Source: Advenella mimigardefordensis DPN7
Lineage (GTDB): Bacteria; Pseudomonadota; Gammaproteobacteria; Burkholderiales; Burkholderiaceae_B
Length of the DNA: 64,000 nt
Assembly: GCF_000521505.1 (NCBI RefSeq)
Contig: NZ_CP003915.1
Span: 1,488,001 to 1,552,000, forward strand
Reading direction: 5' to 3'
The position numbers were made by a program, and so were the translations under genes. The notes under the pieces are model-generated. The model ran no database searches. It was not told the DNA's origin and worked only from the letters and a program-made list of their open reading frames with translations. Positions 1-64,000 of the stretch are shown piece after piece; position 1 is the first letter of the stretch; the number at the start of each line of letters is the position of its first letter.

Positions 1-272
1 TCGGGCTGGCGGTCAGATTGGTTTGCCTGCCAGCGTTGGTAGGCACGATAGGCCACGGTACCCAGCGCGGCCAGTCCGCCATAGGTGGCCAGGTTGCTGT
101 TGGCCTTATGCCCCACCAGCATGCCCAATACACCTGCACTCAGGGTTGTTTTGTCGCCGTCGGTCAGCAGCGGTTTGTCGCCGGACGTGGCATTTTTGAC
201 TGATGATTCAGCCTGGTTCATGGCCGATTTGCCGGCGCTGAGCAGGGATTCAAGTATATTCAGTGCACTCAT
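1..272 (-). CDS. DUF533 / YebE-like inner-membrane protein, N-terminal part
   Basis: Reading the minus strand from an ATG at 270-272 gives an open frame of 90 codons that runs off the left edge of the window. The product begins MSALNILESLLSAGKSAMNQ and has a glycine-rich hydrophobic stretch (LSAGVLGMLVGHKANSNLAT, then YGGLAALGTVAYRAYQRW). This N-terminal layout is that of the DUF533 (YebE/TerB-like) family, proteins of unknown function. An AAGGA ribosome binding site lies just upstream of the ATG. The gene is divergent from yajQ, so 273-499 should hold both promoters. The C-terminal TerB-like part is outside the window, so the family call rests on the N-terminus only. Confidence 0.72.
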   Translation of the reverse strand, partial: MSALNILESLLSAGKSAMNQAESSVKNATSGDKPLLTDGDKTTLSAGVLGMLVGHKANSNLATYGGLAALGTVAYRAYQRWQANQSDRQP

Positions 273-499
273 GATTGGGTATCCTTGTTCATTGGTGGGG
301 ACCGATAGTGGTCATACTGAGTCAGATCAATTGACATCTATCAATGCTCAGATCAAGTCTACCAAGTTTACGTGTCATATTGCTGTCAGTATTTACCGGC
401 TTTTATAAATATTTGTGTTCGCTATTGCGGCATTACTGCGTTGAAACGGTGTCGCAGGACGCGTAAAATGTTCTTTAATTTCAATAGATGGAGAGAGGA

Positions 500-985
500 A
501 TGCCAAGTTTTGACGTGGTCAGTGAAGCAGAGATGACAGAGGTGCGCAATGCCGTCGATCAGGCCAATAAAGAAGTTTCCACCCGTTTCGATTTCAAGGG
601 GTCTGACGCCCGTATCGAACAGAAGGAGCTGGAGCTGGTCATTTATGCCGATGATGATTTCAAAGTGGCGCAGGTGCGTGAAGTGCTGCTCAATAAACTG
701 GCTAAGCGCAATGTAGACTTGCGGTTTCTGGAAAAAGGCAAGGAAGAAAAAATCTCCGGTGACAAACTCAAGCAGTTCAATACCATCCGCAAAGGGGTGA
801 CCGGTGATCTTGCCAAGAAAATCGTTCGCATCATCAAGGACAGCAAACTGAAGGTGCAGGCCAGTATTCAGGGTGATACGGTGAGGGTGACCGGTGCCAA
901 GCGGGATGTCCTGCAGGAGGTAATTGCCCTGCTGAAAAAAGAAGTGGCCGATGCGCCGCTAAGCTTCAACAACTTCCGGGACTAG
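500..985 (+). CDS. yajQ: YajQ family nucleotide-binding protein
   Basis: The 161-residue product starts [20 protein letters not shown] and matches the YajQ/UPF0234 family over its whole usual length (about 160-163 residues), including the [11 protein letters not shown] segment and a C-terminal SFNNFRD. Family members bind nucleotides, reportedly cyclic di-GMP in Xanthomonas and Pseudomonas, and are cytosolic; the physiological role here is unknown. An in-frame ATG exists at 488, but the one at 500 is preferred because GAGAGGA lies directly before it and the family starts MPSFD. The gene is divergent from the DUF533 gene and convergent with efp. Confidence 0.93.
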
Positions 986-1034
986 TTGCACGCGGTTCGC
1001 CGTCGCTTTTTTCATACCCGTTCTGCAACAACGT

Positions 1035-1081
1035 AAAAAAGCCCGCCGGGCCAGCTGATCAGATCAGTCTGGGCGGCGGGC
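1035..1081 (-). terminator. Intrinsic terminator of efp
   Basis: On the minus strand a GC stem (GCCCGCC at 1075-1081 pairing with GGCGGGC at 1041-1047) is followed by TTTTTT (1040-1035), about 60 bases after the efp stop. The loop contains a second small palindrome, CTGATCAGATCAG. It may also slow transcription leaving yajQ, but the plus-strand T-run is poor. Confidence 0.75.
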
Positions 1082-1141
1082 TCTTTCATAATCAGACTGG
1101 CGATGGGTATAGCCAATTCGCCTGTCTTGATTATGCGTGAA

Positions 1142-1699
1142 TTACATAACGCGGCTGCGATATTCGTTGGTGCGCGTATCGATTTCGATTTTATCGCCGA
1201 TATTGCAGAACAATGGTACGGCCAGATCGAAACCGGTGCTGATTTTAGCGGGTTTCAGTACTTTGCCTGAGGTATCGCCCTTAACAGCAGGTTCGGTGTA
1301 GGTGATTTCACGAACAATGATGGTTGGCAGTTCAACAGAAATGGCACGGCCTTCGTAGAACACAACTTCAACAGTCATGCCTTCTTCCAGGTAGTTCAGG
1401 GCGTCGCCCATGCTTTCTGCTTCAACTTCGTACTGGTTGTACTCTTCGTCCATGAAAACATACATGGGGTCTGCGAAATACGAATAGGTACACTCTTTCT
1501 TTTCCAGCAGGACGACTTCAAATTTTTCGTCTGCTTTGGAAACCTGTTCGCTGCCTGAGCCTGTCAGCAGGTTTTTGAATTTGAGTTTAACAACAGCGGA
1601 GTTACGGCCGGATTTGTTGTATTCAGCTTTTTGCACGACCAGGGGTTCGGTGCCCACCATGACGACGTTACCTACGCGCAGTTCTTGTGCGGTTTTCAT
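1142..1699 (-). CDS. efp: Elongation factor P, rhamnosylated-arginine type
   Basis: The 185-residue product is a full-length EF-P ([20 protein letters not shown]...), with the KOW-like domain at about 1-65 followed by two OB domains. EF-P binds stalled ribosomes between the P and E sites and relieves arrest at polyproline. The loop that is modified reads NKSGRNS with arginine at residue 32. This marks the Arg32 class whose arginine is rhamnosylated by EarP, rather than the lysine class modified by EpmA/EpmB. earP lies immediately upstream on the same strand, so target and modifying enzyme are neighbours. The 96-base gap between the two genes could hold a separate efp promoter. A terminator follows at 1035-1081. 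Confidence 0.96.
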
Positions 1700-1795
1700 T
1701 AAATATGCTCCGGATGGAATGGATGTGGCTGATTCCGCTGCCGACCTGGCACTTGCGGTGACTGAACGCGGACGCCGGCGGAAAAAACTATGATT

Positions 1796-3124
1796 TTAGC
1801 CTGAGTTGGCCGTTTTTTCATAAAAAATCCGGATGGATTCCGATAATGTCTTGTTTTTAGACAAATTTTCGGCAAATGTGCGACAGCTTCTGCGCCAGCT
1901 ATCCAATTGCCCGGGGGTATTGAGCAACGCTGTGAGCTGATTGGTGAAGTAGGCGTGCCTGGAAGGAGAGTTCCAGCTGCGCATCATGGCTTTGGTTTCT
2001 TCATGTCCTGGGAAGAGCGCAAGCCAGGCCTGCAGTTTCTTCAGATGAATGTCTTCACTTTGCTCGTATATCTGCCAAAGAAAGGGTTTGCGGGACCAGA
2101 TGGCCCGCACAAAACTGTCTTCGCCGCGCACAAAATTCAGATCGCATACCCATAACAACTGGTCGTATTCGTCCTGAGGCAGAAAAGGGATGCGCAACAG
2201 TGTGACTGGCGGCAATGGCGCTGGCGAGGCCTGCGGAGCATCCTCTTGCGCCGGATCCGGATTCGCTCCACGCTCAGATGTTGCGGCCACCGCTTTGGTG
2301 CCAGAGGCCGATGCCGATGTCGTGTCAGGGGTAGCGGCGACGGGTTCGTCATCGAAACCAGCGTCAGGAATGGACACCGCACCATGCAACTGGGTGATGG
2401 CATCGCGCTCCAGTTGGGGCACGACCGACTGGGGAACCAGCAGCACCACAGGCTTGCGTGATTTTCTCAGGGCATGCAGCAGACTGCGATAGGGTGCAGA
2501 GGGATAACAGAACAGGCTGACAAAGAGCGTGTCGGCTTCCAGATAGGTCTGAGCCTGCGGCAGGCCAAGCCGCTGCAGAAACTGTTTTTTCTTTGCTGAG
2601 GAATGCATCCAGCTGCGCCGGCGTTCACTCAGTCCGGCTTCTGCTATCAGTCCGCCGGTCTGCTCGGAAAAACCCGGGAAGAAGAAATATTTTGTGATGC
2701 CGTTGCGTTGGGGCGAGGGCTGACCGTGAAAACCCGCAGTCCAGGATTCGGCCGACAAATATTCGAGATTGAGCCATAACCGGGTATGGCCTGGCATGGC
2801 ATCAATGTATTGCTCAGGTGGATCACAGGCGAATGCTTCGATGACCAATGCGGCTGGCGTATGTGGTGCAGGACTGTCGGTCCAGTGGATGATCTGAATG
2901 CCGTCGAGCTGTTGTTCGTCCAGGTCTGGCCGGATTTGCGGCGCCAGGCGGTTAAAAACGGCCAGGTCATCAACCCAGAGCCTGACCCGTGCCGGCCACT
3001 CGCGGTGCAGAGAGCGGGCAAGCCGCCAGCACACGCCGATATCGCCGTAATTGTCGACGACCCGGCAGAAGATATCGATATCAGGTGCGTTTTCGAGCGC
3101 CATGGGTTTAGTGGAAGCGTCCAA
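1796..3124 (-). CDS. earP: EF-P arginine rhamnosyltransferase EarP (TTG start)
   Basis: The product (442 residues) is EarP, formerly DUF2331, an inverting GT-B glycosyltransferase that transfers rhamnose from dTDP-rhamnose to Arg32 of EF-P. The N-terminal motif VVDNYGDIGVCWRLAR holds the two conserved aspartates (residues 24 and 28). The C-terminal RGEDSFVRA motif corresponds to the nucleotide-sugar site. The start is TTG at 3124: GGAGG lies 6 bases before it, inside the 3' end of the DUF2863 gene (17-base overlap). An ATG at 3103 lacks a comparable ribosome binding site. The protein is longer than the roughly 380 residues usual for the family because of a low-complexity Ala/Pro/Ser/Thr/Glu segment at about residues 255-306, between the two Rossmann halves. 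The next gene is efp, its substrate. Confidence 0.93.
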   Translation of the reverse strand: MDASTKPMALENAPDIDIFCRVVDNYGDIGVCWRLARSLHREWPARVRLWVDDLAVFNRLAPQIRPDLDEQQLDGIQIIHWTDSPAPHTPAALVIEAFACDPPEQYIDAMPGHTRLWLNLEYLSAESWTAGFHGQPSPQRNGITKYFFFPGFSEQTGGLIAEAGLSERRRSWMHSSAKKKQFLQRLGLPQAQTYLEADTLFVSLFCYPSAPYRSLLHALRKSRKPVVLLVPQSVVPQLERDAITQLHGAVSIPDAGFDDEPVAATPDTTSASASGTKAVAATSERGANPDPAQEDAPQASPAPLPPVTLLRIPFLPQDEYDQLLWVCDLNFVRGEDSFVRAIWSRKPFLWQIYEQSEDIHLKKLQAWLALFPGHEETKAMMRSWNSPSRHAYFTNQLTALLNTPGQLDSWRRSCRTFAENLSKNKTLSESIRIFYEKTANSG

Positions 3125-4307
3125 TGGGATCCTCCGACACGTCTGGCATCATTACGGGCATCAGTTCCCCGGCAGGGTTCGGGAACAACGGTTCTTCCGA
3201 CACATCACCGCTGCCATCGAGCACTTCCTTCAGGCAGGTAATATGACGGATGCCGTTGTTCTGCAGATGCTCCAGCAGGGTGTTGAGCTGGGCGAAATCA
3301 TTAATGGTGTCCAGTTGCTGGTCTTCGGTTTCGTCCGGAAAGACCGGCCACAGGCATCCATAGATTACTTCGTGCGACTGCAGCAGCGTGAAGCCGATTC
3401 GGATTTCCCGCAGGGTGTCATCCTGATACAGTGCAACCGTGGCGCGAAATGCATCTGCTGTGGTGTTAAATACCGTTTGCAGCCATTGCGTGGCCGCAGT
3501 AATAGCAGCGAAGCGGATTCGTTTGTCGGCCTGGCGGTTGGCAATATAAAACGCATCGGGCAGCATGAGTTCTATGCCGCAGGCGGGTAGCAGCTTCTGG
3601 AACAGTGGTGTTGCCACGGTACGCCAGGTGTCAAGGCAGATCTGTCGTTGCTCACTGAATTGGCCCGGCGCCTGCTGCCAGCGAAATACCGCCTGTCCTT
3701 TGGGCGTGCAGAAGGCGGCCAGCACAAAGCGGCTGTCCGACATTAAGCGCATGTCTTCGGATAGATCATCCACCGGCACGCCGGAACGAGTCTGAGCACC
3801 GAAAGCTTTGCCGGTAATGGCCATCATCCACTGGAAAACGCCGGTAAACGAGCGCGGCATCTGATCGACACTGAGAATTTGCGGGTGGATGGCCATTCGC
3901 ACATCACTGGCGGCAATATGCTGCGTGAGCAGTGTGCCCAGCGTTTGTAGTGTGCTGCTATCGAGAATGGGCAGTGGAATGTCGAAACGGGTCCAGGCAA
4001 TGGCGGGAATGGCCACGAACACGCAGTCGTAGATAACGCCGTCGTGAACCCATTCGCAGGACTCCGATAGTGTTTCTGCATGTTCCAGCAGGATATCGTG
4101 GGTCTCGGAGTCGCTATCGGATAAGTGATCCAGTAGTCGCTCCACTGTTTTCTTGCGGTTCTGTCTGAAGATGTCCAGAAGAGACGTTTGAATCAGATTT
4201 TCCCAATAGCGATCTTCAATAATGCAGCCTGATTGCTTCAGGGCAAGGCATAAATCGAGTAGCGGCTGATCGCTGGCGTGCAGGCTGGCTGGTTTTTTCC
4301 GGTTCAT
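3108..4307 (-). CDS. DUF2863 family protein
   Basis: A 399-residue protein starting MNRKKPASLHASDQPLLDLC. I recognise it as DUF2863, a family found next to earP/efp in Bordetella- and Burkholderia-type genomes; no function is established. It looks soluble, with no signal peptide or membrane segment. The conserved-looking middle section has several Trp/Pro-rich strands (IPAIAWTRFDIPLPILD, then FTGVFQWMMAITG). A GTG codon lies directly before the chosen ATG (4308-4310), and no good ribosome binding site separates the two. Its last 17 bases overlap the start of earP and carry the earP Shine-Dalgarno sequence, so the two genes are probably translationally coupled. Confidence 0.8.
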   Translation of the reverse strand: MNRKKPASLHASDQPLLDLCLALKQSGCIIEDRYWENLIQTSLLDIFRQNRKKTVERLLDHLSDSDSETHDILLEHAETLSESCEWVHDGVIYDCVFVAIPAIAWTRFDIPLPILDSSTLQTLGTLLTQHIAASDVRMAIHPQILSVDQMPRSFTGVFQWMMAITGKAFGAQTRSGVPVDDLSEDMRLMSDSRFVLAAFCTPKGQAVFRWQQAPGQFSEQRQICLDTWRTVATPLFQKLLPACGIELMLPDAFYIANRQADKRIRFAAITAATQWLQTVFNTTADAFRATVALYQDDTLREIRIGFTLLQSHEVIYGCLWPVFPDETEDQQLDTINDFAQLNTLLEHLQNNGIRHITCLKEVLDGSGDVSEEPLFPNPAGELMPVMMPDVSEDPIGRFH

Positions 4308-4482
4308 CACACTTGTAGTTGCGCTGCCGAAGTGCCATTAAAGACCATTCGGGCAGCAAGTTGGGATCGCGCTCCTGCGCTGATCTGGTAAAACACCGCG
4401 GGTTCGTCCGCGCCGTGGGTGTCAGGCGCGGTCTGAACAGACTCAGCCTGTTTTCCCGGCACGATGCGAATCCCGGCGTTTA

Positions 4483-7170
4483 TCAAAGCAGCTGACGCAG
4501 TACGAACGGCAGAATGCCGCCGTTCTGGTAATAATCAACTTCGATCGGCGTATCGATACGCAGCAGGACGGTGACATCCTGAGTGCTGCCATCGTCCCGA
4601 CGAATGGTTAGCGTAACATCCTGCTGAGCTTTGATGCCGTTTTCCAGGCCGCTGATGTCAAAAGTTTCGGTACCGGTGATGCCCAGTGTATCGACACTAT
4701 CGCTGTTTTTGAACTGCAGCGGCAGTACACCCATACCTACCAGATTGCTGCGGTGGATACGTTCAAAGCTGCGGGCAATCACTGCCTTAACGCCCAATAG
4801 CTGCGTTCCTTTGGCAGCCCAGTCGCGTGAAGAACCTGTGCCGTATTCTTCACCGCCGAACACCACGGTAGACACGCCATCGTCAATGTACTTCATCGCT
4901 GCATCATAGATGGACATCTGCTCGCCACTTGGCTGGTGCAGGGTTTCGCCGCCTTCCACGCGACTACCGGTAGGCAGTGGCGGAATCATCAGGTTTTTGA
5001 TTCGAACGTTGGCAAACGTACCGCGCATCATGATTTCGTGGTTGCCGCGACGTGAACCGTAGCTGTTGAAATCCGCTTTCATGATGCCATGGTCGTTGAG
5101 CCAGCGGCCCGCAGGCGACGTTTCCTTGATGGAACCGGCAGGCGAGATATGGTCGGTGGTGACCGAGTCGCCAAAAATACCCAGCGCACGGGCATTTTTG
5201 ACCGGCGGCATGGGTGATGGCGTCATTTCAAATGCGTCAAAGAATGGCGGTTTGGCAATGTAGGTAGAGTCTGGCCAGTTGTATACGTCGCCGGTCACGC
5301 CCTTGATTTTTTCCCATAGTTTTCCCGGGTTGGTTTTGACCTGGGCGTAATTCTTGCGGAATACCTCGGGCTGCATGGCGGTGGCCAGCAGTTCCTGCAC
5401 CTCTTGTTCGCTTGGCCAGATGTCGCCGAGCCACACGTCGCCGTTCTTGCCCTTGCCTACAGGTTCGGTCATCAGGTCTTTGGTGATGGTGCCAGCCAGG
5501 GCATAGGCAACCACCAGGGGGGGCGATGCCAGGAAGTTGGCTTTGATATTCGGATGAATCCGGGCTTCAAAGTTGCGGTTGCCGGACAGAACGGCGGCGC
5601 AGACCAGGTCATTTTCAATGATGGACTGGTTGATATCGGCTGCCAGATCACCGGCATTGCCAATACAGGTAGTGCAACCATAAGCGGCTACGTCAAACCC
5701 GAGTTTGTCCAGATAGGGCAGCAGGCCGGTTGCCGTCAGGTATTCCGTTACGACGCGGGAGCCGGGCGCCAGCGATGTTTTGATGTGGCTGGAGATTTTC
5801 ATGCCGGCTTCTACGGCCTTTTTGGCCAGCAGACCTGCAGCCAGCATCACGCTTGGATTGGATGTATTGGTGCAGGATGTAATGGCAGCAATAAGGATAT
5901 CGCCGTTCTTGAGCTTGGTGCCAGCGCTGGTCTCGAACGTTTGCTCGAATTTTTCAGGACTCTGATTAAAGCCGTTTTCGGTAACCGGTTTGACGAACAG
6001 ATCGGCAAAGGTATTTTTGACGTGGCCGATTTCGATACGGTCCTGTGGCCGTTTGGGGCCGGCCAGAGAAGGGGCCACCGTTGACAGATCCAGGTGCAGC
6101 AGTTTGGTGTAGCGGATGTCCTTGCCTTTGGGAATGCCGTACATGTTCTGCGCTTTGAAATAATTTTCCAGCGCCGCCACTTCCTGCTCGGTACGACCGG
6201 TGCCCTTGAAATATTCGATAGTGTGATCGTCTACCGGGAAAAAACCCATGGTGGCGCCGTATTCCGGTGCCATATTGCCGATGGTGGCACGGTTGGTGAC
6301 GGACAGCGTTGCCGTACCTTCACCACAGAATTCCACGAATTTGCCAACCACTTTTTCACGGCGCAGCATTTCGGTAAGCGTGAGCACCAGATCGGTTGCC
6401 GTTACGCCACCGCGCAACTGGCCGGTGAGCTCAACGCCGATCACATCGGGCGTGAGGAAATAGACCGGCTGGCCGAGCATGGCCGCTTCGGCCTCGATGC
6501 CGCCCACACCCCAGGCAACCACACCAATTCCATTGATCATGGTGGTATGGCTGTCGGTACCCACGAGCGAGTCGGGATAGTAGACGTTGTTTTTCTGGTA
6601 GACGCCGCGGGCCAGATATTCAAGGTTGACCTGGTGAACAATACCGAACCCGGGTGGCACCACGCCGAAGGTATCAAAGGCCTGCATACCCCATTTCATG
6701 AACTGGTAGCGTTCCTGGTTGCGCTGAAACTCCACTTTCATATTCAGATCCAGGGCATTTTTGGTGCCGAAGTAGTCGATCATGACCGAGTGGTCTACGA
6801 CCAGGTCTACCGGTACCAGCGGCTCGATCTTTTTCGGGTCCTTGCCCATTTTGTCGGCAACCGCACGCATGGCGGCCAGGTCGGCCAGCAATGGCACGCC
6901 GGTAAAGTCCTGCAGAACGACACGGGCAACCACGAATGGAATTTCGTCTTCGCGCTTGGCCACCGGCTGCCAGTTGGCAAGTTGGCGCACATGTTCTTCG
7001 GTAATTTTCTGGCCATCGCAGTTACGCAAGACCGATTCAAGCACAATCCGAATGGAAACCGGCAGCGACTGGATGTCCACGCCAAGCAGTTTGCCCAATT
7101 CGGGAAGGGAGTAATAGTTTGCAGTATTGTTGCCGATACTGAATTCTTTGAGGGTACTTACTAACGACAT
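4483..7170 (-). CDS. acnA: Aconitate hydratase A
   Basis: An 895-residue aconitase of the AcnA/IRP1 type, which interconverts citrate and isocitrate in the cytosol with a [4Fe-4S] cluster. The cluster cysteines are visible in [11 protein letters not shown] (Cys near residue 433) and [13 protein letters not shown] (Cys near 499 and 502), and the C-terminal swivelling domain includes [14 protein letters not shown]. The frame is open up to 7197, but the ATG at 7170 is chosen: GGAG precedes it by 6 bases and the product then begins [12 protein letters not shown], as in relatives. The gene is complete. This matters because the second aconitase gene in the window, acnB, is frameshifted. The nearest upstream gene is an aminotransferase with its own terminator, so acnA is probably transcribed separately. 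Confidence 0.97.
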
Positions 7171-7249
7171 GTTCATCTCCGTGGCGGTTCTGCGCAAACA
7201 GTATTAAGTGTAGACCATTTTACTCCTTTTTACCTGTGCGGCAGCCAAC

Positions 7250-7281
7250 AAAAAAGGCGGCTACCACACAGGATAGTCGCC
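7250..7281 (-). terminator. Intrinsic terminator of the aminotransferase gene
   Basis: On the minus strand GGCGACTA (7281-7274) pairs with TAGCCGCC (7263-7256) with one mismatch across a 10-base loop, followed by TTTTTT (7255-7250). It lies about 40 bases after the aminotransferase stop and before acnA, separating the two transcripts. Confidence 0.8.
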
Positions 7282-7320
7282 CTTTCGGATATGACAGATG
7301 AATTTAAATGACCAGCCGCC

Positions 7321-8511
7321 TTAAGCCGTAAAGAGTTTACCCAGATCGGCAATGCCGGACCGGATTTTTTCTTCGGTTACGGTCACGAAACTTAAGCGCA
7401 GCGTGTTTTTCGGTGCATTGGCGCCGGGGTAGAACGGTTCACCTGGTACATAGGCAACGTTGTACTGTTCTACAGCCTGAGCCAGCGCCTGGGTTGTGTC
7501 AAACTGTTCGTCTACTTTTACCCAGATAAACATGCCGCCGGTAGGACGAGTCCATTTGGCCGACTTGGGAAAATGCTCATCCATCGCGTCAAGCATGTAC
7601 TGGCACTGATTGCGATACAGCTCGCGCACTTTGGGCAGATGCGTGGTCAGGAAGCCATCCTTGATGGTCTCGTACACTGCCATCTGGGTGACCGAAGCCG
7701 TATGCAGATCGGTGGCCTGTTTGATTTGCACCAGTTTGGCGATGATTTCGCGCGGTGCAACCAGGTATCCCAGACGCATGCCGGGCGAAAGCACTTTGGA
7801 GAAGGAACCCATGCGCAAAACGGTCGCACCGGCCTCACGCCCAAGATGCAGCAGCCCGGGCAGCGGTTCGCCCGCATAGCGCAATTCGCCGTAAGGATCA
7901 TCTTCCACAATGGGTACATTCAGGCGGGCACAGCGCTCGACCAGCGCCTGGCGGCGTTCCAGGTTCATGGTGCGGCCGGTTGGGTTCTGAAAGTTGGGCA
8001 GGCAGTAGATGAAACGGGCGCCATCCGCTTTCTCTTGCGTGATGTCTTCAGGGATCAGGCCGCCGTCATCGGTCGCTACCGGTTCGTATACCGGCTCATA
8101 CAGCGAAAATGACTGGAGTGCACCCAGATAGCTGGGCGATTCCACCAGCACTTTGCTACCCGGATCAATCAGCAGTTTGCCAATCAGATCCAGCGCCTGC
8201 TGGGAACCGGAGACAATAAGCACTTCCTCCACATCGATTTTCGTGCCGCGGGCCTGGAAGTCGCTGACAACCCATTCGCGCAATGGACGGTAGCCTTCAG
8301 TAGGGCCGTATTGCAGTGCGACTTTGGGAGATTCAGACAGGACTTTGTCGTACGCTGCGCGGATCTGCTCGCTGGGGAAACCCAGATGGGATGGCAGACC
8401 ACCGGCAAATGAAGTGACTTCAGGACGTTCGGTAATTTTCAGGATCTCGCGGATGGCGGAGCTGGTCAGTTGCGTAGCACGTTTGGAAAATTGAAATGGA
8501 GCTCGGTTCAT
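7321..8511 (-). CDS. PLP-dependent aminotransferase, class I/II
   Basis: A 396-residue fold-type I aminotransferase resembling the 2-aminoadipate / aromatic aminotransferases (LysN-, MocR-like aminotransferase domain without a helix-turn-helix). Motifs include FAGGLPSHLGFPSE near the N-terminus, the substrate-side QYGPTEGYRPLREW, the pocket YCLPNFQNPTGRTM, VEDDPYGELRY, and GSFSKVLSPGMRLGY with the PLP Schiff-base lysine. It should transfer an amino group between an amino acid and a 2-oxo acid in the cytosol; the substrate cannot be read from sequence. The frame is open to 8580, but MNRAPFQFSKRA at 8511 is the natural start in homologues. No strong Shine-Dalgarno sequence is visible. Confidence 0.9.
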   Translation of the reverse strand: MNRAPFQFSKRATQLTSSAIREILKITERPEVTSFAGGLPSHLGFPSEQIRAAYDKVLSESPKVALQYGPTEGYRPLREWVVSDFQARGTKIDVEEVLIVSGSQQALDLIGKLLIDPGSKVLVESPSYLGALQSFSLYEPVYEPVATDDGGLIPEDITQEKADGARFIYCLPNFQNPTGRTMNLERRQALVERCARLNVPIVEDDPYGELRYAGEPLPGLLHLGREAGATVLRMGSFSKVLSPGMRLGYLVAPREIIAKLVQIKQATDLHTASVTQMAVYETIKDGFLTTHLPKVRELYRNQCQYMLDAMDEHFPKSAKWTRPTGGMFIWVKVDEQFDTTQALAQAVEQYNVAYVPGEPFYPGANAPKNTLRLSFVTVTEEKIRSGIADLGKLFTA

Positions 8512-8927
8512 AATGACAGTTGGAATGATTCGGACTGATAGATGAGGCGCAGGTTGCGCACTGGCACAGCCCGGCATCACAGGAATGGCTTTAATCCATA
8601 CAGAACCGCAAGTCTTGTGTAAAAGACATGTTTATAGAAATTTTGTTAATTCGTATAAAGCGTCTATCTGGTAAAGTATGCTGTTGATTACACCACCACC
8701 GGCGCGCCTTTTCAAGCGATTGATGCAAAACCGCGCAATTTGTGAGCCAAAGGTGGTTTTTGCCGCGAAACTGTTATGGCCGGCTCACCAATACAGTACC
8801 GGCAAAGGCTTACCGCGCTTCCCGGGTGGCGGAGCAAACGCATTGCAAGGTGGGGTGCAATGCTGCCCGCAAGTGATGGGCCGTTAGTGTGCTTTGGAGC
8901 TAGTGTGCTTTGCATTCCATCTGCCGG
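8512..8927. other. Intergenic region without a recognisable gene
   Basis: This stretch lies upstream of the aminotransferase and downstream of the glyoxalase-fold gene. The part near 8590-8680 is AT-rich and presumably holds the aminotransferase promoter. It includes a GTCTT/AAGAC inverted repeat (8613-8628) with a 6-base spacer, whose half-sites resemble those upstream of acnB but with different spacing. The remainder shows short frames only, with no coding signature. Confidence 0.4.
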
Positions 8928-9299
8928 TTAGCTGTGCTCATGATGCTGTTCACAAAATCTCAGATGGTTGCCGAAAGGATCGGTGACATTCATGTTGAAA
9001 CCCCAGGATTCTTTTGTGATGTCAGGGCGGGCGAAAGAAGCGTTTTTGTTGATCAGATCCTGCTGCAGTGCGTGAATCCCCTCCATGGGCAGGAAAACCG
9101 CGCTGCCGGGCGTACCATCTCCGAAATGTTCGCTCAGGTGCAGGACCAGATTGTCACGAGCGATCTCCATATATAAGGGCATATCGGGTGCAAAACGATG
9201 TTCCCAGCGCTTTGTAAAACCCAGGAAATCCAGATAGAACGTCTCGGCCAGCGGGATGGAGAAAATGCGCAGAATGGGGATGGCGTGTTCAAGGTGCAT
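8928..9299 (-). CDS. Glyoxalase/bleomycin-resistance-fold protein
   Basis: A 123-residue single-domain VOC-superfamily protein starting MHLEHAIPILRIFSIPLAET. Characteristic segments are FYLDFLGF, PLYMEIARDNLVLHLSEH, GDGTPGSAVFLPMEGI and the C-terminal VTDPFGNHLRFCE. It resembles the bleomycin-binding (BLMA-like) subgroup, which sequesters drugs without metal, but members are often annotated only as glyoxalase superfamily and the ligand here is unknown. The frame continues to a GTG at 9347; the ATG at 9299 matches where homologues begin. No neighbour suggests a pathway. Confidence 0.82.
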   Translation of the reverse strand: MHLEHAIPILRIFSIPLAETFYLDFLGFTKRWEHRFAPDMPLYMEIARDNLVLHLSEHFGDGTPGSAVFLPMEGIHALQQDLINKNASFARPDITKESWGFNMNVTDPFGNHLRFCEQHHEHS

Positions 9300-9412
9300 G
9301 GCAGCGTATCCGAAAGGGAAAGGGGGCCTGAGGTGTTCAGGTACCACCGGGCAATGTTACTGCATTGAGATTGCAGTGGTGGCGCGGCCGCGAAACATTT
9401 TTGAAAACAGGC

Positions 9413-9466
9413 AAAAAAACGGCACCGCCGACAATCGGATTTTAGTCCGCCTGGCAGGGTGCCGTT
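9413..9466 (-). terminator. Intrinsic terminator of acnB
   Basis: Minus-strand AAACGGCACC (9466-9457) pairs with GGTGCCGTTT (9426-9417) around a loop that holds a smaller hairpin; the distal arm runs on into a T7 tract ending at 9413. It lies about 110 bases after the acnB stop. Confidence 0.65.
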
Positions 9467-9575
9467 TACATGTACCGTTGCGCTGCGTACGCACGCGCGC
9501 CGGCATTTACTTTTTTGTAGCCAGATCACTCAACCCCGAAGGGGTGAGCGAGGGTGGCCGAGGCCGATAGTGCCG

Positions 9576-12162
9576 TCAGATACCAACAGAATCGGCAATT
9601 TCCTTGAAGTCTTCGATCTGGTCGAAGTTCATATAGCGGTAAATGCTTTCGCTGTTTTTGTCGATGATACCCATGTCGGCCATGTATTCCTCGCGTGTTG
9701 GAATTTTGCCAAGACGTGAGCAGATCGCAGCCAGTTCAGCCGATCCCAGATACACGAAGGAATTTTTACCCAGGCGGTTGGGGAAGTTACGGGTACTGGT
9801 CGACATGACCGTCGCGCCTTCGCGAACCTGTGCCTGGTTACCCATGCACAATGAGCAGCCTGGCATTTCCATACGGGCACCGGCCACGCCAAGCACGCCG
9901 TAATGGCCTTCTTCTGTCAGCTGTTTCTGGTCCATTTTGGTTGGCGGCGCAACCCACAGTTTTACCGGAATATCGCGTTTGCCTTCAAGCAGCTTGGAAG
10001 CGGCGCGGAAGTGTCCGATATTGGTCATGCAACTGCCGATAAAGACTTCGTCGATTTTCGCGCCGGCGACATCGGACAGGGTTTTGACGTCATCCGGGTC
10101 GTTCGGGCAGGCCACGATAGGCTCGTGTACGTCGGCCAGGTCGATTTCGATGACCGCAGCGTATTCGGCGTCGGCATCGGGTTCGAGCAATTGCGGGTTG
10201 GCAAGCCAGGCTTCCATGGCTTTGATACGGCGGCCCAGAGAGCGCTCGTCTTCGTAACCATTGGCGATCATCCATTTGAGCAAGGTGATATTGCTGTTCA
10301 GATATTCGATAATGGGTTCTTTGTTCAGACGGACGGTACAACCGGCAGCAGAGCGTTCTGCAGATGCATCTGACAGCTCGAATGCCTGTTCGATTTTCAG
10401 ATCAGGCAGACCTTCGATTTCCAGAATACGGCCGGAGAAAATATTTTTCTTGCCCTGTTTGGCAACAGTGAGCAGGCCATCCTTGATGGCGTACAGCGGA
10501 ATGGCATTAACCAGGTCACGCAGGGTCACGCCGGGCTGCATTTTGCCTTTGAAGCGAACCAGTACGGATTCAGGCATATCCAGTGGCATCACGCCGGTGG
10601 CTGCGGCAAAGGCGACCAGACCGGAACCGGCAGGGAAGCTGATACCGATAGGGAAGCGGGTGTGCGAGTCACCGCCGGTACCCACTGTGTCGGGCAGCAA
10701 CATGCGGTTGAGCCATGAGTGGATGATACCGTCGCCGGGACGCAGTGCGATACCGCCACGATCACTGATGAAATCAGGCAGTTCGTGGTGCGTTTTGACG
10801 TCTACGGGTTTTGGATAGGCTGCGGTGTGGCAGAAAGACTGCATGACCAGGTCAGCAGAGAAGCCCAGGCAGGCCAGGTCCTTGAGTTCATCACGTGTCA
10901 TGGGGCCGGTTGTATCCTGGCTGCCTACTGAAGTCATTTTGGGCTCGCAGTAGGTGCCGGGGCGAACACCGGTGCCTTCTGGAAGACCACAGGCACGGCC
11001 GACCATTTTCTGGGCCAGTGTGTATCCTTTGCCTGAATTTGCAGGGTCAACCGGCAGGCGGAACAGGGTAGAGGCGGGCAGGCCCAGTGCTTCACGGGCT
11101 TTGGCGGTCAGGCCACGGCCGATGATCAATGGAATGCGGCCACCGGCACGCACTTCGTCAAACAGCACTTCAGATTTGACCTTGAATTCGGCGACGACAT
11201 TGCCGTCTTTCAGGGCTTTGCCTTCGTATGGGCGCAGTTCTACAACGTCACCCATGTTCATGTTGGAAACGTCCAGTTCGATCGGCAGAGCGCCGGCATC
11301 TTCCATGGTGTTGTAGAAAATGGGGGCGATTTTGCTGCCCAGACAGACGCCGCCAAAGCGTTTGTTCGGTACAAATGGGATGTCCTGGCCGGTAAACCAC
11401 AATACTGAGTTGGTAGCCGATTTACGTGATGATCCGGTACCAACAACGTCACCAACGTAGGCGACCAGATTGCCTTTTTCCTTGAGTGCATTCAATTGGC
11501 TGATAGGACCGATTTTGCCAGCCTCCTGAGGTTCGATACCTTCACGCGGGTTTTTCAGCATGGCCAGGGCGTGCAGCGGGATGTCCGGACGGCTCCATGC
11601 GTCGGGGGCGGGAGACAGATCGTCGGTATTGGTTTCGCCGGTGACTTTGAAAACGGTGATTGTCAGGCTTTCTGGCACTTCAGGGCGGCTGGTAAACCAT
11701 TCGGCATCGGCCCAGCTTTGCAGTACGGCCTTGGCGTTGGCATTGCCTTTTTCGGCTTTTTCCTGAACGTCGTGGAAGGCATCAAATACCAGCAGGGTTT
11801 TTTTCAATGCATCTGCGGCGATGGTACCCAGTTTTTCATTATCCAGCAGCTCGATCAGCGGGCTGATGTTGTAGCCGCCCAGCATGGTGCCGAGCAGTTC
11901 AGTGGCTTTTTCTTCGGAAATCAGCGGGCATTTTTTCGGTGCCGAAGGCGACGGCAGCCAGGTACGATGCCTTGACTTTGGCGGCATCGTCAACCCCTGC
12001 GGGGACACGGTGGGTCAGCAGGTCTAGCAGAAATGCCTCTTCCCCGGCAGGCGGTGCCTTGAGCAGCTCAATAAGCGCTGCTGTTTGCTGTGCTGAAAGA
12101 GGAAGTGGAGGGATGCCGAGCGCATCGCGTTCTGCGGCGTGCTGACGATAGGATTCCAACAT
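9576..12162 (-). pseudogene. acnB: Aconitate hydratase B (2-methylisocitrate dehydratase), frameshifted in this sequence
   Basis: Two minus-strand frames together encode a complete AcnB. Residues 1 to about 79 (MLESYRQHAAERDALGIPPL...) read from the ATG at 12162. The rest continues from 11930 in the neighbouring frame as [20 protein letters not shown] and onward to the stop at 9576. The break is at an A-run of six (plus-strand T6 at 11931-11936), where GAA-AAA-TGC-CCG would need five. With one A removed the protein is 861 residues, close to the usual 865. The downstream part has the FeS cysteines ([17 protein letters not shown]) and the swivel motif [12 protein letters not shown]. Without correction the product stops after 87 residues. 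The enzyme performs the main TCA aconitase step and often 2-methylaconitate hydration. A -10/-35 pair and an 18-bp palindrome lie upstream. Whether the lesion is real or a homopolymer error cannot be told from one sequence. Confidence 0.93.
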
Positions 12163-12209
12163 GGTAAGACCCTTGAAATAGAGGAGGAGGGAAATGATTT
12201 TCGTCTATC

Positions 12210-12238
12210 ATTATAAGGGTTTAGCACTATATTAGCAA
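12210..12238 (-). promoter_or_regulatory. Sigma-70-type promoter of acnB
   Basis: On the minus strand TTGCTA (12238-12233) is followed after exactly 17 bases by TATAAT (12215-12210), about 50 bases upstream of the acnB ATG. The -10 box matches consensus fully. Confidence 0.75.
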
Positions 12239-12256
12239 ATGTCTTATATAAGACAT
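12239..12256. promoter_or_regulatory. 18-bp perfect palindrome, putative GntR operator of acnB
   Basis: The sequence ATGTCTTATATAAGACAT is a perfect 18-bp palindrome that abuts the upstream edge of the acnB -35 box. A further half-site, ATAAGAC, follows on the plus strand. The same TCTTATATAAGA core occurs between mdh and the GntR gene at 18797-18808. I infer binding by that regulator; its position just upstream of -35 would fit activation or repression by blocking the polymerase. Confidence 0.7.
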
Positions 12257-12395
12257 AAGACTGACTTGATCCCACTGCAACAGGGGCAAAACCCGTTACA
12301 ATCTCCTTCCGCTGGTGCAGGGTTTGCAATTTTGTGTCAGGCTGACGGGAGTCTGTTGCGGTTTGCCGCCGCTTAACGAATCGTAAGGAAACAAA

Positions 12396-13358
12396 ATGGC
12401 CGGAAAAAAGTTCCCACTTGCCGTGGGCGTAGTTGCTGTGATCGCCGCAGGCGCCTGGTTTGGTGCTAACTACTATGCCAAAACCCAGGTTGAGGAAAAG
12501 CTCAACGCCTATCTGGTTGAAAACGACATGCAGAACAATGTGACCTGGGGTGCGCTGGATGCATCCATACTGGGCAGCGCTTCCCTGCATGACGTTAAAG
12601 TTGTGCGCAAAGACGATCCGGCAAAATTTCTGACCATTAAAAATGTCAAAGTGAATGATTTGCAGACCGGCAGCGACGATAAAAAAGTGGATTTTTCCTT
12701 CTCGGGTCTGGCCGATGAGACGGGCAATAGTCCGTTTAGCGCTGCCTTGAAGGAAAAGGCAGGCCAGTTGGGCTATGACAGCCTGCCGCTGCTGGACGGA
12801 CGGGTCAGGGGCACGCTGAATGAGAAACAGGATACCTCCGACTACGATATCACCCTGAATCAGCCCGAAGTGGGTAACTTCAACGTGGTGCTCAAGGCCG
12901 ACAAAATTGTCGGATTGATCAATACGGTTCGTACCCGTGAAAAAGAACTACAGTCCAACCCGCTGCTGCTGATCAGTGCGCTGTCGCCGGTGACCATAAG
13001 AGAATTGAACATCAAGTTTGATGACGCGGGGCTCATGCCACGCGTGGTTAAGGTTCAGCAGGGTGTGGCGCCGGTAGACGGCAATCCGACAGCGCAACAG
13101 AAAGAGGCGTTCGAAGCGCGTCTGGCCAAATCGGAAAGCGACTGCCGCCAGCAGGCTCCCACGCTTGGCATTGCGGATGCAGAAGGTGTATGTACGGCGG
13201 TCAGCCGTTTTATGAAAAACGAGGCCAGGAGCCTGAATGTGCAGGCCAGTCCCAATCCACCTTTGCAGCTTATGACATTCGTCATGCAAACGCAGATGGG
13301 CAATCCTCAGGGCATTCTTAAGGCAGTACAGCAACTGAATCTGAAAATCACCAACTGA
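12396..13358 (+). CDS. Membrane-anchored hypothetical protein (YdgA/DUF945-like layout)
   Basis: A 320-residue protein with an N-terminal hydrophobic anchor (residues about 5-24, PLAVGVVAVIAAGAWFGANY) and the rest predicted to lie in the periplasm. The body alternates beta-rich stretches (WGALDASILGSASLHDVKVV, then KVDFSFSGLADET) with two cysteines (CRQQAPTLGIADAEGVC) that could form a disulfide. The single anchor followed by repetitive beta strands resembles YdgA/DUF945 and AsmA-like envelope proteins, but I cannot assign a family firmly. The start has AAGGAAAC upstream of the ATG. It is divergent from acnB. Confidence 0.72.
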   Translation: MAGKKFPLAVGVVAVIAAGAWFGANYYAKTQVEEKLNAYLVENDMQNNVTWGALDASILGSASLHDVKVVRKDDPAKFLTIKNVKVNDLQTGSDDKKVDFSFSGLADETGNSPFSAALKEKAGQLGYDSLPLLDGRVRGTLNEKQDTSDYDITLNQPEVGNFNVVLKADKIVGLINTVRTREKELQSNPLLLISALSPVTIRELNIKFDDAGLMPRVVKVQQGVAPVDGNPTAQQKEAFEARLAKSESDCRQQAPTLGIADAEGVCTAVSRFMKNEARSLNVQASPNPPLQLMTFVMQTQMGNPQGILKAVQQLNLKITN

Positions 13359-13511
13359 TCAGCCTCGCACACCGGTCTGTGGTCCGCTGATAATGGCGGT
13401 TGTAAAAGGCTACGATCATGAGCGTCGCGCTTGTCGTCGTGGGGGGGCGGTGTTGCGTTGTTGAAGTGAGGACGGGGGGCAGCGCTCCCCCGCTGATTGA
13501 ATCATCTTGTG

Positions 13512-13592
13512 GTGAATCATCTCGTAGTGTCAACTCAAGGTGTCAACTCAAGGTGTCAACTCAAGGTGTCAACTCAAGGTGAATCATCTCGT
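13512..13592. repeat. Four 13-bp tandem repeats flanked by a 14-bp direct repeat
   Basis: GTGTCAACTCAAG occurs four times head to tail at 13527-13578 without a mismatch. The block is bracketed by two copies of GTGAATCATCTCGT (13512-13525 and 13579-13592), and a further partial unit GTGTCAACT follows the second flank. It lies between two convergent genes. The structure suggests replication slippage; no coding role is seen. Confidence 0.9.
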
Positions 13593-13606
13593 GTCAACTG
13601 CCTGAA

Positions 13607-13882
13607 TCAGGTGCGCAGCGGTTCCAGCTGCGGATGGCGCTTGAAGTAAGCGGCCGTGTAGCTACACACAGGATTGATTTTCCAGTTATTGGCACGTGCC
13701 AGGTCCAGTGCAAATTCGGTTAGTTTGCCGGCAATACCGCGCCCGCCGACCGCGTCGGGCACAATGGTGTGCAATACATGCATCACCGGCGCCTGCAGTC
13801 GATATTCTATATAGCATAGATTGTTGTCAACGTTGGCTTCGATGCGGCCTGTTTCGGGGTGGTGGGTAATCTGTAATGTCAT
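13607..13882 (-). CDS. Small GNAT-family N-acetyltransferase (YjdJ-type)
   Basis: A 91-residue protein that is mostly the short GNAT fold of PF14542 (YjdJ/Gtf2-like): TLQITHHPETGRIEAN, then YIEYRLQ, MHVLHTIVPDAVGGRGIAGK containing the acetyl-CoA loop, and the C-terminal NPVCSYTAAYFKRHP. Family members are about 90-100 residues; the acceptor is not known. An upstream GTG is in frame, but AAGGAG lies 5 bases before the ATG at 13882, which fixes the start. It lies 63 bases after the membrane-protein gene on the same strand and may share its transcript. Confidence 0.85.
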   Translation of the reverse strand: MTLQITHHPETGRIEANVDNNLCYIEYRLQAPVMHVLHTIVPDAVGGRGIAGKLTEFALDLARANNWKINPVCSYTAAYFKRHPQLEPLRT

Positions 13883-13945
13883 ATGCACTCCTTATCTGTG
13901 GGGCGACCGCGAACGCAAGGGGCGCTGCGACGCCGTAGCGGGCGG

Positions 13946-14341
13946 TTACTGGCGGCCCAGCAGCATCATGCTCCAGAAAATAATCATCAGCACGATACCC
14001 AGCAGGCATGCGCCCCACAGGCCGAGTAATGGCCAGCGGATGCGTAGCGGAACCGTTTTGGGGTTAACATGTGCCAGCAGGATATTGGCATGGCCGGCCA
14101 GCCATACGGTGCTGTTGGGCAGGAACAGACGCAAAAAATAATCCAGCAAAATCGCGCCGCGAATCCCCAGCGGATAGCGGTTAAACGGTTGTTGCGTCAG
14201 ATAGGGATGTTTAAGCGTGGCATTGGTTTCTTTGAGCGAGACGAATGCCAGATACAAAATAGAGACAGTGGCAATCACAAAACAGGCGACCAGCAGGCTC
14301 AGGATAAATGGCAGTGCGGTCGCGATATAAGGATGAAACAT
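13946..14341 (-). CDS. Small integral membrane protein, unknown function
   Basis: A 131-residue product starting MFHPYIATALPFILSLLVAC. It has a long N-terminal hydrophobic segment (about residues 5-35) and a second near the C-terminus (WPLLGLWGACLLGIVLMIIF), with a basic, polar loop between them. I do not recognise a named family. The frame is open upstream to 14506, but the ATG at 14341 is the first that gives a membrane-protein N-terminus; its ribosome binding site is weak, so the start is uncertain. It lies upstream of the GNAT gene on the same strand. Confidence 0.6.
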   Translation of the reverse strand: MFHPYIATALPFILSLLVACFVIATVSILYLAFVSLKETNATLKHPYLTQQPFNRYPLGIRGAILLDYFLRLFLPNSTVWLAGHANILLAHVNPKTVPLRIRWPLLGLWGACLLGIVLMIIFWSMMLLGRQ

Positions 14342-14553
14342 GGCAGCAGGATGGGATAACAAAAGTGATGGGCGAATCTGACAATAGTAAGCGAATTTTC
14401 CGGTAAGCAGGGTATGCGAAGCCCGCTGTGGCGATATTTCCTGCCAGGGCAGGGTCTTTTCAGAATGCTGCGCAATCGCGGCTCTGGTCTCGGCGCGCCG
14501 AAGCACCGGGCAGGCGCACCCTTGTGTTTTATCGCTCCGGTGCCTGCACTGCC

Positions 14554-16005
14554 TTAAATGACATACAAATCCATATACTCGTGGACCGGCATGGCTTCGA
14601 GCGTTTTCTGGTCCAGTGAAACGGCCAGAATGTTCTCCTGTTGTTTGCCCGGAAATGCGCGCGCCAGGTTGACGCGAAACTTGGCCTCCAGCAGTGGAAT
14701 GCCTTCCTTGCGGCGGCGCTTGTGACCTATCGGATATTCGCAGATCACTTCATCCAGTGTGCTGCCATCGTTCAATTGCACCGTGAGCGCATTGGCAATC
14801 GAACGTTTTTCAGGGTCATGATAATCGCGGGTAAACGCCGGATCTTCAACACAATTGATTTTCTCTCGCAAGGCATCAATGCGTGGATCGGCGGCAATCG
14901 TGTTTTCGTAGTCGCCCGCCGTGAGGCGACCTAGCAGCAGGGGCACGGCAACCATGTACTGAATGCAGTGATCGCGGTCTGCCGGGTTATTGAGTGGTCC
15001 TTTTTTATCGATGATACGGATGCACGCTTCGTGGGTACGGATGGTGATTTGCCTGATATCGTCGGCAGACTTGCCTGCCGCTTTCAGTTGATCGTGAATT
15101 TGCATGGCGCATTCAACGGCGGTCTGTGCATGGAATTCGGCCGGGTACGAGATCTTGAACAGTACGTTTTCCATGACGTAACTGCCATAGGGGCGCTGAA
15201 AGATAAACGGCTGTCCCTTGAAAAGCACATCATAAAAGCCCCAGGTTCTTGCGGTCAGCACCGATGGGTATCCCATCTCACCTGTTTTGGCCATCAGGGC
15301 CAGGCGTACGGCGCGACTGGTGGCATCGCCGGCCGCCCAGGATTTGCGGCTGCCGGCGTTGGGGGCGTGGCGATAGGTGCGCAGGCTTTGACCATCCACC
15401 CACGCCAGCGACACGGCGTTAATAATTTCGTCACGACTCAGTCCCAGCATTTGCGCGACCACGGCGGTAGAGGCCACTTTGACCAGCACCACATGATCCA
15501 GCCCGACTTTGTTAAACGAGTTCTCAAGGGCAATGCAGCCCTGAATCTCATGCGCCTTGATCATGCCCGTTAGCACCTCGCGCATGGTCAGCGCAGCCTT
15601 GCCTGCTGCTACCGCATTGCGTGACAGCCAGTCGGCCGTGGCCAGAATGCCGCCCAGGTTGTCCGAGGGGTGACCCCATTCTGCGGCAAGCCAGGTGTCA
15701 TTGAAATCGAGCCAGCGAATCATGGCGCCGATATTGAATGCCGCCTGTACCGGATCGAGCTGAAACTGCGTGCCCGGCACTTTGGCGCCATTGGGCACCA
15801 TGGTGCCCGGTACGATGGGGCCCAGCAGCTTGCGGCATGCCGGGTACTCAAGCGCCTCCAGCCCGCAGCCCAGCGTATCGATCAGGCAGTTGCGTGCCGT
15901 TTCATACGCCAGGTCGCTACTGAGTTCCTTGTAGAGAACGTAGTCGACAATATCGACAAGGACCTGATCGGGATCAGGGCGAACAGCAGAAACAGGGCCG
16001 GACAT
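14554..16005 (-). CDS. prpD: 2-Methylcitrate dehydratase PrpD
   Basis: A 483-residue MmgE/PrpD-family enzyme that dehydrates 2-methylcitrate to 2-methyl-cis-aconitate in the methylcitrate cycle for propionyl-CoA. Conserved segments include [20 protein letters not shown], the RWLDFNDTW motif, [12 protein letters not shown], the [20 protein letters not shown] region and [10 protein letters not shown] near the C-terminus. The chosen ATG at 16005 has GGGGGAG upstream; an in-frame start at 16038 lacks this. It follows prpC by 63 bases on the same strand, so the two form a prpCD unit. No prpB (methylisocitrate lyase) is present in the window. The neighbouring acnB could supply methylaconitate hydration. 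Confidence 0.95.
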
Positions 16006-16068
16006 AGCGCTCCCCCATAACAAAACAACAAGGTTCAAAACAACAAGGTTTTAACGTCCGCGCTGCCT

Positions 16069-17296
16069 TTATTTGCGTTTGGACAGCGGCACGAATTTCT
16101 GATCGTCCGGGCCGGTGTAATTGGCGGTCGGGCGGATGATCTTGTTGTCGATACGCTGTTCAATGATATGGGCAGACCAGCCCGCGGTACGGGCGATGAC
16201 GAACAGTGGCGTAAACATGGAAGTGGGAACGCCCATCATGTGATATGACACGGCAGAAAACCAGTCCAGGTTCGGAAACATCTTTTTGATGTCCATCATC
16301 ACGGTCTCCAGTCTTTCGGCGATATCGAACATTTTGGTTGTGCCGGCGTCCTGGGACAGTTTTTTTCGCGACTCGTTTGATCACGACATTCCGAGGATCA
16401 GAAATGGTGTAAACCGGATGACCGAAGCCGATAATGACTTCCTTGTTTTCCACGCGCTTGCGGATATCTGCCTCGGCTTCATCGGGGGTGTCGTAGCGCT
16501 TTTGGACTTCGAAAGCCACTTCGTTCGCGCCGCCATGTTTCGGGCCGCGCAGGGCGCCAATCGCACCTGTGATGGCAGAGAACATGTCTGAGCCTGTGCC
16601 GGCAACTACGCGGCCGGTAAAGGTGGAGGCATTGAATTCATGTTCTGCGTACAGAATAAGTGAGGTGTGCATGGCGCGAACCCATTCTTTTGATGGTTTT
16701 TCGCCGTGCAGCAAATGCAGGAAATGGCCGCCAATGCTGTCATCATCGGTTTGGACGTCAATGATGCGGCCATTGTGGCTGAAGTGATACCAGTAGAGCA
16801 GGGCCGAGCCCAGGCTGGCCATCAGTCGATCGGCGATATCACGGGCGTCAGCGATATTGTGATCGTCTTTTTCGGGCAGGGTGCAGCCCAGTACCGACAC
16901 GGCGGTTCGCATGACATCCATCGGGTGGCTATGGGCAGGCAGCGATTCCAGCACGGTTTGCAGATTGGCTGGCAGGCCGCGATAACGTTTCAGCTTCTGT
17001 TTGTAGGCCGTCAGTTCCGCTTGCGTTGGCAGTTTGCCATGGATAAGCAGATGGGCGATTTCTTCAAATTCACTGGAGTCGGCCAGATCGAGAATGTCAT
17101 AGCCACGGTAGTTCAGGTCGTTGCCGCTGCGTCCCACGGTGCAGATAGCCGTGTTGCCTGCAACCACGCCGGACAGGGCAACGGATTTTTTCGGTTTGAA
17201 TCCGGCGGGATTGTCCCCGCCGGCCAGTGTTGCGGCAGGGACTGGTGTGCTCGCGGACTTGCTGGCTTTTGCTGCCTTGGTTGATTTTGTAGACAT
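16069..17296 (-). pseudogene. prpC: 2-Methylcitrate synthase PrpC, frameshifted in this sequence
   Basis: The gene starts at an ATG (17296) with AGGAG upstream and encodes a type II citrate-synthase-fold enzyme that condenses propionyl-CoA with oxaloacetate. Catalytic His residues are in GPKHGGANEV and GFGHPVYTISD. After VVIKRVAKK the frame is lost at an A-run of seven (plus-strand T7 at 16360-16366) where six would keep the frame. The true C-terminus continues as [20 protein letters not shown], carries the catalytic Asp in NLDWFSAV, and ends FVPLSKRK at 16069. With one A removed the protein is 408 residues. As read here, translation ends at 16160 with about 70 unrelated residues and no catalytic Asp. 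The N-terminal Lys/Ala/Ser-rich stretch of about 35 residues is longer than in E. coli PrpC. Sequencing error and real loss are both possible. Confidence 0.93.
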
Positions 17297-17658
17297 AATG
17301 AATAATCTCCTGACGATTGTGAAATGTTATTTTTGCTGATGAACAGGGCGTCAAGCTTCTGTTCGAAATCGTGTTAACCAGTGCGATCATGCGGCTTATC
17401 GCGGGGTTGCATCTGGTCGATTATATGACTCAGCAGACCATCGCGAAGGATGGCGGTATAGACGTTCTTTGTCGTCTTCTATGTAGTACGAAAATCACGG
17501 CACGAAAAGCCGACAGTGGATACAGTACCACACCCACGTCGTTGCTGCCGGGTTCTGCTGCGCAGAGCAGTCGCGCCTGACCCGTTGGTTCGTGACTGCC
17601 TGTAGCAGGCTACAAGTTGTGTAATAGGTAGCAGGTAATGGGTAACGGGTAATAGGGC
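17297..17658. other. Intergenic region between prpC and the mdh terminator
   Basis: The region must contain the prpC promoter, because mdh ends in a strong terminator at 17659-17692. I see no copy of the TCTTATATAAGA palindrome found at acnB and mdh. The short hairpin GTAGCAGGCTAC lies at 17602-17613, and a 7-bp tandem repeat occupies 17626-17653. No convincing coding frame. Confidence 0.5.
17626..17653. repeat. Four 7-bp tandem repeats (RGGTARY)
   Basis: The consecutive units AGGTAGC, AGGTAAT, GGGTAAC and GGGTAAT abut the mdh terminator on its downstream side. The repeat is imperfect and short; function unknown. Confidence 0.6.
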
Positions 17659-17692
17659 AAAAAAATAGCCACGACGTCGTGGCTATTTTTTT
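17659..17692. terminator. Bidirectional intrinsic terminator after mdh
   Basis: A perfect 20-base palindrome, TAGCCACGACGTCGTGGCTA (17666-17685), is flanked by A7 on the left and T7 on the right. It lies 7 bases after the mdh stop and can terminate transcripts from either strand. Confidence 0.93.
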
Positions 17693-17699
17693 CAGTGGA

Positions 17700-18689
17700 T
17701 TAACCCAGCAGATCGGCAACGCCGTCGCGCTCTTCGAGCAACTCGTTCAGGGTAAAGTCCATGCGTTCACGGGAAAACTCGTTGATTTCCAGGTCTTTTA
17801 CAACCGTGTATTCACCGTTTTCTGTTGTGACAGGCACGCCGTAGATGATGCCTTCGGGAATGCCATAAGAGCCGTCAGAAGGAACACCCATGGTGACCCA
17901 TTTGCCATTGCTGCCCAGAACCCAATCACGGACGTGATCAATCGCTGCATTGGCTGCTGAAGCGGCTGAGGAAAGGCCACGTGCGTCAATGATGGCGGCG
18001 CCGCGTTTGCCTACGGTAGGAATAAAGGTGTCTTTGTTCCATGCGTCGTCATTGATAAGCTGTTCCAGACCTTCTCCACCAACGGTGGCAAAGCGGATGT
18101 CCGGGTACATGGTGGGTGAGTGGTTGCCCCACACGACCAGTTTCTCGATATCTTTAACAGCTTTGCCGGATTTTTGTGCCAGCTGGGTAAGCGCACGGTT
18201 ATGATCCAGGCGCAGCATGGCGGTGAAGTTTTTAGCAGGCAGATCCGGTGCGGATTTCATAGCGATATAGGCGTTGGTATTGGCAGGGTTGCCAACAACC
18301 AGCACTTTTACGTTGCGGCTGGCGACTTCATTCAGTGCCTTGCCCTGTGCTGTGAAAATCTGCGCATTCACTTTAAGCAGATCTTTGCGCTCCATGCCGG
18401 GGCCACGCGGACGGGCACCTACCAGCAGAGCAATATCAGCATCTTTGAAGGCTGTTTTCGGATCGCTGTGAGCGGTAATTTCCTGCAGCAATGGGAAAGC
18501 GCAGTCATCCAGTTCCATGATGACCCCTTTGAGGGCCTTTTGCGCTTTTTCATCGGGGATTTCCAGCAGTTGCAAAATAACAGGCTGGTCTTTACCGAGC
18601 ATTTCGCCTGATGCAATGCGGAAAAGCAGAGCGTAGCCGATCTGACCGGCGGCGCCCGTGACGGCGACGCGTACGGCGGGTTTGGACAT
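17700..18689 (-). CDS. mdh: Malate dehydrogenase
   Basis: A 329-residue NAD-dependent malate dehydrogenase of the long (cytosolic/chloroplast-like) group used by betaproteobacteria. It has the Rossmann motif [19 protein letters not shown], the mobile loop [13 protein letters not shown] with the substrate arginines, NPANTNAY, the LRLDHNRA aspartate and the catalytic histidine in [11 protein letters not shown]. It oxidises malate to oxaloacetate. The ATG at 18689 is chosen because GGAG precedes it by 6 bases; the frame extends only to a TTG upstream. It is divergent from the GntR regulator, and the shared 177-base region contains palindromic operator-like sequence. A perfect terminator follows. 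Confidence 0.96.
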
Positions 18690-18749
18690 AGAGATCTCCA
18701 ATAAATTAGGGGAAAAAAACGAAGGTATTTGAAGAGATTTTAACGCTAA

Positions 18750-18778
18750 AGCTTAGTAGAAATCTGCGGTATCGTCAA
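18750..18778 (-). promoter_or_regulatory. Candidate promoter of mdh
   Basis: On the minus strand TTGACG (18778-18773) is followed after 17 bases by TAAGCT (18755-18750). The -35 box is good and the -10 box poor. A half-site TTATAAGACA ends 2 bases upstream of the -35 box, nearly the same arrangement as at acnB, where the gap is 1 base. Confidence 0.5.
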
Positions 18779-18818
18779 ATTGTCTTATAACTTATATCTT
18801 ATATAAGAATAGACAATT
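18778..18818. promoter_or_regulatory. Composite operator between mdh and the GntR gene
   Basis: AATTGTCT (18778-18785) and AGACAATT (18811-18818) form a perfect outer inverted repeat. Inside lie a half-site TGTCTTATAA (18781-18790) and the 12-bp palindrome TCTTATATAAGA (18797-18808), which is identical to the core at acnB. It overlaps a candidate gntR promoter (TAGACA at 18810-18815, 18-base spacer, GATAAT at 18834-18839), which would allow autoregulation. Regulator identity is inferred from location. Confidence 0.7.
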
Positions 18819-18866
18819 CTGCTTGCAATATGAGATAATAAGCAGGTTTTAATTTGTTCGCCGAAC

Positions 18867-19622
18867 ATGTCTGAAATCCCAACCCCTTCGTTGAAATCGC
18901 CTGCTGCGGCATTCAGCCCTCTATATAAACAGATCAAGGACCTGCTGGTTCATAGTCTGCACGAAGGCGAATGGAAGCCTGGTGAAAACATTCCCAGCGA
19001 GCTCGATCTGGCAGCGCGCTTTCAGGTGAGTCAGGGTACCGTGCGTAAGGCGATAGACGAGCTGGCGGCAGAGAATTTGCTGATCCGTCGTCAGGGCAAG
19101 GGAACATTTGTTGCTACGCACCATGAAGCACAGGTTCGCTATCGTTTTTTAAGGTTAAAATCCGATAGCGAAGAAAGTGCGGCGCGCGCCCAAAGCGTCT
19201 ATTTGCAGTGTGATCGCCAGCGTGCACCGCAGGATGTGGCTCGTGTGCTTATGCTGCGCGGCAGCGATTCGGTGATTTATATCCGGCGTATCATGTCTTT
19301 TGGTACGGTACCGACGGTACTGGACGAAATCTGGCTGCCGGGAGATGCGTTCAAAGGCTTGAGTATTGAAAAGCTCCAGGCTCTGAACGGCCCGCTTTAC
19401 GGTTTTTTTGAAACTGAATTCGGTGTGAATATGGTTCGTGCCGATGAAAAACTCAAGGCCGTATCCTGTGATCCCACGACTGCCGAACTGCTGAAAGTTG
19501 AACCGGGTACGCCGCTGCTGCAGGTTAATCGCGTGTCGTTTACCTATGGGGACAGGCCCATGGAGATTCGGCGCGGTTTATATGTAACAGAACATTATCA
19601 TTATCGAAATGGTTTAAACTAA
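18867..19622 (+). CDS. GntR-family regulator (HutC/UTRA type), putative TCA regulator
   Basis: A 251-residue transcription factor. The N-terminal winged helix-turn-helix is typical GntR (YKQIKDLLVHSLHEGEWKPG, then PSELDLAARFQVSQGTVRKA and RQGKGTFVA), at about residues 18-85. The C-terminal UTRA-like ligand domain (about 95-248) includes YIRRIMSFGTVPTVLDEIWL and a final HYHYRNGLN. UTRA domains bind small metabolites; the effector is unknown. The gene lies between mdh and sdhC, divergent from mdh. Palindromes shared by its own promoter region and the acnB promoter suggest it controls mdh, acnB and itself, and perhaps sdh by read-through. No terminator is evident before sdhC. Confidence 0.9.
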   Translation: MSEIPTPSLKSPAAAFSPLYKQIKDLLVHSLHEGEWKPGENIPSELDLAARFQVSQGTVRKAIDELAAENLLIRRQGKGTFVATHHEAQVRYRFLRLKSDSEESAARAQSVYLQCDRQRAPQDVARVLMLRGSDSVIYIRRIMSFGTVPTVLDEIWLPGDAFKGLSIEKLQALNGPLYGFFETEFGVNMVRADEKLKAVSCDPTTAELLKVEPGTPLLQVNRVSFTYGDRPMEIRRGLYVTEHYHYRNGLN

Positions 19623-19727
19623 TTCGATCAGAAAGTCAGAAAGAGCGGGGGTCGGCCAGCGACTCTTCGCTTTCGAACGTGCGTTTTTATTTTTTATTTT
19701 GTTGTCGTTTGTTTCCTAGAGGCCGTT

Positions 19728-20141
19728 ATGTCAGACACCCCGTCAAAACAGCGCCCGCAATATCGTAATATCGATGTTGCCCAGATCACAAAATACCACC
19801 TGCCGGCCGCCGGCAAAGTGTCTATTTTGCATCGAATCAGTGGCGCTCTGCTTTTTCTCAGTCTTCCCATTATATTGATTCCGCTTTTTGCAGCCAGCGT
19901 GGCTTCGCCGGAAAGCTTCGCATCATTGGGCAGTGGGGCGGGTGGCTTCATTCTCAAGCTGATCCTGCTGGTTCTGCTGTGGGGTTTCATGCATCACCTG
20001 TGTGCCGGTATCCGCTATCTGGTTCTTGATCTGCATATCGGTATCGACAAGGTCTCGGCACAGAAAAGCGCCGCCGTGGTGTTGGGAGTCAGCCTGGCGC
20101 TGACCCTGGTGTTCGCCGTTAAAATGTTTGGAGCGATCTGA
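19728..20141 (+). CDS. sdhC: Succinate dehydrogenase cytochrome b556 subunit
   Basis: A 137-residue membrane subunit that anchors succinate dehydrogenase and helps bind heme b and ubiquinone. It has the quinone-site motif SILHRISGALLF near residue 32 and three hydrophobic segments (about 37-58, 72-95 and 112-134). HHLCAGIRYLVLD in the second segment carries the heme-ligand histidine. AGAGG precedes the ATG. The stop TGA overlaps the sdhD ATG by one base, so translation is coupled. It is the first gene of sdhCDABE-gltA. Confidence 0.95.
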   Translation: MSDTPSKQRPQYRNIDVAQITKYHLPAAGKVSILHRISGALLFLSLPIILIPLFAASVASPESFASLGSGAGGFILKLILLVLLWGFMHHLCAGIRYLVLDLHIGIDKVSAQKSAAVVLGVSLALTLVFAVKMFGAI

Positions 20142-20518
20142 TGGCCAAGGAACTGGTAGGTACAAAACGGCTGGTTGTGGGTGCCGGCTATGGTATTAAG
20201 GATTTCATCGTACAGCGTATTACAGCCGTGATTCTGGCTGTGTATTCAGTCATTTTTCTGATTGCAGCGCTGTTTACGCCCATTAACTACGAATCCTGGA
20301 AGGGTTTCTTTACGTTCTCCTGTTGGGGCTTGCCCGTGGGGCAGATCGCCGCAACGCTGGCATTTTTCTCGCTTGCCTGGCATGCGTGGATCGGCGTGCG
20401 CGATATCTGGATGGATTACGTCAAACCCGTAGGTGTCCGACTGACGTTACAGGTACTCACTATCCTGTGGCTGATTGCCGCCGTCCTGTATTTCGCAAAA
20501 ATTGTCTGGAGTTTATAA
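20141..20518 (+). CDS. sdhD: Succinate dehydrogenase hydrophobic anchor subunit
   Basis: A 125-residue, three-helix membrane protein. The first helix follows GIKDFIVQRITAV; the second ends in WHAWIGVRDIWMDYVKPVG, which holds the expected heme-ligand His and the quinone-site Asp-Tyr; the third is TLQVLTILWLIAAVLYFAKI. It pairs with SdhC to form the membrane domain of complex II. The start codon overlaps the sdhC stop. sdhA follows 3 bases later. Confidence 0.94.
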   Translation: MAKELVGTKRLVVGAGYGIKDFIVQRITAVILAVYSVIFLIAALFTPINYESWKGFFTFSCWGLPVGQIAATLAFFSLAWHAWIGVRDIWMDYVKPVGVRLTLQVLTILWLIAAVLYFAKIVWSL

Positions 20519-20521
20519 GCC

Positions 20522-22300
20522 GTGGTCGCTATCAATTCATCATTACCGCGCCGCCAGTTTGATGTAGTGGTTGTAGGTGCCGGCGGGTCCGGTATGCGCT
20601 GCTCCCTTCAATTGGCTCAGGCCGGATTATCCGTCGCCGTCCTTTCCAAGGTTTTTCCAACCCGTTCTCATACCGTTGCCGCGCAGGGTGGTATCGGTGC
20701 TTCGCTGGGTAACATGAGTGAGGATAACTGGTACTGGCACATGTACGATACCGTCAAGGGATCAGACTGGCTGGGCGACCAGGACGCCATCGAATTCATG
20801 TGCCGTCAGGCGCCTCATGCTGTTTACGAGCTCGAACACTTCGGCATGCCGTTCGATCGCAATGCCAACGGCACCATTTATCAGCGTCCTTTCGGCGGAC
20901 ACACTGCCAATTTCGGTGAGAAGCCCGTACAGCGTGCCTGTGCTGCAGCTGACCGTACCGGTCACGCGCTGCTGCATACCCTGTATCAGCGCAACGTCGC
21001 TGCGCGTACCCAGTTCTTCGTCGAATGGATGGCGCTGGATCTGCTGCGTAACGATGCCGGCGATGTCGTGGGTGTGACCGCGCTCGAAATGGAAACCGGT
21101 GAAGTCTACATTCTGGAAGCCAAGGCTGTGGTGCTGGCTACCGGTGGCGCCGGCCGTATCTGGCAAGCCTCTACCAACGCCTTCATCAATACCGGCGATG
21201 GCCTGGGCATGGCTGCCCGTGCAGGTATCTGTTTGCAGGACATGGAATTCTGGCAGTTTCACCCAACCGGCGTGGCCGGTGCCGGCGTGCTCATTACCGA
21301 AGGGGTGCGCGGCGAAGGCGGCATCCTGTTGAACAAGGATGGTGAGCGTTTCATGGAACGTTACGCGCCAACCCTGAAAGATCTGGCACCACGCGATTTC
21401 GTCTCGCGCTCCATGGACCAGGAAATCAAGGAAGGCCGTGGCTGCGGTCCCGACGGCAGCTATGTGGTGCTCAAACTGGATCACCTGGGTGCGGATGTCA
21501 TTAACAAACGTCTGCCTTCGATTCGCGAAATTGCTATCAAATTCGGTAACGTGGATCCGATCAAGGAACCGATTCCTGTGGTCCCAACCATTCACTATCA
21601 GATGGGCGGCATTCCGGCCAACTATCATGGTGAAGTGGTTACCTGGGAAAATGGCGAAGAAAAAATCGTCAACGGTCTGTATGCCATTGGTGAATGTGCT
21701 GCGGTATCGGTTCACGGTGCAAACCGTCTGGGCACAAACTCACTGCTGGATCTGGTGGTGTTTGGCCGCGCTGCAGGCAACCGGATTGTGGAATCGCATC
21801 TGGAACGTCAGCTCGCCCATCAGGATCTGCCTAAGGAATCATTGGACTTCTCGCTGGCGCGTATCAATGAACTGGAATCGCGCAAATCAGGCGAGAAAGT
21901 TCAGGATGTCGCAAACAGCATCCGTGTTTCCATGCAGCGTCACTGCGGTGTGTTCCGTACGCTCGAACTGCTGAAGGAAGGCGTCGGCCAGATCGACGAG
22001 CTGGCTGAGCAGGCCAAGCATGTCAAGTTTGATGACAAATCCAAAGTATTCAATACGGCGCGTGTCGAAGCGCTGGAACTGGCCAATATGACGGAAGTGG
22101 CCCGGGCGACGATCAAGTCTGCGGCAAACCGCAATGAAAGCCGTGGCGCCCATGCGTTGAACGATCATCCTGAGCGTGACGATGTGAACTGGCTCAAGCA
22201 CACCTTGTGGCATTCTGCCGACGGTCGTCTGGAGTACAAACCAGTACATATGAAACCGCTAAGTGTGGAGTCGTTCCCTCCAAAAGCACGTACATTCTAA
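20522..22300 (+). CDS. sdhA: Succinate dehydrogenase flavoprotein subunit (GTG start)
   Basis: A 592-residue flavoprotein that oxidises succinate to fumarate. The dinucleotide motif VVVGAGGSGM lies near residue 16, and RSHTVAAQGG holds His50, the likely covalent FAD attachment site. Substrate-site residues appear in FHPTGV, in GVRGEGGILLNKDGERFMERY and in the C-terminal HGANRLGTNSLLDLVVFG. GTG at 20522 is the only start before the conserved N-terminus; GGAG lies 11-12 bases upstream, within the end of sdhD. sdhE, encoding the flavinylation factor, is in the same operon. Confidence 0.97.
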   Translation: MVAINSSLPRRQFDVVVVGAGGSGMRCSLQLAQAGLSVAVLSKVFPTRSHTVAAQGGIGASLGNMSEDNWYWHMYDTVKGSDWLGDQDAIEFMCRQAPHAVYELEHFGMPFDRNANGTIYQRPFGGHTANFGEKPVQRACAAADRTGHALLHTLYQRNVAARTQFFVEWMALDLLRNDAGDVVGVTALEMETGEVYILEAKAVVLATGGAGRIWQASTNAFINTGDGLGMAARAGICLQDMEFWQFHPTGVAGAGVLITEGVRGEGGILLNKDGERFMERYAPTLKDLAPRDFVSRSMDQEIKEGRGCGPDGSYVVLKLDHLGADVINKRLPSIREIAIKFGNVDPIKEPIPVVPTIHYQMGGIPANYHGEVVTWENGEEKIVNGLYAIGECAAVSVHGANRLGTNSLLDLVVFGRAAGNRIVESHLERQLAHQDLPKESLDFSLARINELESRKSGEKVQDVANSIRVSMQRHCGVFRTLELLKEGVGQIDELAEQAKHVKFDDKSKVFNTARVEALELANMTEVARATIKSAANRNESRGAHALNDHPERDDVNWLKHTLWHSADGRLEYKPVHMKPLSVESFPPKARTF

Positions 22301-22310
22301 GCAGGGTATT

Positions 22311-23027
22311 ATGAGTACAAAACGTATCATGAAATTCGAGATTTACCGCTACGATCCTGATAAGGACGAGCGTCCCTACATGCAGAAACTGGAAGTGGAA
22401 CTGCAACCCACCGACAAGATGCTGCTCGATGCCATTATCCGCATCAAGAATGACGTTGATGACAGTTTTGCCATTCGTCGTTCCTGCCGCGAGGGTGTGT
22501 GTGGCTCCGATGCCATGAACATCAATGGCAAGAACGGTCTGGCATGTACAACCAATCTGAATGAGCTGAAGGAGCCTGTGGTTCTGCGTCCGCTGCCTGG
22601 TCTGCCGGTTATTCGCGACCTGATCGTTGATATGACGCACTTCTTCAACCAGTATCATTCTGTTCGCCCGTATCTGGTCAACGACACGCCGCCGCCGGAA
22701 AAAGAGCGTCTGCAATCGCCGGAAGCCCGCGAAGAGCTCGATGGTTTGTATGAATGTATTCTGTGTGCGTGCTGCTCGACTTCCTGTCCGTCTTTCTGGT
22801 GGAATCCTGACAAATTTGTCGGCCCTGCCGGATTGCTTCAGGCTTACCGGTTTATTGCAGACAGTCGTGACGAGGCTACTAACTCCCGTCTTGACAATCT
22901 GAATGACCCGTACCGTCTGTTCCGTTGCCATACCATTATGAATTGCGCCGATGTATGTCCTAAAGGGCTGAATCCGACCAAGGCAATTGGCAAGATCAAG
23001 GAACTGATGGTTCGTCGCGCGGTCTGA
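22311..23027 (+). CDS. sdhB: Succinate dehydrogenase iron-sulfur subunit
   Basis: A 238-residue protein that passes electrons from FAD to quinone through three clusters. The [2Fe-2S] cysteines are in SCREGVCGSDAM and LACTTN; the [4Fe-4S] cysteines in YECILCACCSTSCPS; the [3Fe-4S] cysteines in RCHTIMNCADVCPKG. The frame opens at 22263 inside sdhA, but the ATG at 22311 gives the normal N-terminus (MSTKRIMKFEIYRYDPDKDE) and has AGGG upstream. It follows sdhA by 10 bases and precedes sdhE by 6. Confidence 0.97.
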   Translation: MSTKRIMKFEIYRYDPDKDERPYMQKLEVELQPTDKMLLDAIIRIKNDVDDSFAIRRSCREGVCGSDAMNINGKNGLACTTNLNELKEPVVLRPLPGLPVIRDLIVDMTHFFNQYHSVRPYLVNDTPPPEKERLQSPEAREELDGLYECILCACCSTSCPSFWWNPDKFVGPAGLLQAYRFIADSRDEATNSRLDNLNDPYRLFRCHTIMNCADVCPKGLNPTKAIGKIKELMVRRAV

Positions 23028-23033
23028 TCAAAG

Positions 23034-23294
23034 ATGGCCACACTAACCGAACTGGAACGGGCGCGTCTTCGCTGGCGTGCCCGCCGGGGACTGCTTGAAA
23101 ACGATCTGATCATTACCAAATTTCTGGATCGTTATGAACAGGAGTTGACTGACGAGGATGTCTCGTCGCTCACTCAGCTTTTTGAACTTGATGACAACAG
23201 TCTGCTTGATATTCTTCTTGGTCGTGCCAATCCGGAAGGTATCTATGATACGTCTAATATACAACGCCTTATCGAATTGATGCGGCAGGAATAG
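23034..23294 (+). CDS. sdhE: FAD assembly factor SdhE
   Basis: An 86-residue protein of the SdhE/YgfY family (DUF339). The signature RGxxE appears as RRGLLEND near residues 18-25, followed by the helical FLDRYEQELTDEDV segment. SdhE promotes covalent attachment of FAD to SdhA. Its place directly after sdhB and before gltA supports the assignment and implies co-expression with its target. Confidence 0.95.
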   Translation: MATLTELERARLRWRARRGLLENDLIITKFLDRYEQELTDEDVSSLTQLFELDDNSLLDILLGRANPEGIYDTSNIQRLIELMRQE

Positions 23295-23333
23295 CGGGCG
23301 GACCGAAGTCTGGTTTTTTCTTAAGGATGTTAA

Positions 23334-24647
23334 ATGAACCTCTCTGACAAGAAAGCGATTCTGAGCTTTTCAGATGATTCGACGAAGATTGAGCTGCCTA
23401 TCTACAAGGGCACGGTAGGACCGGATGTCATTGACATTCGCAAGCTGTACAGTCAGACCGACATGTTTACCTATGATCCCGGCTTCATGTCCACTGCGGC
23501 CTGCGAATCTGCAATCACCTATATTGATGGCGACAAAGGCGAATTGCTGTACCGTGGCTATCCTATCGAGCAACTGGCAGTTAACTGCAGTTTCCTGGAT
23601 ATCTGCTATCTGATTCTGAATGGCGAGTTGCCCAATTCAGCGCAGAAGGAAGAGTTTGACCAGACCGTAACGCATCACACAATGGTCAACGAGCAGATGC
23701 ATTTTTTCCTGCGCGGCTTTCGTCGTGACGCCCACCCGATGGCTGTGCTGACTGGCCTGGTTGGTGCGCTGTCCGCGTTCTATCACGACTCTACAGATAT
23801 TACCAACCCAGAGCACCGCCACATTTCTGCCATTCGTCTGATTGCAAAAATGCCGACGCTGGTGGCCATGGCATACAAATACTCTTTGGGTCAGCCTTAT
23901 ATCTATCCGCAGAACAATCTGTCATACACAGGCAACTTCCTGCGCATGATGTTCGGCACTCCTTGCGAAGAGTACAAAGTGAATGATGTGGTAGAGCGCG
24001 CGCTTGACCGCATTTTCATTCTGCATGCCGATCACGAGCAAAATGCGTCTACATCAACTGTGCGCCTTTGCGGTTCTTCAGGGACCGATCCGTTTGCTGC
24101 GATTGCTGCCGGTGTTGCTTGCCTGTGGGGTCCTGCTCACGGTGGCGCCAACGAAGCTTGCCTGAAAATGCTGGAAGACCTGCAAGCCAATGGCGGTATC
24201 GAGAAAGTTGGCGAGTTCATGGAAAAAGTGAAGGACAAAAACTCAGGCGTGCGTCTGATGGGTTTTGGTCATCGCGTTTACAAAAACTACGATCCTCGCG
24301 CCAAGCTGATGCAGGAAACCTGCAAGGAAGTGCTCGAATCACTGGGTCTGCAAGACGATCCATTGTTCAAGCTGGCCATGGAAGTGGAACGCATCGCTCT
24401 GGAAGATCCTTACTTCGTCGAGCGCAAACTGTACCCGAACGTCGATTTCTACTCAGGCATCGTACAGCGCGCCATTGGTATTCCGACATCACTGTTCACC
24501 GCGATTTTCGCATTGGCTCGTACAGTAGGCTGGATTGCACAATGGAACGAAATGTTGTCTGATCCTGATTACAAAATCGGTCGCCCACGTCAGTTGTACA
24601 CCGGCTATTCAGCTCGTGAAGTAGGCACGATCGATACACGCAAATAA
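23334..24647 (+). CDS. gltA: Citrate synthase (type II)
   Basis: A 437-residue hexameric-type citrate synthase that condenses acetyl-CoA and oxaloacetate. Catalytic residues are visible: His near 269 in [11 protein letters not shown], His near 311 in [13 protein letters not shown], and Asp near 369 in NVDFYSG. An N-terminal domain of about 40 residues ([20 protein letters not shown]) is typical of the NADH-regulated type II enzymes. It is the last gene of the sdhCDABE-gltA operon, 39 bases after sdhE, and ends in a clear terminator. It is intact, unlike the paralogous prpC in the window. Confidence 0.97.
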
Positions 24648-24667
24648 TACTAGCGTAACGCTTGTTG

Positions 24668-24703
24668 AAAAAACCGCAGATCTTTGATTTGCGGTTTTTT
24701 TTT
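24668..24703 (+). terminator. Intrinsic terminator of the sdh-gltA operon
   Basis: AAAAAACCGCA pairs with TGCGGTTTTTT around a short A/T-rich loop and is followed by a total T9 tract (24695-24703). It starts about 20 bases after the gltA stop. Confidence 0.9.
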
Positions 24704-24793
24704 GAGTTGTGTGAACCGGCGTAAAATAGCGGGTTGTGACTTCTTCTTCAATCAGGAGATTGAAGTTCCGCAAGCAAGTGAAGATTCCGCATG

Positions 24794-25297
24794 CTACGGC
24801 TTGCTTTCATTTGAGCGGGGCAGGGCTTGAGCAACTAGATCAAGGAGAGTGGAAAGTTGCTTCTGTTCCGTCGTGGAAAGCGTTCCAAATATCCCGGCGA
24901 TCCAGTGACTATGTTGATTCACAACTGTTTTTGCGAGCTGCTTGCCCTTGCTTGTCAGCACTATAAGGACGCCGCGGCGGTCATGACTATCCAGTTGGCG
25001 CTCGATCAGTCCTTCTCGCTCCAGGCCGTCGAGTAAGCCGGTGATCGTCGCTCTTTTTACGCCCGCCTGCTGAGCTAATACATTTGGTGCCAGCCCGTTT
25101 TTTGCCGCGTCAAGCAGAAATAGCAGGACAAATCTTCCTTCGGAAAGCCCATGGGGTGCGAGCTGATCAGCACACTCTCTATCTATTGCAGTGGCCAATG
25201 ATAATGTCTGAAAGCAAACACGCATGCTGTCGACATTCGGAATGTGCCGGCGTTCTGCATCTTGTAGAAGTGCCTGGTATTTTTGCGCTAATTTCAT
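24794..25297 (-). CDS. MarR-family transcriptional regulator
   Basis: A 167-residue winged helix regulator. The MarR DNA-binding core is GLSEGRFVLLFLLDAAKNG, then APNVLAQQAGVKRATITGLL, DGLEREGLIERQ and the wing SHDRRGVLIVLTSKGKQL. It is preceded by a dimerisation helix and two extra N-terminal helices with cysteines at about 28 and 42 that could be redox-active. The gene lies 42 bases after a DNA-alkylation-repair-like gene on the same strand. A 27-bp palindrome at the head of that operon is the likely MarR site. It is convergent with gltA. Confidence 0.9.
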   Translation of the reverse strand: MKLAQKYQALLQDAERRHIPNVDSMRVCFQTLSLATAIDRECADQLAPHGLSEGRFVLLFLLDAAKNGLAPNVLAQQAGVKRATITGLLDGLEREGLIERQLDSHDRRGVLIVLTSKGKQLAKTVVNQHSHWIAGIFGTLSTTEQKQLSTLLDLVAQALPRSNESKP

Positions 25298-25339
25298 GTT
25301 TTAGTGATCTTCTGGTGGGTCTGTATTGCGGGACTGTTT

Positions 25340-26110
25340 CTATTTCAACGAGCGCAATGCTCTTCTCACAATTCGCGTGGTGCTCTGGTTATCAGGCGCT
25401 TCTTCCAGCCACCGCTGGCACAGGCTGCGAACCCAGTTGGGCTGATCTTTTGCTGCATCGTTTAGCCAATTACCAACGGAGTCCTGTACATAGTGTGCTG
25501 GATCGGCGTGCAGCGGTTCGAGAATAGGTAACGCCAGATTCGGCTCTTGTTTAAGTGCTGCAATATGCGTACACCAGACACCACGTGGCCGGATTGATTC
25601 AGAGGAAAAGCGTCTTATTCTTTCGGAAGGATTGTCTGCCCATTCAGCTAGATAATCGATACTGGGTTGCAGGTCTGCAGCGATATGCCTTCTTACTGCC
25701 ATCCATGCCCATTCGCGCACACCAAAGTGATGATCGTCGGCCAATGGCGCGATGGCATCAAGACGATCTTCGATTGACATAGTCTCAATCGATCCGATAA
25801 GAAAGCAACCCCATCCGCGAACGGTATCTGATGGACAATTGAGTAAATGAGGAAGTGTGGCAGGGCCCACGTGTTCGTATATGAGCTGGCCGGTTACGGT
25901 CATGCGTTTGAGAATGCCTGTTTGGCTTTCCTGTTTCAGCATATTGATGGCTTTTGTTCCAATCTCCGGGAGCGTTGCACGCATCAACGTCGCAAAATCC
26001 ACGGCTAAGCATTCTGTCAAATTGGCCGTTTCAATTGCCCCGTTGTTGAGCAATCGAAGTCGCTCGCCGTCAATTTGGGGTGCGCTTGCCATCTTGTCGG
26101 ATTTCGCCAT
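25340..26110 (-). CDS. HEAT-repeat DNA alkylation repair-like protein (AlkC/AlkD type)
   Basis: A 256-residue, mostly helical protein built from HEAT-like repeats: LPHLLNCPSDTVRGWGCFLIG, LAPLADDHHFGVREWAWMAV-like, and EWADNPSERIRRFSSESIRP followed by RGVWC. This resembles the AlkC/AlkD DNA glycosylase families, which excise N3/N7-alkylated purines. I am sure of the HEAT architecture and less sure of glycosylase activity. AAGGAAG precedes the ATG. It heads an operon with marR, and a 27-bp near-palindrome about 60 bases upstream overlaps an AT-rich -10-like element. This layout suggests repression by the downstream MarR and induction by a chemical signal. Confidence 0.75.
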   Translation of the reverse strand: MAKSDKMASAPQIDGERLRLLNNGAIETANLTECLAVDFATLMRATLPEIGTKAINMLKQESQTGILKRMTVTGQLIYEHVGPATLPHLLNCPSDTVRGWGCFLIGSIETMSIEDRLDAIAPLADDHHFGVREWAWMAVRRHIAADLQPSIDYLAEWADNPSERIRRFSSESIRPRGVWCTHIAALKQEPNLALPILEPLHADPAHYVQDSVGNWLNDAAKDQPNWVRSLCQRWLEEAPDNQSTTRIVRRALRSLK

Positions 26111-26167
26111 CTCAACTTCCTTTGCTTCTTCAATTGCGGTGCTGGTTGCATGTGGGTTTATAGATTA

Positions 26168-26194
26168 TTAGGTGCCTTATAATAAGGCGCCTAA
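26168..26194. promoter_or_regulatory. 27-bp near-perfect palindrome, putative MarR operator
   Basis: Half-sites TTAGGTGCCTTAT and ATAAGGCGCCTAA are inverted around the centre with one mismatch pair. The TTATTATAA centre, read on the minus strand, can act as a -10 region. It lies 58 bases upstream of the alkylation-repair-like gene that is followed by marR. Length and symmetry fit a MarR dimer; binding itself is inferred. Confidence 0.7.
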
Positions 26195-26431
26195 TTAAAT
26201 ATTATCAGCAGTATTTGGTCTCTGCAAGACACAAATCCGTACCGCAACTTCTGCTATGAGGTAAGTGAAAGCAACGCCCGCAAGTTGGCAATGAGTTTAA
26301 CGTTTGGGGTGTTTTGCTGATGGCGGGAACAACGCATGAGCGCGTTCCCGCTGTGTGGATGGATGCTGTCGGAAAAGTCGATTAATCTGTGGACAGGTGC
26401 CTGAGCTTTCGGCTATTCACGACAGACTGCT
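26195..26431. other. Intergenic region with a GC hairpin downstream of doxX
   Basis: No gene is seen. The inverted repeat GCGGGAAC (26323-26330) / GTTCCCGC (26344-26351), with an inner CGC/GCG stem, lies about 80 bases after the doxX stop. It has no T-run on the minus strand, so it may protect the maeB-doxX mRNA end rather than terminate it. Confidence 0.4.
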
Positions 26432-26827
26432 TTAGTTGTTGTACGGGCTATTCATGCTGAAGCGACCCGCGCCACCCAGAAAAACAGCGACGGCGGTAAA
26501 CAGGAAGAAATACTGCGCTTCCAGCCGCAAGCCGCCATTGCCCGTCAGCATGGCCAGTTGTCCGGTGTGTGCGAGCGCAATGGCGACCAGCATATTGATA
26601 ATGACCAGGACCGCAGCAACCCGGGTGTATAAACCCACAATAAGCAGTATCGGTGCAATCACTTCACCGATATACACGCCGTAGGCCACGAACCCGGGCA
26701 GGCCATGCGAAGCCACCATGCCCATGATGCCGCCGATGCCATTCTGGACCTTGAAGATGCCATGCATGAGCAGGAGAATGCCAAGCGTCAGACGCAGCAC
26801 GAGTTTTGACAAATCATCCGAACGCAT
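26432..26827 (-). CDS. DoxX family membrane protein
   Basis: A 131-residue protein with four hydrophobic segments in the DoxX/TQO-small pattern: LVLRLTLGILLLMHGIFKVQ, VYIGEVIAPILLIVGLYTRV, AVLVIINMLVAIAL and a C-terminal YFFLFTAVAVFLGGAGRFS. DoxX proteins are inner-membrane proteins; some act in thiosulfate-quinone oxidation or oxidative-stress complexes, but most are uncharacterised. Its ATG overlaps the maeB stop by one base (TAATG), so translation is coupled to malic enzyme, which is an unusual partner. Confidence 0.9.
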   Translation of the reverse strand: MRSDDLSKLVLRLTLGILLLMHGIFKVQNGIGGIMGMVASHGLPGFVAYGVYIGEVIAPILLIVGLYTRVAAVLVIINMLVAIALAHTGQLAMLTGNGGLRLEAQYFFLFTAVAVFLGGAGRFSMNSPYNN

Positions 26828-29109
26828 TATTTAGACTCCTCAAGGGTATCAACGACCGCCAGCGCAGTCATGTTGACAATGCGGCGGGTGGTTGTGCTGG
26901 TGGTCAGAATGTGCACGGGCTTGGCAGCGCCCAGCAGAATCGGCCCCATGGCAATGCCGTGGCTGCCGGTCATTTTCAGCATATTGTAGGTGATATTGCC
27001 GGTATCCAGATTGGGCATGATCAACAGATTGGCGCGACCGGCCAGGGAAGAGTCGGGGTAGGCTTCCAGGCGGATGCGTTCGGATAAGGCCGCATCCGCA
27101 TGCATTTCGCCATCCACTTCCAGGTCGGGGCGACGCTGCGCGATCAGGCGACGGGCTGAAGCCATCTTGCGAGAAGAGTCTGATGGACGGCTGCCGAAAT
27201 TGGAGTGCGACAGCAGGGCAATTTTCGGCTGAATGCCAAAGCGGATCATTTCATTGGCTGCCTGAATGGTGATGTCGGCAATCTGTTCGTCAGTCGGGTC
27301 TTCGTTCACATGCGTATCACAAATGAACAGGGTCTGGTCCGGCAGGATCAGTACGTTCATGGCGGCATAGGTGGTCACGCCTTCCTTCAGGCCGATCACT
27401 TCTGACACATACTTGAGCTGGTTGTCAAAACGGCTGCCCACGCCGCAGATCATTGCATCTGCATCGCCGCGGTCGATCAGCAATACACCGATCAGTGTAT
27501 TGTGCTTGCGCACCATGGCTTTGGCCACATTGGGTGTGATTCCGTCACGACCTTTGAGTTTATAGTATGCGGTCCAGGTTTCGGTGAAGCGCTCGTCGTC
27601 TTCCGGATTGACCACTTCCATGTTGGTGCCGGCAGCCAGACGCAGTCCCAGTTTCTTGATGCGCATCTCGATCACGGCAGGACGTCCGATCAGGATCGGA
27701 TAGGCCAGTTGCTCGTCGATCACGGTTTGCGCCGCACGCAATACGCGCTCGTCTTCCCCGTCGGCATAGACCACGCGTTTCGGCGGCGTGATGCGGGCCT
27801 GTTTGAACAGGGGGCGCATCAATGGGCCGGAGCGGTAGACGAAGCCCAGCAGTTGCTGGCGATAGGCATCCATATCTTCGATGGGGCGCGTAGCGACACC
27901 GGAATCCATGGCTGCCTGGGCGATGGCCGGAGAGATCTGCACGATAAGCCGGGGGTCGAAGGGTTTGGGAATAATATATTCAGGACCGAAGCTCAGATCG
28001 GCGCCTTCGTAGGCCAGGGCAACTTCATCGCTTGGCTCGGCCTGCGCCAGTTCGGCAATGGCCCTCACGCAAGCCATTTTCATTTCTTCGGTAATGCGAG
28101 TCGCGCCCACGTCCAGCGCGCCGCGGAAAATGAAGGGGAAGCACAGAACGTTATTAACCTGGTTAGGATAGTCGGAGCGGCCGGTTGCGATGATGCAGTC
28201 CGGGCGTACCGCTTTGGCAACTTCAGGGCGAATCTCGGGATCAGGGTTGGCCAGGGCCAGAATCAGGGGAGACGGTGCCATGGTGGCCACCATGTCCTGT
28301 TTCAGCACATCCTTGGCCGAACAACCCAGGAATACGTCGGTGTCGCGCATTACATCAGCCAGCGTCCGGTCTTCTGTTTTTTGTGCGTAACGTGCCTTGT
28401 TCGGCTCCATGTTTTCGTCGCGACCTTCCCAGATCACGCCGCGGGAGTCCACAACATAAATGTTCTCGCGCGAGACGCCGAGATTAACCAGCAAGTCCAG
28501 GCAGGCAATCGCGGCAGCACCGGCACCGGAGCAGACCAGCTTGATTTTACCGATGTCCTTGCCGACGATTTTCAGGCCATTGAGGATGGCGGCCGAAGAG
28601 ATGATGGCCGTTCCATGCTGGTCGTCATGGAAAACCGGGATTTTCATGCGTTCGCGCAGTTTTTTCTCAATATAGAAGCATTCGGGCGCCTTGATGTCTT
28701 CCAGGTTGACGCCGCCCAGCGTCGGTTCCAGCGCGGCGATAATATCCACGAGCTTATCAGGGTCATTTTCTGCCAGCTCGATATCAAATACATCCACTCC
28801 GGCAAATTTCTTGAACAGGCATCCTTTACCTTCCATCACCGGTTTGGAGGCCAGCGGGCCGATATTGCCCAGGCCCAGCACGGCAGTACCATTGGTAATC
28901 ACGCCAACCAGATTAGAGCGCGAGGTGTATTGTGAGGCGGCCATATCGCCATCGGCAAAAATCGCCATGCATGCCGCTGCCACGCCGGGAGAATAGGCCA
29001 GCGACAGGTCGTCCTGGTTAGCCAGCGGTTTGGTTGGCGTAACGGAAATCTTGCCTGGCGTAGGATAGGCGTGGTAATCCAGCGCAAGTTTATTAAGGTC
29101 GTGGCTCAT
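26827..29109 (-). CDS. maeB: NADP-dependent malic enzyme with phosphotransacetylase-like domain
   Basis: A 760-residue MaeB-type hybrid enzyme. The N-terminal malic domain (about 1-160; [13 protein letters not shown], then [12 protein letters not shown] and HDDQHGTA) and the NADP domain (about 165-420; [20 protein letters not shown]) convert malate to pyruvate and CO2. The C-terminal part (about 430-760; [40 protein letters not shown]) is homologous to phosphate acetyltransferase and is considered regulatory (acetyl-CoA) rather than catalytic. AAGGA precedes the ATG. The gene is divergent from sucA and overlaps doxX. It provides an anaplerotic/NADPH exit from the TCA cycle encoded around it. 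Confidence 0.96.
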
Positions 29110-29562
29110 GGTTTAAATCCTTAAGGTTCAATAATATTGTTATGTTCATTGCTATGCATGATTTGCAGTTTCGATATGATAACGCCGTTGCCTGTTCTCC
29201 GGCGGCAAGTTGCCTCCTTTGGCTGCAGGCGGTTGTCCGGCGGCGCGGTGTCGGGTGAGCTGATTGCCTGATGATCGGTCGCGTGCGCGGCGGTCACTAC
29301 GCCGATCGTTTCTGAGTCGTCCGTGGGTCGTTAACAACGAAATATCGAAATATATCAATCACAATCGATTGAAACCGGTTATTTCTTTCATAATCGAAAA
29401 AGTTCCTTGGATTAAGTCTCACCGATGGTTATACTTTAACGCATTGGCTATCAAGGCTATGTTATGTGCCTTCTGCCCGCTATCCGCAACTCGGTCTAGC
29501 CGTAACCCGGAAGGTATACCTGCATCTCAAAGGGTGAAACACCCGCAACGGTGAAGCGATTT
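29110..29562. other. Divergent promoter region between maeB and sucA
   Basis: A 453-base region without a convincing gene. The left third is GC-rich, while 29330-29460 is AT-rich and carries a short direct repeat, CGAAATAT twice (29339-29354), upstream of a strong sigma-70-like promoter for sucA at 29407-29435. A GTG at 29551 is in frame with sucA but is not preferred as its start. Confidence 0.5.
29407..29435 (+). promoter_or_regulatory. Sigma-70-type promoter of the sucAB-lpdA operon
   Basis: TTGGAT (29407-29412) and TATACT (29430-29435) are separated by exactly 17 bases, about 130 bases upstream of the sucA ATG, and are preceded by AT-rich sequence that could act as an UP element. A long leader follows. 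Confidence 0.65.
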
Positions 29563-32439
29563 ATGACAACGGAAACTGAAAAGAAATCTACCTCTTATTT
29601 ATTCGGGAGTAATGCTCCCTATGTTGAAGAATTGTACGAAGAGTACCTGGCCAATCCGGCCGCCGTGGCTGACCACTGGCGCAACTACTTCGATCAGCTT
29701 CAGCATTCGCCTGCGACAGACGGGTCTGAAAGTACCCGTGACCAGAACCATCACTCTGTCGTCACCTCCTTTGCCCAGCGCGCCAAGGCCAATGCCTTTG
29801 CCCGGGCGGCCAAAGAAGGGGTGCCAACGCTGGAAGTCGCCAGCAAACAGCTTCACGTACAGTCATTAATCGCTGCCTATCGCTCACTGGGTGTTCGCTG
29901 GGCCCAGCTGGACCCGTTGAAACGCCGTGAACGTCCTGAAATCCCCGAACTCGATCCTGCCTTTTACGGCCTGACCGACGCTGATCTGGACCAGGTATAC
30001 TCTGCTACCAACACGTATTTCACCAAGCAGGGCACCATGACCTTGCGCGAAATCCTTAACTCCCTGCGCGATACCTATTGCGGCGCTGTTGGCGCTGAGT
30101 TCATGCATATGTCCGATCCCAAAGCCAAGCGCTGGGTTCAGGAACGCCTGGAGTCTACCCACGCTAACGGTTCCTTCGATAGCGACACCAAAAAACGCAT
30201 TCTGCAGCAGCTGACCGAAGCCGAAGGGCTGGAGCGTTTCCTGCATACGAAATATGTAGGTCAGAAGCGCTTTTCGCTGGAGGGGGGTGAAAGTTTCATC
30301 GCCTCTATGGACGAAGTGGTCAATCACGCCGGTGACCTGGGCGTACAGGAAATCATCGTGGGTATGGCCCACCGTGGTCGCCTGAACATGCTGGTCAACA
30401 TCATGGGCAAAATGCCCGGCGATCTGTTTGCCGAGTTTGAAGGCAAGCATGCCGAAGGCCTGACCGACGGTGATGTGAAATACCACAACGGTTTCTCCAG
30501 TGACCTGTCCACGCGCGGCGGTCCGGTTCACCTGTCTCTGGCGTTTAACCCATCGCATCTGGAAATTGTTAACCCTGTGGTGGAAGGGAGTGTACGTGCC
30601 CGTCAGGAGCGTCGCGCCGATCCGCTGGGTCAACAGGTATTGCCTGTGCTGGTACACGGTGATGCCGCCTTTGCCGGCCAGGGCGTGGTCATGGAAACGC
30701 TGAATATGGCGCAGACCCGCGGTTACGGTACTGGCGGTACGCTGCACATCGTGATTAACAACCAGATTGGTTTTACCACTTCCGACCCGCGCGACTCACG
30801 TTCAACCCTGTATTGTACCGACGTGGTCAAAATGATCGAAGCGCCGGTCTTCCACGTGAACGCCGACGATCCTGAAGCCGTGGTTTTCGCAACGCGCCTG
30901 GCGCTTGATTACCGCATGGAATTTAACCACGACGTTGTTGTGGATATCATTTGCTATCGTAAACTGGGCCACAACGAGCAGGACACACCGTCACTCACAC
31001 AGCCGCTTATGTATAAAAGCATTGGCGCGCACCCCGGCACACGCAAAATCTATGCAGACAAACTGACTGCACAGGGCGTACTGACCGACGGCGAGGGCGA
31101 CGAGTTCGTCAAGAATTATCGACGACTGATGGAAGATGGCCAGAAAACTGTCGAGCCCGTTCTGACCGACTACAAAAACAAATACTCCATCGACTGGACG
31201 CCGTTTCTGGGTGCCAAGTGGACCGACAGCGCCGATACGGCCGTGCCACTGGCTGAACTCAAACGCATCGGTGAACGTATTACCACCGTGCCCGATACCT
31301 TCACGCCTCATAATCTGGTGAAAAAACTGCTTGCCGACCGCCGTGCAATGGCCATGGGCGAACAGAATCTTGACTGGGGCATGGGCGAGCATCTGGCCTT
31401 TGCGACATTGCTGTCCTCTGGCTACACCATCCGTATCACCGGTCAGGACTCCGGGCGCGGCACGTTTACGCACCGTCATGCCGTATTGCATGATCAGAAG
31501 CGCGAGCGCTGGAACGACGGTACTTATGTGCCATTGCAGAATATCTCCGAATCTCAGGCGCCTTTTACTGTGATCGATTCGGTGTTGTCAGAAGAGGCCG
31601 TACTGGGCTTTGAGTACGGTTATTCCTGCTCCGAGCCTAACACGCTGGTTATCTGGGAAGCGCAGTTCGGTGACTTCGTCAACGGTGCCCAGGTTGTGAT
31701 TGACCAGTTCATCAGTTCAGGTGAAGCCAAATGGGGCCGTCAGTCAGGTTTAACACTGATGTTGCCACACGGTTATGAAGGGCAGGGACCAGAGCACTCC
31801 TCTGCACGTATCGAGCGCTTCCTGCAACTGTGTGCCGACCATAACATGCAGTGCGTACAGCCAACCAATGCTGCACAGATTTTCCATTTACTGCGTCGTC
31901 AGATGATCCGGCCTTTCCGCAAGCCGCTGGTGATCTTTACACCAAAATCACTGTTGCGCAACAAGGATGCCACTTCGCCACTCAGCGATCTGTCATCCGG
32001 TGAATTCCAGCCTATCCTGGGTGAAATCGACACCGCACTGGCCGCCAAGAAAGTCAAACGCGTTCTGGTGTGTTCCGGTAAGGTTTACTACGATCTGATG
32101 AACGCCCGCAAGGAACGGAAAGACGATCATGTTGCGATCCTGCGGGTAGAGCAGTTGTACCCGTTTGCACACAAATCGTTTGCCACTGAACTGGCCAAGT
32201 ATCCGAATGCGACGGAAGTTGTATGGGTACAGGACGAGCCTCAGAATCAGGGACCATGGTTCTATATCCAGCACCACCTGTACGAAGACATGTCTTCCGG
32301 ACAGCGCCTGGGGTATGCCGGCCGTACCGCCTCGTCCTCTCCTGCTGTTGGCTATATGGCCAAACATATTGAGCAGCAAAAGGCATTGGTAGAACAGGCT
32401 TTTGCACCCAAGCTCAAAGGATTCATTCTGACCAAGTAA
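29563..32439 (+). CDS. sucA: 2-Oxoglutarate dehydrogenase E1 component
   Basis: A 958-residue thiamine-diphosphate enzyme, the decarboxylating E1 of the 2-oxoglutarate dehydrogenase complex. The N-terminal peptide SYLFGSNAPYVEELYEEYL is the E2-binding segment. ThDP and substrate motifs include GMAHRGRLNMLVNIMGKMP, the SLAFNPSHLEIVNPVVEGS region and GQDSGRGTFTHRHAVLHDQ. The ATG at 29563 is preferred to the in-frame GTG four codons earlier; neither has a strong ribosome binding site. sucB follows after 33 bases. A 17-bp-spaced promoter lies upstream. Confidence 0.97.
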   Translation: MTTETEKKSTSYLFGSNAPYVEELYEEYLANPAAVADHWRNYFDQLQHSPATDGSESTRDQNHHSVVTSFAQRAKANAFARAAKEGVPTLEVASKQLHVQSLIAAYRSLGVRWAQLDPLKRRERPEIPELDPAFYGLTDADLDQVYSATNTYFTKQGTMTLREILNSLRDTYCGAVGAEFMHMSDPKAKRWVQERLESTHANGSFDSDTKKRILQQLTEAEGLERFLHTKYVGQKRFSLEGGESFIASMDEVVNHAGDLGVQEIIVGMAHRGRLNMLVNIMGKMPGDLFAEFEGKHAEGLTDGDVKYHNGFSSDLSTRGGPVHLSLAFNPSHLEIVNPVVEGSVRARQERRADPLGQQVLPVLVHGDAAFAGQGVVMETLNMAQTRGYGTGGTLHIVINNQIGFTTSDPRDSRSTLYCTDVVKMIEAPVFHVNADDPEAVVFATRLALDYRMEFNHDVVVDIICYRKLGHNEQDTPSLTQPLMYKSIGAHPGTRKIYADKLTAQGVLTDGEGDEFVKNYRRLMEDGQKTVEPVLTDYKNKYSIDWTPFLGAKWTDSADTAVPLAELKRIGERITTVPDTFTPHNLVKKLLADRRAMAMGEQNLDWGMGEHLAFATLLSSGYTIRITGQDSGRGTFTHRHAVLHDQKRERWNDGTYVPLQNISESQAPFTVIDSVLSEEAVLGFEYGYSCSEPNTLVIWEAQFGDFVNGAQVVIDQFISSGEAKWGRQSGLTLMLPHGYEGQGPEHSSARIERFLQLCADHNMQCVQPTNAAQIFHLLRRQMIRPFRKPLVIFTPKSLLRNKDATSPLSDLSSGEFQPILGEIDTALAAKKVKRVLVCSGKVYYDLMNARKERKDDHVAILRVEQLYPFAHKSFATELAKYPNATEVVWVQDEPQNQGPWFYIQHHLYEDMSSGQRLGYAGRTASSSPAVGYMAKHIEQQKALVEQAFAPKLKGFILTK

Positions 32440-32472
32440 GCGGTCTCATTACAATTTTACGGATTATCGAAA

Positions 32473-33711
32473 ATGGCTATTATTGACGTTGTAGTTCCTC
32501 AGCTCTCTGAATCAATCTCCGAAGCGTCCCTGCTTGAGTGGAAAAAGAAAGTAGGCGAAGCAGTCACTCAGGATGAAACACTGATTGAAGTCGAAACCGA
32601 CAAGGTCGTTCTGGAAGTGCCTGCACCGGCCAATGGCGTATTAACTGAGATCGCCGAAGGCGATGGCAGCACAGTGACGTCTGGTCAGTTGCTGGCAAGA
32701 ATCGACACCGAAGCCAAAGCCGGTGCTGCTGCTCCGGCAGCCGCTGCCGCGCCTGCTGCTGAACCTGTCGCTGCCGAGCCCGCCAAAGCCGAAGCTGCGC
32801 CAGCCAAGGCCGCTGAAGCCAGCAAGGGCAGTGCAGGCGTTGCGTCTCCTGCTGCCAGCAAAATTCTGTCTGAAAAAGGCATCGCGGCTGCCGACGTCGC
32901 CGGCTCTGGTCGTGACGGTCGTGTCACCAAGGCGGATGCCGCTGCCGCTACAGCAGCTCCTGCTGCACCCGCCGCTGCAGCCGCCGCACCGGCAACGCTA
33001 TCGCTTGATGGCCGTCCTGAACAGCGCGTGCCAATGACCCGTCTGCGCGCACGTATCGCCGAGCGTCTGATCCAGTCTCAGCAGGAAAACGCTATCCTCA
33101 CGACGTTCAACGAAGTGAACATGAAGGCCGTGATTGATCTGCGCAATGCCTATAAAGATCGCTTTGAAAAAGAACACGGCGTGAAACTGGGCTTTATGTC
33201 CTTCTTCGTTAAAGCTGCCGTTGCCGCACTGAAAAAATACCCATTGCTGAATGCGTCTGTTGACGGTAAAGATATTATTTACCACGGTTACTTTGACATT
33301 GGTATCGCCGTCAGCAGCCCGCGCGGCCTGGTTGTGCCTATCGTGCGCAATGCAGATCAGCTGACATTTGCAGAAATCGAAAAAACCATTGCGGACTACG
33401 GTGTTAAAGCCCGCGAAGGCAAAATCAGCCTGGAAGATCTGACTGGCGGTACCTTCTCTATTTCCAACGGTGGTGTTTTCGGTTCCATGCTGTCTACCCC
33501 CATTATCAATCCGCCACAATCTGCGATCCTGGGCGTACACGCCACCAAGGACCGTCCTGTGGTAGAGAATGGTCAGGTCGTCATCCGTCCAATCAACTTC
33601 CTGGCGATGTCATACGATCACCGTATCATTGACGGCCGCGAAGCGGTGCTGGGTCTGGTTGCCATGAAAGAGGCACTGGAAGATCCACAACGTCTGCTGC
33701 TGGACCTGTAA
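32473..33711 (+). CDS. sucB: Dihydrolipoyllysine succinyltransferase (E2 of 2-oxoglutarate dehydrogenase)
   Basis: A 412-residue E2. A single lipoyl domain (about 2-77) carries the lipoylated lysine in [11 protein letters not shown] (Lys44). An Ala/Pro-rich linker (about 78-120), the E1/E3-binding domain ([20 protein letters not shown]) and a second Ala/Pro linker follow. The catalytic domain (about 185-412) ends with the active-site [12 protein letters not shown]. It transfers the succinyl group to CoA and forms the complex core. It lies between sucA and lpdA. A GC hairpin in the 92-base gap before lpdA may tune their ratio. Confidence 0.97.
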
Positions 33712-33727
33712 GCAACACAGTCTGAAT

Positions 33728-33754
33728 GCGCCCCTTCACGGGGCGCGCGTTTTT
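33728..33754 (+). terminator. Hairpin with T-run between sucB and lpdA
   Basis: GCGCCCC (33728-33734) pairs with GGGGCGC (33740-33746) across a 5-base loop, followed three bases later by TTTTT (33750-33754). It is probably a partial terminator or mRNA-stabilising element inside the operon, since lpdA continues on the same strand. Confidence 0.6.
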
Positions 33755-33803
33755 CATAGGATGCGTGTGAGCGCGTCTGCTCTATAGAAATCAAGAGAAC
33801 ATT

Positions 33804-35234
33804 ATGTCTTCACAATTTGACGTTGTCGTAATTGGTGCCGGGCCCGGCGGTTACATTGCAGCTATCCGTGCTGCGCAGCTGGGTAAGAAAGTAGCGTGTA
33901 TTGATGCCTGGGCCGATGAAGCCGGCAATCCGAAACCGGGTGGTACCTGCACCAATGTAGGCTGCATTCCCTCCAAAGCCCTGCTGCAATCTTCCGAGCA
34001 TTTTGAACAGGCCAATCACCATTTTGCAGAACACGGCATTGAAGTGGGCAGCGTCAAGCTCAACCTGGACACCCTGATAGGTCGCAAGGACACGGTTGTT
34101 AAACAGAACAACGACGGTATTCTGTATCTGTTCAAAAAGAACAAAGTGACTTTCTTTTCGGGCGTGGGCGCCTTTGACGGTAAAGCCGAAGATGGCAGCT
34201 GGAAAATCAGCGTCACCGGCAAGAAAGCAGAAAGCCTGACCGCCACGCATGTGATCGTGGCTACCGGTTCGGTTGCGCGTGCACTACCAGGACTGCCGTT
34301 CGACGAAAAGCAGGTTCTGTCTAATGATGGCGCCCTGCGAATTGCCGGTGTGCCCAAGAAACTGGGCGTCATTGGCGCCGGCGTGATTGGTCTGGAAATG
34401 GGTAGTGTCTGGCGCCGTCTGGGTGCGGAAGTGACCATTCTGGAAGCCATGCCTGAATTTCTGGCAGCGGCCGATGTTCAGGTTGCCAAGGAAGCGCAAA
34501 AAGCGTTTGCCAAGCAGGGTCTGAAAATTGAAACCGGCGTTAAAATCGGCGAAATCAAAACCACGGCGCGTACCGTTACCGTACCGTATACCGATGCCAA
34601 AGGAGCAGAGCAGTCCCTGGTCGTGGATAAACTGATCGTGTCTATCGGCCGTGTTCCTTTCACGGGCAATCTGAACGCCGACAGCGTTGGCCTGCAACTG
34701 GACGAGCGCGGGTTCATCAGCGTCAATGAAGAATGCAAAACCAATCTGCCTAATGTATGGGCGGTAGGTGACGTGGTGCGCGGCCCCATGCTGGCACACA
34801 AAGCCGAAGAGGAAGGTGTTGCCGTGGCTGAACGTATTGCCGGTCAGCATGGTCATGTCAACTTCGATACCATTCCATGGGTGATCTATACTTCTCCTGA
34901 AATTGCATGGGTGGGTAAAACCGAACAGCAATTGAAAGCAGAAAAGCGCGAAATCCGCACTGGCAGCTTCCCATTCATGGCTAACGGTCGCGCGCGTGCG
35001 TTGGGCGATACCACTGGCTTTGCCAAAGTGATTGCCGATGCCAAGACAGACGAAGTGCTGGGCGTGCATATTGTCGGACCTATGGCTTCGGAACTGATTG
35101 CCGAAGCGGTAACCATCATGGAATTCAAAGGCGCCGCCGAAGATATCGCGCGCATTTGCCATGCACACCCAACCTTGTCTGAAGCAGTGAAGGAAGCCGC
35201 ACTGGCCGTTGATAAACGCGCCCTGAACTTCTGA
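33804..35234 (+). CDS. lpdA: Dihydrolipoyl dehydrogenase (E3)
   Basis: A 476-residue FAD/NAD disulfide oxidoreductase. It has the FAD motif [20 protein letters not shown], the redox-active disulfide in [16 protein letters not shown], the NAD motif [20 protein letters not shown] and the C-terminal catalytic HAHPTLSEA. It reoxidises dihydrolipoamide of the 2-oxoglutarate dehydrogenase complex and probably other complexes too. AAGAGA lies upstream of the ATG. It closes the sucA-sucB-lpdA operon and is followed by a long perfect hairpin. Confidence 0.97.
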
Positions 35235-35313
35235 TCGACAGCACCATGTTGAATACGGCACGGGCATCTGGTTTGACCGGTGCCTGCCGTCAGTCTGATA
35301 TTTCTGTATCGGC

Positions 35314-35344
35314 CAAACCGGGGTGCCACTGGCACCCCGGTTTG
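35314..35344 (+). terminator. Perfect hairpin after lpdA, probable terminator
   Basis: CAAACCGGGGTGCC (35314-35327) and its exact complement GGCACCCCGGTTTG (35331-35344) enclose a three-base loop, about 80 bases after the lpdA stop. The tail TTTGTT is only moderately T-rich. Confidence 0.75.
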
Positions 35345-35448
35345 TTCCTGCCGTATATCCCTGTCGGCCTGCGAGCACGAACAGTACGTGCCGCTGTCAC
35401 CTTGCCAGCGCTGGCATCTATCCGAATTTATTCTCACTCATCTGCTCC

Positions 35449-36540
35449 ATGAACGTACTGCAATACTACGAAAAGACTCTTGCTGATCGCGGCTATCGGG
35501 CCGATGCGGCCCAGCAGAAGGCGATTGAGCGTTTGCAGGTTTTCGCCGACGAACTGGTTGCCTATCAACAAGAGTTGGCTAAACCTTTTCGCCGGTTTTT
35601 CCGCAAGCCGGAGCCGCCGCGTGGCGTTTACATGTGGGGCGGGGTCGGCCGCGGCAAAAGTTTTCTGATGGATTCCTTCTTCATGACGGTGCAGATCGAG
35701 AAGAAGACGCGGATTCACTTTCATGAATTTATGCGCAGTGTGCACCATCAGTTACAGGCGCTGCGTGGCAAGAGCGATCCTCTGGACGAAGTGGCGCATA
35801 TCATCAGCGATAAATACAAGCTGATCTGTTTTGATGAGTTTCACGTCTCCGATATTGCAGATGCCATGATTCTGTACAAGCTGCTGCTCAATCTGTTTGA
35901 CAACGGCACCAGCTTTATCATGACCTCCAATTATGAGCCATCGACACTGTATCCGGATGGCCTGCACCGTGACCGTATCCTGCCGGCCATTGCCCTGATT
36001 GAAAAACGCATGGACGTGGTCAATGTGGATACGGGCGTTGATTATCGGCAGCGCACGCTCGAGCAGGTACGCATGTACTTGACGCCGCTCAATGAGGACA
36101 CGCAGGCACAGTTGCAGCAGGCATTTGACAGCCTGGCCGAAACGGCTCCGCAGGACACTGATCTGCGGATCGAGAACCGTGTGATCCGGGCCCGTGCGGT
36201 TGCCGGATCGGTGGTCTGGTTCACTTTTGCGGAGCTTTGTGGTGGCCCGCGCTCACAGAACGACTATCTGGAACTGGCCAATCGCTATCAGACCATTGTT
36301 CTCTCGGATGTGCCGCGCATGATGCCCAGACATTCCTCCGAGGCCCGGCGTTTTACCTGGTTGATCGATGTCCTGTATGATCATCATGTCAAGCTGATCA
36401 TGTCGGCCGAATGTCCGCCCGAGGAACTGTATACTGAAGGCGTGCTCGCGAATGAATTTCACCGGACCGTATCACGGATTACCGAAATGCAGTCCAAAGA
36501 GTATCTTGAGTCCGAAAGACGCTTGTCGGTGAAACTTTAA
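35449..36540 (+). CDS. zapE: Cell division protein ZapE (AFG1-like ATPase)
   Basis: A 363-residue P-loop ATPase of the AFG1/ZapE (YhcM) family. The Walker A motif GGVGRGKSFLMD lies near residue 64, followed by RIHFHEFMRSVHHQLQAL, then Walker B in LICFDEFHVSDIADAMI and the sensor segment FIMTSNYEPSTLYPDGLHRD. In E. coli ZapE acts at the Z-ring late in division. The frame extends to 35323, but the ATG at 35449 gives the standard N-terminus MNVLQYYEKTLADRGY; its ribosome binding site is weak. trpS follows after 24 bases. Confidence 0.93.
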   Translation: MNVLQYYEKTLADRGYRADAAQQKAIERLQVFADELVAYQQELAKPFRRFFRKPEPPRGVYMWGGVGRGKSFLMDSFFMTVQIEKKTRIHFHEFMRSVHHQLQALRGKSDPLDEVAHIISDKYKLICFDEFHVSDIADAMILYKLLLNLFDNGTSFIMTSNYEPSTLYPDGLHRDRILPAIALIEKRMDVVNVDTGVDYRQRTLEQVRMYLTPLNEDTQAQLQQAFDSLAETAPQDTDLRIENRVIRARAVAGSVVWFTFAELCGGPRSQNDYLELANRYQTIVLSDVPRMMPRHSSEARRFTWLIDVLYDHHVKLIMSAECPPEELYTEGVLANEFHRTVSRITEMQSKEYLESERRLSVKL

Positions 36541-36564
36541 TACTATTGCAGTTGGAAACAGAAT

Positions 36565-37971
36565 ATGAGTGTTGAACAAACTTCCCCAGCCGGTGACGCA
36601 AGCCGGAATGTGCGCGTATTAACGGGCATTACCACTTCCGGCACACCGCATCTGGGCAATTATGCGGGTGCGATCCGGCCGGCGGTGGCCGCCAGTCGTC
36701 AGCCCAACGTTGATGCCTTCTTTTTTCTGGCCGACTATCATGCGCTGATCAAATGTGACGATCCGCAGCGCGTGGCCGCCTCGCGTTTGGAAATTGCCGC
36801 AACCTGGCTTGCCGCAGGGCTGGACCCCGAAAAAGTGACCTTTTATCGCCAGTCGGATGTGCCGGAGATTCCGGAACTGAGCTGGATCCTGACCTGCATT
36901 ACCCCCAAGGGTCTGATGAATCGCGCCCATGCATACAAGGCGTCGGTGGATCAGAATGAGGCGCGCGGCGATGAACCCGATGACGGGGTGAATATGGGGC
37001 TTTTCTCCTACCCTGTCCTGATGGCTGCCGATATTCTGATGTTCAATGCCAACCGCGTACCTGTTGGCCGTGACCAGATCCAGCACCTGGAAATGGCGCG
37101 CGATATTGCCCAGCGCTTTAATCATCAGTATGGAGCAGGGCGCGATTACTTTGTGCTGCCCGACGTGCAGATTGATGAAGATGTAGCCACCTTGCCTGGC
37201 CTGGATGGGCGCAAGATGTCCAAAAGCTATAACAACACCATTCCGCTGTTCGAAGGTGGTGCCAAAGCGTTACCCAATGCGATTGCGCGGATCGTGACCG
37301 ATTCCCGCGCCCCCGGTGAGGCCAAAGATGCTGAAGCGTCGCATCTGTTTATGATTTACAAGGCTTTCGCCACGCCGCAGGAGACAGACCATTTCCGGCG
37401 CGAACTGGCTGACGGCATGGGCTGGGGCGATGCCAAGAAAAAACTGGCGACTCACCTGGAAACCATTCTGGCACCGATGCGCGAGCAATATGTCACTCTC
37501 ATGGATAATCCTGAAAGGATTGAAGACATTTTGCAGGCGGGCGCCGCCAAGGCACGCAGGCTGGCGACGCCTTTTATGCAGGAGATTCGCGAGGCGGTTG
37601 GCCTGCGCAATGGTACCCGCGTAAAAAGTGCGGCGCCGGAGAAAAAGAAAAGCGGTAAGGCGGCCCGGTTTATCAGCTTCCGTGATGATGATGGCACTTT
37701 CCGCAGCCGCCTGGTTGCGGCCGATGGCGATACCCTGCTGTTATCGGGCCCCTATACCGAGCCGAAACAGGCCGGACAGTTTGCCACGCAACTGTTATCG
37801 CTGGACCTGCGCTCGCTGATCCGTCGCAATCCCGACTACAGCGTTACCGTTCTGCTGGACGAGCAGGAGTTGGGGTCAAGCCCGGCCATGCAATCGGAGA
37901 TGGAGCGTGAAGCGCTGATTGTACGATTGTTACAGACAGTTGATTCGCTGGCACCTGCCAGCGATGCATAG
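36565..37971 (+). CDS. trpS: Tryptophan--tRNA ligase with C-terminal extension
   Basis: A class I aminoacyl-tRNA synthetase of 468 residues. The HIGH-type motif is TPHLGNY (about 27-33), and KMSKS appears in [11 protein letters not shown] (about residue 217). The tryptophan pocket residues are in the [17 protein letters not shown] region. The catalytic and anticodon-binding parts end near residue 355. A further 110 residues follow: a Lys-rich linker ([11 protein letters not shown]) and a small domain containing [20 protein letters not shown]. Compact bacterial TrpRS enzymes have about 330-350 residues. The tail looks somewhat like the DUF1508/YegP motif, which is my inference only. The gene may be cotranscribed with zapE. 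Confidence 0.95.
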
Positions 37972-38012
37972 CCGCCGGGCTGGCGAGGGCCGGCCCGTAT
38001 TTGGTTCGTCAT

Positions 38013-38067
38013 AGGTTTGTCCCAGGTTCTTAGTAGATCCGTCTTAGGTTCGTATCAGGTTTACGAC
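38013..38067. repeat. Five imperfect 11-bp tandem repeats upstream of ddpX
   Basis: AGGTT recurs at 38013, 38024, 38046 and 38057, with a degenerate copy (AGATC) at 38035, giving an exact 11-bp period. Units read AGGTTTGTCCC, AGGTTCTTAGT, AGATCCGTCTT, AGGTTCGTATC and AGGTTTACGAC. About one helical turn per unit, 55 bases before the ddpX start: it could be a phased protein-binding array or simple slippage. Confidence 0.6.
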
Positions 38068-38121
38068 AATTGCAATGACGCGATGGCAACATTGCCAACC
38101 CTTTTAATACAGAGTCAGTAT

Positions 38122-38685
38122 ATGGATACACGCGTGACCGATCAGGATTTGCTTGTTATTGATGAAGCACAGTACGGTGTTGTGATTGATCTGGTCTATG
38201 CCAGCAGCAATAACATTGCAGGGCGCATCGTGTACCAGACCGCCCGTTGCGCCCTGCACAAAGACGCAGCGCCGCTGTTGCACAGAGCGGCGGAACTGGC
38301 TCGTTCTGCCGGTTATACCCTGAAGATTTTCGATGGCTATCGGCCACCTGCGGCACAGCGTATTTTCTGGTCGGCATTGCCCGATGCCCAGTATGTTGCA
38401 GATCCGTCACAGGGTTCGCATCATTCTCGCGGTACGGCGGTGGACGTGACGTTATTGGACGAGAATGGTGGCGAACTGGATATGGGCACCGGCTTTGATG
38501 CCATGGAAGATGCGTCGCACCACGATTATGCAGATCTGCCTGCTCTGGTGCAGAAAAATCGCTTGTTGTTGCTGGGTATTATGCTGCATGCCGGATTCCG
38601 GGGCATCAAGTCGGAATGGTGGCATTATGAATTGCCAAATTCAGTCAGCTACCCGATCATTGAAAGTACGCTGGTTACCGTTTAA
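38122..38685 (+). CDS. ddpX: D-alanyl-D-alanine dipeptidase (VanX/DdpX family)
   Basis: A zinc D,D-dipeptidase of 187 residues. Zinc ligands and catalytic residues are in SHHSRGTAVDVTL (His, Asp) and SEWWHYE (Glu, His); IFDGYRPPAAQ carries the conserved arginine. It should split D-Ala-D-Ala in the cytosol, as there is no signal peptide. The frame opens at 38017; the ATG at 38122 is chosen because the product then lines up with E. coli DdpX (193 residues), but ATGs at 38083 and 38017 cannot be excluded. The dipeptide ABC transporter genes that follow on the same strand reproduce the ddpXABCDF arrangement, pointing to uptake and recycling of peptidoglycan-derived D-dipeptides. Confidence 0.9.
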   Translation: MDTRVTDQDLLVIDEAQYGVVIDLVYASSNNIAGRIVYQTARCALHKDAAPLLHRAAELARSAGYTLKIFDGYRPPAAQRIFWSALPDAQYVADPSQGSHHSRGTAVDVTLLDENGGELDMGTGFDAMEDASHHDYADLPALVQKNRLLLLGIMLHAGFRGIKSEWWHYELPNSVSYPIIESTLVTV

Positions 38686-38923
38686 CGGGCACTGATCAGG
38701 TATAGCCAGGTTGAGCAGTCCGGATATAGGGATAGATGACTATTTCCTATTCCTATGACATTTGCTAAGATTTGCTCTTCATGTACAGGTTTGCGATTCA
38801 CTCAGCCTGCAGCATTTCAGTCATTGTCGCCAATGCCTGCCAGTCGCAATCCGGACGCAGCATGCCTGCGCCGCGTTGACCAGACGGGTGCCTGTCGACG
38901 GGACAATCTACCGGAGTCTTACC

Positions 38924-40474
38924 ATGTCAGTTCGCCGTACGTTTATGAAAAACGCATTCGTGGTGGCCTGTGCCACTGCACTGGGATTGTCTGTCAGCGC
39001 CGCGGTGCAAGCGGCCACGCCCAAGAATATGCTGGTTATCTCCAAAAGCGCTGATCCGCAAATGCTGGATATCGCCGTGACGATGGACAATAACGACTGG
39101 TCTATCACTTACCCCAGCTATCAGCGACTCATCAAATACAAGGCGGGCGGCTCGACCGAGGTGGAAGGCGAACTGGCCAAAAACTGGACCACCTCCGAGG
39201 ACAAGCTCACCTGGACATTCACCCTGAATGACGGGCAGAAATTCAGCGACGGAACCCCAGTTAATGCGGAAGCGGTCAAGTACAGTTTTGACCGCCTCAT
39301 GAAGATGAAGCAGGGCCCGTCCGAACCGTTTCCTGCCGGCCTGCAGGTCACGGTCAAGGATCCGCTCACTGTCGAATTTAAACTGGATAAGCCGTTTGCA
39401 CCGTTTCTGAATATTCTGGCCAACAATGGCGCGGGTATTGTTAATCCGGCAGTTGAGAAGCAGGAAGGGGGTGCAGAGAAATATCTGGCCGGGCATACCG
39501 CCGGTTCAGGTCCCTATCAGCTGGCTAAATGGAACAAGGGTCAGAGCCTGATTCTGGAGCGCAATCCGCATTACGGCGGCCAGAAACCGGCACTGGAAAA
39601 AGTGGCATTTAAAATCGTACCCGAAGCGTCTGCCCGACGCCTGCAATTGCAGAATGGCGATCTGGATATCGTGGGCAGCATCCAGCCCGATCAGGTGAAA
39701 GCCATGCAAAACGCCAAAGGCGTGGTATTCAAAAAAGTGCCATCGCTACTGGTTTCGTATTTGTACCTGAACAATAAAACCGGGCCGCTCACCAATGTCG
39801 CACTGCGCAAAGCAATTACCGAGGCAGTTGACTACAACGGTATGATTAACGGGATTATGAATGGCGAGGCAAAACCGCTAAATGGTCCTATTCCCGATGG
39901 CATGTGGGGCCACGACGCTGCTGCGCCCGCATTCAAAACCGATGTGGCGGCCGCAAAGGCCAGCATAGGCGACGCTGCGCCGGACAAACCACTGACCTTG
40001 CTGTACTCCACCAAAGAGCCGTACTGGGAGCCTATCGTGCTGTCAGTCCAGGCCAGCCTGCAGGCGGTGGGTGTCAAGGTAAGGCTGGAAAAACTGGCCA
40101 ATGCCACCATGCGTGACCGCTTGGGCAAAGGCGACTTTGATATCTCTATAGGCAACTGGTCCCCCGATTTTGCCGACCCGTTCATGTTCATGAATTACTG
40201 GTTTGATTCGTCCAAGCAGGGGCTGCCGGGCAATCGTTCCTTCTATTCCAACTCTGAAGTAGACAAGCTGGTGCGTCAGGCGGCAGAAGAAACCGATCAG
40301 GCCAAACGAACCAGCTTGTATCAGGAGGCGCAGAAGCAGGTGATAAAAGACTACGCTTATGTCTACCTGTTCCAGCACAGCAATCAAATGGGCTTGCGCG
40401 ACAATGTAAAGGGTTATGCCTACAATCCCATGCTGCATGACGTCTATAATGTCGCGGATATCACCAAGGACTGA
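38924..40474 (+). CDS. Dipeptide ABC transporter substrate-binding protein (DdpA/DppA type)
   Basis: A 516-residue periplasmic binding protein of family 5 (SBP_bac_5). A signal peptide (MSVRRTFMKNAFVVACATAL, with cleavage probably after VQA near residue 30) is followed by the conserved DGQKFSDGTPVNAEAVKYSF segment and by YNPMLHDVYNVADITKD at the C-terminus. GGAG lies 8 bases before the ATG at 38924; the frame extends to 38762 but without a signal-peptide-like start. It is the binding component of the transporter encoded downstream. The substrate is inferred from ddpX to be D-Ala-D-Ala or related dipeptides. Confidence 0.92.
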   Translation: MSVRRTFMKNAFVVACATALGLSVSAAVQAATPKNMLVISKSADPQMLDIAVTMDNNDWSITYPSYQRLIKYKAGGSTEVEGELAKNWTTSEDKLTWTFTLNDGQKFSDGTPVNAEAVKYSFDRLMKMKQGPSEPFPAGLQVTVKDPLTVEFKLDKPFAPFLNILANNGAGIVNPAVEKQEGGAEKYLAGHTAGSGPYQLAKWNKGQSLILERNPHYGGQKPALEKVAFKIVPEASARRLQLQNGDLDIVGSIQPDQVKAMQNAKGVVFKKVPSLLVSYLYLNNKTGPLTNVALRKAITEAVDYNGMINGIMNGEAKPLNGPIPDGMWGHDAAAPAFKTDVAAAKASIGDAAPDKPLTLLYSTKEPYWEPIVLSVQASLQAVGVKVRLEKLANATMRDRLGKGDFDISIGNWSPDFADPFMFMNYWFDSSKQGLPGNRSFYSNSEVDKLVRQAAEETDQAKRTSLYQEAQKQVIKDYAYVYLFQHSNQMGLRDNVKGYAYNPMLHDVYNVADITKD

Positions 40475-40597
40475 CATCAGCAGGTAATGCCGGGTGCACA
40501 GCTTGTGCCTGGCAGGTATCAGCCTGGCTGCCGTCGCATAGCGCGACCTTGTCGTGGTTAACGCAAGCGTCGTGGCTTGAATAATCGGGTGAACGCG

Positions 40598-40620
40598 GCG
40601 TCTTGTCCGTGACAAGGCGC
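40598..40620 (+). promoter_or_regulatory. Stem-loop between binding-protein and permease genes
   Basis: GCG-T-CTTGTC and GACAAG-G-CGC pair around a CGT loop with one mismatch, in the 171-base gap after the substrate-binding gene. There is no T-run. In ABC operons such hairpins often stabilise the upstream binding-protein mRNA; that role here is inferred. Confidence 0.55.
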
Positions 40621-40645
40621 TGTCACCATTTCAAAAAGGCCGGTT

Positions 40646-41659
40646 TTGTTTTTCCAGATATTGTGTAAGCGGCTGCCCTGGCTCATTGTGGTGATGCTGG
40701 GTGTGTCAATAATCACTTTCAGCGTGTCTCATCTGATTCCCGGCGATCCTGCGCGGCTGATTGCCGGCGATCGGGCTACCGACGAAATCGTGGCGGGCAT
40801 CCGTCACAAGCTGGGACTGGATCTGCCGCTGTATGAGCAGTACTGGCTCTATTTGAAAGGTCTGCTGCATGCAGACCTGGGCACGTCTATTCGTACGGGC
40901 CGTCCGGTTGTGGAGGATTTGCTCACGTTTTTTCCGGCTACGCTGGAGCTGGCCGTCGTGGCGCTGCTGTTATCCATGCTGGTGGGCATTCCACTGGGTG
41001 TGCTGTCGGCCGTGTACAAAAATTCCTGGATTGACCAACTGGCACGAACCCTGGCAGTAACGGGCATATCCATGCCGGCGTTCTGGCTGGGCCTGGGCTT
41101 GCTGATTATTTTCTATGGGCATTTGTCGTGGTTCCCGTCAGGTGGCCGCGTCGACAGCCTGCTGGGTGACCCGCCAACCATCACCGGTTTTTTCCTGATC
41201 GATTCGCTTATTGCCGGGGACTGGGACGTCTTTTTCAGCGCGGTTGAACATCTGGTGTTGCCGGCCTTTACCCTGAGCTTTGTGCATCTGGGTGTGGTGG
41301 CCAGACAGATTCGTTCTTCCATGCTGGAGCAGCTCTCGGAGGATTACGTGCGTACCGCCAGGGCGTATGGGCTGGGTCGCTGGAAAATCATTCTTGGCCA
41401 TGCATTGCCCAACGCACTGATTCCGTCTGTGACCGTATTGGGTCTGGCCATGGGGGATCTGCTCTACGGCGCGGTGCTGACCGAGACCGTCTTCGGCTGG
41501 CCGGGCATGGGCCTGTATGTAGTCGAATCGATTCAGGCGCTGGATTTTCCTGCTGTGATGGGGTTTGCCGTGCTGGTGTCGTTTGTCTATGTCCTGCTCA
41601 ATATGCTGGTTGATCTGCTGTACAGCGTGCTGGACCCGCGTATCAAGGATGCAGGATGA
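40646..41659 (+). CDS. Dipeptide ABC transporter permease, DppB type (TTG start)
   Basis: A 337-residue inner-membrane permease with six predicted helices. The first is LPWLIVVMLGVSIITFSVSH, followed by the typical LIPGDPARLIAG. The EAA loop that contacts the ATPases is EDYVRTARAYGLGRWKIILG. The reading frame has no ATG near the expected N-terminus; TTG at 40646, with AAGG a few bases upstream, gives the usual start and is therefore preferred. The end overlaps the dppC ATG by 4 bases. Confidence 0.92.
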   Translation: MFFQILCKRLPWLIVVMLGVSIITFSVSHLIPGDPARLIAGDRATDEIVAGIRHKLGLDLPLYEQYWLYLKGLLHADLGTSIRTGRPVVEDLLTFFPATLELAVVALLLSMLVGIPLGVLSAVYKNSWIDQLARTLAVTGISMPAFWLGLGLLIIFYGHLSWFPSGGRVDSLLGDPPTITGFFLIDSLIAGDWDVFFSAVEHLVLPAFTLSFVHLGVVARQIRSSMLEQLSEDYVRTARAYGLGRWKIILGHALPNALIPSVTVLGLAMGDLLYGAVLTETVFGWPGMGLYVVESIQALDFPAVMGFAVLVSFVYVLLNMLVDLLYSVLDPRIKDAG

Positions 41660-42531
41660 TGGCAGCCGCTAGTGGAACGTCGCAGCGATCCTATTCGCTT
41701 TCCTATTTCTGGTATCAGTTGCGCCGCAGCCCCATGATGCTGCTCGGGCTGGCCCTGATCGCCGTGATGTGTCTGTCCGCATTGCTGGCGCCGCTGCTGG
41801 CCGGGTATGCGCCGGATGCCATTGATCTGGGCAGCCGGCTGTTGCCCCCATCGGCCATGCACTTGTTCGGTACCGACGAAGTGGGCCGGGATCTGTTCAG
41901 CCGGGTCCTTTACGGAGGGCGTCAATCGATTGGCGTTGGTATTTTCGTTGCAGTGGTGGCCAGCGCGATTGGTGCAGTGATCGGCTGCTTCTCGGGCATT
42001 ATTGGTCGCACGGTTGATACGCTCATTATGCGTGCGATGGATATCGTGCTGTCGGTTCCCTCGCTGGTGCTGACGATGGCACTGGCCGCCGCGCTGGGGC
42101 CGAGTCTGTTCAATGCGATGATTGCCATTACGATCGTGCGTATTCCCTATTATGTCAGGCTGGCACGGGGCCAGACGCTCAGCATCCGCGAGATGGCCTA
42201 TGTACAGGCCGCCAGAACATTCGGCGCCGGCAGGCGACATCTGGTACGCTGGCATGTCCTGCGTAACGCATTGCCGCCGGTGATTGTCCAGATGACGCTA
42301 GATATCGGCAACGCTATCCTCATGGCTGCGGCACTTGGATTTATCGGTCTGGGTGCCCAGCAGCCTACCGCCGAGTGGGGCGCTATGATTGCGTCGGGTC
42401 GTAATTTTCTGCTGGATCAGTGGTGGTATTGCACCTTTCCCGGTGTGGCGATCCTGATCACGGCCATCGGCTTCAATCTGGTAGGCGATGGCGTTCGTGA
42501 TATGCTGGACCCAAAACAGAAGGTGAAATAA
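41656..42531 (+). CDS. Dipeptide ABC transporter permease, DppC type
   Basis: A 291-residue permease. It has an N-terminal helix (SPMMLLGLALIAVMCLSALL), the FGTDEVGRDLFSRVLYGGR segment typical of DppC/OppC, then five more helices. Its EAA loop is EMAYVQAARTFGAGRRHLVR. It overlaps the preceding permease gene by 4 bases (ATGA) and its stop overlaps the next ATG by one base, so the operon is tightly coupled. Confidence 0.93.
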   Translation: MMAAASGTSQRSYSLSYFWYQLRRSPMMLLGLALIAVMCLSALLAPLLAGYAPDAIDLGSRLLPPSAMHLFGTDEVGRDLFSRVLYGGRQSIGVGIFVAVVASAIGAVIGCFSGIIGRTVDTLIMRAMDIVLSVPSLVLTMALAAALGPSLFNAMIAITIVRIPYYVRLARGQTLSIREMAYVQAARTFGAGRRHLVRWHVLRNALPPVIVQMTLDIGNAILMAAALGFIGLGAQQPTAEWGAMIASGRNFLLDQWWYCTFPGVAILITAIGFNLVGDGVRDMLDPKQKVK

Positions 42532-43610
42532 TGATGTCCAACAGTCAGCTCAATACGCCAGGGCAGCGTGCGACGCAGATAGCGGGTCAGGACACGGTTC
42601 CGCCTGTACTGGACATCAATAATCTGCATATTGAATTTCCTGTTTTCCGGGGTGCGGTGCAGGCGCTTAATGGCGTGACCATTCGTGTGCAACCGGGTGA
42701 AATCGTGGGGGTGGTTGGCGAGTCGGGTTCAGGAAAATCCGTGACCGCCATGATGAGCATGCGGCTGATTCCGCAACGCGACTATATTGTACGCAAGGGC
42801 AGCATTCATAAATCGGGCACGAATATACTGACGGCCTCGGAAAAGCAAATGCGCCGGATTCGTGGTCGTGATATGGCCATGATTTTCCAGGAGCCCATGA
42901 CCGCACTCAATCCGACCATGCGGGTTGGCCGTCAAATTACAGATGTCATCAGGAAGCACACTGCGCTGTCAGTGAAACAGGCACGTGAGCGCGCCATTGC
43001 ACTGCTGCGGGACATGCACATTGCAGATCCGCAGTATGTCTTCGATGCCTATCCTTTCGAATTGTCGGGTGGGATGCGGCAGCGAATCATGATTGCGCTG
43101 GCCTTTTCCTGTGACCCATCACTGCTGATCGCCGATGAGCCGACCACCGCGCTCGATGTCACGGTGCAAAAGCAGGTGCTGATGCTGTTGCGTGAACGGG
43201 CGCAAAAAACCGGTACGGCTATTTTGCTTATTACACATGACATGGCGGTGGTGTCGCAGTTTTGTGAACGGATTTATGTGATGTACGCGGGCAGCGTGGT
43301 AGAGCAGGGCACGGCTGCCGACGTGATTCATCGGCCCACCCATCCATACACCCGCGGATTGCTGGGGGCGTTGCCGGAAAACGCCAGTCCGGGTGCGCCG
43401 TTACTGGCGATCGCGGGACAGGCGCCGAACCTGGCCGAATTGCCCCAGGGCTGTGTTTTTCGTCATCGCTGCCATCTGCAGACCGAGGCCTGTGCGCAGG
43501 TTCCGCCACTGATGCCGCTGTCGCCGGCCCCTGGTTTTGCCGATGCCGTCGACGTCTCAGGACACGCGGCCGCCTGTTGGGTAACCGTCCCGGAGGCCTC
43601 CAATGTCTGA
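42531..43610 (+). CDS. Dipeptide ABC transporter ATP-binding protein, DppD type
   Basis: A 359-residue ABC ATPase. Walker A is GESGSGKSVTAM, the Q-loop MIFQEPMTALNP, the signature LSGGMRQRIMIALAF and Walker B LLIADEPTTALDVT; a C-terminal oligopeptide-type domain contains CVFRHRCHLQTEAC, a cysteine cluster found in this subfamily and linked to an Fe-S centre in some DppD/OppD proteins. About 25 N-terminal residues precede the first beta strand. It overlaps dppF by 8 bases. It forms a heterodimer with DppF to drive uptake. Confidence 0.93.
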   Translation: MMSNSQLNTPGQRATQIAGQDTVPPVLDINNLHIEFPVFRGAVQALNGVTIRVQPGEIVGVVGESGSGKSVTAMMSMRLIPQRDYIVRKGSIHKSGTNILTASEKQMRRIRGRDMAMIFQEPMTALNPTMRVGRQITDVIRKHTALSVKQARERAIALLRDMHIADPQYVFDAYPFELSGGMRQRIMIALAFSCDPSLLIADEPTTALDVTVQKQVLMLLRERAQKTGTAILLITHDMAVVSQFCERIYVMYAGSVVEQGTAADVIHRPTHPYTRGLLGALPENASPGAPLLAIAGQAPNLAELPQGCVFRHRCHLQTEACAQVPPLMPLSPAPGFADAVDVSGHAAACWVTVPEASNV

Positions 43611-44565
43611 TCCCGTTCTGACGCTGGAAAATATCCAGGTTCGCTTTCCCGTCAAACGCAACTGGCGTGGCCGGGCACGGGCCTGGGCGCATGCGCTCAA
43701 TGGCGTCGATCTGAGCGTGATGCGCGGCGAAACGCTGGGTGTAGTGGGTGAATCCGGCTGCGGTAAAACCACGCTGGCACAGGTATTGATGGGCCTGCAA
43801 CAGCCGGCACAAGGGCAATTGCGCTGGCACAATGAATCCGGCAGGCCCAATGTACAGATTGTTTTCCAGGACCCGCAATCGTCACTTGATCCACGTTTGC
43901 CTGTGTGGAAAATTATCACCGAACCCTCCTGCGTCAAGGGTGAAGCGCAGGAGTCGGCCATGCGCTCGCGTGCTGCGCGCTTGGCCGAGCAGGTCGGCCT
44001 CTCGCCGGATTATCTGAACCGCTATCCGCATGAGTTTTCGGGTGGGCAGCGTCAGCGCATTGCCATTGCCCGGGCGCTGGCTTCTGACCCTGATGTGATC
44101 GTGCTGGACGAACCCACCTCGGCACTGGATATTTCAGTTCAGGCGCAGATTATTAATCTGCTGTTTCAATTGCAGCGGGAGCGCCAGCTCACCTATATTC
44201 TTATTTCGCACAACGTCTCGGTCATCCGGCACATGAGTAATCGTATTGCGGTCATGTATCTGGGGCAAATCGTAGAGCTGGGCGACACTGCACAGGTGCT
44301 GGCCGGGCAACGCCATCCCTACACCCGGTTATTGCTGGATGCCGTGCCGGTGCTGGGTGCGCCATTGCCGCAGAGCGGGGTACAGGCCATGCCTGAATTG
44401 CCAGGTAACCGCGTCTTGCCCACCGGCTGCTTTTTTCTGGATCGTTGCGCTTTTCGCAAGCAAGGCTGTGAGCAACGCCAGCAACTCAAGCCGATAGATA
44501 CAGAAACGCCGGTGCACCATGTTCGGTGTCACCGTTTTGATCATGATGAAGCCGATGGAAAATAG
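43603..44565 (+). CDS. Dipeptide ABC transporter ATP-binding protein, DppF type
   Basis: A 320-residue ABC ATPase. Walker A is GESGCGKTTLAQ, the signature FSGGQRQRIAIARALA and Walker B VIVLDEPTSALD; the C-terminal oligopeptide-transporter domain includes CFFLDRCAFRKQGC. It completes the binding-protein, two-permease, two-ATPase set. The next gene, encoding an ATM1-like exporter, begins within its last codons. Confidence 0.93.
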   Translation: MSDPVLTLENIQVRFPVKRNWRGRARAWAHALNGVDLSVMRGETLGVVGESGCGKTTLAQVLMGLQQPAQGQLRWHNESGRPNVQIVFQDPQSSLDPRLPVWKIITEPSCVKGEAQESAMRSRAARLAEQVGLSPDYLNRYPHEFSGGQRQRIAIARALASDPDVIVLDEPTSALDISVQAQIINLLFQLQRERQLTYILISHNVSVIRHMSNRIAVMYLGQIVELGDTAQVLAGQRHPYTRLLLDAVPVLGAPLPQSGVQAMPELPGNRVLPTGCFFLDRCAFRKQGCEQRQQLKPIDTETPVHHVRCHRFDHDEADGK

Positions 44566-46357
44566 CAAAATACAGGCAGAGGCATCGCGCGCTGCAAGAA
44601 AAAAAGGTTTCGGCGTGATTGTTTCCCTGCTGCCGTATATCTGGATGTTCAAGTGGCGGGTGATCGCTGCGCTTGCCTGCCTGGTGATTGCCAAGGTGGC
44701 CAGCGTGATGCTGCCGGTCTATCTCAAGGACATTGTGGACCAGCTCAGTCTGCCAGGGACGGCGCTGGTGTTGCCGGTCGCCGCGCTGCTGGCCTATGGT
44801 TTTGCGCGCATCTCCAGCAGTGTTTTTTCGGAGTTGCGTGACGCCCTGTTTTCCAAAGTGACACAGGGATCAATACAGCGGATTGCCGCCACAATCTTTA
44901 CGCATCTTTTCGGCCTGTCGATTCGTTATCACCTGGAGCGGCAGACCGGTGGTCTGAGTCGCGATATGGATCGTGGCACCAAGGGTATCGGTTTTCTGTT
45001 GAACTTCACCCTGTTCAATATTCTGCCGACATTGCTTGAACTCACCATGGTGATGGTGATTCTGCTGGTGCGCTATGACATCTGGTTTGCCGTTGTCATC
45101 CTGGCCACCATCGCCGCTTATATCGTCTTCACACTGGTGGTAACAGAGCGGCGCATGGTGATGCGCAGACGCATGAACAGCCTGGACAGCATGGCCAATA
45201 CGCAGGCGATTGATGCCCTGATCAATTACGAAACCGTTAAATATTTCAATAACGAATCGTATGAAATTGAACGCTACGACAGCAATCTGGGCAAATGGGT
45301 AGACTCGGCAGTGCAAAATCAGATTTCACTGAACCTGCTGAATGCCGGTCAGGGCGTCATTATCACGCTTGGCATGGTGGTCCTGTTGTGGATGGCTGCC
45401 GGGCGGGTGACCACCGGCCAAATGACCGTGGGTGATATTGTCCTGATTTCAGCATATCTGACGCAACTGTACGCGCCGCTCAATTTTCTGGGATTCATTT
45501 ATCGCGAAATCAAAAACTCCCTGTCGGATATGGAGCGCATGTTCGGTATTCTGGACCAGCACCAGGAAATTGAGGACCTACCGCAGAGCGTGCCGCTGGA
45601 CACACGCAGCGCCAGTATTCGCTTCGAACATGTAGGCTTTGCCTACGAGCCGGAACGGCAGATACTGCATGATGTGAGTTTCACGATTGCGGCGGGTGAG
45701 ACGGTTGCTGTCGTGGGTACGTCGGGAGCGGGTAAATCCACACTGTCGCGACTGCTGTTTCGCTTCTACGACGTGACCTCTGGCCGGATTACGATTAACG
45801 GTCGTGATATCCGGGAGTACACGCAACTGAGTCTGCGCCAGCATATCGGGATCGTGCCGCAGGACACGGTGCTGTTCAATAACAGCATCTATTACAACAT
45901 TGCCTATGGGCGCCCCGATGCGACGCGGGACGACGTCCTGGAGGCCGCCAGAGCTGCCAGCATTCACGAATTCGTTATGTCGCTGCCCGAGGGCTATGAC
46001 ACCGAAGTGGGCGAGCGCGGCCTCAAATTATCAGGTGGCGAGAAGCAGCGCGTGGCCATTGCCCGTACCATTCTGAAAAATCCGCCCATCCTGGTACTGG
46101 ATGAAGCCACCAGTGCACTGGATACACGTACAGAAAGAGCGATCCAGGATGAACTGTACAAGATCACCGAAGGCCGCACCACCCTGATTATTGCCCATCG
46201 CCTGTCCACGATTGTAGAAGCCGACCGGGTTCTGGTCATGGATCGGGGCAGGGTAGTCGAACAGGGTTCGCATATTCAGTTGTTGCAGGCCAACGGCGTT
46301 TATGCACGGATGTGGGCCATGCAGTTTGCGGCAACGGACGAAGGGACGGATGTTTGA
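44555..46357 (+). CDS. ATM1/HMT1-like ABC transporter (fused permease-ATPase)
   Basis: A half-transporter of about 600 residues. Six transmembrane helices lie in residues about 25-310 (WRVIAALACLVIAKVASVML, ELTMVMVILLVRYDIWFAVV). A C-terminal ATPase follows: Walker A GTSGAGKSTLSRLLF, signature LSGGEKQRVAIARTIL, Walker B PILVLDEATSALD and switch HRLS. NYETVKYFNNESYEIERYD and the helix around it are typical of the ATM1/ABCB7 subfamily, which exports glutathione-bound sulfur or metal compounds. Start choice is uncertain: ATGs at 44519, 44543, 44546 and 44555 are all in frame. It overlaps dppF and is probably co-transcribed, though functionally distinct. Confidence 0.88.
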   Translation: MENSKIQAEASRAARKKGFGVIVSLLPYIWMFKWRVIAALACLVIAKVASVMLPVYLKDIVDQLSLPGTALVLPVAALLAYGFARISSSVFSELRDALFSKVTQGSIQRIAATIFTHLFGLSIRYHLERQTGGLSRDMDRGTKGIGFLLNFTLFNILPTLLELTMVMVILLVRYDIWFAVVILATIAAYIVFTLVVTERRMVMRRRMNSLDSMANTQAIDALINYETVKYFNNESYEIERYDSNLGKWVDSAVQNQISLNLLNAGQGVIITLGMVVLLWMAAGRVTTGQMTVGDIVLISAYLTQLYAPLNFLGFIYREIKNSLSDMERMFGILDQHQEIEDLPQSVPLDTRSASIRFEHVGFAYEPERQILHDVSFTIAAGETVAVVGTSGAGKSTLSRLLFRFYDVTSGRITINGRDIREYTQLSLRQHIGIVPQDTVLFNNSIYYNIAYGRPDATRDDVLEAARAASIHEFVMSLPEGYDTEVGERGLKLSGGEKQRVAIARTILKNPPILVLDEATSALDTRTERAIQDELYKITEGRTTLIIAHRLSTIVEADRVLVMDRGRVVEQGSHIQLLQANGVYARMWAMQFAATDEGTDV

Positions 46358-46508
46358 CAGGTGGAATGGCCACCTGGGTGTGGACCTGCTTCAGGTAGTG
46401 CCAGCCACTGTAGATGTAATGTAGTGACGGCACATGCGGCGACCGTAAGGCCCGATATGCCGAAAGCACCGATTCGGACAACGAAAATATCGCCTGTCAA
46501 CGGTCATT

Positions 46509-46540
46509 GCAGATGCAATACGTCGTGTTATTGCATCTGC
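46509..46540. terminator. 12-bp perfect hairpin between convergent genes
   Basis: GCAGATGCAATA and TATTGCATCTGC enclose an 8-base loop, between the ATM1-like gene and a convergent Bug gene (stop at 46550). Neither side has a clear T-run, so termination is likely but not certain. Confidence 0.6.
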
Positions 46541-46549
46541 TATTAGAGT

Positions 46550-47512
46550 CTACTGACTCAGTCCGGCCGATTGAATCACGTCCTTCCATTTGGCCACTTC
46601 TTCCTTTTGAAACTGGGTAAATTCCTCAGGTGTATTCCCCACGATGGTGAAGCCGAGTTTTTTCATGGTTTCCTGAGCACGCGGCTCTTTCAGACTGGCG
46701 CTGACGGCTTCGTGCAGTTTGGCGATGATTTCCCTGGGTGTACCGGCTGGAGCGGCAACACCCTGCCAGGAATACACAACCATATTCTTGATACCGGATT
46801 CAGCCATGGTTGGTGTATCGGGCAGCTCGGGAGCACGCTGCTCGCCGGTAATGGCCAGGGCCCTGAGTTTGCCGCTTTGCACGTGTGTTAGGACGGCACC
46901 CAGATTCTGGAATGAAACATCAACCTGGGAACCCAGCAGATCGGCAATGGCCGCGCCACCGCCCTTATAGGGAACGTCAATGCCCGTGGTATTGCTGCGC
47001 TGTCGGAACATCGCGGCCGACAAATGATCCGATGAACCGGTGCCGGACGACGCATAGGACACCTCGCCAGGGTGTTTGCCGGCGTACTCGATCAGTTCAG
47101 CTACGGTTTTGACCGGTATTTTCGAAGAGACAACCAGCACATTCGGGTTGCGGACGAGTTGACTGACGTAATCGAAGTCATTACTGGGGTTGTAGGATAA
47201 ATTTTTATAAAGCCCTTCGTTAATCGAAAAGGTGCCGATGGAGCCGACCATCAGGGTGTAACCGTCGGGCTTGGATTTCTTCAGTTCCTGTGCCGCGATG
47301 GCACCGTTGGCACCCGGTTTGTTTTCAACAATCACCGTCTGACCCAGCACTTTCTCCATTCCTGGTGCGATGGTGCGCGCAGTGATATCTGAAGAACCGC
47401 CAGGCACAAAGGGGACAATGATTCTTACTGGTTTGTCCGGATAGGCTGCCTGCGCCGACCCCGCTACCATCGATGCTGTTGTCAGCACGCCCGTAATTAC
47501 TTTCTTTAGCAT
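46550..47512 (-). CDS. Bug/TctC-family tripartite tricarboxylate binding protein
   Basis: A 320-residue periplasmic protein with a signal peptide (MLKKVITGVLTTASMVAGSA, cleavage probably after AQA). The family hallmarks are YPDKPVRIIVPFVPGGSSD, VIVENKPGANGAIAAQEL, KPDGYTLMVG and YASSGTGSSDHL. Bug proteins bind carboxylates or amides for TctAB-type uptake or for signalling. No tctA/tctB lies nearby, so this is one of the orphan receptors so common in Alcaligenaceae. It is divergent from the DapA-family gene. The ligand cannot be inferred. Confidence 0.93.
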   Translation of the reverse strand: MLKKVITGVLTTASMVAGSAQAAYPDKPVRIIVPFVPGGSSDITARTIAPGMEKVLGQTVIVENKPGANGAIAAQELKKSKPDGYTLMVGSIGTFSINEGLYKNLSYNPSNDFDYVSQLVRNPNVLVVSSKIPVKTVAELIEYAGKHPGEVSYASSGTGSSDHLSAAMFRQRSNTTGIDVPYKGGGAAIADLLGSQVDVSFQNLGAVLTHVQSGKLRALAITGEQRAPELPDTPTMAESGIKNMVVYSWQGVAAPAGTPREIIAKLHEAVSASLKEPRAQETMKKLGFTIVGNTPEEFTQFQKEEVAKWKDVIQSAGLSQ

Positions 47513-47571
47513 ACGTTTTGTCTCCGTCTCTACTATTCTGTTAAGATAAGATGTCTGATGTTAAATTGTAC

Positions 47572-47582
47572 TTGTAGGACAA
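47572..47582. promoter_or_regulatory. Candidate GntR-FCD-type operator (TTGTAGGACAA)
   Basis: TTGTAGGACAA fits the TTGTnnnACAA pattern often bound by FCD-type GntR regulators. It lies in the 148-base divergent region between the Bug gene and the DapA-family gene, next to another TTGTAC half. No matching regulator gene lies in the window. Confidence 0.4.
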
Positions 47583-47660
47583 CTATATTTAACCATCGGG
47601 ATAAAGTCAAATGAAATCTCAATACAACATACGGGTTACTTATCTACAGCAGGACGTCAA

Positions 47661-48596
47661 ATGAAAACAACGCCAGTTACATCCCAGGATTTACAACGCT
47701 CTGTTATTGCCGTGCCGCCACTGGCGCGCGATGCGGAGTACCGTCTGAACAAAGCGGCTAATCAGGCCTTGTTATCCCATCTTTATGAGGGTGGGGTGCG
47801 TACGGTGATGTACGGCGGCAATGCCAATTTTTATCATCTTGGCGTTAACGACTACGCCGATACGGTGGCGCAACTGGCTGATCTGGCCGCCGAAGATATG
47901 TGGGTTCTGCCTTCGGTCGGGCCTGATTTTGGGAAAATGAGGGACCAGACCGCGATTCTGCGCGGCTTTGATTTTCCTACGGCCATGCTACTGCCCATGA
48001 CGTTTCCCTATACGACGCAGGGACTGGCCGATGGCATCCGGTATTTTTCCGATGCGTTCGGCGACAAAATCGTGGTGTATATCAAATCTGATCAATACCT
48101 GCCTGCCGAAACCATGGCGCGTCTGGTTGAAGAAGGCAGAATAGTGAGTTTCAAATACGCGGTGGTGCGACCCGACCCCAAGGATGATCCCTATCTGCAA
48201 TCCATTCTTTCCTGTGTCAGTCCCGAGCTGATTGTCAGCGGTATTGGCGAGACGCCGGCCATTGATCATATGGCGCATTTTGGACTGAAAACCTTCACCA
48301 GCGGTTCGGTATGTCTGGCGCCTGCCGGTTCGATGGGGTTGCTGCGCGCCATGCAGGCGAATGACACGGCGGCGGCGCAGGCCCTGCGCGAGCACTATAT
48401 GGCATTTGAAGCGTTGCGCGACGGCATTAATCCGATCAGAGTCCTGCACGATGGGGTCAGCCTGTCAGGCATTGCGGATATGGGGCCGATATTGCCGATG
48501 TTCTCGGGTCTGACCGATAATGAAGCGGAGCACGTCGGCCCGGTAGCGCGTCAACTGGCTACCTGGGGACGCAGTTTGCTGGCAGAAAATAGATAG
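47661..48596 (+). CDS. DapA/NanA-family aldolase-type protein
   Basis: A 311-residue TIM-barrel protein of the dihydrodipicolinate synthase/N-acetylneuraminate lyase family. The Schiff-base lysine is probably Lys165 in IVSFKYAVVRPD, with the partner tyrosine at 117 (TFPYTTQGLADGIRYF). The usual GTTGE substrate loop is replaced by YGGNANFYHL near residue 51, so it is unlikely to be lysine-pathway DapA. Enzymes of this superfamily make or split pyruvate-derived 2-oxo acids. It is flanked by two Bug-type binding proteins, suggesting catabolism of an imported organic acid. The true substrate is unknown. Confidence 0.87.
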   Translation: MKTTPVTSQDLQRSVIAVPPLARDAEYRLNKAANQALLSHLYEGGVRTVMYGGNANFYHLGVNDYADTVAQLADLAAEDMWVLPSVGPDFGKMRDQTAILRGFDFPTAMLLPMTFPYTTQGLADGIRYFSDAFGDKIVVYIKSDQYLPAETMARLVEEGRIVSFKYAVVRPDPKDDPYLQSILSCVSPELIVSGIGETPAIDHMAHFGLKTFTSGSVCLAPAGSMGLLRAMQANDTAAAQALREHYMAFEALRDGINPIRVLHDGVSLSGIADMGPILPMFSGLTDNEAEHVGPVARQLATWGRSLLAENR

Positions 48597-48661
48597 CTGA
48601 ATCAACACAACGACGTAACGACACTACGCGGGCACGTCGCCCGCAAACAACGGAGACAAGG

Positions 48662-49630
48662 ATGATACATTTCAGTAAAGCAGTCAGTGCCATGGTTCTG
48701 GCGTTGGGGATGGTCGGGAGCGCCAGCGCGGCCTACCCGGAGGCACAGCCGGTCAAGGTATTGGTTGGATACACGCCGGGTGGTACCACAGACCTGGTGG
48801 CGCGGATTGTGGCCAAGGGCCTGAGCGATGAGCTCAAGCAAAGTTTCGTGGTGGAAAACAAACCCGGTGCCAGCAACAATATTGCCATGACGGATGTGGC
48901 GCGTGCTAAACCGGACGGTTACACGCTGATCGTTACCACCATTGCCAGTTCGGTCAATGCCACGCTGTTCAAAAAACTGAACTACGACCTGAAAAAAGAT
49001 TTTTCGCCGGTTGCTCTCATTGCCAAAGTGCCCAACGTATTGGTGGTCAATCCCAAACTGCCGGTGAACAATGTGAAAGAACTGGTTGAGTATGTCAAAA
49101 AGAACAAGGATAAGGCCACATACGCTTCTTCAGGGATTGGCTCTTCCCAGTTCCTGTGTGGCGAGCAATTGAATCAGGATGCGGACACCCAGATTCTGCA
49201 TGTGCCGTTCAAGGGCAGTGCGCCAGGACTGACTGCGGTGATGGCAGGTGATGTATTGATGGAGTTTGATAATATGCCGTCGGCCTGGCCGTTTATCAGT
49301 TCCGGCAAGCTCAAGGCACTGGCTGTAACCAGCAAGGAAAAATCTGCGGTCGCTCCCCAGTTGCCTACGATGATCGAGTCCGGCTTCAAGGACTTTGATA
49401 TTTCTTCCTGGTTTGGTGTGTTGGCGCCGGCAGGTATGCCCAAAGAAGATGTTGAGCTGCTTAATAAGGCGATTCTCAAAGTGGTTGCCAAGCCCGAGGT
49501 CCAGAAACAGCTGGCCGATCAGGGCGCCATTCCGCAGAATATGACGCCGGAGCAGTTCGGCTCATTTATTAATGATGAAGTGGATCGCTGGGGCGCGCTG
49601 ATTACCAAGCTGGGTGTAAGCGCCAACTAA
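48662..49630 (+). CDS. Bug/TctC-family tripartite tricarboxylate binding protein
   Basis: A 322-residue periplasmic binding protein. The signal peptide is MIHFSKAVSAMVLALGMVGS (cleavage probably after ASA). Family motifs follow: VKVLVGYTPGGTTDLVARIV, VVENKPGASNNIAMTDVA, KPDGYTLIV and TYASSGIGSSQFLCGEQL. It follows the DapA-family gene by 65 bases and probably shares its transcript. It is only moderately similar to the other Bug protein at 46550-47512, so they probably bind different ligands. A strong terminator follows. Confidence 0.93.
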   Translation: MIHFSKAVSAMVLALGMVGSASAAYPEAQPVKVLVGYTPGGTTDLVARIVAKGLSDELKQSFVVENKPGASNNIAMTDVARAKPDGYTLIVTTIASSVNATLFKKLNYDLKKDFSPVALIAKVPNVLVVNPKLPVNNVKELVEYVKKNKDKATYASSGIGSSQFLCGEQLNQDADTQILHVPFKGSAPGLTAVMAGDVLMEFDNMPSAWPFISSGKLKALAVTSKEKSAVAPQLPTMIESGFKDFDISSWFGVLAPAGMPKEDVELLNKAILKVVAKPEVQKQLADQGAIPQNMTPEQFGSFINDEVDRWGALITKLGVSAN

Positions 49631-49674
49631 TAAGAGAAGAGCAATAGAATAAGATAAACAGAACAGCAGAAGAA

Positions 49675-49715
49675 AACAAGGCGGTCTGCCATAGAATCAG
49701 ACCGCCTTGTTTTTT
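49675..49715. terminator. Bidirectional intrinsic terminator between Bug and tex genes
   Basis: AACAAGGCGGTCT (49675-49687) pairs perfectly with AGACCGCCTTGTT (49699-49711), followed on the plus strand by a T6 run and further T-tracts. It separates two convergent genes. Confidence 0.93.
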
Positions 49716-49729
49716 ATTTTTTTATTTTT

Positions 49730-52105
49730 TTATTTTTTGAGCTTGGCAAACGCCGCAGCCATGGCGTTCATGGAACTTGCCGCCGGCGCCTGATTGCGCG
49801 CCTGCTGCCGCCCCCCACCGTTGCCGCGAGGTGCCGCAGCGCCAGGCCGTGAGTCGCGTCGCGCTACCGGGCCTGTGTCGTCATTCAGCCGCATGGTCAG
49901 GCCGATACGGTTACGCGCCACATCCACTTCCTGTACTTTGACTTTAACCGTCTGGCCGACCCGCACCACATCGCGCGGATCTTTCACAAACGTATCGGAC
50001 AGGGCAGAAATATGCACCAGGCCGTCCTGATGTACGCCGATGTCCACAAACGCGCCAAAATTGGCGACATTGGTCACCACGCCATCCAGAATCATGCCTT
50101 CAGATAAATCTTTGATGGTTTCGATACCTTCCTGGAAGGTAACGGTCTTGAATTCAGGACGAGGGTCACGACCGGGTTTTTCCAGTTCGGAAAAAATATC
50201 TTTTACGGTAGGCAGGCCGAAGCGCTCGTCGGTGAACTCGCTGGGCGATACCCCACTTAATGCTTCCTTGTTACCGATGACCGCCTTGACGTCCTTGCGG
50301 ATTTTATCCAGAATGCGCTCCACCAACGGGTATGCTTCGGGGTGAACCGCAGAAGCATCCAGCGGGTTTTCGCCATTCTGGATGCGTAAAAAACCGGCTG
50401 CCTGTTCGAAGGCCTTGGCGCCGAAACGCGACACATCCATCAGGGTTTTACGGGTTGGGAATGCACCATTCTGGTCACGCCAATCCACGATATTGCGGGC
50501 CAGGGTGGCATTCAGACCCGATACCCGTGAGAGCAGGGCGGCAGAAGCCGTGTTGACATCCACACCCACCGCGTTCACGCAATCCTCGATAACGGTATCG
50601 AGCGAACGCGCCAGCTCGCGCTGGTTAATGTCGTGCTGATACTGGCCGACACCAATCGCCTTGGGTTCGATTTTGACCAGTTCGGCCAGTGGATCCTGCA
50701 GACGACGGGCAATGGACACCGCGCCGCGCAGGCTCACATCCATATCCGGAAATTCTTTTGCCGCCAGCTCCGAAGCAGAATATACAGACGCACCGGCTTC
50801 GGAAACAACGATTTTACGCAGGCCGGCGTTGGGCAGCGCTTCGATGAGTTCGGCTGCCAGCTTCTCGGTCTCGCGCGAGGCGGTGCCGTTACCGATGGCG
50901 ATCAGTTCAATTTTGTGTTTATTGACCAGCGCCGCCAGGGTGGCCAGCGACCCATTGCGATCACGGCGCGGCTCAAAAGGATAGACGGTGGCGGTATCGA
51001 GCACCTTGCCGGTTTTATCGATGGCAGCCACCTTAACGCCGGTGCGGATACCCGGGTCCAGGCCCAGTACTGCTTTGGGGCCGGCGGGCGCCGCCAGCAG
51101 CAGATCCTTCAGGTTGGCGGCAAAGACGCGGATTGCCTCGGCCTCGGCTTCTTCGCGCAGTTTGGTAATGAATTCGGATTCGAAGGCAGTCAGCATTTTC
51201 ACGCGCCAGGTCCAGCGGGCGACATCGGCCAGCCATTTGCCACGGGCATTGGCATTCGCTGAATAATCGGCATCCAGTTCCAGAAAGCGGCTGATGCGTT
51301 CAACGCAGGGGTGGGGCACCAGCGTATCCTGTTCATCGCTCAGGCCGATGCGCAAATCCAGCGCGCCTTGCTGGCGACCGCGCAGCAGGGCCAGCACACG
51401 ATGTGACGGCAGGCTGCGGATAGACTCGCGAAAATCGAACCAGTCGCGGAAATTGGCGCCTTCTTCTTCCTTGCCTTCAATAACCTTGGAGTACAAAAAG
51501 CCATGCTGACCCAAATAGTCACGCATATCGGCGACCAGGTCGGCGTTCTCCGAGAACTGTTCTGCCAGAATATCCCTTGCGCCATCCAGGGCGGCGCGGG
51601 TGTCCTTGATGCCCAGCTCTTCATTCACAAAGTCCTGTGCGGCAACCTGTGGATCGGCATTGCGCTCAGCCAGCAGCAGGTCGGCCAGGGGCTGCAGTCC
51701 GGCTTCACGGGCGATCTGGGCGCGGGTACGACGCTTGGGTTTGAACGGTGCGTACAAGTCTTCCAGGCGCTGTTTGGTGTCGGCCGCCGCGATGGCTTCA
51801 CTCAGCTCCGGGGTGAGCTTGCCCTGACCGCTGATGGATTCGAGTACGGCAGCGCGGCGGGTTTCCAGTTCTCTGACATAAGCCAGCCGCACTTCCAGGT
51901 TACGCAATACGGTATCGTCCAGGCCGCCGGTGGCTTCCTTGCGGTAGCGGGCGATAAACGGGACAGTCGCGCCGTCGTCAAGCAGTGTTACGGTGGCTTC
52001 GATCTGGCTGGCCCGAATATTCAGTTCAGCGGCCAGCAATGCGATGATGCGCGCTGGGTCAACCAGCGGGGATGAGGCGGTAACAGAAGGAGAGGATACG
52101 TTCAT
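49730..52105 (-). CDS. tex: RNA-binding transcriptional accessory protein Tex
   Basis: A 791-residue Tex protein. The order is an N-terminal helix-turn-helix-like domain (IRASQIEATVTLLDDGATVP), a YqgF-like RNase fold (KAVLGLDPGIRTGVKVAAID), helix-hairpin-helix (VNTASAALLSRVSGLNATLA), then an S1 RNA-binding domain (GMILDGVVTNVANFGAFVDI). A Gly/Arg-rich tail (RRDSRPGAAAPRGNGGGRQQ) precedes the end. Tex is a cytosolic protein that interacts with nucleic acids and the transcription machinery and affects toxin expression in Bordetella pertussis. It is divergent from the helicase gene. Confidence 0.96.
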   Translation of the reverse strand: MNVSSPSVTASSPLVDPARIIALLAAELNIRASQIEATVTLLDDGATVPFIARYRKEATGGLDDTVLRNLEVRLAYVRELETRRAAVLESISGQGKLTPELSEAIAAADTKQRLEDLYAPFKPKRRTRAQIAREAGLQPLADLLLAERNADPQVAAQDFVNEELGIKDTRAALDGARDILAEQFSENADLVADMRDYLGQHGFLYSKVIEGKEEEGANFRDWFDFRESIRSLPSHRVLALLRGRQQGALDLRIGLSDEQDTLVPHPCVERISRFLELDADYSANANARGKWLADVARWTWRVKMLTAFESEFITKLREEAEAEAIRVFAANLKDLLLAAPAGPKAVLGLDPGIRTGVKVAAIDKTGKVLDTATVYPFEPRRDRNGSLATLAALVNKHKIELIAIGNGTASRETEKLAAELIEALPNAGLRKIVVSEAGASVYSASELAAKEFPDMDVSLRGAVSIARRLQDPLAELVKIEPKAIGVGQYQHDINQRELARSLDTVIEDCVNAVGVDVNTASAALLSRVSGLNATLARNIVDWRDQNGAFPTRKTLMDVSRFGAKAFEQAAGFLRIQNGENPLDASAVHPEAYPLVERILDKIRKDVKAVIGNKEALSGVSPSEFTDERFGLPTVKDIFSELEKPGRDPRPEFKTVTFQEGIETIKDLSEGMILDGVVTNVANFGAFVDIGVHQDGLVHISALSDTFVKDPRDVVRVGQTVKVKVQEVDVARNRIGLTMRLNDDTGPVARRDSRPGAAAPRGNGGGRQQARNQAPAASSMNAMAAAFAKLKK

Positions 52106-52194
52106 ACTTAACGGTAATAATTAAACTTAACGCGACATTGTGCCATAAGCATCGCAGTTGGCGCAGCAGAACTGGAGTATGATGCCACATGTAA

Positions 52195-54309
52195 ATGCCT
52201 TCGGGCGAGGTCGTAGGAAACGTTGTGCGAGTACTTGATTTTGATATTTCCGACTGGTTTGGTCAGGAGGGTCCGTTGGCAGCAGCGGTGCCCGGCTATA
52301 CGCTGCGCGACGCGCAGATTCAACTGGCACAGGCCGTAGACGAGACAATTGCATCGCATTCGGTGCTGGTGGCCGAGGCGGGTACCGGTACCGGCAAAAC
52401 CTGGGCCTACCTGATTCCTGCGTTCCTGTCGGGCGGTAAAGTACTTATCTCCACCGGAACCCGGACTCTGCAGGATCAATTATTCTCCAAGGATGTTCCG
52501 CGTGTGCGCGATGCGCTGGCCCTGCCTGTGCAGGTGGCGCTGCTGAAGGGCCGCAGCAATTACGTCTGTCATTTTCATCTGGACCGGCTGGAGCAGGATG
52601 AGCGCGCACTCAAGTCGAGGGATGAAATCGCCCAGTTGCGTCAGATCCGCGTCTTTGCCACGCGCTCGCGTTCCGGCGATAAAACCGACTGCGGCCAGGT
52701 GCCGGAAGACGCCGATATCTGGAACCGGGTTACCTCCACCCGGGAGAACTGTCTGGGACAGGATTGTCCTAATGTGAAAGAGTGTTTTCTGCTCAAGGCG
52801 CGCAGACAGGCGCAGGAAGCCGATGTCGTGGTTATCAACCATGCCCTGTTTTTTGCCGATCTGGTCCTGCGTGAAGAAGGCATTACCGATCTGCTGCCGG
52901 CCGCTGATGCCGTGGTATTTGATGAGGCGCATCAGTTGCCGGATACCGCGACCCGTTTTATGGGCGATGTGGTGTATTCGGGCACCATTACCGATTTTCT
53001 GAAAGCTGCCGAGGTGGCAGCGCTGGCGTATGCACGCGATAGCGCCAAGTGGACCGACGCCTGTCAGCGGGTATCGTATTACGTGAAAGATCTACGTCTG
53101 GCGGCTGCGCCCATAGAAAATATGCCCGGGCGCAAGGCCACGTTTGAGCAGATTCCCGACGCCGACCGTTTTTTTGAGATTCTGAACAAGCTGTACGACG
53201 AACTGGTTACGCTGACGGGTATGCTCACTGCCGTGCAGGAGCGCCATCCCGATCTGGCGGCAGCGGCAAAGTCCGGGACGGAGTTATGTGCTCGCCTGTA
53301 CCGCTGGTCGCAACCCGTTATTTTGCCCGAAGGCGTTTCCCGTGACAGCGAGCAGGCAGCGGCAGCTGAGCGCGCCGTGCCGGCAGATCCGTCTAAAGCC
53401 GTTGCAGGCGTGGCCGAGCAACTGGTCCGCTGGGTGGAAGTCGGGATGCACCATTTTCGTTTGCAGATGGCGCCCCTGTCGGTTGCCGATGCCTTCTCGC
53501 GCCAGCGGCGCAAGGATCAGGCCTGGATTTTCACCTCTGCAACCTTATCCCTGTACAAGGATTTCTCGCACTACACCCGCCAGCTCGGGCTCTATGGCGC
53601 CCGTACCGAGAAATGGGAATCTCCTTTTGATTATCAGGACCATGCCATGCTCTATGTGCCTGACCACCTGCCCGAACCGCAGTCACCTGATTTTCAGAAG
53701 CAGTTCGTGACAACGCTGATTCCCCTGATCCAGGCCAGCCCGGGAGGGGTACTGGTATTGTGTACAACCTTGCGCGCGGTCGATAACCTGTCGGCCCTGC
53801 TTCTGGAAGCCTTTGATACGCATTTCATTGAGCGGCCGGTGTTACGCCAGGGAGAAAGCTCGCGGGGTACGCTGCTGGAGCAGTTTCGGCAGTTGAAGAA
53901 TGCGGTGCTGGTTGGTAGCGCCAGTTTCTGGGAAGGAATTGATCTGCCCGGAGAGATGCTGACGCTGGTGGCCATTGACAAGCTGCCTTTTGCGCCGCCC
54001 GATGATCCGGTGCTGGAAGCACGCATCAAAGCCTGTCGCGAGGATGGCGGTAATCCGTTTTTTGAATTTCAATTGCCGAGTGCTGCCATTGCCCTGAAGC
54101 AGGGAGCAGGCCGACTGATCCGTACTGAAAAGGATTGGGGATTGCTGGTAGTTGGCGACCGGCGGCTGGTTGAGAAACCCTACGGAAAACTGTTGTGGCG
54201 GGGACTGCCGCCATTTCGCCGCACGCGCAAGCTTGACGAAGCCACCGATTTTCTAAAGAGTCATGCAAAGGATATTGCAGTGCCCAAAGACGGTGACGCT
54301 GCTGCCTGA
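52195..54309 (+). CDS. DinG/YoaA-type Fe-S helicase
   Basis: A 704-residue superfamily 2 helicase of the XPD/DinG group. Motif I is AEAGTGTGKTWAYLIPAFLS, near residue 63. An Fe-S cluster domain is marked by cysteines in YVCHFHL, TDCGQV and ENCLGQDCPNVKECF. The DEAH box is in AVVFDEAHQLPD, and motif VI is in LKQGAGRLIRTEKDWG. It should unwind DNA with 5'-3' polarity, perhaps at stalled forks, like YoaA or DinG. ATG at 52195 opens the frame; a GTG at 52225 preceded by AGGA is an alternative. It is divergent from tex, and its 3' side carries a terminator interrupted by a small palindromic element. Confidence 0.92.
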   Translation: MPSGEVVGNVVRVLDFDISDWFGQEGPLAAAVPGYTLRDAQIQLAQAVDETIASHSVLVAEAGTGTGKTWAYLIPAFLSGGKVLISTGTRTLQDQLFSKDVPRVRDALALPVQVALLKGRSNYVCHFHLDRLEQDERALKSRDEIAQLRQIRVFATRSRSGDKTDCGQVPEDADIWNRVTSTRENCLGQDCPNVKECFLLKARRQAQEADVVVINHALFFADLVLREEGITDLLPAADAVVFDEAHQLPDTATRFMGDVVYSGTITDFLKAAEVAALAYARDSAKWTDACQRVSYYVKDLRLAAAPIENMPGRKATFEQIPDADRFFEILNKLYDELVTLTGMLTAVQERHPDLAAAAKSGTELCARLYRWSQPVILPEGVSRDSEQAAAAERAVPADPSKAVAGVAEQLVRWVEVGMHHFRLQMAPLSVADAFSRQRRKDQAWIFTSATLSLYKDFSHYTRQLGLYGARTEKWESPFDYQDHAMLYVPDHLPEPQSPDFQKQFVTTLIPLIQASPGGVLVLCTTLRAVDNLSALLLEAFDTHFIERPVLRQGESSRGTLLEQFRQLKNAVLVGSASFWEGIDLPGEMLTLVAIDKLPFAPPDDPVLEARIKACREDGGNPFFEFQLPSAAIALKQGAGRLIRTEKDWGLLVVGDRRLVEKPYGKLLWRGLPPFRRTRKLDEATDFLKSHAKDIAVPKDGDAAA

Positions 54310-54405
54310 TCGTCTTCGTAACCCTATTTGATCACCGACATCATTTCATCGGCTAGGTTCCACGTTCGTTAGCCACTCGTAACGTAAATGCATTTGCGAC
54401 CGATA

Positions 54406-54497
54406 AAAAAGAGCGACCCATGTAATGAAGTGACCCCACAAAGTTGGACATCAATCCAACCTTTGGAGTCACTTCAGTAATGGAGGTCGCTCTTTTT
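54406..54497. terminator. Bidirectional terminator hairpin containing an inserted 51-bp palindromic element
   Basis: Outer arms AAAAAGAGCGACC (54406-54418) and GGTCGCTCTTTTT (54485-54497) are exact complements and form a typical two-way terminator between the convergent helicase and bamD genes. The segment between them is much longer than a normal loop because of the element described at 54426-54476. Removing that element and one copy of GTAA leaves a short loop of about 11 bases. Confidence 0.85.
54426..54476. mobile_element. MITE-like 51-bp palindrome with GTAA target duplication
   Basis: The element begins TGAAGTGACCCCACAAAG and ends CTTTGGAGTCACTTCA. Its two ends are inverted repeats of about 22 bases with a few mismatches, separated by 5-6 bases. 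It is flanked on both sides by GTAA (54422-54425 and 54477-54480), consistent with a 4-bp target duplication. By eye the ends resemble IS3-family terminal repeats (GACCCC...AGTTGGACA). It is too short to encode anything. It could be a MITE or an abutted pair of IS ends. Confidence 0.65.
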
Positions 54498-54523
54498 ACC
54501 TGAATGAGGCTGTTGAGTCTGTC

Positions 54524-55348
54524 TTAATTGAAGACGCGTGACGGACTTAACCAGGAGAACCAGCCACCGCTGCCGTCCAGGCCTTGCTCATAGTATTTGC
54601 TATTAGGATAGTTCTGATCCAGAACCCGTTTTGCATCATTGGCCTGATCAGGCATGCCAAGCTGCTGGTACGATTGCATCATGATATACAGCGCGGGTTC
54701 GGCGGCGGCCACCCCGGAGAAATCCTTAAGTACCGACTGACTGCGGTTGATGGCAGCAACGTAGGCATGACGTGTGTAATAGTACTTGGCGACATTAACT
54801 TCGTTGTCGGCAATGGTGCTTACCAGCCATGTCAGGCGCTGGCGGGCGTCGCGGCTGTAGCGGCTTTCCGGAAAGCGCTGAATAAGTTCATTGAAGGCAT
54901 TGTATGACTGGCGCAGCCCCTTGGGATCGCGCTCACTGGGATCCTGGCCGGTCAGGCTGCGCAAATAGGAGCTGGGGGGCGTAAAGGTAACCAGACCTTT
55001 CAGATACAGCATGTAATCGGTACCCGGATGGCTGGGGTACAGGCGCAGAAAGCGGTCAATAACGGCCACTGCCTTTTCTGGCTCGTTGTCTTTCCAGTTC
55101 ACATAGGCCTGGTCGATCATTGATTGCTGCGCGAAACTGGAGTAGGGATAACGGGCTTCGACGGCTTCCAGATAGGTGCGTGCAGTTTTGTAGTCATTAC
55201 TGCGCACGTTGTCGCGAGCTTCCTGATATAACTGGGGCGCTGACATACCTGCCGTTCTGTCAGCTTCTCGGGTCATCATGCTGCCGCAGCCGGCCATAGC
55301 CAGGCAACCCAGCGCAATAAGAGAAGTTCGAAGCAAACGTTTATGCAT
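54524..55348 (-). CDS. bamD: Outer membrane assembly lipoprotein BamD
   Basis: A 274-residue lipoprotein of the BAM complex. A lipoprotein signal peptide ends in the lipobox LAMAGC, with Cys21 as the lipidation site. Five TPR-like helical pairs follow, including APQLYQEARDNVRSNDYKTA, FAQQSMIDQAYVNWKDNEPE and YNAFNELIQRFPESRYSRDA. BamD works with BamA at the inner face of the outer membrane to insert beta-barrel proteins. It is divergent from rluD, a gene pair I recall as widely conserved in proteobacteria. The C-terminus (GGWFSWLSPSRVFN) is short and aromatic. Confidence 0.96.
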   Translation of the reverse strand: MHKRLLRTSLIALGCLAMAGCGSMMTREADRTAGMSAPQLYQEARDNVRSNDYKTARTYLEAVEARYPYSSFAQQSMIDQAYVNWKDNEPEKAVAVIDRFLRLYPSHPGTDYMLYLKGLVTFTPPSSYLRSLTGQDPSERDPKGLRQSYNAFNELIQRFPESRYSRDARQRLTWLVSTIADNEVNVAKYYYTRHAYVAAINRSQSVLKDFSGVAAAEPALYIMMQSYQQLGMPDQANDAKRVLDQNYPNSKYYEQGLDGSGGWFSWLSPSRVFN

Positions 55349-55449
55349 AATTTGGTAGTGACTGTAAGTTAAAGTTCAAAAAGCAATCTGATGATAGCAT
55401 TGCCGCGTTATTATACGAACATTATATGATTTTACAGTGTTTTCTATCG

Positions 55450-56415
55450 ATGTCAGACCCAACTTTGCAGGATGCCGACGAAATTCCCGACAACGAACAG
55501 CGGCAGTTCCGTCTTCCCATGACCATGATCGGCGAGCGTCTGGACAAGGTTCTGGCAACGCTCATCCCCGAACATTCGCGCAGCCGGCTACAGGGATGGA
55601 TCGAAGAGGGGCACGTGCTGGTCAATGGTGTACCCGGCAAAATCCGCCAGAATGTGGGTGCCGACGATCTGCTGGTGGTGACGATGCAGCAGGCGCCCGA
55701 ACAGACGGCGTTCACCCCGGAACCGGTAGATTTCATGGTCGTGGCTGATTCCGCCGACTGGATTGTGGTGAACAAGCCCGCGGGCCTGGTAACCCATCCC
55801 GGTGCCGGCAACTGGTCGGGCACGCTGTTAAATGGCCTGCTGTACCGGTACCCTGAGCTGGCTCATGTGCCGCGGGCAGGGATTGTGCATCGTCTGGACA
55901 AAGACACGGACGGGCTGCTGGTTGTGGCCCGTAATGAAGCGGCCCAGACGCATTTTGTCAGGCAATTGCAGGCGCGCACCATGGGCAGGGAATACGAAGC
56001 GCTGGTGATGGGACATTGTCCTGGCAGCGGGACGGTGACCCTGCCTATCGGGCGTGATCGTCATGTGCCGGTGCGTATGTCAACTGTTACGCCCATTGCA
56101 CCTAAAGAAGCCATCACCCACTATGAGCGCCTGGCTTTTGGTTATATAGACGAAGCACCGGTCAGCCATGTGCAATGCCGGCTGGAAACCGGCAGAACGC
56201 ACCAGATCCGCGTGCATATGCACGCTCTGGGCCATCCCTTGCTGGGCGATACCCTGTATAACGGCAAATCGCTGGGTCAGGCGCAGCGCCAGATGCTGCA
56301 TGCCCGGCGGCTGGCTTTTCTTGATCCCGCTACGGATCAGCCGCGGTCTTTTAACGCAGCCCGACCAGATGATATGGAACAGGTAATGGCAGCCATTGAA
56401 TGGGAAGCACAATGA
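55450..56415 (+). CDS. rluD: 23S rRNA pseudouridine synthase RluD
   Basis: A 321-residue pseudouridine synthase that modifies helix 69 of 23S rRNA. An N-terminal S4 domain (RLDKVLATLIPEHSRSRLQG, then GHVLVNG) is followed by the catalytic domain with the active-site Asp in HRLDKDTDGLLVVAR and the C-terminal RTHQIRVHMHALGHPLLGD. ATG at 55450 is preferred to one at 55426; neither has a strong ribosome binding site. The stop overlaps the pgeF start by 4 bases, so the two are translationally coupled. Confidence 0.94.
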   Translation: MSDPTLQDADEIPDNEQRQFRLPMTMIGERLDKVLATLIPEHSRSRLQGWIEEGHVLVNGVPGKIRQNVGADDLLVVTMQQAPEQTAFTPEPVDFMVVADSADWIVVNKPAGLVTHPGAGNWSGTLLNGLLYRYPELAHVPRAGIVHRLDKDTDGLLVVARNEAAQTHFVRQLQARTMGREYEALVMGHCPGSGTVTLPIGRDRHVPVRMSTVTPIAPKEAITHYERLAFGYIDEAPVSHVQCRLETGRTHQIRVHMHALGHPLLGDTLYNGKSLGQAQRQMLHARRLAFLDPATDQPRSFNAARPDDMEQVMAAIEWEAQ

Positions 56416-57179
56416 AACCATTAAACGTAACCGGCCAGCGCTGGCCCGGCATTCGCTATTTCTCCACCACGCGACATGGCGGCGTGAGCCTGGCACCCTA
56501 CGACAGCAATAATTTGGGGCTGCACGTCAACGATGACCCGCAAGCCGTACAGCAAAATCGCGAGCGGTTGCGCGCTTTGTTACCGGGTGAACCGGTCTGG
56601 CTCAACCAGGTGCATGGTACAAGCGTCCTGGATGCGGATAGCGAGCCCGATCCGGCCGGTTCAGGTGCCACAGCGCCTTTTGATGCCAGCATGACGGTCA
56701 CGCCGGGGCGGGTGCTGGCCATTCTGACCGCCGATTGCCTGCCGGTGGTATTGGCTTCGAATACCAGCGATGACGGTGTTAAAGGTATAGCCGCGGCCCA
56801 TGCGGGTTGGCGTGGCCTGGCCGCAGGAGTGCTGGAAAATACTGTCAAAAAACTGCATATCGCTTGCGGTAAACTGCCTGATTACGCCTGGATCGGCCCT
56901 GCCATTTCCTATCAGGTGTTTGAAATCGGTCCACAGGTGCGCGAGGCGTTTCTGGATGTTGACCCTACGGTGGCGGGCTGTTTCATGCCGCATCCGGTCA
57001 ATGCCGGCAAATGGCTGGCCGATCTCTCGGGGATTGCGGCCCATCGCCTGACTGCGCTGGGAGTGCGGCAGGTAGAACAAAGTGGCCTGTGTACCTATCG
57101 GCAGGATGATCTTTTTTATTCCTATCGGCGCAACCCGACGACGGGCCGACTGGCAACGCTCATCTGGATCGAGCGTTGA
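56412..57179 (+). CDS. pgeF: Purine nucleoside phosphorylase-like laccase-domain protein (PgeF/YfiH)
   Basis: A 255-residue YfiH/PgeF protein. The metal and catalytic ligands are visible in NQVHGTSVLDAD, LTADCLPVVLA and AAAHAGWRGLAAGVLE. Members of the family act on purine nucleosides or take part in peptidoglycan editing (removal of misincorporated L-Ser). The start at 56412 overlaps the rluD stop (ATGA) and gives MKPLNVTGQRWPGIRYFSTT; a start at 56400 is also in frame. Its place after rluD and next to bamD follows an order I recall from many betaproteobacteria. Confidence 0.92.
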   Translation: MKPLNVTGQRWPGIRYFSTTRHGGVSLAPYDSNNLGLHVNDDPQAVQQNRERLRALLPGEPVWLNQVHGTSVLDADSEPDPAGSGATAPFDASMTVTPGRVLAILTADCLPVVLASNTSDDGVKGIAAAHAGWRGLAAGVLENTVKKLHIACGKLPDYAWIGPAISYQVFEIGPQVREAFLDVDPTVAGCFMPHPVNAGKWLADLSGIAAHRLTALGVRQVEQSGLCTYRQDDLFYSYRRNPTTGRLATLIWIER

Positions 57180-57312
57180 TGCCATCGGGTCGCTGTGAGC
57201 GGGCAGAGCCTGGGCTGAAGGGCGCTCAGGGTTTCCCTTAGTGGGGTAGATACCGTCTGACGTACTGTTGGTTTTTATATAGAATGATTTTTATACGGTG
57301 AGAGTGCCACGA

Positions 57313-58971
57313 ATGAGCATTAGACAACAGTCGGAGAGACGAGTGACCAACGAGACTGATCAAGCATGGCAAGGCCAGGCAGATCCGGCGCAGGACGCAG
57401 CCGTCCCGGGTCAATTGCAGGCCGAGTTTCTCGCTAAATGGCAACAAATTGCCGCTGCCGGGCAGCAGGGTACCCTACCGCCGCTAACAGACAGACGGTT
57501 CAGCGATCCGGCCTGGCAGGAAAGCCCGCAGCATTTGCTGATGGCTCACTTCTATCTGCTGTCGGCCAACATCATGCAGAAAATGGTGGATCAGGCAACG
57601 GTTCCCGATCAGGTTCGGGAGCGGCTGCGGTTTGCTGTTGAGCAGTGGAACGATGCCATGTCGCCCGCCAATTATTTTCTGACTAATCCCGATGCACTCA
57701 AAACCTTTACGGACACCAACGGTGAATCGTTGCAAAAGGGGTTGCTGAACCTGCTGGGCGATTTACGCCGCGGCCAGATTTCCCAGACAGACGCATCCAC
57801 CTTCGAAGTAGGGCGCAACCTGGCCACGACGCCAGGTTCAGTCGTCTTTGAAAACCCCTGGTTCCAGTTGCTGCAATATGCACCGCAAACCCCCACGGTT
57901 TTTCGGCGACCACTGCTGATGGTGCCGCCCTGCATCAACAAATATTACATACTTGATTTGCAGGCGGGCAATTCCCTGGTGGAATACGCAGTGAGTCAGG
58001 GCTTTACCGTGTTCATGGTGTCCTGGCGTAACCCGACCGCTACCGATACCGATGGCATACAAAAATCAAGCTGGGACGACTATATTGAAAAAGGTGTACT
58101 CACCGCCATTGATACGGTCAGCCAGATTACCGGCCAGCCGCAAATCAATGCACTGGGGTTCTGCGTAGGTGGCACCATGCTTGCCAGCGCCCTGGCGGTT
58201 GCACGGGCGCGTGGCGACAACCCGGTAGCCAGTCTGACGCTGCTGACAACCCTGCTCGATTTTGCCGATACCGGCATTCTTGATGTGTTCGTTGATGAGG
58301 CGCATGTCGCCTATCGGGAGCAAACGCTGGGGCAGGGCGGGATGATGACGGCCAAAGAGCTGGCCACAACCTTCTCCTTTCTGCGGCCCAATGAACTGGT
58401 CTGGAACTATGTTGTCAGCAATTACCTGAAAGGCAAGGCACCACCCGCATTCGACCTGTTGTACTGGAATTCAGACGGCACCAATTTGCCCGGTCCGTTT
58501 TTCACCTGGTACTTCCGGAATATGTACCTGGAAAACAGATTGTGTCGCGCGGGCGCGCTGAAAATATGCACTGAATCAGTAGATCTTGCTGATCTGGACA
58601 TGCCTGCCTATGTTTATGGTTCAAAAGAGGATCACATTGTTCCGTGGAATGCCTCATTCGCCTCAGCCCGTCTGCTGTCGGGCGATGTGAGGTACATCCT
58701 GGGGGCGTCCGGCCACATCGCAGGTGTGATCAATCCGCCAGCAAAGAACAAACGCAATTACTGGTCCGGTGATACCATGCAGGTACAGCAGGCCGATGCA
58801 GGGCAATGGCTGGAGCACGCACAATCGGTACCTGGCAGCTGGTGGCCAGACTGGGCCAACTGGCTGGCGGGGCACAGCGGGCGCAGGCTGAAAGCCAGGG
58901 CAACGCAGGGGAATGCTGCCTATCCGCCGCTGGCGCCGGCACCGGGGCACTATGTGAAAGTTAAAGCCTGA
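57313..58971 (+). CDS. phaC: Class I poly(3-hydroxyalkanoate) synthase
   Basis: A 552-residue PHA synthase that polymerises (R)-3-hydroxyacyl-CoA, probably mostly hydroxybutyryl-CoA, on granules. The catalytic triad is visible: Cys in the lipase-like box GFCVGGTM (near residue 284), Asp in YGSKEDHIVPW (near 439) and His in GASGHIAGVIN (near 467). The N-terminal part (about 1-190) is typical of class I, including the segment DAMSPANYFLTNPDALKTFT. An in-frame GTG at 57298 precedes the chosen ATG. phaB and phaR follow; phaA (3-ketothiolase) is not in the window. Confidence 0.96.
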   Translation: MSIRQQSERRVTNETDQAWQGQADPAQDAAVPGQLQAEFLAKWQQIAAAGQQGTLPPLTDRRFSDPAWQESPQHLLMAHFYLLSANIMQKMVDQATVPDQVRERLRFAVEQWNDAMSPANYFLTNPDALKTFTDTNGESLQKGLLNLLGDLRRGQISQTDASTFEVGRNLATTPGSVVFENPWFQLLQYAPQTPTVFRRPLLMVPPCINKYYILDLQAGNSLVEYAVSQGFTVFMVSWRNPTATDTDGIQKSSWDDYIEKGVLTAIDTVSQITGQPQINALGFCVGGTMLASALAVARARGDNPVASLTLLTTLLDFADTGILDVFVDEAHVAYREQTLGQGGMMTAKELATTFSFLRPNELVWNYVVSNYLKGKAPPAFDLLYWNSDGTNLPGPFFTWYFRNMYLENRLCRAGALKICTESVDLADLDMPAYVYGSKEDHIVPWNASFASARLLSGDVRYILGASGHIAGVINPPAKNKRNYWSGDTMQVQQADAGQWLEHAQSVPGSWWPDWANWLAGHSGRRLKARATQGNAAYPPLAPAPGHYVKVKA

Positions 58972-59022
58972 TCAGGCCAATACATCGTTTTATTACCGTG
59001 AAAGTAGCCTAAGGAGTTCAAA

Positions 59023-59760
59023 ATGACACAAAAAATAGCATATGTTACGGGTGGGATGGGCGGTATCGGGACCGCCATCTGCCAGCGCCTGCACAAGGAC
59101 GGATTCACGGTTATCGCCGGCTGCGGTCCGCAGCGTAATGCTCAGCAGTGGATCGACGAGCAGGCGGCGCAGGGGTACACCTTCTTCGCTTCGGCAGGGA
59201 ACGTGTCCGACTGGGAATCGACTGTCTCCGCATTTGACAAGGTCAAGGCCGAACATGGTCCCATCGACGTTTTGGTGAACAACGCCGGCATTACCCGGGA
59301 CGGGGTCTTCCGTAAAATGTCTATCGATGACTGGCGTGCGGTGATGGACACCAACCTGAACAGCCTGTTCAATGTGACCAAGCAGGTGATTGAGCACATG
59401 TATGAAAAGCGCTGGGGGCGTATCATTAACATTAGTTCGGTGAACGGACAGAAAGGGCAGTTTGGCCAGACCAACTACTCCACGGCCAAGGCAGGTATTC
59501 ATGGTTTTACCATGGCGCTGGCGCAGGAAGTGGCCAGTCGCGGCGTGACCGTCAATACCGTGTCTCCCGGTTATATCGGTACCGACATGGTGCGTGCCAT
59601 TCGCCCTGAAGTGCTGGAGCAGATCGTTGGTACGATCCCGGTGCGCCGTCTGGGTACGCCCGAAGAAATTGCCTCGATCGTCTCATGGCTGGCTTCAGAT
59701 GAATCCGGCTTTTCCACTGGTGCAGACTTCTCGGTCAATGGCGGCCTGCACATGGGTTAA
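59023..59760 (+). CDS. phaB: Acetoacetyl-CoA reductase
   Basis: A 245-residue short-chain dehydrogenase, the NADPH-dependent reductase that makes (R)-3-hydroxybutyryl-CoA for PhaC. The cofactor motif is YVTGGMGGIGTAICQRL and the structural NNAG occurs in LVNNAGITRDG. The catalytic Ser is in INISSVNGQKG, and Tyr/Lys are in QTNYSTAKAGIHGFTMALAQ. AAGGAG lies just upstream of the ATG. It follows phaC by 51 bases. The C-terminal FSTGADFSVNGGLHMG matches PhaB. Confidence 0.96.
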   Translation: MTQKIAYVTGGMGGIGTAICQRLHKDGFTVIAGCGPQRNAQQWIDEQAAQGYTFFASAGNVSDWESTVSAFDKVKAEHGPIDVLVNNAGITRDGVFRKMSIDDWRAVMDTNLNSLFNVTKQVIEHMYEKRWGRIINISSVNGQKGQFGQTNYSTAKAGIHGFTMALAQEVASRGVTVNTVSPGYIGTDMVRAIRPEVLEQIVGTIPVRRLGTPEEIASIVSWLASDESGFSTGADFSVNGGLHMG

Positions 59761-59805
59761 GTCCTTCAACCGGACAAAGACAGTTATTTAAAGGTTAAAC
59801 AGGTA

Positions 59806-60378
59806 ATGGCTAAAGCAACTGAAACGGACACCGTCCGTACAATTAAAAAATATCCCAATCGTCGTCTCTACGATACGCAAACCAGTACGTATATTACGTT
59901 GCAGGATGTGAGACAGTTGGTGTTGGACAATGTCCGTTTTCAGGTGCTGGATGCCAAATCGGGCGAAGAACTCACGCGCAGCATCCTGTTGCAGATCATT
60001 CTGGAGGCGGAGTCTGGCGGCGTACCCATGTTCAGCTCCAATATGCTGGCGCATATCATCCGTTTTTACGGACATGCCATGCAGGGCGTGATGGGTTCCT
60101 ATCTTGAAAAGAATATGCAGGCCTTTGTCGATATTCAGGACAAACTGGCCGAGCAGTCTAAAGGTGTCTATACACCCCAATTCGGTGCCGAAGCCTGGTC
60201 GCAGTTCATGAATATTCAGGCACCGCTGCTTAACAATATGATGAACAATTACGTTGAGCAGTCCAAGAACATGTTTGTGCAAATGCAGGAGCAAATGCAG
60301 AACCAGACCAGCAATATATTCGGTGCGTTCCCGTTCAATCCCGCAGCCGATAACGACAAAGATAAAGAAGACAAATAA
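59806..60378 (+). CDS. phaR: PHA synthesis repressor/regulator PhaR
   Basis: A 190-residue PhaR. The N-terminal DNA-binding domain (about 11-70) has the family signature TIKKYPNRRLYDTQTSTYIT followed by LQDVRQLVLDNVRFQVLDAK. A central PHB-accumulation regulatory domain and a Gln/Met-rich coiled region (VEQSKNMFVQMQEQMQNQTS) follow, with an acidic tail. PhaR binds both PHA granules and phasin promoters and releases the DNA when polymer accumulates. It is the last gene of the phaC-phaB-phaR cluster. No phasin gene is seen in the window. Confidence 0.95.
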   Translation: MAKATETDTVRTIKKYPNRRLYDTQTSTYITLQDVRQLVLDNVRFQVLDAKSGEELTRSILLQIILEAESGGVPMFSSNMLAHIIRFYGHAMQGVMGSYLEKNMQAFVDIQDKLAEQSKGVYTPQFGAEAWSQFMNIQAPLLNNMMNNYVEQSKNMFVQMQEQMQNQTSNIFGAFPFNPAADNDKDKEDK

Positions 60379-60528
60379 GCACAAGGCCTGTTGGCGGTGC
60401 GCCGTCACGCTGGGGCAGGCAGCCCTGCCCGGCGAGTGACCCTTGCGCCACGCAGGTGAGCAGATCAGGACATCCGCGGGTCTGTCGGTCTGCCAGGCAT
60501 GTCCTGTACCTGTGACAGGATGACAGTG

Positions 60529-60544
60529 CAGGGCGCCCTGTTTT
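60529..60544 (+). terminator. Possible weak terminator after phaR
   Basis: The palindrome CAGGGCGCCCTG (60529-60540) is followed by TTTT. A second small inverted repeat, TCCTGT/ACAGGA (60502-60520), lies just before it. Together they may end phaR transcription before the convergent DUF482 gene, whose stop is at 60553. Confidence 0.4.
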
Positions 60545-60552
60545 CCTGAGGG

Positions 60553-61755
60553 TTATTCGGACCGGGATGGGACAGGCCGCGGGAGCGTGGCCTCCTGCTT
60601 CCCGTCCTCGTCCTGTTTCCTGAAGGGCGAATGTTCATGCAGCTCGTCCAAGTAAGCCTGCACATGCACGGTTTCCTCATCCAGAAAGCGATGGATGGCA
60701 TCGGCAAACTCGGGTCGGGCGATCCAGTGTGCCGAATAGGTCGTCTGCGGCAGCAATCCGCGCGACAACTTATGCTCGCCCTGGGCTCCGCCTTCGAACA
60801 GAGCAATGCCGTGAGCGATGCAGTAGCGTATACCCTGCATATAACAGGTCTCAAAATGCAATCCGGGTATATATTCGTGTGCACCCCAATAACGACCGTA
60901 CATTTTATTGTTGCCTATCATATTCATGGCGCAGGCAACCGGGGTGCCCTGGCGCTGCGCGATCACAAGCAGCAGGCTGTCCGGGGCATGCTGCAGCAAC
61001 TGGCAGAAAAACGCTTCTGACAGATAGGGATGGCGACCCCGTTCGTAATACGTATTGCAATAACAGGAAAAGAAAAACGACAGATCGTCGGCGGTAATCT
61101 GCTTGCCGCGTTTATATTCAAATGTAATATCGGCCTGAGCCACCTTGCGCGACTCCTGGCGAATTTTTTTGCGCTTGTCATAGGTAAGACTGGCCAGGAA
61201 GGCATCGAAATCGGCGTAGTCGGCGTTTTTCCAGTGAAACTGGACACTTTCGCGCACCATATAGCCGGCCGTACGCAGCAACGCGAGATCGTTTTTCTCG
61301 GGAAACAGCACGTGAATGGAAGAGACCTGCAGACGCCGCGCGACCTCAATGGCTGCCCGGGCGAGCACCTGTCTGGCCTGGATATCGCGAGCAATCAGGC
61401 GGGGGCCGGTGACCGGCGAAAACGGGGCGGCGCACAGTAGTTTGGGATAGTACTCAAGACCGTACTGGCTGAAGGCGCGGGCCCAGGCCATATCGAAAAC
61501 GAATTCACCCTGGGAATTTGTTTTCAGATACATGGGCATGAAACCGGCAGGCTGACGATCGTGATCGTATAGAATCAGGTGACATGGTTGCCAGCCGGTT
61601 TCCTCGCTGGTGCAGCCGGTTTCTTCCATGGCACGTAAAAATGCCGGTGAGATGAACGGATTATCGTCGGACCAGGCGCGCCAGTCAAAGTCTGGCAGGT
61701 CGGCCAGCGAGTGCAGGAGTTCCACCTGCATGTTTTTTACGTCTTCAGATGACAC
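60553..61755 (-). CDS. GNAT/FemAB-like protein (DUF482 family)
   Basis: A 400-residue protein of PF04339 (DUF482, annotated as peptidoglycan biosynthesis-like or GNAT). Conserved blocks are WRAWSDDNPFISPAFLRAME, AWARAFSQYGLEYYPKLLCA, the SPVTGPRLI segment, FEYKRGKQITADDLSFFFSC, YWGAHEYIPGLHFETCYMQG and FEGGAQGEHKLSRGLLPQ. The double acetyltransferase-like fold suggests transfer from an aminoacyl or acyl donor; the substrate is unknown. The frame begins with GTG at 61755; an ATG 8 codons later (61731) is possible. It is divergent from a CobW-type GTPase gene, only 43 bases away. Confidence 0.88.
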   Translation of the reverse strand: MSSEDVKNMQVELLHSLADLPDFDWRAWSDDNPFISPAFLRAMEETGCTSEETGWQPCHLILYDHDRQPAGFMPMYLKTNSQGEFVFDMAWARAFSQYGLEYYPKLLCAAPFSPVTGPRLIARDIQARQVLARAAIEVARRLQVSSIHVLFPEKNDLALLRTAGYMVRESVQFHWKNADYADFDAFLASLTYDKRKKIRQESRKVAQADITFEYKRGKQITADDLSFFFSCYCNTYYERGRHPYLSEAFFCQLLQHAPDSLLLVIAQRQGTPVACAMNMIGNNKMYGRYWGAHEYIPGLHFETCYMQGIRYCIAHGIALFEGGAQGEHKLSRGLLPQTTYSAHWIARPEFADAIHRFLDEETVHVQAYLDELHEHSPFRKQDEDGKQEATLPRPVPSRSE

Positions 61756-61798
61756 TGCATACCACCGTTTATTGCCACCACCACTTCAGACTCCTTGT

Positions 61799-62923
61799 AT
61801 GACGACACCTGTATTTGATTCCGACAAGAGAATGCCGGTTACCGCTGTTACCGGCTTTCTGGGTAGCGGAAAAACCCGTTACATCAACCAGCTCTTACAG
61901 CAACCCGGCATGGCCAATACAGTTGTGATCGTAAATGAAATAGGTCAACTGGGGATTGATCAGGCAAACTGGTCATTCGTGCAACCTGCTACTATTCTAC
62001 TAGAAGGAGGATGCCTGTGTTGTCAGATGCAGGGCTCCATGAGCGCGACATTGCAGCGCCTGTTTACTGATGCCCTGGCGCGAACCATTCCCCGATTCGA
62101 TCGCATTATGGTAGAGACCAGTGGTCTGGCTGATCCATCCGGATTGCGTTTTACCTTGCACAGCGACTTTTTCCTGAAGGAGCGTTTTTTTTACAATGGC
62201 TGCATCGGTATTGTGGATGTGGTCAATGCCAACAGGCAAAGCGCTTATGTTGAATGGTCGCGACAGCTGGTGCAGGCTGATCTGGTGTTGCTGTCCAGGA
62301 CAGATTGCGTCGCGCAGGATCAGGTGCCCGAGGTGGTGCAACAGATATCCTCCCTGACGGATGCTCCGATCATGCCCATCCCGTCCTTTTTTGAAAACGA
62401 TAAGGCGCTGATGATGTTATCGACCCTACAGGGTTCGCTAAAGCCTGGCGCCGGGTTTTCCAATTTTCTGACACGGGCGCGTGATCGCGCTACACATACC
62501 GCCCGGCAGGATGTGGAGCAGGGTACCCGGCAAGCTGCTGCTCATCGCGCGGGGCGGGCGCCGTTCCATGACCAGCCTCAACCTCAATCTCAATCGCAGT
62601 CGATGCTGCGACCGATACAAACGCATTCGACCATCCGGATTATCACACTTGCATTTGACCGGCCACTGCGGCGCAGTGTGTTCAACAGGGTGCTTGATGC
62701 AATGCTGTCCGATCTGGGCGGTCAATTGATCCGGGCCAAGGCATTATTGCGTTTTGTCGATGATCCGGATTTATATCTTTTCAATATTGTCCATGCTCAG
62801 CGCTATCCTGCTCAGCGATTGCGGGCTTCCCAAGCGCAGGACCCGACAGCAATGGTGTTGTTTCTGGACGATGCTACCGGACAGGCAAGTGTGCCGCAGG
62901 CGGACGATTTTTATCGGCTATGA
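61799..62923 (+). CDS. CobW/COG0523 family G3E GTPase
   Basis: A 374-residue metal-chaperone-type GTPase. Walker A is GFLGSGKTRYINQLL, switch motif VNEIGQLGIDQ, and the metal-binding CxCC motif is in LLEGGCLCCQMQG; VETSGLADPS follows. The guanine-specificity motif reads SRTDC rather than the usual (N/T)KxD. The C-terminal CobW_C domain (about 280-374) follows a polar linker rich in Gln, Ala and His (AAHRAGRAPFHDQPQPQSQS). Such proteins deliver Zn, Co or Fe to target enzymes. The frame opens at 61610, but MTTPVFDSDKRMPVTAVTGF at 61799 fits the family. It is divergent from the DUF482 gene. Confidence 0.9.
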   Translation: MTTPVFDSDKRMPVTAVTGFLGSGKTRYINQLLQQPGMANTVVIVNEIGQLGIDQANWSFVQPATILLEGGCLCCQMQGSMSATLQRLFTDALARTIPRFDRIMVETSGLADPSGLRFTLHSDFFLKERFFYNGCIGIVDVVNANRQSAYVEWSRQLVQADLVLLSRTDCVAQDQVPEVVQQISSLTDAPIMPIPSFFENDKALMMLSTLQGSLKPGAGFSNFLTRARDRATHTARQDVEQGTRQAAAHRAGRAPFHDQPQPQSQSQSMLRPIQTHSTIRIITLAFDRPLRRSVFNRVLDAMLSDLGGQLIRAKALLRFVDDPDLYLFNIVHAQRYPAQRLRASQAQDPTAMVLFLDDATGQASVPQADDFYRL

Positions 62924-63007
62924 AAGGCATCGGCCTGGCTGCTGACTGCATGGCGTTTGCTCAGCCCTGCCGGTGTGATCGTGTGACCTGCACTGTCCGA
63001 TACAATG

Positions 63008-63062
63008 AAAAAAACCGCAAGTGTTGCGCGTCAGTGAACTGGCAGCCAGATGCTTGCGGTTT
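63008..63062 (-). terminator. Intrinsic terminator of csbD
   Basis: On the minus strand AAACCGCAAG (63062-63053) pairs with CTTGCGGTTT (63021-63012) around a 31-base loop and runs into T7 (63014-63008). It follows the csbD stop by about 35 bases. Confidence 0.8.
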
Positions 63063-63098
63063 CGTCGTGGAATGTGCGTATACGCGTCAAAGACGGGA

Positions 63099-63308
63099 TC
63101 AAAGGTCGCTATTGTGGCGGGACCAGAAGTCATTCACCTGCCTTTCGGCTTCCTCTTTGGTTCGACCATATTTTTCCTGCAGGATGCCTGCCAGCTTTTG
63201 CGCGCTGCCATTGATCTGAGCGACGTCGTCGTCAGTCAGGTCCCCCCACGTTTGTTTCACAGAGCCTTTGATTTGTTCCCATTTACCGGCTGCAATATCT
63301 TTATTCAT
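63099..63308 (-). CDS. CsbD family stress-response protein
   Basis: A 69-residue CsbD-domain protein (MNKDIAAGKWEQIKGSVKQT, then WGDLTDDDVAQINGSAQKLA and a C-terminal WSRHNSDL). Members are small, hydrophilic, helical proteins induced by osmotic, general or envelope stress; their molecular role is unknown. AGGAGCAAAGC lies upstream of the ATG. It is a single-gene unit with its own terminator. Confidence 0.92.
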   Translation of the reverse strand: MNKDIAAGKWEQIKGSVKQTWGDLTDDDVAQINGSAQKLAGILQEKYGRTKEEAERQVNDFWSRHNSDL

Positions 63309-63661
63309 GCTTTGCTCCTGTTTCAGTTAATGTGAAAATCAGCGATTAATACTCTGATACTGAGTCTTCAGCGTAGCACGGGCAAGGCAAGGCCTGCTGT
63401 CATGGATGTAACGCACGGTAAAAGGCGCGCGACATGCGCACGCACCTGTCCACCACAAAAACCTGCCGGCCGTCTCTTTGCCTGGGGCCCGTCGATGCCT
63501 GCTGCTCACCCGCGCGCCGCGCAATCGGACATTGCAGGCGGGGCGGCCGGGCCGCCTGCAACATAACCGAATATAAATAGTTACAATAATCTGCGATCAG
63601 GCCAGCTGGCTTAGCGGGTTCCCTGACATATCGCGCCTGCACGCATGCTGGCATGACGAAA
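63309..63661. other. Intergenic region with one strong GC hairpin
   Basis: I see no gene with convincing features here. TTGCAGGCGG (63532-63541) and CCGCCTGCAA (63552-63561) form a 10-bp perfect stem, about 100 bases after the stop of the dehalogenase gene on the minus strand. It lacks a T-run on either strand. The part near 63310-63370 probably holds the csbD promoter. Confidence 0.45.
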
Positions 63662-64000
63662 TTAGTTTTGCGTGCAGCCAAGTTGTTGCGCCAGGTCATT
63701 CATATCCGTGGCGATCACGTCCCAGTTCTGTTCGGGCTTCAGATCTTTTGTTTGCTGGTCGCCGTGTTCGGTCGGTCGTGGAATAAATGCGGTACGCAGG
63801 CCACAAAGCCGTGCCGCCGCCAGATCGCTATTATGTGCGGCTACCATGCAAATCTGCTCAGGCGATAAATTCAGAATGTCAGCTGTTCGCAAATAGGCTT
63901 GTGGCGCGGGTTTGTATGCCTGGGCAGTTTCCGCCCCAAGGATGGCGTCCCAGGGCAAGCCTGCCCGTTTGGCCATATCAAGCATCAGCCGGATATTGCC
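63662..64000 (-). CDS. Haloacid dehalogenase type II (HAD-IA), C-terminal part
   Basis: The frame is open from the right edge of the window to the stop at 63662; the gene starts beyond the window. The visible 112 residues include GNIRLMLDMAKRAGLPWDAI, AYKPAPQAYLRTADIL with the motif III lysine, and MVAAHNSDLAAARLCGLRTA with the motif IV aspartate, then FIPRPTEHG. This is the C-terminal half of an L-2-haloacid dehalogenase-type HAD hydrolase. The nucleophile aspartate would be in the missing N-terminal part. Such enzymes are widespread in soil betaproteobacteria, and dehalogenation of a specific substrate is not implied. Confidence 0.88.
   Translation of the reverse strand, partial: GNIRLMLDMAKRAGLPWDAILGAETAQAYKPAPQAYLRTADILNLSPEQICMVAAHNSDLAAARLCGLRTAFIPRPTEHGDQQTKDLKPEQNWDVIATDMNDLAQQLGCTQN

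Follow-up and report, generated by a model that had tools for sequence, protein, structure and literature searches.

The 12-mer TCTTATATAAGA, which occurs in two exact copies in the 64,000-nucleotide stretch of DNA analysed (the window), seems to be the operator of SdhR, the HutC-type GntR regulator encoded there, which would control its own gene, mdh, acnB, icd, and aceA, in addition to three genus-level targets, a reading that is highly probable. SdhR dimers would read the inverted half-sites TCTTAT|ATAAGA, their binding to the palindromes being deduced from sequence, and could act on sdhR, probably together with sdhCDAB, on mdh and acnB and, elsewhere in the genome, on icd and aceA. The genus-level targets would be the genes for a chromate transporter, an AbrB-family membrane protein, and a PQQ dehydrogenase. 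Such a testable regulon would take in the steps of citrate, isocitrate, succinate, and malate, together with both routes by which isocitrate is consumed.

Palindrome and regulator in the window

One copy of the 12-mer (12242-12253) lies upstream of acnB and the other (18797-18808) between mdh and the GntR gene, sdhR (Table 1), with 0.0003-0.0007 exact occurrences expected per 64 kb under Markov models of orders 1 to 3. The 4.76-Mb genome holds 7 exact copies versus 0.02-0.05 expected under models of the same orders, an excess of more than 100-fold. When up to two mismatches are allowed, the count is unremarkable both in the window (2 sites; shuffle mean 0.67, with 12 of 100 shuffles reaching 2) and in the whole genome, where 72 sites versus 154 for the reversed control represent no excess; thus, the signal of the motif is confined to the exact copies. 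Degenerate sites were left out of the analysis, the two-mismatch sites of the genome being counted only. The preliminary description of this DNA had judged the near-identical placement of the motif at two promoters unlikely to be chance; by count, the exact copies exceed chance, whereas sites with up to two mismatches do not. A palindrome that arose by chance, or as a plain feature of AT-rich promoters, would fit the ordinary two-mismatch count in the window and the commoner reversed control in the genome, but for the exact copies this is refuted by the genome counts against Markov models and controls, and the copies also hold their position at orthologous promoters, leaving this explanation a negligible probability.

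Table 1. Features of the acnB and mdh/sdhR/sdh regions, in window positions.
Feature	Position	Strand	Details
acnB operator (predicted)	12239..12260	.	half-sites TCTTAT 12242-12247, ATAAGA 12248-12253, ATAAGA 12255-12260; 18-bp palindrome ATGTCTTATATAAGACAT 12239-12256
acnB promoter (predicted)	12210..12238	-	TTGCTA 12238-12233, 17-bp spacer, TATAAT 12215-12210; promoter scan
acnB, aconitase B	9576..12162	-	start codon 12162
mdh/sdhR operator (predicted)	18783..18808	.	7-bp ladder: TCTTAT 18783-88, ACTTAT 18790-95 (one-off copy), core TCTTATATAAGA 18797-18808
mdh promoter (probable)	18750..18778	-	TTGACG from 18778, 17 bp, TAAGCT; read by eye, absent from promoter scan output
sdhR promoter (predicted)	18810..18839	+	TAGACA from 18810, 18 bp, GATAAT; promoter scan
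sdhR, GntR/HutC-type regulator with UTRA domain, 251 aa	18867..19622	+
mdh, malate dehydrogenase	17700..18689	-	start codon 18689
sdhC	19728..20141	+	105 bp after sdhR
ORFs in sdhD, sdhA, sdhB order	20141..23027	+	after sdhC; named by position and reading of translations, without family search

The domain search found GntR DNA-binding and UTRA domains in the product of sdhR, which places it in the HutC subfamily and bears out the UTRA ligand domain read earlier. The histidine utilisation repressor HutC itself was rejected, the score being 114.1 bits against the cut-off of 220 bits of the NCBIfam equivalog TIGR02018, and so was the GT-N4-AC operator type of the HutC subfamily (GT and AC 4 nt apart), the acnB site reading GTCTTATATAAGAC. 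In the available text of Suvorova et al. 2015 (PMC4494728), a HutC-type regulator SdhR, cited to Suvorova et al. 2012 J Bacteriol, is listed with the operator TCTTATGTCTTATATAAGACATAAGA and is a named exception to the GT-N4-AC type. The acnB site matches this operator at 23 of 26 positions and the mdh/sdhR site at 19 of 26, and among 80 relatives the median match is 23 and the minimum 19 of 26, as expected of the published motif. Moreover, sdhR adjoins sdhC, and the sdhR-sdhCDAB unit is preceded by the site, so that the published name and the neighbourhood both indicate sdh. By its motif and neighbourhood, the regulator encoded here is most probably SdhR, and the reading of a TCA regulon is not new in its core, the regulator and the motif being already in print under that name, as far as the available text goes. 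The subfamily is the same and so is the motif, with added outer symmetry, and acnB, icd, aceA, acnA, or chrA may already belong to the published regulon; the mdh/sdhR operator of the window differs from the listed one in that its additional half-sites all lie to one side, giving three consecutive TCTTAT-like units. What is added here is the conservation of the sdhR site (80/80, the best 80 of 565), the coherence of the targets (72/96), the two operator designs, and the link to the structure 3cnv.

Conservation and targets

The site is present upstream of sdhR in all 80 SdhR loci kept (the best 80 of 565 confirmed), being exact in 74 and with one mismatch in 6, and mdh is divergent in 78 of the 80. 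In the 48 genomes with a clear SdhR match, there are 158 exact sites versus 5 for the reversed control, about 30-fold more, the exact site being absent in 4 of the 48. The 13 genomes without a clear match have 5 exact sites versus 4 for the control, and 3 of these 5 lie at the mdh/sdh locus, next to a less similar SdhR-like gene; the SdhR-negative set was defined by a cut of 1e-40, which left at least three divergent genes of the SdhR type (G039, G048, G056) unrecognised. These 80 loci and the 158 versus 5 sites support the earlier proposal that the clustered GntR uses the motif as its operator and that the motif marks a TCA regulon. Genomes were read for targets in full in 31 cases and in part in 18, and in the 31 fully read, TCA or glyoxylate-shunt genes follow 72 of 96 exact sites, the remaining 24 being elsewhere.

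Among the literature matches listed, there is no experimental work on SdhR (binding or expression), nor an experimentally studied TCA-specific regulator of Burkholderiales. The lack of a binding experiment in those matches, together with a related regulator of 37% identity to SdhR encoded elsewhere in the genome, would leave room for another factor that controls the mdh/sdh region through the palindrome, with the adjacency of the GntR gene being incidental. This is very improbable, since exact sites track the presence of SdhR across the 61 genomes, the site stands at the regulator's own gene in every one of the kept relatives, and the available text of PMC4494728 attributes the motif to SdhR.

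The five exact sites of the Advenella genome outside the window precede icd, aceA, the chromate-transporter gene, the PQQ dehydrogenase gene, and the AbrB-family gene. With 4 of the 7 exact sites at mdh/sdhR, acnB, icd, and aceA, the many unrelated copies that would have spoken against the regulon did not appear. Among the further targets named at the outset, icd has an exact site and gltA only sites with at least three mismatches; all 7 exact sites being accounted for, sucC, fum, and acs have none. As targets in the window, gltA, sdhC, prpC, and prpD were rejected, their best upstream sites having 3, 5, 4, and 5 mismatches, respectively. Since the 105-bp gap between sdhR and sdhC contains no site of its own, sdhC likely lies downstream in the sdhR transcript. 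None of the six one-mismatch sites in the genome (L008-L010, L113-L115) precedes a TCA gene, the neighbours being named by eye, and four of them (L009, L010, L114, L115) overlap longer open frames.

The operator type is also found at acnB of relatives. However, a site with at most three mismatches is absent in 22 of the 28 loci with a findable acnB start, thus the acnB link seems to be limited to a lineage. In this assembly, the acnB reading frame breaks after 87 codons and is therefore represented by two frames.

Operator designs and mode of control

There are two operator designs. One is a ladder of half-sites at 7-bp steps by the -35 box, seen at acnB, mdh, aceA and, in relatives, acnA; the other, seen at icd and chrA, is a plain palindrome close to the probable start. 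The ladder is present in 50 of 57 acnB, mdh-sdhR, aceA, and acnA sites versus 1 of 23 icd, chrA, AbrB, and PQQ sites, a grouping chosen after the counts were known, which leaves 16 sites outside both groups and draws on related genomes. On the mdh side, an extra half-site at the exact 1-bp gap occurs in 67 of 70 unique contexts (from 79 loci, L196 excluded). As first described, the 18-bp perfect palindrome touches the acnB -35 box, and the core between mdh and sdhR is accompanied by an extra TCTTAT. The gap from half-site to -35, then given as 1 base at acnB and 2 at mdh, is corrected to 3 and 4 bp, with a 6-bp half-site and a value that shifts with how the half-site is cut.

In 12 of 17 acnB promoters, the script's best choice of -35 is a hexamer of the TTGC type at 3-4 bp from the final half-site (13 of 17 if L102 is scored with the hexamer that overlaps its best choice, shifted by one base), a placement that holds even where the dyad is shifted by 7 bp; it is missing at that place in L063, L087, L093, and L112. 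On the mdh side, 66 of 80 relatives have TTGAC no more than 24 bp away from the core, at a distance of 7-13 bp and once of 18 bp, the other 14 including L196 (a contig edge with an empty row). Of the 14 icd promoters, 13 have a -10-like element, TAMACT, whose end is no more than 7 bp from the core. The -35 of aceA is poor (by eye). The AbrB sites are plain, yet are located about 47 bp before TACAAT (by eye); the match between design and placement is therefore incomplete.

At the ladder promoters, the additional half-sites at exact 7-bp steps extend the array to an end near the -35 box. SdhR most likely represses its targets by blocking RNA polymerase until a TCA intermediate carrying negative charge releases it. 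Such repression is rather probable. GntR/HutC proteins are mostly repressors. Moreover, DasR and NagR are called repressors (PMC4918961). A possible, though lesser, alternative is that SdhR binds and activates, or has a dual role, as an activator at the ladders by the -35 and a repressor at the plain icd and chrA palindromes. The position of the array at acnB, mdh, sdhR, and aceA, directly before the -35, would also suit an activator. Activation or a dual role would likewise fit the steady TTGC-type placement at acnB, the poor aceA -35, the icd element close to the core, and the split between the two target groups. However, apart from the repressor habit of the family, these modes are opposed by the four acnB promoters that deviate, the core-to-TTGAC spacing at mdh, which differs by several bp among members of the order, the plain but distant AbrB sites, and the post hoc grouping of related genomes. 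The transcription starts in question are predicted ones. Unlikely, moreover, is a dual-mode switch at the citrate/isocitrate node, in which ladders would drive acnB, mdh, sdh, and aceA one way and plain palindromes icd (chrA) another, one tricarboxylate signal would set full oxidation versus the glyoxylate shunt, and the Alcaligenaceae ladder would have grown or shifted by whole 7-bp steps with its edge fixed at the promoter.

Under SdhR control, the recruitment of acnB, icd, and aceA and, in one genus, of a chromate transporter and a PQQ dehydrogenase could represent a local regulator growing into a pathway regulator. In the available text of PMC5343134, PdhR and PsrA of Shewanella, which are regulators other than SdhR, are likewise recruited to several TCA operons.

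Ligand domain

The sugar-phosphate HutC-type repressors DasR and NagR (YvoA) share their domain layout with SdhR, as well as roughly half of the residues that PMC4918961 names for the effector pocket, although the SdhR operator, unlike theirs, is not of the GT-N4-AC type. In the alignment, R141 of SdhR retains one of the pair of phosphate arginines given in that paper, whereas the other, R144 of DasR, is lost, being mostly Leu and otherwise Gln, Met, or Lys, and R235 of SdhR occupies the position of V234 of DasR. R141, R191, R222, and R235 are invariant in 80/80 SdhRs (the best 80 of 565 confirmed), and these pocket arginines would fit an anionic effector; citrate or isocitrate is a doubtful guess at its identity. 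The operator code is clear, and since a structure of the ligand domain is solved, docking or a thermal-shift screen could reveal its effector. The structure in question, 3cnv, is a UTRA domain that its depositors named a putative GntR-family regulator, a name without function, and would in effect be an SdhR ligand domain, as it matches the UTRA domain of Bordetella petrii SdhR with 310 bits (E 1.1e-91) over all 162 residues.

Regulator and predicted operators in the window

An article by Suvorova, Korostelev and Gelfand (2015, PMC4494728) describes SdhR as an exception in the HutC subfamily and gives its operator as TCTTATGTCTTATATAAGACATAAGA, a palindrome that has additional symmetry; for this, the accessible text cites 2012 work on the catabolism of malonate and propionate. 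Since the acnB site of the window shares 23 of the motif's 26 positions, and the mdh/sdhR site 19, the regulator of the window is predicted, by motif, subfamily and neighbourhood, to be SdhR. HutC proper was rejected, since the score of 114 bits falls short of the 220-bit cut-off. The protein has 251 aa with GntR and UTRA domains, as the preliminary description had stated for the regulator between the two sites, and sdhC lies 105 bp beyond its gene; next come the presumed sdhD, sdhA and sdhB ORFs and then gltA.

The 12-bp core TCTTATATAAGA (half-sites TCTTAT and ATAAGA) occurs twice in the window without mismatch, each time flanked by extra half-sites at exact 7-bp steps, an arrangement termed here a ladder. 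The perfect palindrome that had been reported to abut the acnB -35 box indeed touches TTGCTA, and the same core with an extra half-site is confirmed between mdh and the GntR gene. The argument that such sharing is unlikely by chance stands for exact copies, with seven in the 4.76-Mb genome versus 0.02-0.05 expected (order 1-3 Markov models trained on the window) and no exact copy of the reversed pattern in the same genome. However, it does not extend to two mismatches, where the window count falls inside the shuffle range and the genome count of 72 lies below the 154 of the reversed control and, thus, loose matching is uninformative.

Operators and associated features in the window, and exact sites in the genome
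Feature	Position or sequence	Remarks
acnB operator, 18-bp perfect palindrome	12239-12256	centred on core 12242-12253; touches acnB -35 box
acnB promoter, predicted, rated good	TTGCTA-17-TATAAT	adjoins acnB palindrome
acnB extra half-site ATAAGA	12255-12260	exact 7-bp step
mdh/sdhR core	18797-18808	between divergent mdh (start 18689) and GntR/UTRA gene (start 18867)
mdh/sdhR extra half-sites	TCTTAT 18783-18788; ACTTAT 18790-18795	exact 7-bp steps
L001		exact site preceding icd
L002		exact site preceding acnB
L003		exact site at mdh/sdhR
L004		exact site preceding aceA
L005		exact site preceding chromate-transporter family gene (chrA)
L006		exact site preceding membrane-bound PQQ-dependent dehydrogenase gene; divergent gene read as tctC-like
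L007		exact site preceding AbrB-family membrane protein gene

An uncharacterised 320-aa protein is encoded at 12396-13358, divergently from acnB, and its gene also lies beside acnB in five other genomes (G001, G003, G006, G007 and G009); an NCBIfam search gave no match for it, and the gene may share the acnB operator region. Further on, ggtgtcaactcaa occurs in short tandem copies in intergenic DNA (13530-13600).

Conservation and targets

When an alignment of ten regulators was used to search public genomes, at least 565 relatives were confirmed, of which the best 80 were kept; judged by record title, these come from Burkholderiales genomes and metagenome-assembled genomes, a few of the metagenome-assembled ones assigned only to beta- or Proteobacteria. 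In all of these best 80, the motif stands upstream of the regulator gene (74 exact, six with one mismatch), and mdh is divergent in 78, no mdh being found in the short loci of the other two. Among the 28 loci where the acnB start could be located, six, by title from Alcaligenaceae-type or nearby genera, carry an exact site, whereas the other 22, by title mostly Comamonadaceae, have no site with up to three mismatches, a distribution that makes the acnB link look like a lineage-specific recruitment.

Across 61 genomes from the genus, family and order to which the window belongs, the 48 SdhR-positive ones (regulator match at E 1e-40 or better) hold 158 exact sites versus five of the reversed pattern, with at least one exact site in 44 of them. 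The other 13 hold five exact sites versus four reversed; three of the five come from the mdh/sdh region of genomes whose SdhR-like gene is more distant, so that the true background is even lower.

Of the further TCA genes named in the preliminary description, icd has one of the seven exact copies; another precedes aceA. The chrA, AbrB and PQQ sites are not confined to one strain; they occur in five, four and two fully read genomes of the window's genus, respectively. Every exact site was read in 31 genomes (n = 96); in the other 30, 12 genomes lack an exact site and 18 have 67 sites partly or not read (e.g., three of six in G006 and one of six in G002). TCA and glyoxylate genes account for 72 of the 96 sites, namely mdh/sdhR (26), acnB (15), aceA (13), icd (12), acnA (3), malate synthase (2, A and G types) and monomeric isocitrate dehydrogenase (1), three of them lying at a long distance from the start: 622 bp for aceA in L210, 390 bp for malate synthase G in L051 and 237 bp for monomeric isocitrate dehydrogenase in L097. 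The remaining 24 comprise 11 at chromate-transporter, AbrB and PQQ genes and 13 others, which include one each at a dctP-type solute-binding protein gene, nuoA and atpI as well as sites without evident link, one of them within a uvrC-like frame. The preliminary reading of the raw sequence is correct and useful, and was largely anticipated by the SdhR motif in the accessible part of the literature; the present analysis adds how broadly the site is conserved, a list of targets for this family and the two operator designs, and the published regulon may already hold some of the targets.

In three genomes, exact sites (L042, L047 and L054) adjoin genes whose translations, judged by eye, suggest siderophore or iron functions; this may be chance or reflect an iron link via aconitase. 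In two related genomes, an exact site (L090, L091) immediately precedes the ribosome-binding site of a gene that was named by eye as coding for a small LuxR-type HTH protein.

Operator designs, promoters and proposed mode of action

The kept loci give 70 unique mdh/sdhR contexts. Of these, 67 have a further half-site, with no more than one mismatch, at a gap of exactly 1 bp on the mdh side, and 23 have one at that gap on the sdhR side; any other gap occurs zero to two times. Across the 96 sites, the ladder is present at acnB (15/15), mdh/sdhR (22/26), aceA (10/13) and acnA (3/3), and rare or absent at icd (1/12), chrA (0/5), AbrB (0/4) and PQQ (0/2), where the palindrome is plain (Fisher p ~1e-12, for groups picked after the counts were seen and with relatedness of the genomes uncorrected). 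The 16 sites outside this test include two ladders, neither of them at the monomeric isocitrate dehydrogenase site or at either malate synthase site. The chromate-transporter sites (L005, L046, L070, L078 and L104) have long symmetric flanks whose sides co-vary (TTCAAG..CTTGAA versus TTTAAG..CTTAAA), and L046, from a relative, forms by eye a 36-bp perfect palindrome.

At 17 acnB promoters, the extra half-site is distal to the core in seven (six of the window's genus and genome G013) and proximal in ten. In 12 of the 17, the -35 that the script rated best belongs to the TTGC type and lies 3-4 bp from the last half-site; at L102 the script took an overlapping hexamer one base earlier, and L063, L087, L093 and L112 have no TTGC-type -35 at that distance. 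Where the -35 is TTGC-type, the dyad shifts by 7 bp and the array edge stays constant. At mdh, 66 of 80 loci have a TTGAC no more than 24 bp after the core (2% in shuffles), at 7-13 bp and once at 18. At icd, a TAMACT -10-like element has its end somewhere from 7 bp ahead of the core to 1 bp inside it (13 of 14 promoters, a raw count), and no convincing -35 was seen at these promoters. By eye, TACAAT ends 5 bp before the core at chrA (5/5); at AbrB, also by eye, the core lies ~47 bp before a TACAAT, so that a plain site need not be at the start. These placements relative to promoters and starts are what we infer from sequence.

The main rival reading is that SdhR activates, or exerts dual control, from the ladders. 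Repression is preferred, with a probability of about 0.6: SdhR would repress its own gene (autoregulation) and its targets by sitting over the -35 or start region and blocking it, and a tricarboxylate would free it from the operator. Among solved structures, the best match to the protein is 3cnv, which represents a UTRA domain from a putative GntR regulator and closely resembles the UTRA domain of Bordetella petrii SdhR. Of the DasR pocket residues given in the accessible text of PMC4918961, the alignment retains R142 (SdhR R141), Y177, E193, R221, E232 and Y238, but R144 is lost and SdhR has an arginine at the V234 position. SdhR R141, R191, R222, R235, E194, E233 and Y178 are invariant in the best 80 of the at least 565 relatives, and the Y238 equivalent is present in 78 of these 80. 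This partly kept pocket, with its altered and invariant residues, points to a ligand that would be anionic but not a sugar phosphate. The preferred guess is citrate or isocitrate, because the enzymes that convert the two into each other or consume them, AcnA/AcnB, Icd and AceA, are the shared targets besides mdh/sdh.

Reading frames near the operators

The acnB frame meets a stop 87 codons from its start codon in this assembly (region 11900-12162), and stays open for at least 473 codons in G001, G003, G005, G006, G008 and G009; that of G007 stops at 300, and several other genes of G007 are also broken. The break, with a T-run nearby, may be either a sequencing slip or a truly broken gene. In the prpC-like gene (16160-17296), the 2-methylcitrate/citrate synthase match stops at residue 313, the frame being lost near a seven-T run; for A. 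mimigardefordensis DPN7T, the accessible text of PMC5373536 mentions a prpC paralogue, MIM_c13200, which agrees with where the window lies, and a second prpC at another place.
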